A stretch of 35,100 bases of DNA from an uncultured Clostridia bacterium (GTDB taxonomy: Bacteria > Bacillota > Clostridia > Christensenellales > UBA1242): contig CALVML010000013.1 in NCBI GenBank assembly GCA_944345705.1, forward strand, positions 1 through 35,100, in the 5' to 3' direction. Shown here one piece after another: positions 1 through 35,100 of this stretch. The position numbers and the translations under genes were made by a program. Positions within the stretch are counted from its first letter, which is position 1. Each line of letters opens with the position of its first letter. A model generated the notes under the pieces. It was not told the origin of the DNA. It saw nothing but the letters and a program-made list of their open reading frames with translations, and did no database searches.

Positions 1-43
1 GCGAAAAATATTTTTAAACTTTTTCAACTATATTATAAAAATA

Positions 44-70
44 TCGCGTGTTCACCATTTGAACACGCGA
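44..70. repeat. Perfect inverted repeat (11-bp arms)
   Basis: Arms TCGCGTGTTCA (44-54) and TGAACACGCGA (60-70) flank a 5-base loop. The GC-rich stem stands out in AT-rich DNA. Read on the minus strand it is followed by ATATTTTTAT, so it could be a weak terminator; it could equally be an operator for a gene left of the window. Confidence 0.7.
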
Positions 71-83
71 CAAAAATATCAAC

Positions 84-116
84 AAAAAAACCGTAATAGT
101 ATTCATTACGGTTTTT
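84..116. terminator. Bidirectional intrinsic terminator after the helicase gene
   Basis: Stem AAAAACCGTAAT (86-97) pairs with ATTACGGTTTTT (105-116) around a 7-base loop. A/T runs on both sides let it work in either direction. It lies about 40 bases past the stop of the minus-strand helicase gene and ends that operon. Confidence 0.85.
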
Positions 117-154
117 AGATGTTATATTTATTTAATAATTTATTATCACTTAGT

Positions 155-3100
155 TTAATTAACCATCAATTTGCTAGTTCTTTCAATAAACTTTGCAGGT
201 ATTTTGTTGTGCATTTTCCACACAATCGAAATGGGTCTTGATCCCTCATGTGAAACATAATCACAATAGCCTAAAATTGAATAATTTTCCGTATTTCCAT
301 ATTCAGTCATTCTATAATTTCTAACACACAATAATATATTATTATTAGTTTTTTTATGATTTATGTAGCGCTGCCCCGTCGGCGAATTTATATCAGTCTT
401 ATTTTGTGACTGCCAATGGAATAATTTATCGTTAATAGAATAATCTTCATATTTAACTTCAGGCGCATAATGTTTTTCAGATTTGTTTAATGTTACAAAA
501 AATATATCTGTTTTTTCATTTTCTATATACCACACACCTGATGTTAATGGGAAATATCTACTTTCTGTATATTCACCAAAACCAGCAAGAATTTGCGCAT
601 TAGAATAAGCAGAATACAATTCCAAAGGACAATTACTAAATTTTATCAATTGACTGTTAACTATATCTATTTTAGAAAAATTATAATTTAATAAATCTAT
701 GATTTCTTCATAATATGGAGAATTTACAATCTGTTCTATGCTTTCATTAACATTTTTACAACCTAAATCTTTCGGAGATTTTTGAGTTTCAAAAGTATAA
801 TGAAACATCAAAAGACAACGTTTATCATATTCTGTTAATTCAATATGTTTAGCATTTTTTATTTTTGGAAGTAAATCTAACAGTCGTTTTATCCACGCAG
901 AAGAATTTAATTGTGTGCATCGAGCTAAAAATGTTAAAAATTTTTCATTATCAATAACATTTGAATTTTGTAGCGAAGTGAAAGATAATCCTATATTATA
1001 TAATTTAGCTGGATTTATATTATAATACTCGAAAAAGTTTTTATAATTTAGGACGAGTCCACTGTCACTTTCAAAATTTTTAAATTTTTCAATAAAGTTT
1101 GCTTTATTATTGAACGATTGCTTAATATTATTTAATACATATTCTTGAGCTTTCTTTTCTAATGTTATAAAACAACCCTTTGGAAGATTTGGAAATCCAT
1201 TTTTTATTTCAGTAGAAACAGACATTGCATTAACACCTAGAAGAGCCTTATATTTATCAGCATATCTATACTTTTTATTAGCTTGTCCAACGTAATCTAA
1301 AACCGTTAAAGAATCTTTCCCTTCACAAAGTCTTAAACCTCTACCTAATTGTTGTAAAAATACGGTTAAACTATCTGTTGGTCTTAAAAATAAAACTGTA
1401 TTTACTTCTGGAATATCAATACCTTCATTATATAAATCCACAACAAATATAAACTTTATTTCGCCCTTTACTAATTTATCTTTAACATTTTCTCTTAATT
1501 CTTTTGAAGAATTACTATCAAGTTCGATAGATGGTATTCCAGCATCATTAAATACTTTTGCCATAAATTGAGCATGTTGTTGACTTACGCAAAACCCTAA
1601 TCCTTTTATTGTATCAATATCATTAAGATATTTATTTAATGATTTTAAAACCGTTATTGCTCTTGCTTTATTAAATGATAAAACATTGCTAAGTTCTTGT
1701 ATATCATATCCACCTCTAGTCCATTTTACAGAACTTAAATCTGTTTCGTCTGAAACTCCAAAATATGTAAAAGGTACAAGCAGATTTCTATCAATAGCTT
1801 CTGGGAGTCTAATTTCAGCAGATATTTTACCATCAAAATATTGTAAAATATCTTTTCCGTCCATTCTTTCTGGTGTTGCAGTAAGTCCGAGTAAAATTTT
1901 TGGTTTAAAATGTGATAATAACTTTTGATATCCTTCTGCTGCCGCGTGATGAAATTCATCAACAATAATATAATCATAAAAATCAGGTGCTAATTTTTCA
2001 TATAACTTTTTAGTATTAAATGTTTGAATTGATACAAATAAATTATCAATACTTTTGGGTAAAATTCCACCAACCATTAATTCTCCAAAATTATTATCTC
2101 TTAAAATCCCTCTGAAACATTTTAAGCTTTGTTTTAAAATTTCTTCTCTATGAGCTACAAATAAAAATTTGATTTTTCTTCCATGTTGTGATTGTAGATA
2201 ACGTTTAAAATCAAATGCAGACATAACCGTTTTGCCTGTTCCTGTAGCTGCAACAACTAAATTTCTATAATTGCCACGATTTTCTCTTTCAACCCTAAGT
2301 TTTTCCAGAACTCTTTCTTGATAAGGATATGGAGTAATATCAAAATTGTATTCTTCTAAATTAAATAATTTTGGATGCTTTTCTTGATATAAATTGTTTC
2401 TTAATTTTTCATTATCTTCTTTATTATATTTTTCAAATTCTTCACTGTTCCAATATACTTCAAATGTTCCACATATTTTATCAAAAACGTCTTTCATCTC
2501 TTTTTCGGTAACTTTAACATTCCATTCGGTCCCGCTTGTAAGAGCTGCACTTGAAATATTAGAAGAACCAACATAAGCGGTAGAAAAACCAGTTTTTCTT
2601 TTAAATATATAGCTTTTAGCATGTAGTCGCGTTTGTTTTGTATTATATGATATTTTTATCTCAGTATTGTTTAGTTCGCATAATCGTTCAATGGCTTTTG
2701 CTTCAGTTGCTCCAGTATAAGTCGTTGTTATAATTCTTAATTTTCCACCATTATCAGTAAATTCTTTTAATTCATCTAAAAGCCTTACTATTCCACTCCA
2801 TTTAATAAATGAAACGATAAAATCTATTTCATCACAACTAGAAATTTCTTTTTTTAATTCACTAAGCAATTGAATTTCAGTGTTTGCACCAGTAAACACA
2901 AAAGGCTCTGCAATAGAATAGTTTGGTCTTATTGGATAATCCGTTTTTAATACTCTTATACTATTCTTTTTATTCATTAAAGAATATAACATTTCGGCAT
3001 CTTTCGAAATTAGTTGACTTGAATAGTATTCATCTTTAGTTTCATCTTTTATTTTATTAATAAGATAATTGCAAAAATTTAACTGTTCTTCTATTGTGTA

Positions 3101-3271
3101 ATTATTCTCAGATAAATCTTTTAAGCCTTTTTCTAAAACTTCAGACAAATAATGGGATAAGATTTTAGGCGCATTTTCTTTATCTATTTTTCTTTTTTCA
3201 ATTTGAATATCATTTTCATTAATATCATTTAAAGCTTTATTAATAATTTGCTCATAAAGTCCAAAATTCAT
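155..3271 (-). CDS. PLD-nuclease / SF2 helicase / DUF3427 protein
   Basis: This 1038-residue protein has three parts. Residues ~120-280 form a phospholipase-D-like nuclease domain with one HxK motif (H217, K219) and a downstream GSSN (~236-239). Residues ~315-680 form a superfamily 2 helicase core: Walker A GTGKT (344-348), DEFHH as motif II (438-442), TAT motif III (464-466), motif V near 612-623 and QQLGRGLRL motif VI (640-648). The C-terminal ~250 residues match DUF3427 (FHWQSQN, SHEGSRPISIVW). Such proteins resemble type III/I restriction helicases, with the PLD domain as the likely nuclease. Only one HKD half-site is present, so it would be expected to dimerise. The start has a strong GGAGGAG site, and the upstream NUDIX stop is 2 bases away, so translation is probably coupled. 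A role in defence against foreign DNA is inference; the domain calls are firm. Confidence 0.9.
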   Translation of the reverse strand: MNFGLYEQIINKALNDINENDIQIEKRKIDKENAPKILSHYLSEVLEKGLKDLSENNYTIEEQLNFCNYLINKIKDETKDEYYSSQLISKDAEMLYSLMNKKNSIRVLKTDYPIRPNYSIAEPFVFTGANTEIQLLSELKKEISSCDEIDFIVSFIKWSGIVRLLDELKEFTDNGGKLRIITTTYTGATEAKAIERLCELNNTEIKISYNTKQTRLHAKSYIFKRKTGFSTAYVGSSNISSAALTSGTEWNVKVTEKEMKDVFDKICGTFEVYWNSEEFEKYNKEDNEKLRNNLYQEKHPKLFNLEEYNFDITPYPYQERVLEKLRVERENRGNYRNLVVAATGTGKTVMSAFDFKRYLQSQHGRKIKFLFVAHREEILKQSLKCFRGILRDNNFGELMVGGILPKSIDNLFVSIQTFNTKKLYEKLAPDFYDYIIVDEFHHAAAEGYQKLLSHFKPKILLGLTATPERMDGKDILQYFDGKISAEIRLPEAIDRNLLVPFTYFGVSDETDLSSVKWTRGGYDIQELSNVLSFNKARAITVLKSLNKYLNDIDTIKGLGFCVSQQHAQFMAKVFNDAGIPSIELDSNSSKELRENVKDKLVKGEIKFIFVVDLYNEGIDIPEVNTVLFLRPTDSLTVFLQQLGRGLRLCEGKDSLTVLDYVGQANKKYRYADKYKALLGVNAMSVSTEIKNGFPNLPKGCFITLEKKAQEYVLNNIKQSFNNKANFIEKFKNFESDSGLVLNYKNFFEYYNINPAKLYNIGLSFTSLQNSNVIDNEKFLTFLARCTQLNSSAWIKRLLDLLPKIKNAKHIELTEYDKRCLLMFHYTFETQKSPKDLGCKNVNESIEQIVNSPYYEEIIDLLNYNFSKIDIVNSQLIKFSNCPLELYSAYSNAQILAGFGEYTESRYFPLTSGVWYIENEKTDIFFVTLNKSEKHYAPEVKYEDYSINDKLFHWQSQNKTDINSPTGQRYINHKKTNNNILLCVRNYRMTEYGNTENYSILGYCDYVSHEGSRPISIVWKMHNKIPAKFIERTSKLMVN

Positions 3272-3273
3272 TA

Positions 3274-3666
3274 TTACTCCTCCATTAGCTTCCTTACAAT
3301 AGGCATGTCAGCAGGAGCCCAGTCAATAATATTTAATTCAGATTTTTCTAGCCATTTGTAATCTTTATGTACATTTAACTTAAAATCAAGATCTCTTGTA
3401 TTGCACTTATAACAAAACATGGTAATTTTAAAATCCGGGTAGGTATATTGAACATCACAAAAATGATTTTCGACATCAACTTCTAAATCCATTTCTTCCA
3501 ACAATTCTCTTTTAAGTGCTTCTTCATTAGTTTCACCCTCTTCAATTTTGCCACCGGGGAATTCCCACTTAAAAGAGACATAATCATACTTTCCTTTATC
3601 TCTTTGCATACAAAGAATTTTACCATTATTTTCAATAATTCCTGCAACTACCTTAATTTCTTTCAT
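3274..3666 (-). CDS. NUDIX (deoxy)nucleoside triphosphate pyrophosphohydrolase
   Basis: A 130-residue MutT-like hydrolase. The Nudix box reads GGKIEEGETNEEALKREL followed by LEEMDL, which fits Gx5Ex7REUxEE with the final G replaced by D. MutT relatives cleave (oxidised) dNTPs to dNMP plus pyrophosphate. I chose the ATG at 3664-3666 because TGAGG lies just upstream and the protein then begins directly in the first Nudix strand (KEIKVVAGII). A longer reading frame to 3774 runs into the IS end and is unlikely to be translated. It is the first gene of the helicase operon, and the helicase start codon follows its stop after 2 bases. The tight pairing suggests that nucleotide clean-up or signalling is part of the helicase system, but that is inferred. 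Confidence 0.9.
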   Translation of the reverse strand: MKEIKVVAGIIENNGKILCMQRDKGKYDYVSFKWEFPGGKIEEGETNEEALKRELLEEMDLEVDVENHFCDVQYTYPDFKITMFCYKCNTRDLDFKLNVHKDYKWLEKSELNIIDWAPADMPIVRKLMEE

Positions 3667-3681
3667 ATAAACCTCAAATAC

Positions 3682-3687
3682 AGTATA
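3682..3687 (-). promoter_or_regulatory. Candidate -10 box of the NUDIX-helicase operon
   Basis: TATACT on the minus strand, 15 bases upstream of the NUDIX start; no clear -35 box. It lies between the IS end and the gene, so the operon probably keeps its own promoter despite the insertion. Confidence 0.4.
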
Positions 3688-3731
3688 ACATAAAAAATTC
3701 ATTAATGTATATAAACAATAAAATTTTATAA

Positions 3732-3743
3732 AAAAATACTTAA
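3732..3743. repeat. Left arm of a hairpin split by the IS element
   Basis: AAAAATACTTAA here is the exact reverse complement of TTAAGTATTTTT at 5081-5092, on the other side of the IS. Joined without the IS the two arms form a hairpin with a T-run on the minus strand, as expected for the terminator of the 5144-5455 gene. Confidence 0.6.
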
Positions 3744-3753
3744 CCAAATGGGG

Positions 3754-3774
3754 TGAACCCCAAAAGTTGGACAA
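3754..3774. repeat. Left terminal inverted repeat of the IS
   Basis: TGAACCCCAAAAGTT followed by GGACAA. It differs from the right repeat by one base (G instead of A). Confidence 0.85.
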
Positions 3775-3785
3775 AAATTTAATAA

Positions 3786-4670
3786 TTATATTGCTATATT
3801 TTGAGTTCGGTATTTTACCGGACTCATTTTTAATTTAAGTATTATTCGTTCGTTATTGTAATAATATATATATTCTCTTAGTTTGTCAATGAAAGTGTTA
3901 ACACTTTCAAATTTTTCTCCATAAAACATTTCTATTTTAAGTCTTCCAGAAAAGTTTTCCATTATACTATTATCTAAACAATTCCCTTTTCTTGACATAC
4001 TTTGCTGTATATTATTCTCTTTTAATATTCTCTGATATTCTTTCATCTGATATTGCCAGCCTTGATCTGAGTGTAATGTTGGAGTAGCATTGCTTGGCAG
4101 TTTATGTATTAATTCTTCAAGCATTTCTCTAGTTTGATTAAAGTTTGGGCTGGTTGAAATTGAGTAAGATACAATTTCATTGTTATACATATCTAGAATT
4201 GGAGAAAGGTAAACTTTTTCATCACATACAGCAAATTCTGTTACATCTGTTGTTAACTTTTGAAGTGGAGCATTCGCTACAAAATTTCTATTAATTATAT
4301 TAGTAGCAATCTTTCCAACTTCGCCTTTGTAGGACCTGTATTTGCTTTTTCTTTGTTTACCTTGAATGTTTAGAGATTTCATTAGTTTTAGAACTGTTTT
4401 GTGATTGATTTTGTAACCTAAATTTCTTAATTCTATTAGAATTCTACGATAACCATATCTTGACTTATTCTCATTAAATATATTAAGGATTACTTGCTTT
4501 TCAATTGCATATTTGTCTTTTGATAGATTGGTTGTATGGTAGTAGAAAGTGCTTCTAGGGATATTGGCAAGAGTTAAAAGTTTATCTAGTTTGTATTTAT
4601 GCCTTAGTTCAGAAATGATGATTACTTTTTCTTTTGGTTTTGAAGCCTTTTCCGAACTAAGGCATCTAAT
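3786..4670 (-). CDS. IS150-type transposase OrfB (frameshift-expressed, DDE)
   Basis: This is the catalytic half of the transposase, with an rve integrase core. The triad is visible: D in TTDVTEF, D in HSDQGWQY, and E in MENFSGRLK, with exactly 35 residues between the second D and the E. The frame stays open upstream of the first ATG (4382), reading HKYKLDKLL, a SRYGYRRI motif and INHKTV, as in other OrfB proteins (HTH_21 region). No good independent start is seen. It is best explained as a continuation of OrfA after a -1 shift at the A AAA AAA heptamer (4670-4676), giving an OrfAB fusion of about 410 residues. The product cuts and joins the inverted repeats of this element. Confidence 0.85.
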   Translation of the reverse strand: MRCLSSEKASKPKEKVIIISELRHKYKLDKLLTLANIPRSTFYYHTTNLSKDKYAIEKQVILNIFNENKSRYGYRRILIELRNLGYKINHKTVLKLMKSLNIQGKQRKSKYRSYKGEVGKIATNIINRNFVANAPLQKLTTDVTEFAVCDEKVYLSPILDMYNNEIVSYSISTSPNFNQTREMLEELIHKLPSNATPTLHSDQGWQYQMKEYQRILKENNIQQSMSRKGNCLDNSIMENFSGRLKIEMFYGEKFESVNTFIDKLREYIYYYNNERIILKLKMSPVKYRTQNIAI

Positions 4671-5026
4671 TTTTTTAAGTATTCATTCTCCATTTCTAAT
4701 TGTTCTACTCTTTCTTTAAGTTGTTGGTTTTCTGCAATTAAGTCTTGCTTAACTTGCTTATCTAATTTTTTCTTTGGTCTACCTTTATTTGGATTATCCA
4801 TTTTTCTTTTTCTACCACGCCGTTCAATGTAGAAACCGGCTTCTCCTTCTTCCAAGAATATGCGTTCCCAAAGTTTTAATCTACCTTTAAAAATGCTTTC
4901 TTGCCCCTTTTCACAAAGATACTTTCTTGCAGTTTCACTGTAAGATAGATTATGATCACGCATATCTATTATACACGAAATTTTAAATTCTGGACTATAT
5001 TTTCTATTAATTCTTCTATTTTCCAT
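4622..5026 (-). CDS. IS150-type transposase OrfA (HTH, leucine zipper)
   Basis: A 134-residue DNA-binding subunit. Residues ~8-60 form a helix-turn-helix of the HTH_28 kind (YSPEFKISCII, LSYSETARKYL). A basic stretch follows (RRGRKRK, KGRPKKK), and then a coiled coil/leucine zipper (~95-120) used for oligomerisation. The start has an AAGGAGG site that lies just inside the right inverted repeat. The end overlaps OrfB in the -1 frame. OrfA alone normally binds the ends and limits transposition; the fusion with OrfB is the active enzyme. Confidence 0.88.
   Translation of the reverse strand: MENRRINRKYSPEFKISCIIDMRDHNLSYSETARKYLCEKGQESIFKGRLKLWERIFLEEGEAGFYIERRGRKRKMDNPNKGRPKKKLDKQVKQDLIAENQQLKERVEQLEMENEYLKKLDALVRKRLQNQKKK
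4670..4676 (-). promoter_or_regulatory. Programmed -1 frameshift heptamer A AAA AAA
   Basis: On the minus strand the orfA codons TTA AAA AAA contain a phased A_AAA_AAA slippery heptamer. A -1 slip leads straight into the open orfB frame (IRCLSSEKA...). It sits in the LKKL part of OrfA, where IS150 relatives shift. A second A/G-rich run (AAGAAAAAG) near 4625-4633 is a weaker alternative. Confidence 0.7.
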
Positions 5027-5047
5027 TAAAAAGTGAACCTCCTTAAG

Positions 5048-5068
5048 TTGTCTAACTTTTGGGGTTCA
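5048..5068. repeat. Right terminal inverted repeat of the IS
   Basis: TTGTCTAACTTTTGGGGTTCA, the reverse complement of the left end apart from one base. Confidence 0.85.
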
Positions 5069-5080
5069 CTTCAAAATTGA

Positions 5081-5092
5081 TTAAGTATTTTT
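5081..5092. repeat. Right arm of the hairpin split by the IS
   Basis: TTAAGTATTTTT, exact reverse complement of 3732-3743. It lies 50 bases past the stop of the MazG-like gene, where its terminator would be expected. Confidence 0.6.
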
Positions 5093-5143
5093 ATTTCATA
5101 TTTATATAACTTTTATTTTAAAACTATATTTTCATTTATCTTT

Positions 5144-5455
5144 CTACTCATTTACACTTTCAAAAAATCTTTTCTTGAAAGCACCTCTTTTTTCAACCTT
5201 TGAATTCCTTATTTTTTCAAATTCTTCATAAGAAACACCTTTAACATCAAGAATTGCTCTTAAAACTTCTTCCAAATCAGCAAGTTCTTCCACTTCTCCA
5301 CTTTCTAAATATTCTTTAAGTTCTTCTTGCATTTTTATATTAAGAGTTTCTAAATATTCATCATCTTCCATAATTCTGGTAACACAGGTTTTACCATTAT
5401 CACATGCAATAATCTCTGGAATTTTATCTCTAACTAACTTATTATAAACTTTCAT
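5144..5455 (-). CDS. MazG-like / PRA-PH-like NTP pyrophosphohydrolase
   Basis: A 103-residue all-helical protein of the phosphoribosyl-ATP pyrophosphohydrolase/MazG-like superfamily. Visible marks are the N-terminal YNKLVRDKIPEII, the metal-binding EELKEYLES and EELADLEEVLRAI segments (ExxE and ExxD type), and the RGAFKKR end typical of this small family. Relatives hydrolyse non-canonical or excess NTPs; the substrate here is unknown. AGGAGA precedes the ATG at a good distance. It is a single gene with a likely -10 box at 5475-5480. Its original terminator seems to have been broken by the IS. It stands between the ATPase/TOPRIM pair and the helicase/NUDIX pair. Confidence 0.82.
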   Translation of the reverse strand: MKVYNKLVRDKIPEIIACDNGKTCVTRIMEDDEYLETLNIKMQEELKEYLESGEVEELADLEEVLRAILDVKGVSYEEFEKIRNSKVEKRGAFKKRFFESVNE

Positions 5456-5474
5456 AATTTTTTCTCCTAACAGT

Positions 5475-5480
5475 ATTATA
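5475..5480 (-). promoter_or_regulatory. Candidate -10 box for the MazG-like gene
   Basis: TATAAT preceded by T-rich DNA, 20 bases upstream of the start; the -35 region is not convincing. Confidence 0.45.
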
Positions 5481-5519
5481 ACATAAATTTTTGTAAAATT
5501 ATCTATATTTTAAAAGGTT

Positions 5520-5549
5520 AAAAAAATGAAGATTGATATTAATCTCCAT
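5520..5549 (-). terminator. Terminator at the end of the TOPRIM gene
   Basis: On the minus strand ATGGAGATT (5549-5541) pairs with AATCTTCAT (5534-5526), with one G-T pair, and is followed by a T-run (5525-5520). It overlaps the stop codon of the gene, so it was probably kept together with it. Confidence 0.7.
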
Positions 5550-6264
5550 TTACACAATCATTAACAAATAAATTTAAATTAGTCTCCCTTTTTAAAGCAT
5601 TCTCATTTTTCAAGATATTTATCCATGAATTACTAAAATCTAGTTGTGTCCCAACATCTTTATGATTTATAAATTTTATAAATTCTTCTGTATTATTAAG
5701 ATATTGAAAAGCAAATTTCATTGAATAATACTCTTTTTCAACATCTGTTTTAATGTTTGAGTTATCATGCAAAACATGTTCTAAATCGCATGACATATAA
5801 TACGCATTATATCGCTTACAAACATTTCCAAAAGATTTAAATGATATATTATTTAAGGTTGAAATGTATTTTAACAAATTCCTTTTATGAACATTTCTAT
5901 TAACAATAAAAGACTTGTTTTTTACATAAACCTTATCATTTAGATATTTTTCATCTGGACTTTCAATTATTCTATCTTCATCAATAGAACAAGCATCAGT
6001 ATCAACAATATGAACTATTAATTGTATATCATCTAATTCATAAAGGCCCTTTGAATTATTTAAAAATTCTTCAACTTTTTCTTCTATTTTCTTGGATACA
6101 TTTTTTATATTTGTTTTAAAATCAGATGTTATATCCCCATGAAATATAGCAAATTTCACTTTAGAATTTTCAACAATTTTAGACAAAACATCTTCTAAAG
6201 ACTCTTTATCAGAAGGCCCCTCAACTAAGATTAAAATTAATTTTTTAGCCGTTGTGTTCTTCAT
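5539..6264 (-). CDS. TOPRIM-like putative nuclease, partner of the ATPase
   Basis: A 241-residue protein. The N-terminal strand LILILVEGPSDKESLE carries the TOPRIM glutamate (E15), and IVHIVDTDACSIDED carries the DxD pair (D88, D90) after a predicted strand. That is the arrangement seen in OLD-family nucleases and DUF4435/AriB-like proteins. The rest is not recognised; a CDLEHVLHD stretch near residue ~170 may be functional. Start: ATG at 6262-6264 with AAAGAGG 7 bases upstream; the TTG at 6270 is too close to that site. It overlaps the end of the ATPase gene by 20 bases, so the two are made together. By analogy with PARIS and two-gene OLD systems it would be the toxic nuclease released or switched on by the ATPase. 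The TOPRIM call is moderate and the defence role is inferred. Confidence 0.65.
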   Translation of the reverse strand: MKNTTAKKLILILVEGPSDKESLEDVLSKIVENSKVKFAIFHGDITSDFKTNIKNVSKKIEEKVEEFLNNSKGLYELDDIQLIVHIVDTDACSIDEDRIIESPDEKYLNDKVYVKNKSFIVNRNVHKRNLLKYISTLNNISFKSFGNVCKRYNAYYMSCDLEHVLHDNSNIKTDVEKEYYSMKFAFQYLNNTEEFIKFINHKDVGTQLDFSNSWINILKNENALKRETNLNLFVNDCVNGD

Positions 6265-7642
6265 AAGCAATCCTCTTTAACACAACTTTTAGTCCGGTAA
6301 TATCATCTTCTGCATATAGGTTTTCTTTTTGTCCCCCTAAATCTAAAGCTCTTAAATAGAAAATTCTTAAATTATTATTTGTTTTTACATTTGTAAGTTT
6401 TACATATCTTTTTAATGGGTTAGCTGTGCTAAAATATATGCTTTTATAATCCAATACTTCCAATGGTCTCAAATTGTGCGACGAGAAAAAAAGTTGTCCT
6501 TTACCTAAAGATTTTAAAACTCCCAGCAACTTTCCAAATAAATATTCAAATATACCGGCATCCATCTCATCAATAGCAACAAATATATTATCAAATGAAC
6601 AATATGCAATTAGTGTCTGTATTATAGAAATTATCTTTAATATACCTGTAGATTCATTTCTCATCGGGATGCGTTTATTATTTCTAATTGTCACCAATTC
6701 TATGTCATATCCATTGGTGCCGTCATCTAAAACTGTTGCCATCTTTTCAATAACTATTTTAGTATCGGGAATGATTCTATTCATTACATCATTAATATTA
6801 TCAATGGAAGAACTTAAATTTTCATAAAACTCAGATGTCACTTTTTGTGGTTTATTTAAATTAAATGATTGGTTTCCGCTTATTATTTGTTCTATTATAA
6901 AATTTTCCTTTTTTGTTAACTTATGAAATCTAAACATAAAAGGCAGATTCCATTGCAAATTTATCATACCATACTGTTTGTTAGTAATAATAAACATATT
7001 CATACGAGCAAAATCCTGCAATGCGTCCAGTATTTTCCCTAAATATTTATCTTTTGATTTTTTTAATATTGCTTTTATTAATTCATTATTAAATAAATAT
7101 GAACTATCTCGTTGTTTACATATTTTTGAAGATACAACAAAATCATTATTTAATAATTTAAAATCTTCTTTAGATAATGATGAATCATACCTAGACCTTA
7201 AACTATACTGAATATAACCACTATTTGTAGTTGATGAATATCTTAATCTTTCCCTATTAATTATATACTTTTTTGCATTATTATCTCTTTCAAGTGATAT
7301 TAAATAATTCACTGTAAATACTTGCTTATTAAAATTATATATAAAAGTAGTATTAATTTCTGATTTATCTTCACTAACAGCTAAACAATCATAAAAACTA
7401 TTTTTCTTATCTTGATTATCTTTAAAAGAAAGTTCATCTGTCATGATAAATTTTAGAAAATCTAACGCATTAACAAAAGCTGTTTTACCAGTTCCATTTT
7501 GTCCATACATTGCTGTTATATTTTCTTCAGACAATCTTTTTTCGTCTTTAAAGAAATCAACTCTCCCTTTCCCAACATTTTTAATGTTTTTTAACTCTAC
7601 GCTTTTTATATTTAATGAAAGTTCCATTTTCTTTTTCCTCAT
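6245..7642 (-). CDS. ABC-type/OLD-like AAA ATPase (AAA_15/21 class)
   Basis: A 465-residue soluble SMC/ABC-like ATPase. It begins with the typical strand pair (VELKNIKNVGKGRVDFF), then Walker A GQNGTGKT (47-54), a signature-like NESTGILKI (329-337), Walker B FVAIDEMD (354-361) and an H-loop SSHN (387-390). The middle ~250 residues are helical and poorly conserved, as in defence ATPases of the AAA_15/AAA_21 families. AGGAGCG precedes the ATG at 7640-7642; M6 is a less likely start. It forms an operon with the TOPRIM-like gene, which overlaps its 3' end by 20 bases. This architecture matches two-component anti-phage modules such as PARIS (ATPase plus TOPRIM effector) and RloA/RloB-like pairs. 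I do not recognise the exact family. Confidence 0.85.
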   Translation of the reverse strand: MRKKKMELSLNIKSVELKNIKNVGKGRVDFFKDEKRLSEENITAMYGQNGTGKTAFVNALDFLKFIMTDELSFKDNQDKKNSFYDCLAVSEDKSEINTTFIYNFNKQVFTVNYLISLERDNNAKKYIINRERLRYSSTTNSGYIQYSLRSRYDSSLSKEDFKLLNNDFVVSSKICKQRDSSYLFNNELIKAILKKSKDKYLGKILDALQDFARMNMFIITNKQYGMINLQWNLPFMFRFHKLTKKENFIIEQIISGNQSFNLNKPQKVTSEFYENLSSSIDNINDVMNRIIPDTKIVIEKMATVLDDGTNGYDIELVTIRNNKRIPMRNESTGILKIISIIQTLIAYCSFDNIFVAIDEMDAGIFEYLFGKLLGVLKSLGKGQLFFSSHNLRPLEVLDYKSIYFSTANPLKRYVKLTNVKTNNNLRIFYLRALDLGGQKENLYAEDDITGLKVVLKRIAYEEHNG

Positions 7643-7655
7643 CTTTTACGCTCCT

Positions 7656-7683
7656 ATTATAACATATTTTTATGAAAAATCAA
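7656..7683 (-). promoter_or_regulatory. Promoter of the ATPase-TOPRIM operon
   Basis: TTGATT (7683-7678) and TATAAT (7661-7656) with a 16-base spacer. Transcription should start about 7 bases on, at or just before the AGGAG ribosome site, so the leader is extremely short. Confidence 0.75.
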
Positions 7684-7760
7684 CACATTTTATAAAAAAA
7701 GATACAAAATGTTTCTATTTTTATATTTTTAACAATTTAATATAAAAATATTCTATACAT

Positions 7761-7793
7761 AAAAAGGATATTCGGTGCACGAATATCCTTTTA
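7761..7793. terminator. Bidirectional hairpin terminator upstream of the ATPase operon
   Basis: AAAAGGATATTCG (7762-7774) pairs with CGAATATCCTTTT (7780-7792) around the loop GTGCA. It has the form of a terminator, but no intact gene ends next to it on either strand, so its original partner may have been lost. Confidence 0.75.
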
Positions 7794-8283
7794 TTAAATT
7801 CTATCATATCTTTTTTTATATAAAAACTTTACATGCCAAAATTTCCAGAATTAATTCATTTTTAACACAATTCAGTTCAATCTGGATAGTGTTGGTGCCG
7901 CCAAATGTGAGCAATCCCAATCCATAGGGTTTGATTGCTCATTTTTATTTTATATATATTTAATATCTTGTGTATAACTGTATGCTTGCTTTTATGGCTT
8001 GTTTATATTAAAATAAATTTCACAATGGTCATCAAACAAAACAACACATATCAATGAGTTTTGTCTTGCGTTTTCAAGAGAATGCTAAAATATTTTTTGT
8101 TTCTAAACTACATTAAAGATTGCACTCTATAAAAATTGGGACAATATATCAAGTTTCAGACTTAAAAAATACAAGTAATTTGGATTTAATGGTGCATGTT
8201 TAGTAATGATTAATATTTGTAAAGTCTTTTCATTGAGTTTGATGAAGATATTCCTAAACTTACTTTAATTAGAAATATATAAT
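7794..8283. other. Gene-free stretch with one orphan terminator
   Basis: About 490 bases without a supportable gene. At 7908-7941 TGAGCAATC pairs with GATTGCTCA and is followed by ATTTTTATTTT, a plus-strand intrinsic terminator with no gene before it. The preceding bases (TGGTGCCGCCA near 7895-7903) recall a tRNA 3' end but do not form a T-arm. The rest is AT-rich and unstructured; it may be decayed coding DNA at an island edge. Confidence 0.6.
7908..7948 (+). terminator. Orphan intrinsic terminator
   Basis: Nine-base-pair stem 7908-7916 / 7933-7941 with a possible inner CCC/GGG pair, followed by a T-rich run. No intact upstream gene on the plus strand. Confidence 0.65.
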
Positions 8284-8293
8284 GGAGAATTAA

Positions 8294-8707
8294 ATGATGA
8301 TAGAAAAAATTTCAAGCATGGCAATTGTAATTGCAAAAAAGAAAGAGCGTTTAAAGGTTTTATTATTAAATAGTGAAGGAGAATGGGTATTTCCTAAAGG
8401 TCATGTTGAAACTGATGAAACAGAACTTCACGCTGCTATTAGAGAGCTTTGGGAAGAAAGCAATGTTGTGGTTAGCGAACAAGAATCTATTGGGCAAGTA
8501 GACGAATATAAATTCTATTTTAGTGGGGAAAATGCAGTTAAAGTCATAAAGGTTTTTGCTTTCATAATTAATGACGAAAGAAAAATTACTTACAACAAAA
8601 ATGAAAGTTTTATTGATGGAAAATGGGTTGAAGTAGATGATGCATTAAAAATGTTAAAACATGATGATGCAAAAAATGCTCTTAGAAAAACTTTTAAAAA
8701 ATTATAA
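8294..8707 (+). CDS. NUDIX hydrolase, Ap4A-hydrolase-like
   Basis: A 137-residue Nudix protein. The motif EGEWVFPKGHVETDETE continues into AAIRELWEESNV and fits Gx5Ex7REUxEE. The WVFPKGH form before the box is typical of the bis(5'-nucleosyl)-tetraphosphatase-like branch (diadenosine polyphosphates, mRNA cap-like ends or NTPs). GGAG lies 6 bases before the ATG at 8294; a second ATG follows immediately. It is a single gene on the plus strand in a degraded neighbourhood, with tail KNALRKTFKKL. The substrate cannot be read from sequence. Confidence 0.88.
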   Translation: MMIEKISSMAIVIAKKKERLKVLLLNSEGEWVFPKGHVETDETELHAAIRELWEESNVVVSEQESIGQVDEYKFYFSGENAVKVIKVFAFIINDERKITYNKNESFIDGKWVEVDDALKMLKHDDAKNALRKTFKKL

Positions 8708-8721
8708 TATAAGATATTTTT

Positions 8722-8808
8722 ATGAAAAAAATAGAAAAATTAAATGGAGTTAAAGTTCACTTTACGAAATGTTATCCGTTAAAAAGTATTGAGCGTAAAG
8801 TCTTTTAA
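8722..8808 (+). pseudogene. Possible 28-codon remnant (M16-peptidase-like start)
   Basis: A short frame begins MKKIEKLNGVKVHF and stops after 28 codons. The start resembles the first strand of M16-family (insulinase-like) peptidases, which often begin with a xNGVKVHF pattern. No continuation is seen. It could be a remnant or chance. Confidence 0.25.
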
Positions 8809-8961
8809 GTAAGCAATATTTTTATTCTTTATTAGTAATTCTTTACCTTTACTCTCAGCATATTTGCACTTTCTTTGTCTATAGAAAGTTGACATTTTTG
8901 TTAATCTTTTAGCTACTCTTTTGAACTAAGATTTCAAGGACTTTTTTAGGTTTTGTATATC

Positions 8962-9252
8962 TTAACATTCTGCTTCTTTTACCTTTGTCTCGCCAATAAT
9001 TGAGAAAAATTTAATTGCATCTTGTGTAGTGAAAAATCTTTTATTATACCCCTCTACAAAAAAGAAATTTTCTTCTAGTTTCTCACCCTGTCCAGCACCA
9101 TAATTTATATCGTCAACTGAATTAACTCTGGCTATTAGATATCCATTAGGAGTAAGAATTCTCTTGATTTCTCTCATTATATCTTTTGTTGTGATCTGGT
9201 CAAAGTAATGCAAGCTTAAATCAGCAATAATTAAATCAAAAGAATTGTTTTC
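8962..9252 (-). pseudogene. 3' fragment of a class I SAM methyltransferase
   Basis: The frame reads ENNSFDLIIADLSLHYF (motif IV/post-motif region), then EIKRILTPNGYLIARVNSVDD and a C-terminal end. This is the second half of a small class I methyltransferase. The N-terminal SAM-binding GxGxG part is absent: the frame is cut at 9252, where DNA of another gene begins, and an in-frame stop lies just upstream (9262-9264). No start codon with a ribosome site fits. The fragment is therefore the remains of a gene truncated by deletion or recombination. Confidence 0.75.
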
Positions 9253-9406
9253 AGTGATATATTAGATCGTCTTTTTTTGCCTGTTTATTCCATTGTTTAA
9301 TCGTTTTTCTGTAAAAAACCTTCCAATTTCTAAAAGGTCGGTTTTCTCGTGCCAGGGCTTTATTTGTACCAAAATGAGTGTCGCTTGTAAAAAATATCTC
9401 TTTCAT
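9251..9406 (-). pseudogene. 5' fragment of a calcineurin-like metallophosphoesterase
   Basis: From ATG 9404-9406 (AAGG upstream) the frame reads MKEIFFTSDTHFG, then RENRPF, KTIKQWN and KKDDLIYH before a TGA at 9251-9253. This is the first ~51 residues of a small metallophosphoesterase: DxH motif I (D9, H11) and the stretch just before the expected GD(F/V) motif. The conserved aspartate of motif II and everything after it are missing. The break joins directly to the methyltransferase fragment. Confidence 0.75.
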
Positions 9407-9476
9407 AACCTTATGATATCATATTATATCATTAAATGAAAGAGATTAATAAAAATTGTTTGTTAAGCGTTTTATT

Positions 9477-9980
9477 TTATACATACTCTTCTTTGGTGGA
9501 AAATTCTTGTAGACCAAGATGTTCTTTAGCAATGCGCAATGCCTCATTTACTTGACTTTCGCCAACCTCACCCCAATTAAGAAGCTCGATTGCTCGCTTA
9601 GGGGTTGTAAGAAGCCGATCGTATGTTTTACCCGTGTCTGGATCGGGTTGTCTTATTCCTATAGAGTCAATAATTGCGCTCATACGCATTTGAGCGTAAG
9701 GAGGCGAGCCATCTTCTTCATCAACTTGTTGATAACCTACGACAAGAGCCCCATCTTGTAAAGTTGTGTTTACCTCTTCTAAAAATTCTCTTTTCAATGT
9801 TTCTTCTCTGCTATTATCTTCTAGTTCAGGCTTTCCGCCAGCAAGTGAATACATTATTTTATCACCTACTTTTTCCACTTTTAAAAGCATTCTTCCATCT
9901 TTTGTAAATACAAGTCCATAGACCTGTGTAACCTTCATCCCTTCAGGTACATTACCGTTATGCCATGTAAAAATTGCCAT
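9477..9980 (-). CDS. NUDIX hydrolase
   Basis: A 167-residue Nudix protein. It has the box AGGKPELEDNSREETLKREF followed by LEEVNT; the first glutamate position is shifted by one residue compared with the strict pattern, and the REFLEE core is intact. The N-terminal KVTQVYGLVFTKDGRMLLKVEKVG is the usual first strand. AGGAG precedes the ATG. It is monocistronic, between the gene scar and the OapA-like gene. Base use is a little richer in GC than the defence genes to its left. Substrate unknown. Confidence 0.85.
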   Translation of the reverse strand: MAIFTWHNGNVPEGMKVTQVYGLVFTKDGRMLLKVEKVGDKIMYSLAGGKPELEDNSREETLKREFLEEVNTTLQDGALVVGYQQVDEEDGSPPYAQMRMSAIIDSIGIRQPDPDTGKTYDRLLTTPKRAIELLNWGEVGESQVNEALRIAKEHLGLQEFSTKEEYV

Positions 9981-10060
9981 AAGCTTTCTCCTAAAAATTT
10001 ATTGTGTTTTTATATTAAATTTCTATGGTGTAAATTTGATAATTATCTTTTTTCCACAAG

Positions 10061-10840
10061 TCAATTTTTTGTTTGGCTGGTATCATTTTTTGGTTCGGTT
10101 GAATGTATATTATTGTTTATTTCGTTTGAATAATCGTTGTCGTTTGTTTCGGTTGTGGCTGACGCTTCAATGTTTTCTTGCTCAAGATTTGAGGCAGGCA
10201 AAACAGCAGGTTCTTGCCCATCTTTTTCTTCAAAAGGCAAACTTGACTTAGGTTTGCCACTTTTCTTTTTTTGTGATTTATCTTTTTTGCTAAAATGAAA
10301 AATGCTCATAACCTTGCCCATGATTAAAACAATCTTATCGGCATGATTCATTGAATATCGTTTCATTAAAGCCTTGCCAGATATGAGAAGGGCTGCAATG
10401 ACAGCAGAAACAAGTGAAGCAATCACAATTCCTAAAAAATTTGACATGCTTTGAGTGATGAGTGCAGTTGTAACTGCAGCACCTGCCGCACCAGATAGAA
10501 TACTGCAAATATCACCGAGGATATCTGCGAATATGCTCGACACCCTATCGGCGTTCTTTTGCAATATAATTGCTTCCTTTGCTCCGCGGACCTTTCTAGA
10601 AGCCATAGCACGAAAATTTTTCTCGTCACAGGCAGTGATGGCAACTCCTATCATGTCTGTGATGATTGCGATAAATAAAAATACTACAATGACAACAATA
10701 GAGATAGCAATTCCTGCTCCCGAGAGCGCGATTTCACTTAATACGCCAAATGCCATAGAAAGAGTAAAGGATAGCACCAATACAATGAGTGGCCACCTAA
10801 AATATTTTTTAAATTTTGATTGTTTCTTTTTATTTTCCAT
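10061..10840 (-). CDS. oapA: OapA-like (CorB/DUF21-like) membrane protein next to OLE RNA
   Basis: A 259-residue integral membrane protein. Hydrophobic segments lie at ~15-37, ~41-62, ~110-130 and ~134-156. Between the second and third is the conserved loop IGVAITACDEKNFRAMASRK, then VRGAKEAI, NADRVSSIF and DILGDICSI. A basic and then acidic, low-complexity cytoplasmic tail fills residues ~180-259. From memory this loop pattern belongs to clostridial proteins annotated as CorB-like and to OapA, the membrane partner of OLE RNA. The large RNA gene directly upstream on the same strand supports this. ATG 10838-10840 is preferred because the hydrophobic core then follows a short basic N-terminus; an ATG at 10862 is possible. 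No good ribosome site is visible, and a TATAAT (10855-10850) close to the start suggests a very short leader. Confidence 0.6.
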   Translation of the reverse strand: MENKKKQSKFKKYFRWPLIVLVLSFTLSMAFGVLSEIALSGAGIAISIVVIVVFLFIAIITDMIGVAITACDEKNFRAMASRKVRGAKEAIILQKNADRVSSIFADILGDICSILSGAAGAAVTTALITQSMSNFLGIVIASLVSAVIAALLISGKALMKRYSMNHADKIVLIMGKVMSIFHFSKKDKSQKKKSGKPKSSLPFEEKDGQEPAVLPASNLEQENIEASATTETNDNDYSNEINNNIHSTEPKNDTSQTKN

Positions 10841-11007
10841 TTTAATTCTATTATATAATAACATGTTTCTTTATAGAAATCAAATTAAAAATAAAATGAT
10901 GGCAAAAAATGATAATAAAAAAATAAAATTTTAAAAATCTAAAAAGTTTAAAGTCATATTAAAATATTTAAATAAGTTTAATATATTTTACGCATAATAA
11001 ATATTAT

Positions 11008-11038
11008 AAAAAAAATAGAGCCTATAGGCTAGGCTCTA
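11008..11038 (-). terminator. Terminator of the large structured RNA
   Basis: TAGAGCCTA (11038-11030) pairs with TAGGCTCTA (11024-11016) around a 5-base loop and is followed by a run of eight T on the minus strand. Confidence 0.9.
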
Positions 11039-11588
11039 GGAAGACGACAAAGTCAGTAAACCTTGTGTCATAGGTTCGGTCGGATTTCCCAGCCACGCGC
11101 TCAATGTCACCATTTAAGCAGTTTCCTTTTAAGCATGACATAACACCGAATCGCCACTCAGAACACACTATAATCCTGTCTTTGCCTGCTAAGGCAACAG
11201 TCTAGAGATTTTCTCTGACACAGCCATCAGTAATTCACTTGTTTTGCAAGTGCAGTTTCACGAGCAGATATTCAACGTGCCCGTCGACAGTAGTTGAATA
11301 TGTTGGATACCCGATTCCCGTACACTCACTCAAAGTAGGCTACACTGCACACGACTTTTACCGCAATGCAGGTTCTTCTCTCAGGGAGTGCTTTCACACC
11401 CGACTGAGTCTCCGCGAAAATTGGGACGACTTCTGTATGCCGTTACAGCTCGCCCAAAAATCTTAACTTCCAGCACACGCCCCAGTTTGGGCAACCAAAG
11501 CCTGCACCAGAAACTTCATCGATATGCCCTTTGACGCTATTACTTCGCCGTCCTTAAAGCTGGCTATGACTAGAATACTGCATCTTCC
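11008..11588 (-). ncRNA. Large structured RNA, probably OLE RNA
   Basis: About 580 nt with clearly higher GC than its surroundings and no credible reading frame. A consensus promoter predicts the 5' end at about 11588 (GGAAGA). That end pairs with UCUUCC at 11044-11039, just before the terminator. Two further helices nest inside: GUCAUAG (11570-11564) with CUAUGAC (11073-11067), and CCAGC (11563-11559) with GCUGG (11093-11089). Local hairpins include 11236-11252 and a 9-bp stem 11268-11276/11293-11301. RNase P, tmRNA and intron hallmarks are absent. Size, isolation and the OapA-like gene immediately downstream point to OLE RNA, a membrane-bound RNA linked to alcohol, cold and Mg2+ stress in Firmicutes. 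The large structured RNA itself is well supported; the OLE name rests on context and is less sure. Confidence 0.7.
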
Positions 11589-11594
11589 ATATAT

Positions 11595-11623
11595 ATTATA
11601 CAATGAATTTGCTAAAAATGCAA
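11595..11623 (-). promoter_or_regulatory. Promoter of the large RNA
   Basis: TTGCAT (11623-11618), a 17-base spacer and TATAAT (11600-11595). The predicted start coincides with the first base that pairs with the RNA's 3' end. Confidence 0.85.
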
Positions 11624-11630
11624 CTGCTCT

Positions 11631-11668
11631 AAAAAAACTTGACTTTTGCTTTAGTCAAGTTTTTGTTT
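11631..11668. terminator. Terminator between the hypothetical gene and the RNA gene
   Basis: AAAAACTTGACT (11633-11644) pairs with AGTCAAGTTTTT (11653-11664), with A/T runs on both sides. It separates the 11691-12113 gene from the RNA promoter. Confidence 0.85.
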
Positions 11669-11690
11669 TTTACTAAAAAATTTTTTTCGC

Positions 11691-12113
11691 TTATATATTG
11701 CGTTCTGTTTGAATTGGCTCTTTATCAGTTTTCGCGGTTTTCTCTTTTGTTTCATTCATAACTAAATCTTCATTATCTAAAGATGCTAAATATATATCTT
11801 TCATATTCAATATTTCATTTTTTGCTACTTTCTTTTCAGCATAATTTGCTAGTTTATTTACATTGTGGTATACCCAGCCTTGTGGAGAAACCCAGTTAAT
11901 TTCATTTAAGCCGTTGATTCTCGCGTAATTTTTTTTGCAAAAAATTGTACCATAAGTAAGCACTTTCGAGTAAGCCTTGCTGTCGCACACAATGGTACAT
12001 CTGCCAACTATAAATCCCTTTTCGACTGGTAATTTTCGGTCATTTTTTAAATATTTCAATAGTTTATCAAGTGGAAATTCTCTTTTTGATGAAAATACAA
12101 TCATTTGACTCAT
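11691..12113 (-). CDS. Hypothetical protein, 140 residues
   Basis: I do not recognise this protein. It begins MSQMIVFSSKREFPLDKLLKYL, continues with a mixed strand/helix domain that is rich in aromatic residues and cysteine (GRCTIVCDSKAY, GTIFCKKNYARI, NWVSPQGWVYHNVN), and ends in a charged tail (KEKTAKTDKEPIQ). No signal peptide or membrane span. AAGGAG lies well placed before the ATG. It is the gene upstream of the large RNA on the same strand but is separated from it by a terminator and a promoter, so it is probably not part of that transcript. Confidence 0.7.
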   Translation of the reverse strand: MSQMIVFSSKREFPLDKLLKYLKNDRKLPVEKGFIVGRCTIVCDSKAYSKVLTYGTIFCKKNYARINGLNEINWVSPQGWVYHNVNKLANYAEKKVAKNEILNMKDIYLASLDNEDLVMNETKEKTAKTDKEPIQTERNI

Positions 12114-12285
12114 GGCAAACTCCTTATATAAAAATAATAAAATATTTTATTATCCATGTCAATAGCAATATTCAATAAAAATGTATTTTTTGCAACAGAT
12201 TTAGATTATTTGTATCAGGTGCGTGCTGATTTAATATTAGGTTGCATTTATTAACAAAAATAAATATAATTTTTATCTTTTTTGC

Positions 12286-12316
12286 TTGACAATTCCCCCC
12301 CCCGCCAAGTTATAAT
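12286..12316 (+). promoter_or_regulatory. Promoter with a C9 tract in its spacer
   Basis: TTGACA (12286-12291) and TATAAT (12311-12316) are both perfect but 19 bases apart. The spacer holds nine consecutive C (12295-12303). Loss of two C by slippage would give the optimal 17-base spacing. It drives the GDPD-like gene, leaving a leader of about 75 bases. Confidence 0.7.
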
Positions 12317-12396
12317 TGCACTGAGGGGGATAGAGCGTTTTATTTTGTCTAAAAATATGCGGAATTATTTCACATGGCAAAGCTCAAAATATATCT

Positions 12397-13335
12397 ATGA
12401 AAAAATTTTATATTATACTTTCACTTATAATTATTTTTATCGCAATTGAGATTATAAAATATTTTGTAAACTTTGTTGCCTTCTATTTCTTGTTTGCTTT
12501 TCAGATGGCAATTGCTATTGCTTGCATTGTTTTGCTTTGTCTTAAACCTAAACATAAAATCATCTTGTCAACAAGTTTTGTTCTTTCTTTGATATTTTTA
12601 ATTATGCCCATTTTGATAGGACTTGCGCGCATTGAGCCATTGCCCGTAACATTTAACTATGTCATCCATGCAGGTGGTGGCATGGACGGCACACCATATC
12701 TTAATAGTCAAGAAGGATTTTTGCAAAATGTTCAAAACAGTCAAAAATATATTGAAGTGGACTTTCTCTATACAAGCGATGATAAGATAGTCGCCTCGCA
12801 CCTATTTGAACATAATGATGGATTTAATTTGAAAAATCGACCAACTTATGATGAGTTTACGTCCTATAAACTTGAAGGAAAATATACTGGCATGACTTAT
12901 GAGTGGCTGTTAGATCAACTGGAAATATTTGAAGATGTCAATATAATATTTGATACTAAAGAAAGTGATTCGCTCTCGCTTTTACAAGATATGGTACAGA
13001 TTGCGACCGCAAGAAATTTTGATATATACTCAAGATTTATTATTCAAGTTTACAGCCTAGAAAATTACCATGACATGAAAGAGCACTTTGACTTTGATAG
13101 ATATTGGTATACAAACTATAAGACAGAATACTCTCCTATGGAAATTAAGAAAAATTTTGCTGACTATGATGATATTGATACCATTGTGCTTTGGACTTCT
13201 GATTGGTGGGTTGTCAATCAAACAGGCATTGATTTAGGCAAGGATATCGCTGTGCATACCGTGCATTCTCAGTCGGCAGTCAATTTTTTAGCAACACATG
13301 GAGTTGACTATATTTATGTTGACCAGTTAAAATAA
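12397..13335 (+). CDS. GDPD-like phosphodiesterase, membrane-anchored
   Basis: 312 residues. Three hydrophobic segments (~4-21, 23-48, 55-77) anchor a domain of the glycerophosphodiester phosphodiesterase/PLC-like TIM-barrel superfamily. Catalytic and metal residues are in place: H91 (HAGGGMDG, with Ala instead of the usual Arg), E120 and D122 (IEVDF), and H135 (VASH); the 29- and 15-residue gaps match the family. The domain would face outside and cleave a glycerophosphodiester such as deacylated phospholipid or teichoic-acid units. NIIFDTKE and VDYIYVD are barrel strands. The ATG at 12397 lacks a clear ribosome site, so expression may be low. The promoter contains a C9 tract that could make it phase-variable. 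A terminator follows at once. Confidence 0.75.
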   Translation: MKKFYIILSLIIIFIAIEIIKYFVNFVAFYFLFAFQMAIAIACIVLLCLKPKHKIILSTSFVLSLIFLIMPILIGLARIEPLPVTFNYVIHAGGGMDGTPYLNSQEGFLQNVQNSQKYIEVDFLYTSDDKIVASHLFEHNDGFNLKNRPTYDEFTSYKLEGKYTGMTYEWLLDQLEIFEDVNIIFDTKESDSLSLLQDMVQIATARNFDIYSRFIIQVYSLENYHDMKEHFDFDRYWYTNYKTEYSPMEIKKNFADYDDIDTIVLWTSDWWVVNQTGIDLGKDIAVHTVHSQSAVNFLATHGVDYIYVDQLK

Positions 13336-13366
13336 GATAGGCAAAAGATTATGCCTATCTTTTTTG
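13335..13366 (+). terminator. Terminator after the GDPD-like gene
   Basis: AGATAGGCA (13335-13343) pairs with TGCCTATCT (13352-13360), followed by a T-run. Confidence 0.85.
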
Positions 13367-13387
13367 CTTGAATGCAATCATGAAAAG

Positions 13388-13729
13388 TTAATTTAAAACC
13401 TTCACTTTAATAGCGACAACTTTACATTTTTCTTCCTTTTCTTTTGAATATATTTTACGATAAAGATTAAACGCCTCTTGCTTGCTTTGACCTTTGAAGC
13501 CTATTTCGTCAAGAGAAAGTCTGTCAAGCATATCATTAAATGACTCAAAATAGATTAAATCTTCTATTATAGCATAACAAATTTCAGTGTGGTCTGGCTC
13601 TTTTCTAAACTCGATTTTATCGCCTATTTTCATAGCTTGCCTTTTTTCGTCATTAAGCCTAAGTTCATATATCTTTTCGCCCAATCTTATTTTTTCAAAA
13701 TAAATCGGCATAAGCTTTAAAATATGCAT
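13388..13729 (-). CDS. ASCH/PUA-like domain protein
   Basis: A 113-residue single-domain protein of the ASCH superfamily, a beta-barrel related to PUA domains that binds RNA or modified nucleosides. It begins MHILKLMPIYFEKIRLGEKIYELRLNDEKRQ, then IGDKIEFRK, which is the family's typical first half (GEKxxELRxND, GDxIxF). Some members deaminate or hydrolyse N4-modified cytidine; whether this one is an enzyme is unknown. GAGGGGGA precedes the ATG. It is monocistronic and faces away from mscL, sharing a short intergenic region with the mscL promoter. Confidence 0.85.
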   Translation of the reverse strand: MHILKLMPIYFEKIRLGEKIYELRLNDEKRQAMKIGDKIEFRKEPDHTEICYAIIEDLIYFESFNDMLDRLSLDEIGFKGQSKQEAFNLYRKIYSKEKEEKCKVVAIKVKVLN

Positions 13730-13770
13730 GATTCCCCCTCTAATAAATTATTTTTTATTATATCATAAAC

Positions 13771-13799
13771 TTGTCAAAATGCAATGTCTATGCTATAAT
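13771..13799 (+). promoter_or_regulatory. mscL promoter
   Basis: TTGTCA (13771-13776), a 17-base spacer and TATAAT (13794-13799). The start lies about 100 bases upstream of the mscL start codon. Confidence 0.75.
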
Positions 13800-13899
13800 C
13801 TTTTTAGTACAAGAAATTTATTTGCAAATGATTTTTATTTTTGATTTCAAGGATAAGAATTATAAAAACCAAACAAATATTGTAAGCAAAGGAGAAAAG

Positions 13900-14499
13900 A
13901 TGAAAAAAATTAAACAATTTTTTATTGACTTTAAAAAGTTTATATCTCGTGGCAACGTCCTTGACCTTGCGGTTGCTCTCGTTGTAGGAACAGCCTTTAC
14001 TAAGATTGTATCTTCGCTTGTCAATGATTTAATCATGCCACTTATCTGCGCTATATTTGGAACGGCAACCGTCGACCAACTTTACTTTACTTTAAATGGC
14101 GCTCAAGTTTTCTATGGAAGATTTTTGCAAGCAGTAATTGATTTCCTACTTGTTGCTATAGTGCTATTCATTATTTTAAGAATAGTTATGAATGCAAGCA
14201 ATGCAGTTAGACGTTCAATTAGCGAAAAGCCTACAAAAGCAGAAAAGAAAATCTTGCAAGAGCAAGGCGTTAACATGAAAGATCATAAGGCTGTAATTAC
14301 AGCAACAAAAGAACTTCGCGAGAAAAACAAGGTTGTAGAAGAAGTAAAGCCTACCACTGAAGAACTTTTAAGCCAAATACTTCTAGAACTCAAAAAACAA
14401 AATGAGAGTATAGAAACAAAACAAGCCGAAGAACGCAAAGATGAAAATTTTAACAATAGTGTAATTGAAAAAACATCTTCTACTGAAGATAAAGATTAA
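13900..14499 (+). CDS. mscL: Large-conductance mechanosensitive channel MscL
   Basis: 199 residues. The N-terminal amphipathic helix (KQFFIDFKKFISRGNVLDLA) and TM1 with AVALVVGTAFTKIVSSLVND are diagnostic for MscL; TM2 lies at ~75-97. It forms a pentameric pore that opens when the membrane is stretched and releases solutes on osmotic downshift. It is longer than the usual ~130-150 residues: about 50 charged residues separate TM2 from the C-terminal bundle helix (TTEELLSQILLELKKQNE), and a ~25-residue acidic tail follows. The start at 13900 has GGAG 7 bases upstream; the longer frame from 13771 would begin inside the promoter. A hairpin terminator follows. Confidence 0.95.
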   Translation: MKKIKQFFIDFKKFISRGNVLDLAVALVVGTAFTKIVSSLVNDLIMPLICAIFGTATVDQLYFTLNGAQVFYGRFLQAVIDFLLVAIVLFIILRIVMNASNAVRRSISEKPTKAEKKILQEQGVNMKDHKAVITATKELREKNKVVEEVKPTTEELLSQILLELKKQNESIETKQAEERKDENFNNSVIEKTSSTEDKD

Positions 14500-14508
14500 A
14501 AGTCGCAA

Positions 14509-14540
14509 CTTAAAGGCTGCAATTTTGTAGCCTTTTATTA
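14509..14540 (+). terminator. Terminator after mscL
   Basis: AAAGGCT (14512-14518) with an inner GCAA pairs with TTGT-AGCCTTT (14525-14535), followed by TATTATAA; moderate T-run. Confidence 0.7.
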
Positions 14541-14624
14541 TAAGAAAGTATAGTCATAATTCATAAAAATCTATAATCTATTTTTCTTAAAAGCAAATTC
14601 TAAAAATTATTTAAAAGGAGTACT

Positions 14625-15191
14625 ATGAAGATAGCCAAAAACTTTGAATGCTTTAAATGTGGTGATAATGTAAGACTAAAGCCTAGTGTAATAATGCAAG
14701 AAGGAAAGACAAATTTTATTATTGTCGGCGAAAGTCCTGCTCTTGATGGCTGGATTAATTCAGGACGTGCCTTTTATAATAGTGAAGGCAACTTGCAGGC
14801 AAGTGGACGAGTGCTTGCAAGACTATTGTCCATTTTAGATATAACCATTGATGATATATATTTTACTGAGTGTTGCAAATGTGTGCTAAAAGACCGAAAA
14901 TGTCTTACAAAATCTGCTCAAAATTGCAAACATATCCTTGAAAGGCAACTTTTGCAATTACCTTGCGATTACATTCTTACAATGGGTAAAGTGCCAACTG
15001 AAATTTTGCTTGGCGAAAAAATTAAAAGATTTTGTGACGTAGTTGGCAATGTCTATCAAATTAAAATAGGCGATAAAAACTTTTCGCTCTTGCCAATATA
15101 TCATCCTTCTCCATTAAATCCTAAAGGTTATAGCGGAAATGAGCCAGTTTTTAAAAAATATAGGGATTTGTTGAAAATAATATATAAATAA
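14625..15191 (+). CDS. Family 4-like uracil-DNA glycosylase
   Basis: 188 residues of the uracil-DNA glycosylase superfamily, which removes uracil from DNA to start base-excision repair. The four cysteines of the 4Fe-4S cluster of families 4/5 are visible: C9 and C12 (ECFKC), C86 and C101. Motif 1 is VGESPALDG (34-42), with GRAF nearby, and motif 3 is YHPSPLNP. The first motif has ESP rather than the GEAPG of classic family 4 members, so specificity may differ. AAGGAG precedes the ATG. It lies after mscL but is separated by a terminator. Confidence 0.88.
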   Translation: MKIAKNFECFKCGDNVRLKPSVIMQEGKTNFIIVGESPALDGWINSGRAFYNSEGNLQASGRVLARLLSILDITIDDIYFTECCKCVLKDRKCLTKSAQNCKHILERQLLQLPCDYILTMGKVPTEILLGEKIKRFCDVVGNVYQIKIGDKNFSLLPIYHPSPLNPKGYSGNEPVFKKYRDLLKIIYK

Positions 15192-15347
15192 GCATTTTTA
15201 ATGATAAAAGATTGACAATTTTAAATAATAATGTAAAAATGATAAAGACATTTTTGTAATATTAATGTTTATACTTACGATAAGATAAGAAAAATAATAT
15301 CTATTGTACTAGTACTTAATCTTACATTCAACAAGGAGAAAAAAAAC

Positions 15348-15995
15348 ATGAGAATTGCTATAGACATTGACGACTGTTTAACAAACACCTGCGAAGTAGA
15401 CTTTGCCACTTGTTATATATGGAATAGACAACATCATCCAGAAGATAAAAAACAGCGCTTGCCTATCCATCACAACGCACCAACAATTTTTGAATACTCT
15501 AAAGAAGAAGATGATGCCTTTTACATCTATCAACGCAAACTAGTCATCGAACAGGATCTTATAAAGCCTAAAATCTATGCAAGAGAAATTTTGCAAAAAC
15601 TTCTGGACGAGGGACATGAGATCTACATAGTTACAGGGCGTGGCGACTTGTACTGGGGAAATTCTTATAATGAAAGCAAAAAGTGGCTTGAGCGTTATGG
15701 TATAAATTACACTGCCCTGTTTACCAATTATAGTGATAAGGGAAGCTTTTGCAAAGAACATAAATGCGACATCCTTATAGACGATAATGAAAAATATCTC
15801 AAACAGGCAAATGATAAAAATATCCATACGATAAGTTTTTGGGCTTGTTACAACGATTTTTACAAACATCCGCTAAACCATGTCGCTTGTTGCTGGCCTG
15901 AAGTCTACGACAAAATTAATTTTATAAAACAAAAAATTACAATAGAATCATTATTACCTAATAAAAAACAAGTTACAAAAGGACTATTTTTATGA
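15348..15995 (+). CDS. HAD-family 5'-nucleotidase-like phosphatase (NT5C type)
   Basis: 215 residues of the HAD superfamily. Motif I DIDDCLT carries the nucleophile D6 and acid D8; motif II is IVTGRG (~94-99); motif IV is DILIDDN (~140-146). The overall pattern fits the 5'(3')-deoxyribonucleotidase/NT5C-like group, which dephosphorylates (deoxy)nucleoside monophosphates, but the substrate is not certain. AAGGAG precedes the ATG. The gene overlaps the next one by 4 bases (ATGA), so the two phosphatases are co-translated. A 10-base palindrome GTACTAGTAC lies upstream at 15306-15315. Confidence 0.85.
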   Translation: MRIAIDIDDCLTNTCEVDFATCYIWNRQHHPEDKKQRLPIHHNAPTIFEYSKEEDDAFYIYQRKLVIEQDLIKPKIYAREILQKLLDEGHEIYIVTGRGDLYWGNSYNESKKWLERYGINYTALFTNYSDKGSFCKEHKCDILIDDNEKYLKQANDKNIHTISFWACYNDFYKHPLNHVACCWPEVYDKINFIKQKITIESLLPNKKQVTKGLFL

Positions 15996-16657
15996 AAACG
16001 GAAATTGTTATTTTTGACTATGATGGTACGCTTACCAAAAGCGAAAAGGGTACAAACACATGGTTTAATATGTGGAAAGCGTTAGATGACCTTGAAACTG
16101 ACGAAAAATTTTATTCTATGTTTAAAAGAGGAGAGATAACGCACAAAGAATGGTTTAACCTTATCGTTAATCACTTGAAAGAAAAGAAGGTTAAAGCAAG
16201 TTTTTTTGAAGAACTTGCAAAGAAAACCATTTTGTTAAATGACCTTGAATGTGTTTTTAAATCGCTCTACGAGCAAGGCAAGGAAATTTATATCCTTTCA
16301 TCTGGAATAAAAAATTTAATTGATCTGTCACTCCGTGACTTTAAAAAGTATATTACAGAAATTCAAGGATATGAGATCTTGTTTGATGACGAGAGAGTTG
16401 TTTCTGCTGGAAAAGATGTAGACTTTTTGGATGAACAAAAAGACGACTATATTGAAAAACTTATGAAAGCAAAAAATGTAAAACCGCAAGCTATACTCTT
16501 TGTAGGCAATGGCTCAAACGATGAATGTGTCAGCAAAACAGGTGTAAAAATGCTTTGCCTAAACCCTGATGATACCGATCATAATGACTCTAAAATTTGG
16601 AATAATTATCTTTTCACTGATAGTTTAAAAGATATATTGCCATTTATTAAAGATTGA
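15992..16657 (+). CDS. HAD-IB family phosphatase (SerB-like)
   Basis: 221 residues. Motif I FDYDGTLT (D9 nucleophile, D11 acid), a helical cap (~20-80), motif II ILSSG, and motif IV VGNGSNDE. This is the HAD-IB subfamily that includes phosphoserine phosphatase; the cap lacks features that would fix the substrate as phosphoserine. AAAGGA lies before the ATG. It overlaps the preceding HAD gene by ATGA and completes a two-gene phosphatase operon, possibly for nucleotide or small-phosphate salvage. Confidence 0.85.
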   Translation: MKTEIVIFDYDGTLTKSEKGTNTWFNMWKALDDLETDEKFYSMFKRGEITHKEWFNLIVNHLKEKKVKASFFEELAKKTILLNDLECVFKSLYEQGKEIYILSSGIKNLIDLSLRDFKKYITEIQGYEILFDDERVVSAGKDVDFLDEQKDDYIEKLMKAKNVKPQAILFVGNGSNDECVSKTGVKMLCLNPDDTDHNDSKIWNNYLFTDSLKDILPFIKD

Positions 16658-16842
16658 AATTTAGTTTAATAAATTAAATTTACTTTATTGATTTTTTATA
16701 TCCATATTAATAATATCTTTTACTATTATAATGCAGTGTCTATAAATTGCATACATCAAGAAAATACTGCAAAAAACTTTTGGCTTATTTTTCGTCACAT
16801 CTTAATCTTGAAAGGAATAAATAAGACAAAGGGGCTGTCAAT

Positions 16843-17286
16843 ATGAGTTATGAAGATGATAAGCTTTTATCAATCGAAGAATATGAAAAAATGGCACTTG
16901 CCTATGCTAAAGCAAATAAAGAACGTGGCGGAATATATTTAAAGGTAGAAGAAGTCAAAAATGAGGCGCTTATTGAAGCTATCTTTGATGATATCGCAAT
17001 GATTAAAACCTGCCTTTTTAATATGGCGGGCTTTCTTAATACAAGTAGACTATATTCACTTAATGAAAGACAAATCAAGAAACTACGAGTAATCTTTGAC
17101 TATGAAAAGCCTTTGAAAACTTTTAATATGAGAAGAGATAAAACTTTAAATTTTCTTTGTTTTGTAGGTAAAGAAGCCTCACTTATCAAAAACTTAATTG
17201 AAATAAGCTCGCTATCGTCTTTTGAGCAACAACTTTTAAATATAATAAATGATAGATTGTCACTAACAAGCGAAATATTTAAATAA
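16843..17286 (+). CDS. Hypothetical protein, 147 residues, helical
   Basis: I do not recognise this protein. It is soluble, charged and mostly helical (SIEEYEKMALAYAKANKERGG, EALIEAIFDDIAMIKTCLFN, SFEQQLLNIINDRLSL) with no signal peptide. GGGG lies 8 bases before the ATG, in AAAGGGGC. It sits alone between the HAD pair and the duplicated membrane-protein genes, and shares a bidirectional terminator with the first of these. Confidence 0.65.
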   Translation: MSYEDDKLLSIEEYEKMALAYAKANKERGGIYLKVEEVKNEALIEAIFDDIAMIKTCLFNMAGFLNTSRLYSLNERQIKKLRVIFDYEKPLKTFNMRRDKTLNFLCFVGKEASLIKNLIEISSLSSFEQQLLNIINDRLSLTSEIFK

Positions 17287-17308
17287 AAAAGCAACGCTTT
17301 TATAAATC

Positions 17309-17345
17309 AAAAAGGATAGACAAAAATGCTATCCTTTCTTTTTTA
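17309..17345. terminator. Shared terminator, GGATAG/CTATCC type
   Basis: AAAGGATAG (17311-17319) pairs with CTATCCTTT (17329-17337) with T/A runs on both sides. It ends both the plus-strand gene before it and the minus-strand gene after it. The same stem recurs at 17926-17953 and 18484-18530. Confidence 0.85.
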
Positions 17346-17352
17346 TTTTAAA

Positions 17353-17835
17353 TTATACTAAATCAATTTCATCTTCTTCTTGTTCTTCACGCTTTTCTTG
17401 TTTTTGGGTTAAATTTTTAGCAAATATAGTACCAAGCATAAAGATAATTGGACTCGCCCCTACTGCATAAAGTCCAACACCAGACAACGTTAATGTTTTT
17501 GCTTTCTCATAAGCGTTTCTAGTTTCTTCCGAAACAGCATCTGAATTCATATATTCATAACTTGTTATATGTGGTGGATTGTTAATAAGGGCAGCAAACT
17601 CTTCGTCACTAATTTCATCCGCTTTATGTTTCTCTGCATATTCATCAATTTTTTGACTTATATATTGTTCATTTGCTTCCTTATAACCACTATCATTAAC
17701 AAGCTTTTCTTGAGTTTTTAAACCACTACTCATTAATGCAAGACCTGAAATCGCGATAGCAATGGAAGCACCACATACTATTCCGTACGGTTTCTTTGAT
17801 TTACATGCACCCTTTTTCTTGATCCTTTTTTTCAT
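17353..17835 (-). CDS. Small membrane protein, tandem paralogue A
   Basis: 160 residues, no recognised family. Topology: a very basic N-terminus (KKRIKKKGACKSKK), TM1 at ~18-38, an outward loop of ~75 residues, TM2 at ~113-137, and a charged cytoplasmic tail ending KQEKREEQEEDEIDLV. It is paralogous to the next gene: shared NDSGY.EA, ISQK, YM.S..VSE..RN.Y and the KQEKREE tail. The Arg/Glu-rich tail may bind a cytosolic partner. AAGGAG precedes the ATG. The promoter/leader/terminator cassette is nearly identical to that of the neighbour, showing tandem duplication. Confidence 0.75.
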   Translation of the reverse strand: MKKRIKKKGACKSKKPYGIVCGASIAIAISGLALMSSGLKTQEKLVNDSGYKEANEQYISQKIDEYAEKHKADEISDEEFAALINNPPHITSYEYMNSDAVSEETRNAYEKAKTLTLSGVGLYAVGASPIIFMLGTIFAKNLTQKQEKREEQEEDEIDLV

Positions 17836-17941
17836 TCTTTCAGTCTCCTTGACTATATTATACCTTACTTTCTACCTTAAGTCAATACCCAAAAGACTTA
17901 AAAATATAGAAAATTTAATTGCAAAAAAAGGATAGACAAAA
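17832..17941. repeat. Duplicated regulatory cassette, copy A
   Basis: 110 bases holding the start codon and leader of paralogue A, its promoter and the start of the next terminator stem. Copy B at 18391-18500 has the same length and about 8 differences, most of them within the promoter spacer. Confidence 0.85.
17857..17885 (-). promoter_or_regulatory. Promoter of paralogue A
   Basis: TTGACT (17885-17880), 17-base spacer, TATAAT (17862-17857). Confidence 0.85.
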
Positions 17942-17955
17942 TGCTATCCTTTTCT
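17925..17955. terminator. Terminator of paralogue B
   Basis: AAAAGGATAG (17926-17935) pairs with CTATCCTTTT (17944-17953), T-run on the minus strand. Confidence 0.8.
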
Positions 17956-17968
17956 TCTGCACTTCAAA

Positions 17969-18394
17969 TTATCCTAAATCCATCTCTTCTTCCAGCTCTT
18001 CGCGTTTTTCTTGTTTTTTGGCTAATTTGTCAGTTGCACGAGAAGCGAGCTGCATGCTAATCCATCCTCCTGTCAAAACTCCTAAACCAGACACTACTAC
18101 TGCGTTCGCTGTATGATAAGAGTTTCTAGCATCTTCCGAAACATCTTCTGAAGCCATATAATCATCCATAGTTATAGATGATGGCATGCGTGCATAATCA
18201 AATTTTTGACTTATATGTTCTTTTGCTTCCTGATAACCATTGTCATTTGCAATCTTTGCCATAGCGCCTATGCCACCAAAACTCAATGAAGCCCCAAAAA
18301 TTGTAGTAGCAATAGAAGCAACCGCAAACCAAGTTGCTAATGTATACATTTTATCTGATTTACGTACACCTTCTTCCTTATTCTTTCTTTTCAT
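17969..18394 (-). CDS. Small membrane protein, tandem paralogue B
   Basis: 141 residues, paralogue of the preceding entry with a shorter central loop. A basic N-terminus (MKRKNKEEGVRKSDK) is followed by TM1 (~16-42), a loop with NDNGYQEAKEHISQKFDYA, TM2 (~95-118) and the tail KQEKREELEEEMDLG. I start at the ATG 18392-18394, which has the same AAGGAG leader as copy A; the longer frame to 18451 would run through the promoter. The paralogues keep the loop ends and the tail while the transmembrane segments and mid-loop have diverged. Function unknown. Confidence 0.75.
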   Translation of the reverse strand: MKRKNKEEGVRKSDKMYTLATWFAVASIATTIFGASLSFGGIGAMAKIANDNGYQEAKEHISQKFDYARMPSSITMDDYMASEDVSEDARNSYHTANAVVVSGLGVLTGGWISMQLASRATDKLAKKQEKREELEEEMDLG

Positions 18395-18500
18395 TCTTTC
18401 AGTCTCCTTGAATATATTATACCTTACAATCAGCCTAATGTCAATACCCAAAAGACTTAAAAGTATAGAAAATTTAATTGCAAAAAAAGGATAGACAAAA
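18391..18500. repeat. Duplicated regulatory cassette, copy B
   Basis: Same arrangement as 17832-17941, on the same strand and without gaps. Confidence 0.85.
18416..18444 (-). promoter_or_regulatory. Promoter of paralogue B
   Basis: Perfect consensus: TTGACA (18444-18439), 17-base spacer, TATAAT (18421-18416). Confidence 0.88.
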
Positions 18501-18532
18501 GTAATACATTTTAAAAACGCTATCCTTTTTAT
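18484..18532 (-). terminator. Terminator after the 18583-19149 gene
   Basis: AAAAAGGATAG (18484-18494) pairs with CTATCCTTTTT (18520-18530) but with a 25-base loop, longer than in the other two copies. Confidence 0.65.
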
Positions 18533-18582
18533 ATAATCAATATTTTTTTATATAAATCATTATTTAAGATGATTTTGTAAAT

Positions 18583-19149
18583 TTAAGAAAGCAGAAATTT
18601 GATTGTAGGCTCAACAATTTCATCGATCTTCTTGCGATAATAGATAAATTTCTCCTGAGTATATTTCACGGTTTCATCTTTTGCACCGGCTAGATCAACA
18701 GGGAAAAGTGACAATTCTCTCACAAGCATTTTACAAATATTTTTGCCAAGTTTATATAGTTCGTTTGTATCATCGATATCGTTTTTATAGCAGATTTCAT
18801 CATACTTTTCATCACTCAAAATTGTATCAAAAGCGGTATTAAACAAAAACTGCAATTTTTCTATCGCAAACTCATTTCCACGCGCCGCAGCCAAAATTTC
18901 CCATGACATATATTTGTCATAGTTTTCACCTAATAGGTCGTTTACCCCTGTTTTATAGTAATAGGCAAGAAGATCCATATAGACAGGATTTCCTTGTCCT
19001 GCTCGCAATTTAAAAAACTTTAATTGCTTTTCAAATTCATCATGGTCTTCTGACGAGATAATCTCGTTCATCTTTTTACGCTCATCGGTGAAAGTGTTAA
19101 ACGCCTCATCATAATCAACAAATTCAGGTCTTTTATACAATCTGTCCAT
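18583..19149 (-). CDS. Hypothetical protein with Sel1/TPR-like helices
   Basis: 188 residues, soluble and helical. The segment FFKLRAGQGNPVYMDLLAYYYKTG followed by MSWEILAAARGNEFAIEKLQFLF resembles two degenerate Sel1-like helical pairs (A..GN..A pattern), which usually bind other proteins. No catalytic motif or signal peptide. AAGGAAAGGAG precedes the ATG, and an extended -10 box (TGCTATAAT) lies at 19178-19173. Monocistronic. Confidence 0.65.
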   Translation of the reverse strand: MDRLYKRPEFVDYDEAFNTFTDERKKMNEIISSEDHDEFEKQLKFFKLRAGQGNPVYMDLLAYYYKTGVNDLLGENYDKYMSWEILAAARGNEFAIEKLQFLFNTAFDTILSDEKYDEICYKNDIDDTNELYKLGKNICKMLVRELSLFPVDLAGAKDETVKYTQEKFIYYRKKIDEIVEPTIKFLLS

Positions 19150-19172
19150 ACTTACTCCTTTCCTTAATAATT

Positions 19173-19178
19173 ATTATA
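19173..19178 (-). promoter_or_regulatory. Extended -10 promoter for the Sel1-like gene
   Basis: TGCTATAAT on the minus strand, 24 bases before the start codon; no clear -35 box. Confidence 0.55.
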
Positions 19179-19226
19179 GCAAACTTTTGAAATAATAAAA
19201 AACATTTTGAAATTTTATTGCAAATT

Positions 19227-20453
19227 TTAATCATTAATAGGCGAAAGAAGACAAAGGCACTCATATTCGCCTGTTCTTGCAAACATATCAAAAAGATAAA
19301 CTTTTTTTAGTTTGTAATTTTTTAGCAAATTTATATCGCGCACAAGAGAAGCACTATTGCAAGAGATATAGATTATCTGCCTTGCCCCACACTCATTTAA
19401 AGTTGTCGAAACGCCTTTAGACATACCATTCCGTGGCGGGTCAACTATTATTGTTTTATCCTTGCAGTCAAGTTTTGGCAAGACTATTTGACAGTCGCCT
19501 TGATAGTTTTTTAGATTTTTGATGTTGTTTTTATCTTTCAGCCTTTCCGCTTCTCTATGTTCAGTTTCTCCAAGTTCGATAGCTTCAACATTTTTCCCAG
19601 CTTTTGCAAGGAGTACGCTCAAAAGTCCTGCCCCGCTATAGCAGTTAACAACGCTTATTTCGCTTACACTCTCTATCACTTTTTGGTACAACAATTTTTC
19701 TATATATCGATTGACTTGATGAAAAGAACAAACATTATACTCTAATTTTAGTCCAAACTCACTCGTTTGCAGTTCTTTAATTCCTAATTTATGATAGGTT
19801 TTGTCTTTGCAAGTTTCGAAAATGCCCCAGTTTTCTCCTAAAACAAGATATATTCCCTGATAATTGCAAACATTTTCCTTCTTAACAAAAAAGTTTATAA
19901 GCCCATTTTCCCCTTCACATCTTATCACGATACTGTCAATTATATTTTGCAATTTGTTATTCTTGATATACTCATTTGTATATGATAGAGCACTACTTAT
20001 CATACTTTCAGCAATCTCACAATGCGAAATTGAACAAATATTGCTACTCTCTCGCTCTTTATACCCTACACCATCATGACCTACAAAAAGTCTGACCTTG
20101 TTTCTATAATTATATTCTTGCGGACTTGCGATCACTTCGATTTGACCTGCAAAACCCGCTTTTTTCAGTTGCCTTAAAAGAAGGGTCTTTTTTATATCGA
20201 GTTCGTTTTCATAACTCAAATGCTGATAGGCACAACCGCCACACCTGCCGAAATATTCGCATCGTGGCAAAGAGCGCTCACTTGCTTTTTCAATCACCTT
20301 GCTAAGTTTTCCCTTGATAAAAGTGGAATTTTCTTTGACAACATCAAACGCTATTTTTTCACCTATAATCGTGAAAGGCACAAAACATACTTTGCCATTT
20401 ACCTTGCCGACCCCCTCTCCGTCATAGCCATAATCTTCTATCTTTGTAATCAT
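19227..20453 (-). CDS. rlmD: 23S rRNA (uracil-5-)-methyltransferase, RlmD/RlmCD type
   Basis: 408 residues of the TrmA/RumA family: SAM-dependent C5 methylation of uridine, most likely in 23S rRNA (U1939 and/or U747). An N-terminal TRAM-like region (GYDGEGVGKVNGKVCFVPF) is followed by the 4Fe-4S cysteines C65, C71, C74 and C145, NYRNKVRL, the SAM site NCYSGAGLLSVLLAKAG, the VDPPRNGMSKG motif and the catalytic cysteine in IYISCNSASLVRDI. Its start overlaps the engB stop by one base (TAATG), so it is translated by coupling; an AAGGAG lies somewhat far upstream. tRNA U54 methylation is a less likely alternative. Confidence 0.9.
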   Translation of the reverse strand: MITKIEDYGYDGEGVGKVNGKVCFVPFTIIGEKIAFDVVKENSTFIKGKLSKVIEKASERSLPRCEYFGRCGGCAYQHLSYENELDIKKTLLLRQLKKAGFAGQIEVIASPQEYNYRNKVRLFVGHDGVGYKERESSNICSISHCEIAESMISSALSYTNEYIKNNKLQNIIDSIVIRCEGENGLINFFVKKENVCNYQGIYLVLGENWGIFETCKDKTYHKLGIKELQTSEFGLKLEYNVCSFHQVNRYIEKLLYQKVIESVSEISVVNCYSGAGLLSVLLAKAGKNVEAIELGETEHREAERLKDKNNIKNLKNYQGDCQIVLPKLDCKDKTIIVDPPRNGMSKGVSTTLNECGARQIIYISCNSASLVRDINLLKNYKLKKVYLFDMFARTGEYECLCLLSPIND

Positions 20454-21037
20454 TAGTTTGCAAGCACTCCTTCAATATAATTCAAGATTTCTTCACGACC
20501 AAGCCTGCTATTACTACTAGACAAGAAAAAGCTTTCTCGTCTAAGCCCTAGACCGTTTGCAAGCTTGCCAAGTTGCAAAGCCACTTTACTTTTAGCCAAT
20601 TTGTCTATTTTAGTCAAAATAATTTTGAAAGGAATGTTGTTATACATCAAAAACTCTATCATCATTTTGTCATTATCAGTAGGCTCAATTCGGCAGTCCA
20701 TAAGGCAAAATACAAGTTTTAATTGCTTTGATGAAAGCAGATATTTTTCAATTATGCTCGCCCAGCGCACTACATGACTTTTACCAGTCTTTGAATAGCC
20801 ATATCCCGGAAGATCAACAAACTTGAAAGAGCTGTTTACTAAAAAATAGTTTATCATTTTAGTCTTGCCGGGCGTAGAAGATGTCAGTGCCAAATTTTTC
20901 CTATTACAAAGCATGTTGATAAGCGAAGATTTACCAACATTACTCCTGCCAACAAAGGCAAACTCGTAAAGACCGTCTTGCAATATTTTTGATGCGTCCA
21001 CTACACTAGTCAAATATTTAACTTCTTTAATTTCCAT
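20453..21037 (-). CDS. engB: Ribosome biogenesis GTPase EngB/YsxC
   Basis: 194 residues. G1 GRSNVGKSS (~30-38), G2 threonine in SSTPGKTKMINYF, G3 DLPGYGY (~75-81), G4 TKIDK (~141-145) and G5 SSS near the end are all intact. EngB is an essential GTPase for assembly of the 50S subunit. First gene of a two-gene ribosome-related operon with the RlmD-type enzyme. No clear ribosome site lies before the ATG; TTGTCT and TAGACT (21049-21044) with 17-base spacing would give an almost leaderless transcript. Confidence 0.95.
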   Translation of the reverse strand: MEIKEVKYLTSVVDASKILQDGLYEFAFVGRSNVGKSSLINMLCNRKNLALTSSTPGKTKMINYFLVNSSFKFVDLPGYGYSKTGKSHVVRWASIIEKYLLSSKQLKLVFCLMDCRIEPTDNDKMMIEFLMYNNIPFKIILTKIDKLAKSKVALQLGKLANGLGLRRESFFLSSSNSRLGREEILNYIEGVLAN

Positions 21038-21208
21038 AATAGTAGTCTAACATTTTTTATAAAAAAAGACAAACGCTTTACTAATCTATCCAAAGTTTTT
21101 GCCATTTTTTGCCTGCTAAGCAAGTCAACACACAGGCTCAATCTATTTATTTTAAAAATTAGATAAGCACAATTCAACTTTTTAGATAATATCATGTATT
21201 AGGATAAA

Positions 21209-21745
21209 ATGGACGCTAGTTTTTGGATTGCACAGGTTTTAGGATTAATAGCTCTTGTTTTGGTTTGCCTATCATATAATTTCAACACCAAAAGACTTTT
21301 TTTCTTTTATCAAATTCTTGCTAACATATTCTATGCTTCATCTTTCCTATCGCTCGGTGTAATTATAGGCGGAGCAAACACCATAGTGTCAATATTGCGA
21401 GTCAGCGTACTTTTTTATCTTGAAAAGAAGAATAAATCTCCATCAAAACTACTTTACATATTCTTTGCACTCGCCTATCTCACACTTGGCATAGTCTTCT
21501 TTGAAACGCCACTCGACCTACTTGCAATTGTCAGCTATGAAATATTTAACCTTGCAATGTTTACAAAAAATATGCGACTTGTTCGTATTCTTATGGTAGC
21601 GCCAAACTTGATGATTGCCATTTATAATATTCTCAGCATGACCTATACAAATGCCATACTTGACTTTATAGAAATAAGCGTCCTTTGCTTTTCAATCTAT
21701 CGCTTTAGAAGTAAAGAGATAGATAAAATTAAGTATTTGCTGTAA
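21209..21745 (+). CDS. YgjV-family inner membrane protein
   Basis: 178 residues with about six hydrophobic helices. The opening WIAQVLGLIALVLVCLSYNFNTKRLFFFYQILANIFYA is characteristic of the YgjV family (function unknown; the fold is distantly like small sugar/solute exporters). It has conserved polar spots: the SYN and NTKR motif after helix 1 and N in helix 3. AGGAT precedes the ATG. Monocistronic and divergent from engB; a bidirectional terminator follows. Confidence 0.82.
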   Translation: MDASFWIAQVLGLIALVLVCLSYNFNTKRLFFFYQILANIFYASSFLSLGVIIGGANTIVSILRVSVLFYLEKKNKSPSKLLYIFFALAYLTLGIVFFETPLDLLAIVSYEIFNLAMFTKNMRLVRILMVAPNLMIAIYNILSMTYTNAILDFIEISVLCFSIYRFRSKEIDKIKYLL

Positions 21746-21786
21746 TATCTTTTTAGGAAACGAAAAATCAAAAATCATTTTATACA

Positions 21787-21823
21787 CAAAAAAAACTGCC
21801 TATTTTCTCTAGACAGTTTTTTA
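21787..21823. terminator. Bidirectional terminator
   Basis: AAAAACTG pairs with CAGTTTTT around a loop of about 13 bases, A/T runs on both sides. It serves the YgjV gene and the minus-strand surface-protein gene. Confidence 0.8.
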
Positions 21824-21829
21824 TTTTTA

Positions 21830-23533
21830 TTAACCTACAACTTTAAACATTAAGTTTACCCAAATTTGACTTGCACTATAAATATCTTGATGATCTGTGT
21901 AAAGCGAATCCAAGATATCGCCAAATGTAAATGCATAAAGAGAAGAATCAGTATAGTTATTTTGATCTGCAGGGTTTACATATGCTGTAGCTTGAACTTG
22001 AGTTTTAACGAACTCTGCTCTTTCGTCTTCAGTAAGAAGTCCATCGTCATTAACATCAATATAGAATGTTACTTCATCCCAGTTATCAACATTATTAATT
22101 TCTTTCATTTGAGCGTAAATGTCAATAAAGCAGTCTTCTAGTTGAACACTATTAAACCCATCATCATCTGCTACATTGAATTGATATTCACCTGAATTTG
22201 CAAGTGGATAATCTGAAAGTGTAAAGTATTCTTCACCTATCTTATAGTAAACAGTTCCGCCAACATTTGTATCATCATTTCTAAATCTTATATGCCACTC
22301 TTGAGTAACATCATAGTTGCTTTGCCATACAGCGTAAGCACCTTCAACACTACCATTTTCAACGATGATATCGCCAAGTGATGATCCATTGTAAACATAG
22401 TCAGTGATTACATTGTTAGAATCTGTGTTATCTACAGTATAAGCATAGAGATTGCCATTATAAGAAATTCCTAAGAATGTATAATATTCTCTTTCAAAAG
22501 GTACGCCATCTGCAAACTTGTTTGCAACATCATAAGTTAAAGTTGTTTGAGTATTGTCAATAGCACTCTTTTCAATTGTGTTTGAATATACAATTGGTGT
22601 TTCTTTAATATATATGTTGTAAACACCTTCTGTAAATGATTCTGGAAGTTTATATTCTTCTCCACTTTCATTTACCCAGCTGTCAAATTGATAGCCACGA
22701 GTTAAGAATGTGTTGTATTCTTCGCTCCAAGTAAGAAGCTGATTTGAATAATTTTCAGCAGTAAAGTAATTTGTTGCTATTCTTTGATTTTGGCTGTTCC
22801 AGTAAATAACCGTTGCTTGATTTGTCCAAATTGCAGTAAGAGTATAGGCCTCGCCTTCCAATGTAGAACTTGCAAAGTTTGCTCTTGTAATAACATCTCC
22901 AGTTGAACCTTCAACAACCCAACCTCTAAATTGAGCTGAATTTTCAGGTGTTTGATCATCTGTAAGTTTTGGAGAAAGAGTCAAAAGAGGCTCGTTATAT
23001 TGTACAGTTTCAGAAAGTACTAAATTCTCGTCATCTGCAATGTTTGTTCCATCATTATAAAGACCAGTATACTGAACAGTATAAGTCATTACATTTCTAA
23101 TAGCAGTAAGAGATGTGTTTCCTCTGATAAAGAAAGTGTATTCAGTCTTAGTCTCTCTTGCAGTTGAATTTTCATTGTATTCAGTAGGACTTCCCTTGTA
23201 CCAACCTTGGAAATCATAGCCAATAGAATCACTGAAGACTACCTTGATTTCATCATTCTTCTGCACAGAAACTTGAGTGGCTGGATAACCTTCTTCGTCA
23301 ATTTGTTCTATCCAACTGCTGTTTGTGTCATCTCTAAGGAATATAGAAATTTTGGCGCTTGGTGCAAGCGAAGCGTCGCCATAGATACTAGTATCTCCCT
23401 CGTTGCCACCTTGATAGATTGTAAGTGTAACAGGAATTGCTTCAGTAATGCAAAGAGCTGCACCTACGATAATTAAAGGTAAAAGTATAACCATTGCACA
23501 TATAGATAAGATTTTCATCAAATGTTTAGACAT
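21830..23533 (-). CDS. Membrane-anchored extracellular protein with InlB-like repeats
   Basis: 567 residues. An N-terminal hydrophobic segment (~7-32) without a clear signal-peptidase site suggests an anchored, outward-facing protein. The rest is beta-rich, with repeated motifs like those of Listeria-Bacteroides (InlB B/Flg_new) repeats: FQGWY at 108-112, FRGW at 202-205, FDSW at 283-286, each followed after ~25 residues by a TAIWT- or AYAVW-type strand. A complete EF-hand-like loop, DVNDDGLLTEDE (493-504), lies near the C-terminus. No sortase or LPxTG signal. GGAGG precedes the ATG and a good promoter lies upstream. Probably surface-exposed with an adhesive or structural role; this is inferred. 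Confidence 0.78.
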   Translation of the reverse strand: MSKHLMKILSICAMVILLPLIIVGAALCITEAIPVTLTIYQGGNEGDTSIYGDASLAPSAKISIFLRDDTNSSWIEQIDEEGYPATQVSVQKNDEIKVVFSDSIGYDFQGWYKGSPTEYNENSTARETKTEYTFFIRGNTSLTAIRNVMTYTVQYTGLYNDGTNIADDENLVLSETVQYNEPLLTLSPKLTDDQTPENSAQFRGWVVEGSTGDVITRANFASSTLEGEAYTLTAIWTNQATVIYWNSQNQRIATNYFTAENYSNQLLTWSEEYNTFLTRGYQFDSWVNESGEEYKLPESFTEGVYNIYIKETPIVYSNTIEKSAIDNTQTTLTYDVANKFADGVPFEREYYTFLGISYNGNLYAYTVDNTDSNNVITDYVYNGSSLGDIIVENGSVEGAYAVWQSNYDVTQEWHIRFRNDDTNVGGTVYYKIGEEYFTLSDYPLANSGEYQFNVADDDGFNSVQLEDCFIDIYAQMKEINNVDNWDEVTFYIDVNDDGLLTEDERAEFVKTQVQATAYVNPADQNNYTDSSLYAFTFGDILDSLYTDHQDIYSASQIWVNLMFKVVG

Positions 23534-23552
23534 AATCCCTCCGTTTAGTCTT

Positions 23553-23581
23553 ATTATATCACATTATAATTATATTTTCAA
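23553..23581 (-). promoter_or_regulatory. Promoter of the InlB-repeat-like protein gene
   Basis: TTGAAA (23581-23576), 17-base spacer, TATAAT (23558-23553). Confidence 0.75.
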
Positions 23582-23715
23582 TAGTAATTTTAAAATTATA
23601 ATATAATTTTTTGTAGTAAATGTAATATTTAAGTCTTAATTTTTAAATTTCTATGACTAGCATATATAAAATGGTTGTTGACTAAATAGTCAAACAACAA
23701 AAACATGCTTATAAA

Positions 23716-23744
23716 ACAAAAATGACTATCCTAAGGATAGTCAT
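23716..23744 (-). terminator. Terminator of tRNA-Ala
   Basis: TGACTATCC (minus) pairs with GGATAGTCA around a 3-base loop, with a T-run downstream. Confidence 0.85.
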
Positions 23745-23746
23745 AC

Positions 23747-23824
<78 letters not shown>

Positions 23825-23837
23825 TGAATGCTATATA

Positions 23838-23866
23838 AGAATAGCATAAATAAGAGGTTTTGTCAA
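23838..23866 (-). promoter_or_regulatory. Promoter of tRNA-Ala
   Basis: TTGACA (23866-23861), 17-base spacer, TATTCT (23843-23838). Confidence 0.75.
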
Positions 23867-23960
23867 TAAAATTTTTTAATTTTCTTGTGCAAGTTTTAAA
23901 ATATCTATCCTTACTATCTCTATACCTTAAAATATATCAAAAGATTCTCAAAATTCAATA

Positions 23961-23989
23961 AAAAATCGTCACCTTTGTGACGATTTTTT
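23961..23989 (-). terminator. Terminator of the large anchored protein gene
   Basis: AAAAATCGTCAC (23961-23972) pairs with GTGACGATTTTT (23977-23988) around a 4-base loop; it touches the stop codon at 23988-23990. Confidence 0.88.
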
Positions 23990-25721
23990 AAACCAATACC
24001 ATATTTGCTTCAGCAACATCAGCTTGATCAAGGAATTGTATACCTGAAGATTTAACGCAGTTGCTTGAAATTTCTTGAATCAAAGATTGAACTTCGCTAG
24101 TTGATAATTTTCCTTGATAAGAATTTTTAGTTGATCCTATGTTATAAATATTTCCTTCGGCATCTTGGACAACAACCTTAACGTTGAGCATTGTCACTCC
24201 ATTTTTATAACTAACTGATGAAGAATAACCAATGCTAAATTGACTAGATATAGTCGAGGTCTTTCCATTCTCAGAAACAGTTAAAGTTCCATATTGAGAT
24301 GTATTGCTTATATTATAAATGTTCATGTTAACTGAATTTGAATTTTTAAGAGCACTCATAACAGAGCCAACATCAATACTATCGTAACCTGCCTCAGTTT
24401 TAAATTGCATAACTGTCGATTGAATTTGTGATTCGTTTTTTGAATTAACATTCATGTTTATTTTGCCAGTTTGTATATCATAGGTATAGTCTATCGAATT
24501 GATTGTTCCGCTTATTCCCATATTTTCGAATATTTTTGCGTAATCTTTAACTTCTTGTTCAGAGAATGCTCCTGTTACAATACTTTGTTGCTGGTCATTT
24601 TGTACATAATTTTGAATTTGGTCATAACCTGTCTGAACGCTTCCTAAATTTGTATTAAGCTCAGACGCAGCAGGTGCAATGTCTACATTATAATACGATA
24701 ATGCAGTCGGATAGCTTCCTGAATTTACATGATCCATAAATATATTCCAATTGGCTTGCAAAGTTGCAAATGTGCTATCAGCAGAAGCTTTTGCCCCATT
24801 CATTGAGGCTAACGCTATATTTGCCAAGTCTTTAAGTTGAGCATCTTTTATAGCATTCACAGTTTCTACAATATCCGCAGTACCATTTCCATCAGCATCT
24901 ACAAAATATCCATCAATTTGATTCATAGTATCTTGTATTTTGTCCATGTTGTAGTATGTGCCTTCACCATTAATGATAGATTGTACTGTTTGCTGATTTG
25001 TAGCATTTGCTTGATCTTGTGCGCCCTGTTCTCTAGCAGTAACTGCAGTATATATACTATTAATTTCAGATGCATATAAATGAAATGCTATAAGGTTGTT
25101 AGCATCTTCGGCTATTTGCGACATTTGCTTGTTTGCCTTAAAAACATTTTTTACTTTATATGATTCAGCTTTAGCAATTCTTGTGTTATATTCTTCTTGT
25201 GTTTCCTTAGCTTTTTGTATTGCATCCAAGATTATAGTTACCCTATCCTTTTCAGCTTGAGTCGCAAAAGGACTTTTGATAATATGATTTGCTTGTTCTA
25301 GCACCCCTTTTTCTGCATTATAACTTGCCGCAACAGTTGGTTCTACGATTCTATAATTAGCATCATATTCTACTCTATTTACGATACTAGCAATACTAGT
25401 ACTTATAATCGTAAGAAAAATTAAAACACCAGCAATGACTGCTGCACTCTTACCAATAAAAGCCATTTTGTTTTTCTTTGTACCATTTTTTAAAGTGTTT
25501 GTAATTTCTTGCCACTTCTCTTTAATTCTCTGCAACGCTGGTTTACGCTTTTGCTCGGTTGAAACAACAACATCCTCAGTTGCACTCGATGATAAAATTG
25601 GCTGATCGCTAGTTCCATCGTCACTTATACCAAGTTCTTCAGCCATACGCATAACATCTGGACTTAGAGTCTCATCAACCATAACTTCTTCATTGTTATT
25701 ATTTCTTGAATTAGTTGCCAT
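23988..25721 (-). CDS. Large bitopic membrane protein with extracytoplasmic helical domain
   Basis: 577 residues, no family recognised. An acidic, disordered cytoplasmic part (1-~60) is followed by a basic stretch, one membrane span (~90-114) and a ~460-residue outer domain. The first half of that domain is helical and Ala/Gln/Asn-rich; the C-terminal third is beta-rich and Ser/Asn/Thr-rich. A 12-residue EF-hand-like loop DADGNGTADIVE lies at ~275-286. I start at the ATG 25719-25721, preceded by GGAGGAGG; the longer frame to 25745 begins only about 3 bases after the -10 box and cannot be on the transcript. Its consensus promoter predicts strong expression. Monocistronic. Confidence 0.75.
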   Translation of the reverse strand: MATNSRNNNNEEVMVDETLSPDVMRMAEELGISDDGTSDQPILSSSATEDVVVSTEQKRKPALQRIKEKWQEITNTLKNGTKKNKMAFIGKSAAVIAGVLIFLTIISTSIASIVNRVEYDANYRIVEPTVAASYNAEKGVLEQANHIIKSPFATQAEKDRVTIILDAIQKAKETQEEYNTRIAKAESYKVKNVFKANKQMSQIAEDANNLIAFHLYASEINSIYTAVTAREQGAQDQANATNQQTVQSIINGEGTYYNMDKIQDTMNQIDGYFVDADGNGTADIVETVNAIKDAQLKDLANIALASMNGAKASADSTFATLQANWNIFMDHVNSGSYPTALSYYNVDIAPAASELNTNLGSVQTGYDQIQNYVQNDQQQSIVTGAFSEQEVKDYAKIFENMGISGTINSIDYTYDIQTGKINMNVNSKNESQIQSTVMQFKTEAGYDSIDVGSVMSALKNSNSVNMNIYNISNTSQYGTLTVSENGKTSTISSQFSIGYSSSVSYKNGVTMLNVKVVVQDAEGNIYNIGSTKNSYQGKLSTSEVQSLIQEISSNCVKSSGIQFLDQADVAEANMVLV

Positions 25722-25747
25722 AATACAACCTCCTCCTTTATGCATAT

Positions 25748-25776
25748 ATTATACAATAATTCGTCCGACTTGTCAA
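25748..25776 (-). promoter_or_regulatory. Consensus promoter of the bitopic protein gene
   Basis: TTGACA (25776-25771), 17-base spacer, TATAAT (25753-25748): a perfect match. Confidence 0.9.
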
Positions 25777-25909
25777 TATAGATTTTTGTAAAATTTTGCA
25801 TTTTATCCAAATTATCTTAAGACTATTTTTTAAAGGCAAGAATAAATGCTTTTATTATACAATCACACTTGAATTTCTTATGATATTTTTAATCTTTGAA
25901 TAACTAAAA

Positions 25910-26497
25910 TTAATTCTCAACTTTTTCATCAAGATATGTTGCCATAAGATCGGCGACATGGAGCAAAAAGCAATTAGGATATCTATAGAACACCTCACCA
26001 ACCGAATAGTTGCCGTTTTTGACACGCTGATCATATTCGCCCATGTGCCAGTTGATACCAAGTGCTTCTTCGCGAGTGAGTTTTATAAAAGCAGAGATAA
26101 TATATACTGACTTTTCGCCATGACCATAAGGCAAGCTGTCTTCAATCCTATAATATGGTTTCTTTACCCACTGACCAGTTTCATCTTTGACATTTTTAAA
26201 ATCTTCTTTATAAGTATCCACTTTACAAACATCATGCAAAAGCCCCATGATTGCAACGCTTTCAGGGCTTATCATTTTATTCCAATCTTTACCATACTCC
26301 GACTCAAGCAATCTAACAAAGCGTTTATAAACATTTACAGAGTGTCTGCATAGCCCACCTTTATATGCCGAATGTCTTCTACTGCTTGCAGGTGCAGTGA
26401 AGAAATCTGATTTCTCAAGCCACTCTAGCAGTTTTTCTGCACCATCTCTATCTATGTTATCATAAAATATATCCAAAAATTCATCTTTTGCGTCCAT
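25910..26497 (-). CDS. HD-domain phosphohydrolase
   Basis: 195 residues with an HD-type metal site: H52 (CRHSVNV), H88-D89 with K92 (LLHDVCK), and a later D in LLHVADLMATYLDE. HD hydrolases cleave phosphate monoesters or diesters in nucleotides; this single-domain form resembles bacterial HD proteins of unknown substrate. AAGGAG precedes the ATG, and an extended -10 box (TGCTATAAT) lies at 26526-26521. Monocistronic. Confidence 0.87.
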   Translation of the reverse strand: MDAKDEFLDIFYDNIDRDGAEKLLEWLEKSDFFTAPASSRRHSAYKGGLCRHSVNVYKRFVRLLESEYGKDWNKMISPESVAIMGLLHDVCKVDTYKEDFKNVKDETGQWVKKPYYRIEDSLPYGHGEKSVYIISAFIKLTREEALGINWHMGEYDQRVKNGNYSVGEVFYRYPNCFLLHVADLMATYLDEKVEN

Positions 26498-26520
26498 TTT
26501 AACTCCTTTCTAGTAGTATG

Positions 26521-26526
26521 ATTATA
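26521..26526 (-). promoter_or_regulatory. Extended -10 promoter of the HD gene
   Basis: TGCTATAAT about 24 bases upstream of the start codon; weak -35 region. Confidence 0.55.
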
Positions 26527-26614
26527 GCAAAATATTAGATTAAAGCAAAATAATTTATTAAAGAAAACTTTAATATAGTATCTAAATATGAGTGGCTCTA
26601 TAGTTTTGATACTT

Positions 26615-26646
26615 AAAAAATAGATTGCCTATAGTGACAATCTATT
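26615..26646 (-). terminator. Terminator overlapping the end of the helical-protein gene
   Basis: AATAGATTG and CAATCTATT (26646-26638 and 26627-26619 on the minus strand) with a T-run. The last codons and the stop lie in the stem and loop. Confidence 0.8.
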
Positions 26647-27555
26647 CAAGTGTGCTACGCTTATTTTGTTTTGCTTGATTTTGTTTTTGCCGTCTGCGCC
26701 TTGCGACCTAGCGGTTTTCGATTTAGGCTGTGTCTTTTTTGCTTGGCTTCCATTTGCACTTTTTCTCGTGCTTTGTTTTGCATTTGCAGTTTCTTTCTTC
26801 TCGCCTTTTGCTGTAGTGCTACTCTTTGACGTTTTAGTCTTTTTACTTGCGCTTGTTTGTGTGATTTTTTCTATATTTTCTGAGTCTGCAAGAGTTTGCA
26901 CCTGGCTTTCCTTATCTATAGTTATATCATTAACATTTTCTTCAATATCACCAGATAGATTTTCGGTGGCTTGAGCCTCATCACTTTCGCTTTCAAAAGT
27001 TGCGTCTTGATCTTCTTCTCTTATCTCGATTGTTTCATCTTCAACTGATTGAGTTTCGCTTGGTTTTTCATTGCCACTCGTTTCGTTATTTCCATTTTCT
27101 TGATTTTTGGTTGCCTTTTGTTTCTTTGCCATGCGGGCGCGCTTTCTTCTTTCGCGCTCACTATCTTCACACGCCTTTATTATAGTTTCCATTTTATACT
27201 TTGACAATTTTTCAAGATCGCGTAATTTATCATAGGCTTGTTGCACTTTATCTTGCTGAACCGTTTCGCCATTTTTGATTGACTCTTCTATCATATCTAT
27301 CTCATCAACAACTTCCTTCGCTTCTTTCTCGTAAGAAACAACTTCCTGACCTAAAAGAATTATGGCGTCGACCATGTCATAATCTCTCTCTTCCCTTGCT
27401 ATCTCTTTTTCTATCATTTCAACTGAGATGTCAGTGTTACCTTGTAAGTTTTCATATTTCACTTTGATCGCGCTGATCAAGTCTAAAATATGCTCATCAT
27501 TTTGCGTACCGTCACTAGACTTTTTAAATAGATTTTTTAAACCCTTAATAGCCAT
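26629..27555 (-). CDS. Helical protein with long low-complexity charged tail
   Basis: 308 residues, no known family. Residues 1-~145 are helical (HILDLISAIKVKYENLQ, a coiled-coil-like stretch DEIDMIEESIKNGETVQQDKVQQAYDKL). Residues ~145-165 are very basic. Residues ~165-235 are acidic and disordered (Glu/Ser/Thr/Asp), and ~240-300 are Lys/Ser/Thr/Ala/Gln-rich. Such tails often bind nucleic acids or other proteins. ATG 27553-27555 is chosen for its AAGGGGGA site; upstream codons to 27594 have none. The following gene on the same strand (27737-28300) is a helical protein of similar style. Confidence 0.72.
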   Translation of the reverse strand: MAIKGLKNLFKKSSDGTQNDEHILDLISAIKVKYENLQGNTDISVEMIEKEIAREERDYDMVDAIILLGQEVVSYEKEAKEVVDEIDMIEESIKNGETVQQDKVQQAYDKLRDLEKLSKYKMETIIKACEDSERERRKRARMAKKQKATKNQENGNNETSGNEKPSETQSVEDETIEIREEDQDATFESESDEAQATENLSGDIEENVNDITIDKESQVQTLADSENIEKITQTSASKKTKTSKSSTTAKGEKKETANAKQSTRKSANGSQAKKTQPKSKTARSQGADGKNKIKQNKISVAHLNRLSL

Positions 27556-27672
27556 ACTTTCCCCCTTAACTCTTTCTAATATATATTTTATCAAAAAGCC
27601 TTATAAAATACAAACAAATTTCAAACTACTTTTAAAAATATTCCTCGTGCATGCATTTTGCAATAGAACAAT

Positions 27673-27702
27673 TAAAAAACAGACAAATTTCATTGTCTGT
27701 CT
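27673..27702 (-). terminator. Terminator of the 27737-28300 gene
   Basis: ACAGACAA (27679-27686) pairs with TTGTCTGT (27693-27700) around a 6-base loop; a T-run follows on the minus strand. Confidence 0.8.
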
Positions 27703-27736
27703 AAATATTCTATAAAAGATTGAATTATTTGATTTT

Positions 27737-28300
27737 CTATAGATTGTTTATTCCATATTCGTCAATATGTTTACCATACTTTTTATATGAAATCATCTTG
27801 TCAAGATTGATGAAATAATCAAGTTTATCTCCCATGTACTCTATAAGGTGATTTTTGTTGCCATAAGGCATATCTAATTCATCAGCTGTTAGAATAGCGT
27901 CTTTTATCGTAAACAATCCGCGTCTTGAATATTTTTGTAAGCCTTGTGCTTTCACATGAGGATTTTCTACAAACTCTAAAATCATGCCATCAATTTGATC
28001 AAGCTCGTCTCTGATTTTCAATTCTTCTTTTGTCGCGTCAGTAACCATAAAGCCATACCTGCGTCTATCAAACTCGCCACTCGATGCTGCCGCTTCGCGA
28101 ATTGATTTCTTTATATAACCTACCTTATCAATAAACGCATTGATTTTATCGCGACTTTCTTTCAACTTTTTTTCAAGATCATCTGCCTGATCGTTGTTTT
28201 TAAGCATATCAAGTTCAATTTTAAGCTTAACCTTGTGAAATTTAGCAAGTTCTGATAAATATCTAAGTTCTTCCTTTAAATTATTAACTATAGTTTCCAT
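27737..28300 (-). CDS. Hypothetical helical protein, 187 residues
   Basis: Not recognised. The first half is a long charged coiled coil (NLKEELRYLSELAKFHKVKLKIELDML, ADDLEKKLKESRDKINAFIDK); the second half is globular with EFDRRRYGFMVTDATKEELKIRDELDQIDGMI. No signal peptide. AAAAGGGG precedes the ATG. It shares a helical N-terminal style with the neighbouring 26629-27555 protein, but I cannot claim homology. Monocistronic. Confidence 0.7.
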   Translation of the reverse strand: METIVNNLKEELRYLSELAKFHKVKLKIELDMLKNNDQADDLEKKLKESRDKINAFIDKVGYIKKSIREAAASSGEFDRRRYGFMVTDATKEELKIRDELDQIDGMILEFVENPHVKAQGLQKYSRRGLFTIKDAILTADELDMPYGNKNHLIEYMGDKLDYFINLDKMISYKKYGKHIDEYGINNL

Positions 28301-28522
28301 ATTATCCCCTTTTAATAATAATGAATAATGTCGTTAAATAATTATAATCGGTGTTTTATCAATTGTCAATATCAAATTTAAAATAAAATTCGATTTTTAT
28401 TTAATTTTTTATGTTTTTTTAAGCCTTTAAAAGCTTAACTACTTATAAAAAAGCCGTCATTTCGCATTATTATTAAAAATAGATCCTCAAAGTATCAAAA
28501 ATAAAATAAATGTTTTTATGCT

Positions 28523-29209
28523 CTACATTTTAAAATATGATAGTATCCCTATAAGCAAGCAATAACAAAAACGCTCGCGGTACTCCTCGTCTTGAAGATT
28601 TCTCTCTTCGCTAGGATTGGATAAAAATCCGCATTCTACAAGTACTGCAGGAATAGACGAATAGTTTAACACAAAATAGTCGCCTACGCTTACATAATCT
28701 CTTGCATTTTCAAAACTTTGACAGATCGACTCTTGAACGCTCTTTGCTAGATCAAACCCGCTTTCACTTCCCTTTGCATAAAAAACTTGTGCGCCTTCAC
28801 TTGAAGAAAGCGGAAAAGCGTTCATGTGCAGACTTATCATAAGATCTGCGCCACTGTTGTTGATTATATTTTTACGCTTTTCCATCTCACTTTTCTTTTT
28901 GTTTGAAGCGTTTTCGTCATATAGACCATTCATATCCTTGCGTGTTAAAACCACACCTATGCCAAATTCTTCGCAGAGATTTTTTAGACAATATGCATAT
29001 TGCAAATTAAGTTCACTTTCGCTTATCCCTGTTGTCTTGCCAACTGTCCCGCCATCTCGCCCGCCATGCCCTGCGTCAATGACTATTGTATACTCAGGTT
29101 TTGGCGAAGAAGATGTAGTAATAATTGAAAGTGTAATCATGCTCGCAAGTGCTATAATAATTGCCATTACAATACAAATCGTCTTTTTCTTTATAATCAA
29201 TAATTTCAT
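28523..29209 (-). CDS. cwlD: N-acetylmuramoyl-L-alanine amidase (CwlD-like)
   Basis: 228 residues: a signal-anchor (~10-31) and a zinc amidase_3 domain. Zn ligands H48 (DAGHGG), E64 (SESELNL) and H128 (SLHMNAF), catalytic E192 (VECGFLSNPSEE). It cuts the amide between N-acetylmuramic acid and L-alanine in peptidoglycan. Length and single-domain make-up match CwlD, which makes muramic-delta-lactam in spore cortex in Bacillus and Clostridium; vegetative roles are possible. No good ribosome site is seen and a TATAAT directly precedes the ATG, so the true start or expression signal is uncertain. Confidence 0.85.
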   Translation of the reverse strand: MKLLIIKKKTICIVMAIIIALASMITLSIITTSSSPKPEYTIVIDAGHGGRDGGTVGKTTGISESELNLQYAYCLKNLCEEFGIGVVLTRKDMNGLYDENASNKKKSEMEKRKNIINNSGADLMISLHMNAFPLSSSEGAQVFYAKGSESGFDLAKSVQESICQSFENARDYVSVGDYFVLNYSSIPAVLVECGFLSNPSEERNLQDEEYRERFCYCLLIGILSYFKM

Positions 29210-29408
29210 ATTATATCTTATTTATTAAATTCATTTGATATAACAAAATTAAAAAAGTTGACACTCATCATTAAAAATATGAAATTTCAGTGATACTCTT
29301 TTTTACAATAAAATATTTGCAGATTAAAAAGTATATCGGCGTTGTGCATTTCAAGTTGATATGCCTTTTTTTGATTTAGCAAGCTATGATTAGATTTTGC
29401 TTTTTGTA

Positions 29409-29987
29409 TTAATGATGACGTTTTTTGATAAGCGCCTTTGCCTTTTTGATATTTAACTCGTCACCTATATTTAAAGATAGACTTTTTGCAAGGTTGTATA
29501 GCCTTCTTTTCTCTTGCATTACATCTTCTTCACTCTCTGGATTTTTCTTGTCGCTTTCAATCTCTAGAAGAAGGCCAAGATCTTTTACATTTTGAAAGGA
29601 TAGTTCTAATCCCCCCTTTTGATAAACAAAACTGTCATATTGGACTATCACAAGTTCTTTAAAGTCAAGTGCTTCAAAGAGCAATTTTGCATTTTCTAGA
29701 TCTTCGCATTTGAGATTGATTTTATCCTCATACAAAAGTGTGTTGCCGTCATAGACCTTATTTTTGTGGACGATTTTTTTGATGACTTTGCTATGGGTGA
29801 TAATCTGTCTTAAGATCACACTTTTATTAAGCACACTTTCAATACTTTGCGATAGATTTGTATCCTGTGACAAATAGATATCCTTTGTAGAATAGGTGTC
29901 GACAATCTTTAGTCCCTGTCTTGCTAAAATATCTTTGGTCTTTTCGACACTATCAAATACCTTGACTGTGATTTCTATCTCTCTCAT
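29409..29987 (-). CDS. CYTH-domain protein
   Basis: 192 residues of the CYTH (CyaB/thiamine triphosphatase) superfamily, which bind triphosphates in a beta-tunnel. The EIEITVK start is the family signature (ExExK-like), followed by DIYLSQ, VILRQ with a basic KVIKKIVHKNK strand, and LLEIESD. The exact reaction (inorganic triphosphatase, adenylate cyclase or binding only) cannot be told. AAGGAGAG precedes the ATG; the rsmG stop lies 9 bases upstream, so it belongs to the rsmG operon. Confidence 0.8.
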   Translation of the reverse strand: MREIEITVKVFDSVEKTKDILARQGLKIVDTYSTKDIYLSQDTNLSQSIESVLNKSVILRQIITHSKVIKKIVHKNKVYDGNTLLYEDKINLKCEDLENAKLLFEALDFKELVIVQYDSFVYQKGGLELSFQNVKDLGLLLEIESDKKNPESEEDVMQEKRRLYNLAKSLSLNIGDELNIKKAKALIKKRHH

Positions 29988-29996
29988 TTACTCTCC

Positions 29997-30695
29997 TTAT
30001 AAAATAGGACTAGTCTTTGGCAAATTTTTTCCGCGCGGATATTTTGAAGGTGTAAGTTTTATCTTTTTGATGACAATAATGTTGCGCTCGCTTTCAACTT
30101 CACTTAATCTAAAAAATAGGATATCTTCCGTCTTTCCGCCAAGCGTTTCTATTGCCTTTTTACCGCTGTCAAGTTCTTCTTTTGCTCCGCTGGCTTTATA
30201 CATTAGCGCCACTCCCCCTATCTTGACATAAGGAAGAAGGTATTCACAAAGGGTTGGCACTTTGGCAACTGCACGCGACAAGGCTACATCATATTTTTCC
30301 CTTTTGTCTGCTATATCTTCTGCTCGTGCATGATATAGTTTGACGCCGTCTATATTTAAAATCTTTAAAAGCTGTGATAAAAAGTTGATGCGCTTTTGCA
30401 AACTGTCAATGAGTGTAAGTTTAATATCTGGCCTTAATATCTTTAGTGGCACACCCGGAAAGCCAGCACCTGTGCCAACATCAACTACGCTTGCGCCTTT
30501 TTTAAGCAATTTATATGGAAGAATGCTATCTACAAAGTGTTTGACTAAAACTTCGTCAAAATCAGTGATAGCAGTCAAATTATACTTTTGATTTTCGCTT
30601 ATTAAAAATTGATAATACTCGAAAAATTGATCTGCTTGCGTTTGGCTAAGCTCTATATTATATCGCTTAAATACTTCAATAATTTTTTCTTTCAT
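29997..30695 (-). CDS. rsmG: 16S rRNA m7G527 methyltransferase RsmG (GidB)
   Basis: 232 residues. An N-terminal helix region (NQKYNLTAITDFDEVLVKHFVDS) precedes the SAM-binding VVDVGTGAGFPGVPLKI, then LIDSLQKRINFL and SRAVAKVPTLCEYLLPYVK: all hallmark RsmG segments. The enzyme methylates G527 of 16S rRNA. AAAAGGA precedes the ATG. It starts an operon with the CYTH gene. Confidence 0.96.
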   Translation of the reverse strand: MKEKIIEVFKRYNIELSQTQADQFFEYYQFLISENQKYNLTAITDFDEVLVKHFVDSILPYKLLKKGASVVDVGTGAGFPGVPLKILRPDIKLTLIDSLQKRINFLSQLLKILNIDGVKLYHARAEDIADKREKYDVALSRAVAKVPTLCEYLLPYVKIGGVALMYKASGAKEELDSGKKAIETLGGKTEDILFFRLSEVESERNIIVIKKIKLTPSKYPRGKNLPKTSPIL

Positions 30696-30936
30696 TTTTA
30701 TCCTTTTATTTTAATCATTTTAAAAAATTGTTTTTTTTAATTTTGAATTTTTAAATAAAAACATATTAAAACAATTTATTTCCCTTTATTTATAGTAAGT
30801 TTAGACATTTTTACTTTGGTTTTTTAAAATAATTTTGCTATTTATTTTAATTTTGTTTATTAAATTTTATTTTAATTTTTATTTTAAAATTTATTTTTTA
30901 TTTTGCATTTTTTATTTATTTTGTTATTTTTTATTT
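30696..30936. other. Extremely AT-rich low-complexity spacer
   Basis: About 240 bases of nearly pure A/T with irregular TTTTATTTT-like repeats, ending at the stop of the exonuclease gene. No gene, clear hairpin or DnaA box (TTATNCACA) is visible. It may hold the rsmG promoter. Confidence 0.6.
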
Positions 30937-31764
30937 TCAATTTTTTATTTCTATCGTAAGCAATACAGGCAAGTGATCGCTTATCGGCGTCTGCAAAATT
31001 TGACAATCAATTAAATTGACATTGCCTTTGTTATGTAAGAGAAAATAGTCTATTCGGTATTTCCAAAAACTTCGCCCTGTCCACTCGGTTTGGCTTTCGT
31101 TTGTGATTGCGCGATAGCTTCGCCATGAATACTCTATCTTTTCCGGATAGAGATGTCTAAAGCAGTCGATGAAACCAATCTTTAAAAGGTCATCAAAAGC
31201 CTTACGTTCTATCGGTAAGAAGACTGATTTGTTTCGACATTCTCTGGGATTGGTAAGGTCTATCTCGTTGTGCGCGATATTGAAATCTCCGCAAACTGCC
31301 ACGCTGTAATCATTGACAAGACGCGAAAGATATTTATTAAGTTTTGAAATATACTCCATTTTAAAATCTAGCCTTGAATTTCCGTTTGGAATATATGCAT
31401 TGACAAGGGCAAATTTTGACTTTTCGAAAAAGAGAGTTAAGGTGCGACCTTCGCTGTCCTTCTCGCCATCATCAAAGCCATAGATCACCCTGTCAGGTTT
31501 GTGCCTTGTCAAAATCATCGTGCCTGCATAGCCTGCTTTTTCGGCGCAGTTGAAATAGGCATAAAAGGAAGAAAAGATATTCTTGTTGCTCTCGCCATCA
31601 AAAAATGTCAATTGGTTTGGATAGAGAAGTTTTTCTGTAATCTCTACCTTAGCGCGCACTTCTTGAAAGCACCAAATATCTGCACCAGTGCTTTCAATGA
31701 ATTTTTCAAGCCCTTTATTTAGTGATGATCGAATTCCGTTTATGTTGTAAGAAATAATCTTCAT
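30937..31764 (-). CDS. xth: Exodeoxyribonuclease III family nuclease
   Basis: 275 residues of the endonuclease/exonuclease/phosphatase superfamily. MKIISYNINGIRSSLNKG, WCFQEVRAK (metal-binding Glu), VNAYIPNGNSRLDFKM, CGDFNIAH, WSYR and ISDHLPVLL (catalytic Asp-His) are all present. It acts in base-excision repair as an AP endonuclease and 3'-exonuclease. AAAGGA precedes the ATG; the mnmG stop lies 17 bases upstream, so the two are co-transcribed. Confidence 0.93.
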   Translation of the reverse strand: MKIISYNINGIRSSLNKGLEKFIESTGADIWCFQEVRAKVEITEKLLYPNQLTFFDGESNKNIFSSFYAYFNCAEKAGYAGTMILTRHKPDRVIYGFDDGEKDSEGRTLTLFFEKSKFALVNAYIPNGNSRLDFKMEYISKLNKYLSRLVNDYSVAVCGDFNIAHNEIDLTNPRECRNKSVFLPIERKAFDDLLKIGFIDCFRHLYPEKIEYSWRSYRAITNESQTEWTGRSFWKYRIDYFLLHNKGNVNLIDCQILQTPISDHLPVLLTIEIKN

Positions 31765-31781
31765 ATCAATCCTTTGCTTAC

Positions 31782-33644
31782 TTAATCTCTTTTTTCTTCA
31801 TTGTATTTTTTTACAAGAACGCTTAATACCGCGATGTCCGCAGGCGATACGCCTGAAACGCGAGAAGCTTGTCCTATATTGAGCGGAAGAATTTGTGACA
31901 GTTTTTCTTGCGCCTCGAGTCTTAATCCATGATATTTTTTATAGTCAAAGTCGGCTGGAATCAAAAGGCTTTCATTCTTTTTAAATTTTTCAATCTCATC
32001 CTCTTGCTGTTTAAGGTAGCCTTCATATTTGACAGAAATATTCATCTCGCTAATAACCTCGAAAGAAAACCCTTTAAAGCAACCTAGTTTTTCATTAATT
32101 TTAAAGGCGTCAATACCATTTCGCTTTAACATCTCTTTAATGGTGATGCTCTCTTTTGGCAAACTTTCGCCATTTTCTGTAAACAGCTGTGCCACCTTTT
32201 CAACCTTGTATTTTTGCTTTAAGACTTCAAAGATCTTCTCAAGGTCCTTTTTCTTTTTCAAAAAGATCTTCCACCTTTTATCATCGACAAGCCCAACTTG
32301 TCGTCCAATAGGTGTAAGACGAAGATCGGCATTATCTTGCCTAAGATAAAGTCTGTACTCTGCTCTACTTGTCATCATTCGATATGGCTCAAGCGTACCC
32401 TTTGTGACAATATCATCTATAAGGACACCGATGTATCCGTCACTTCGTTTGAGTACAATTTGCTCTTTGCCCTTTAAGTAAAGGCTTGCGTTTATTCCAG
32501 CAACGATACCTTGCGCCGCCGCTTCTTCATATCCACTTGTTCCGTTGATTTGCCCTGCAAAGAATAGTCCGCGTATACTTTTAAGTTCAAGCGTTGGCTT
32601 TAGTTGCAATGGATCTATACAGTCATATTCGATTGCGTAGCTGTCACGCATGATCTCGGCTTTTTCAAGTCCCTTGATTGAGTGGATCATGTCCGCTTGC
32701 ACGCGTGCAGGCATTGAAGTTGAAAAACCCTGAATGTAGACTTCATTTGTCTTTGCCGATTCTGGTTCTAAGAAAAGTTGGTGGCGGTCTTTGTCTGCAA
32801 ATCTTACAATCTTGGTTTCAATTGACGGACAATATCTCGGCCCTACTCCTTTGATTAGCCCTGAGAATACAGGTGCTTTGTCAAGGTTATCCTGTATAAT
32901 CTGGTGCGTCTTTTCATTTGTGTAGGTAAGGTAGCAAACCGCTCGATTCTTAGGTTTTTTCTTAGTTAAAAATGAGAAAGTTTGAATATTATCTTCGCCA
33001 TTTTGGACTTCCAGTGAAGAAAAGTCGATGCTTCTTGAATTGATCCTTGCAGGCGTGCCAGTCTTAAATCGCAATAGTTTTATTCCAAGTTCCTTTAAAC
33101 TGTTTGAAAGAAGCATGGCATTACTAAAACCATTTGGCCCACACTCTTTTGTGTAATCTCCAATTATTATTCTGCTTTTTAGATATACCCCAGTTGCAAA
33201 GACGAGTGCTTTGGCTTTATAACTATTGCCAACCGCTGTCTCGACAATCTTGTAATCGCCATCAAGTGTTATCTTGGTCGCCTCGCCCTGTTTTAGAAAT
33301 AGGTTTTCGGTATTTTCAAGCGTCTTTTTCATTTCATTATGATATTCAATTTTATCAGACTGCGCTCTCAGACTTTGCACAGCAGGCCCTTTTCCACGAT
33401 TGAGCATCCTAATTTGAAGCATGGTCTTATCAGCGTTTATACCCATTTGTCCGCCAAGAGCATCAATCTCGCAAACGAGTTGCCCTTTTGCCGTTCCACC
33501 AATGGAAGGATTGCATGCAAGAAAAGCCACTGCATCAAGGCTTAAAGTCAAAAGCAGTGTCCTATTCCCCATTCTTGCAAGTGCAAGTCCCGCTTCACAG
33601 CCTGCGTGTCCTGCACCTATTACTATCGCGTCAAATTCTTCCAT
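31782..33644 (-). CDS. mnmG: tRNA uridine-5-carboxymethylaminomethyl enzyme MnmG (GidA)
   Basis: 620 residues, the family's usual length. FAD-binding GAGHAGCEAGLALARMG at the N-terminus, CNPSIGGTAKGQLVCEIDALGG, the GPRYCPSIETKIVRF segment, FAGQINGTSGYEEAAAQG and a C-terminal helical domain that docks MnmE. With MnmE it makes the cmnm5 modification at U34 of certain tRNAs. AAAAGGAT precedes the ATG. Together with xth and the nearby rsmG it recalls the gidA-gidB neighbourhood near the chromosomal origin in Firmicutes. Confidence 0.97.
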   Translation of the reverse strand: MEEFDAIVIGAGHAGCEAGLALARMGNRTLLLTLSLDAVAFLACNPSIGGTAKGQLVCEIDALGGQMGINADKTMLQIRMLNRGKGPAVQSLRAQSDKIEYHNEMKKTLENTENLFLKQGEATKITLDGDYKIVETAVGNSYKAKALVFATGVYLKSRIIIGDYTKECGPNGFSNAMLLSNSLKELGIKLLRFKTGTPARINSRSIDFSSLEVQNGEDNIQTFSFLTKKKPKNRAVCYLTYTNEKTHQIIQDNLDKAPVFSGLIKGVGPRYCPSIETKIVRFADKDRHQLFLEPESAKTNEVYIQGFSTSMPARVQADMIHSIKGLEKAEIMRDSYAIEYDCIDPLQLKPTLELKSIRGLFFAGQINGTSGYEEAAAQGIVAGINASLYLKGKEQIVLKRSDGYIGVLIDDIVTKGTLEPYRMMTSRAEYRLYLRQDNADLRLTPIGRQVGLVDDKRWKIFLKKKKDLEKIFEVLKQKYKVEKVAQLFTENGESLPKESITIKEMLKRNGIDAFKINEKLGCFKGFSFEVISEMNISVKYEGYLKQQEDEIEKFKKNESLLIPADFDYKKYHGLRLEAQEKLSQILPLNIGQASRVSGVSPADIAVLSVLVKKYNEEKRD

Positions 33645-33814
33645 ATCTATCCTTTTTTATTTAAACATTGATATTATAAAACATTTTGACCAAAATTCCA
33701 ATATTAATTATACAAATTTTAAGACTTTTTAAAGCGACCTTTATTAAAGCCCCATGTATAATTGTTTTTTTGGTTGTAAATAATAAGATAGTAAACTAAA
33801 TCGGAGGGTGAAAA

Positions 33815-34411
33815 ATGAAATTAATAGAAAGTAAAACTTATTCTAATCTTGCAAGGGCCTATATGGCAGAATGTGCGGCAAGATCGCGATATGAATTTTG
33901 CGAATATGGCTTTAGATATAATGGCTATGAGGCAATCGCACAACTTATCGATAAAATCGCATATCAAGAATTCAATCATGCGCGTATGCTATATATGAAA
34001 TTGCAAGACGCAGAACTAAAACAGATTGACAATATCGATGTCTGTGCAGGCTTTCCTTTCAAGGAGAAATGGGATTTACTTAACAACTTAAAACTACTTT
34101 CTCAAGATGAAATGGACGAGGCAAAAGCATACGAGGAGTTTGAGAATACAGCGCGCAAAGAAGGGTTTGACGATATAGCAAATCTTTTTAGCATGATTAG
34201 AGATGTTGAGGTGCGCCATTCAAAAGTATTCCAAGAACTTTATAACCAAATGAAAGATAAAAAACTCTACAAAAAAGCAAAGGCTGTTGCATGGATATGT
34301 CCAGCGTGCGGATATGTAAGTTTTGATAAGACCGCATGGGAAACTTGTCCACTTTGTCAGGCAAAACAAGGCTATTGCGATATCCACCTGCCAGAAGATC
34401 TCTATTTTTAA
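33815..34411 (+). CDS. Rubrerythrin-like protein with rubredoxin domain
   Basis: 198 residues. Residues 1-~150 form a ferritin-like four-helix bundle with diiron ligands at E19, E52-H55 (YQEFNH), E107/E108 and E132-H135 (VEVRH). A C-terminal rubredoxin-like Fe-Cys4 site follows: C162, C165 (CPACGY) and C178, C181 (CPLC). Such proteins reduce hydrogen peroxide in anaerobes, taking electrons through the rubredoxin domain. GGAGGG precedes the ATG and a TATAAT lies further upstream at about 33751. A strong terminator follows. Confidence 0.92.
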   Translation: MKLIESKTYSNLARAYMAECAARSRYEFCEYGFRYNGYEAIAQLIDKIAYQEFNHARMLYMKLQDAELKQIDNIDVCAGFPFKEKWDLLNNLKLLSQDEMDEAKAYEEFENTARKEGFDDIANLFSMIRDVEVRHSKVFQELYNQMKDKKLYKKAKAVAWICPACGYVSFDKTAWETCPLCQAKQGYCDIHLPEDLYF

Positions 34412-34432
34412 AAATTACTATGCCATTTACGC

Positions 34433-34461
34433 AAAAAAGGTCAAGATAGTTGACCTTTTTT
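34433..34461. terminator. Bidirectional terminator
   Basis: AAAAAAGGTCAA pairs with TTGACCTTTTTT around a 5-base loop, between the rubrerythrin and the TVP38-like gene. Confidence 0.88.
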
Positions 34462-34497
34462 AATTTTTTATAAGAATAATAAAACACAATTTCTTCA

Positions 34498-35100
34498 TTA
34501 ATCATCTTCATTTTCGCTGTCAGCTTTATCGTTCCTGCTTTGTTCTATCGTTTTTTCTTCGGCATCTCCTTCCTTTTCACTCTTTTTGGTTTTTGTATTT
34601 TCACTTCTGTCTTTGTCCTTTTTTCGCGAGAAAAAGTTGCCGAGTTTTTGACCTTGTCTTTCTACAAAATTTTCAATCTGCTTTTCATAGCGCCAAGATA
34701 GATAAAATAGGATAATACCGATTACTATTAAGATGATCCATACAATTATACCCCAGCTGTGAAAAGGAATTATATTTCCGCTTCCGAAAAAGCAAGTACA
34801 GGCAATGACAATAGGTCTAGCGATTAAGTTTGTGATCAAGAAAAACCTAAAATTCAGGTTGATTGCGCCTGCAACTATGCATAGTATGTCATCAGGAAAG
34901 AATGGGAAAAGCATCATTAGAAAAAATACATATTTTCCTTTTGCAAGTTTTTCTTCCCATTTAAGTGTGGATTTATAGCCTATTACCCATATAATCAATC
35001 TTCGTCCAAGTTTTTTGCCTAAGAAATAGGCAAACAAACTTCCAGATAGGACTGCAAGCAGGCTTATGCCAAAAGCTATCCAAGTGCCAAATACAAGCGT
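34498..35100 (-). CDS. TVP38/TMEM64-family membrane protein (5' end outside)
   Basis: The frame is open to the window edge, so the start lies further right; 200 residues are visible. Hydrophobic helices flank the family core FPFFPDDILCIVAGAINLNFRFF, typical of TVP38/TMEM64 (SNARE-associated, DedA-like) proteins, which act in membrane transport or as lipid-moving proteins. A last membrane span (WGIIVWIILIVIGIILFYLSW) precedes a ~65-residue tail that is first basic, then very acidic. The tail is longer than usual. The first codon of an internal TTG frame at 35037 is not the true start, because coding continues upstream of it (TLVFGTWIAFGISLLAVLSGS). Confidence 0.85.
   Translation of the reverse strand, partial: TLVFGTWIAFGISLLAVLSGSLFAYFLGKKLGRRLIIWVIGYKSTLKWEEKLAKGKYVFFLMMLFPFFPDDILCIVAGAINLNFRFFLITNLIARPIVIACTCFFGSGNIIPFHSWGIIVWIILIVIGIILFYLSWRYEKQIENFVERQGQKLGNFFSRKKDKDRSENTKTKKSEKEGDAEEKTIEQSRNDKADSENEDD

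Follow-up and report, generated by a model that had tools for sequence, protein, structure and literature searches.

OLE RNA, first reported in 2006 and still of open biochemical function (PMC9723947, PMC11332333), is described in other species as a dimer (PMC12286853) that is held at the membrane by the protein OapA (PMC12265935) and affects Mg2+ and Mn2+ balance and growth under several stresses (PMC10898510). OapB and OapC are usual but not universal partners of OLE, and a DxxxD motif separates OapA from the CNNM proteins, which lack it (PMC11332333). The residues of this motif are mutated in the harmful PM1 form of Halalkalibacterium halodurans OapA, and the DxxxD mutant is worse off than a deletion of ole and oapA (PMC9723947), which fits a core activity that is harmful when damaged. 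A cytoplasmic cluster of positive residues in OapA has been suspected of RNA binding (PMC12265935). The RNA and the protein are reported as almost completely mutually inclusive, such that they might never appear independently (PMC11332333), with oapA present only in ole-containing organisms (PMC9723947). Short OLE variants occur in the uncultured gut clades TANB77 and RF39, and variant 1, from TANB77, combines shorter stems, a loss near the OapB site and a reduced gut genome in which OapB and OapC are mostly missing. These variants were set aside in the main profiling of that study, which also remarks that transfer or assembly error may lie behind the OLE hits in distant phyla (PMC11332333).

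We analyzed a window of 35,100 nucleotides, meaning the whole stretch of DNA considered here, from an uncultured Clostridia bacterium whose genome bin (1.28 Mb, 37 contigs) contains one OLE RNA. With good confidence the locus can be read as an ole-oapA unit with its own promoter, an OLE RNA of about 570 nt and then the partner gene oapA, which would work by the mechanism proposed below. It resembles the OLE/OapA systems of H. halodurans and Clostridium types in its full-length model match, its own promoter, the position of oapA directly downstream, the DxxxD motif and the CNNM-like fold of the protein. The features of the RNA and its promoter are as follows.

11618-11623, minus strand: TTGCAT, the -35-like box of the ole promoter, spaced 17 bases from the -10 box
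11595-11600, minus strand: -10 box TATAAT, placed from the sequence and the comparison of loci
11025-11602, minus strand: OLE RNA as matched by Rfam RF01071; the probable transcript runs from about 11588 to 11016
11582-11588, minus strand: 5' arm of the closing helix
11268-11301, minus strand: hairpin at the P9.3 position, with self-complementary GUCGAC near its tip (11283-11288), a candidate dimer contact
11039-11045, minus strand: 3' arm of the closing helix, pairing with 11588-11582
11016-11038, minus strand: intrinsic terminator, nine pairs followed by T8, directly after the closing helix

The identity of the RNA, which the original prediction had proposed from size and gene neighborhood, is established by a match to RF01071 in an Rfam scan of the window (358.9 bits against a gathering cut-off of 50, E 4e-102) that covers the entire model, positions 1-616, in 578 nt and is not truncated. 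Only two Rfam matches in the window are above the cut-off, a tRNA and OLE, and a permissive scan of 9500-12500 found no competing family at the island; ROOL, GOLLD and HEARO, which had been named as alternatives for this strand, have no match there and are not supported, OLE being the one family to reach its cut-off at the island. The conserved OLE blocks are present in the alignment. The P7 region is shortened, and the segment before the P13 region has one base in place of 19 model positions (the labels P7, P9.3 and P13 were assigned to this RNA from comparison with the papers and the Rfam alignment). The fold of 11015-11590 is better than those of 98 of 100 shuffled sequences (z -3.2).

The predicted promoter, TTGCAT-17-TATAAT, would start transcription near 11588, as had been claimed. 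Its -35 box agrees with the sigma-70 consensus at only three of six bases, which is why it is absent from the list of the promoter scan; the exact box pair and spacing nevertheless recur before OLE at 10 of 16 genus or near-genus loci, that of the window included, and TTGNNN-17-TATAAT is found at 15 of the 16, though the loci differ. The terminator stands where it was expected.

Three nested helices had been predicted to close the RNA, and only the outermost holds up. It is found at the same place in relatives with other letters on both sides (GAAGGC/GCCTTC, GGTGGT/ACCACC and GGATGGC/GCCATCC), and the longest helix averages 7.5, against 6.1 when the partners are shuffled (at most 6.5 in any of 200 shuffles), based on the 62 of 90 OLEs that could be parsed, 28 being dropped. 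The second and third are not supported, as the OLE covariance model pairs bases of the 3' arm of the GUCAUAG-CUAUGAC helix elsewhere. That helix is present in the minimum-energy fold, but the family consensus there is not complementary, as judged by reading the alignment. The GUCGAC of the P9.3 hairpin was assigned by eye, the script having picked another loop; relatives mostly have GGCC or GCGC at this tip, and the loop is palindromic in 38 of 50 scored sequences, a weak test of a kissing loop given that 40 of the 90 sequences fell under the stem threshold.

The gene immediately downstream on the same strand encodes OapA1, an alternative upstream ATG being possible at 10864.

10061-10840, minus strand: oapA1, 259 aa, four long helices, CNNM-like; relatives support the start at 10840
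10577-10606, minus strand: MASRKVRGAK, the basic turn at residues 79-88, set between the second and third long helices, kept with OLE and mostly lost from OLE-free OapA
10511-10525, minus strand: DILGD, the DxxxD motif (D106 and D110), invariant in the groups compared
10064-10285, minus strand: C-terminal tail, polar, lysine-rich then acidic, of low model confidence and not conserved

The earlier assignment of this neighbor as an OapA is borne out by synteny, by the DxxxD motif and by the predicted CNNM-like fold. By motif, D106 and D110 were equated to D100 and D104 of the H. halodurans protein (PMC9723947). In the predicted structure, four long helices are accompanied by two short ones, a turn lies between long helices 2 and 3, and the tail has low confidence; OapA2, a second OapA described below, is predicted with the same helix pattern. 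The top five PDB matches of the OapA1 model are all transmembrane domains of archaeal CorB or bacterial CorC (probability 0.99-1.00, E 0.004 to 0.3, TM-score 0.37-0.41 over the query), as in the CNNM-type Mg2+ exporters MpfA, CorB and CorC. Both OapA1 and OapA2 match the CNNM family PF01595 weakly, under its cut-off of 28.4 bits, OapA1 at 22.4 bits (E 1e-4). Unlike the MpfA/CorC exporters, OapA1 has neither the CBS pair nor a CorC_HlyC domain and does have DxxxD; no CorC_HlyC (MpfA-type) match was found in the host genome. One of the loci with the nearest OapA1 is from Candidatus Onthoplasma faecigallinarum (OapA 78%), whose genome has a single OapA hit.

The charged tail that had been put forward as a possible RNA contact is real, at about 75 residues, but it is not conserved. 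In 14 of 20 aligned OLE-linked OapAs this region amounts to just a few residues, and the six long tails all belong to the host genus; because of this, and because a phosphodiesterase domain stands at this position in two relatives, the tail was ruled out as a general RNA contact.

Several features set the locus apart from the H. halodurans and Clostridium systems. A Pfam search of the host genome found no L7Ae-type OapC, and a search for KOW domains recognized no OapB, its two hits lying in frames 258 and 248 aa long, neither of OapB size; the latter is a weak test, as a short OapB may be missed. The RNA is shortened in the P7 region and next to P13, and the unit is present in some species of the genus only, at scattered loci. 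With no L7Ae-type OapC, no recognized OapB and a shortened segment near P13, this is therefore a pared-down version of the system. By features alone (reduced genome, shorter stems, loss near the OapB site, OapB and OapC mostly missing) it is like variant 1 of TANB77; a second OLE-free OapA, OLE-free OapA clades and exchange of the unit are not described in the excerpts of that report. Neither the existence of OLE and OapA nor that of OLE in gut clades is new, and the occurrence of OLE outside extremophiles, to which the original prediction had drawn attention, had already been published for TANB77 and RF39 (PMC11332333).

A search of 61 genomes with an OapA profile (the host and 60 relatives) found an OapA-like protein in all 37 genomes of the genus and OLE in 10 of these, and the OLE-positive genomes carry two OapAs. 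Across the whole genus, OLE is present in 29 of 112 genomes. A hit was called OapA1-type if its E value with a profile made from OLE-linked OapAs was 1e-62 or lower, the best of the remaining hits standing at 3e-56. Such a hit is found in exactly those 29 and in none of the other 83, and in some of the 29 oapA1 is on a different contig from OLE. OapA2-type hits are found in 108 of the 112, with a fragment in one more (G015), and the three genomes without any OapA hit are 73-88% complete. The OapA2 gene is located at L110 (G000:C1:51793-57311), and also at L111-L127 and L130-L148. No OLE adjoins OapA2 at the 43 genus loci examined, of which L136 and L140 begin at a contig end. In 18 OapA2 loci laid out, the gene follows xseA/xseB or proS in 16 and precedes infC in all 18. 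Seven loci in other families and genera of the order hold ole-oapA at the xseA site. As the xseA site holds the pair elsewhere in the order, and OapA2 usually stands at or near it, ole appears to have been lost from its ancestral site in the genus, with oapA staying behind. Over all the loci compared, 20 neighboring proteins from six loci were named by NCBIfam; names at other loci (nusB, rpmI, tlyA and the same genes elsewhere) were assigned by reading. OLE-positive genomes in other genera of the family (G233, G249, G258, G283 and G300) have one OapA each.

OapAs without OLE also occur elsewhere in the order. In a sample of 247 order genomes, requested at 90% completeness or above, 109 have both OLE and OapA, two have OLE only, 33 have OapA only and 103 have neither; the 33 become 32 on removal of G302 (L189), whose OLE is cut by a contig end. 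The linkage is not absolute in the other direction either, as the two OLE-only genomes (G099 and G169) have no OapA hit and in G049 the OLE (L153) and the OapA (L152) are on different contigs, kilobases from the contig ends. Seventeen of the 32 form one family, f6, in which all 17 OapA-positive genomes are without OLE. The order xseA-xseB-ispA-oapA-dxs is found at the 16 f6 loci laid out (L128 is the seventeenth), where the gap between ispA and oapA measures 34-50 bp at 11 and stays below about 300 bp at the remaining five, three of these with an unsure start codon. In two f25 genomes and one f8 genome oapA follows ispA with no OLE, and in g27, within the family of the host, an OLE-free oapA precedes argR-recN. 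As the two are described in print as almost completely mutually inclusive (PMC11332333), these OLE-free OapAs are notable exceptions. On an OapA tree of 102 rows, hand-chosen from 175 (a first tree had 142 rows), four changes of the OLE label are counted, of which starred branches force at least three. The tree counts changes and not their direction; most simply they would be losses, since OLE stands at the xseA site across the order.

Could these proteins be served by a diverged OLE-like RNA that our searches failed to recognize? A diverged relative can escape a covariance model, and stricter filters were applied in the large genome searches. The f6 loci, however, have no room for an RNA of about 570 nt between ispA and oapA, and the OLE status of the genus genomes matches an independent protein search exactly. 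Permissive cmscan runs on sets of 12, 12 and 12 loci gave no OLE other than one cut by a contig end. Permissive Rfam scans found none in the 15 of 17 f6 loci covered, and at 12 OapA2 loci they found beside OapA2 only a sub-threshold L20 leader just downstream, in 12 of 12. The conserved basic turn is also mostly gone from the OapA2 and f6 proteins, and on this evidence we regard such a hidden RNA as quite improbable.

A replacement of OLE by MpfA was considered within the genus, where eight of the 27 OLE-negative genomes have CorC_HlyC and the 10 OLE-positive ones have none (Fisher p 0.08); as all eight sit in one clade of the genus tree, the replacement is not shown. Among 24 other families of the order, represented by one genome each, all eight that lack OLE have CorC_HlyC, as do four of the 16 that carry it (p 0.001), in line with the published anticorrelation with OLE.

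The sites of the unit within the genus differ: it lies directly after tilS in G010, directly after groEL in G016, about 6 kb from ribosomal-protein genes in G006 and beside a NUDIX gene in the window. Mantel tests covered 325 pairs from 26 OLE-positive genomes, the other three of the 29 having been dropped with no usable OLE stretch, with InfC, RplT and an RlmB-like methyltransferase as the housekeeping set. Housekeeping divergence correlates with that of OapA2 (rho 0.83, p 0.0005) and not with that of OapA1 (rho 0.10, p 0.16) or OLE (rho 0.07, p 0.22), whereas OapA1 and OLE follow each other (rho 0.74, p 0.0005); an initial comparison of ten genomes agrees. The most deviant pairs share 78-86% identity in OapA1 and 59-63% in the housekeeping proteins, and between the window and G006 the values are 81% for OapA1, 60% for the housekeeping proteins and 40% for OapA2. 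Starred clades conflict between the two trees compared, and the housekeeping data reject joining G000, G022 and G006 (AU p 8e-7, for a group chosen after seeing the trees). The simplest reading of these sequence comparisons is horizontal exchange of the whole ole-oapA1 unit, which suggests that the pair passes between species while the RNA-free OapA copy stays. No mobile-element ends were noticed in passing at the unit.

An OLE ribonucleoprotein inherited vertically in a reduced gut genome and lost many times, with OapA2 as an old paralogue and no horizontal movement, would explain a part of these data. OapA2 and g27 are sister to the OLE-linked OapAs of the family (95/82), as would be expected from an old duplication, the presence of OLE changes several times on the genus tree under either account, and the weak correlation between OapA1 and OapA2 (rho 0.24, p 0.03) indicates some vertical signal in OapA1. 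This account is nonetheless unlikely, as it does not fit the contrast in how OapA2 and the unit track housekeeping divergence, the excess identity of OapA1 in the deviant pairs, the different loci of the unit in different species, or the single OapA in each of the five OLE-positive genomes from other genera. Contamination of metagenome bins, which could produce both a patchy ole-oapA1 and conflicting trees, appears more improbable still. The genus members checked by title are indeed metagenome bins, with estimated contamination of up to 6%, but in G016 a single 225-kb contig carries both OapA2 and the OLE unit, the latter immediately preceded by groEL, and of the 72 bins with completeness of 90% or more and contamination of 5% or less, 23 have OLE.

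In G010 a gene of 335 aa (L151:5392-6396), with no Pfam match better than 0.08, stands between OLE and oapA1, and in G327 OLE and oapA1 are about 2 kb apart. The near-identical G022 (L161; OLE 98%) matches the window in the unit and in the NUDIX gene after it, and differs upstream of the OLE start (11589-11640 of the window), where its contig has about 53 bases.

Returning to horizontal exchange and resident OLE-free OapAs, the latter allow a comparison of what the protein keeps when the RNA is absent. Rows were compared from 108 OLE-linked OapAs, 42 OapA2s and 17 f6 OapAs. The 108 include six with no adjoining OLE, two near a contig end (L031 and L047) and four with OLE on another contig (L149, L150, L152 and L155). 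Three rows were excluded: L065 and L097, which have no adjoining OLE, and L189, whose OLE is truncated. Profile columns D65, D109, G112, D113, G120, K158 and K162 are invariant in all three groups, and DxxxD is present in every row, the DxxGD core thus being retained in OLE-free OapAs. The turn columns P78, F79, M82, A83, K86, G89, A90 and K91 are not invariant across the groups; M82 is found in 107 of 108 OLE-linked rows, compared to 1 of 42 OapA2 and 1 of 17 f6 rows. Outside the turn, OLE-consensus residues are retained at 0.76 in OapA2 and 0.74 in f6, and within it at 0.27 and 0.21 (Mann-Whitney p 7e-4 and 3e-4, for 8 against 46 columns, with neither columns nor rows independent). Net charge across the turn region averages 3.7 with OLE, 1.0 in OapA2 and 2.8 in f6. 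There are departures from this pattern: G89 is kept in 95% of OapA2 rows, E39 outside the turn is replaced by Q in both large OLE-free groups, the f8 row and both f25 rows keep the turn charge (one of the two f25 rows also keeping the methionine), and the unlinked L065 and L097 keep the turn methionine. Part of the loss may be general drift, since OapA2 diverges faster. The basic turn is thus a candidate OLE contact, and the OLE-free lineages provide evidence that is independent of the positive cluster suspected in PMC12265935 and point to a narrower site.

Putting these observations together, we tentatively propose that OapA works without the RNA, as a subunit of a CNNM-type metal transporter whose DxxGD core would function with or without it, and that OLE may be a detachable, exchangeable and membrane-tethered regulator docking on the turn M-A-x-[RK]-K-x-x-G-A-K, located between the second and third long helices; this would explain why the turn is kept mainly where OLE is. 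The lineage would have lost ole at the ancestral xseA-xseB site while keeping oapA, now OapA2, and ole-oapA1 units would later have been acquired and exchanged horizontally as one piece, so that the host has both OapAs. The vertically inherited OapA2 might then do the basic job and ole-oapA1 be an RNA-controlled upgrade, with the fusion described next linking the system to nucleotide chemistry. OapA lineages without OLE, namely those of f6 and of the OLE-negative genus species, separate the role of the protein from that of the RNA and draw attention to a short segment of OapA as the site of RNA contact, and genus species with and without the unit, together with the fusion, offer testable leads on what the RNA adds. 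Searches of open-licence PMC papers, without supplements, and the excerpts consulted gave no report of OLE-free OapA lineages, a resident OLE-free paralogue, exchange of the unit or a phosphodiesterase fusion, beyond the remark on OLE hits in distant phyla (PMC11332333).

In two genomes, OapA1 carries a C-terminal type I phosphodiesterase/nucleotide pyrophosphatase domain (PF01663).

L151:6678-8468 (G010): OapA1-PF01663 fusion, 597 aa, E 1e-20
L038:2462-4312: OapA1-PF01663 fusion, 617 aa, E 3e-18

The two fusion proteins are sister sequences on the OapA tree. By analogy, the fused domain would sit where the cytosolic domains of MpfA sit, and if this is true the fusion would tie the OLE-OapA complex to phosphodiester or nucleotide chemistry.

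The remainder of the window holds other genes of note. At 5539-7642, a gene for an AAA_21 ATPase (PF13304) overlaps a 243-aa gene with no Pfam match, possibly as a defense pair; nearby are a helicase bearing DUF3427 and a PLD-like domain, at 155-3271, and an rve transposase, at 3786-4382. The gene at 13771-14499, on the other strand and about 2 kb beyond the OLE promoter, encodes the mechanosensitive channel MscL (PF01741).
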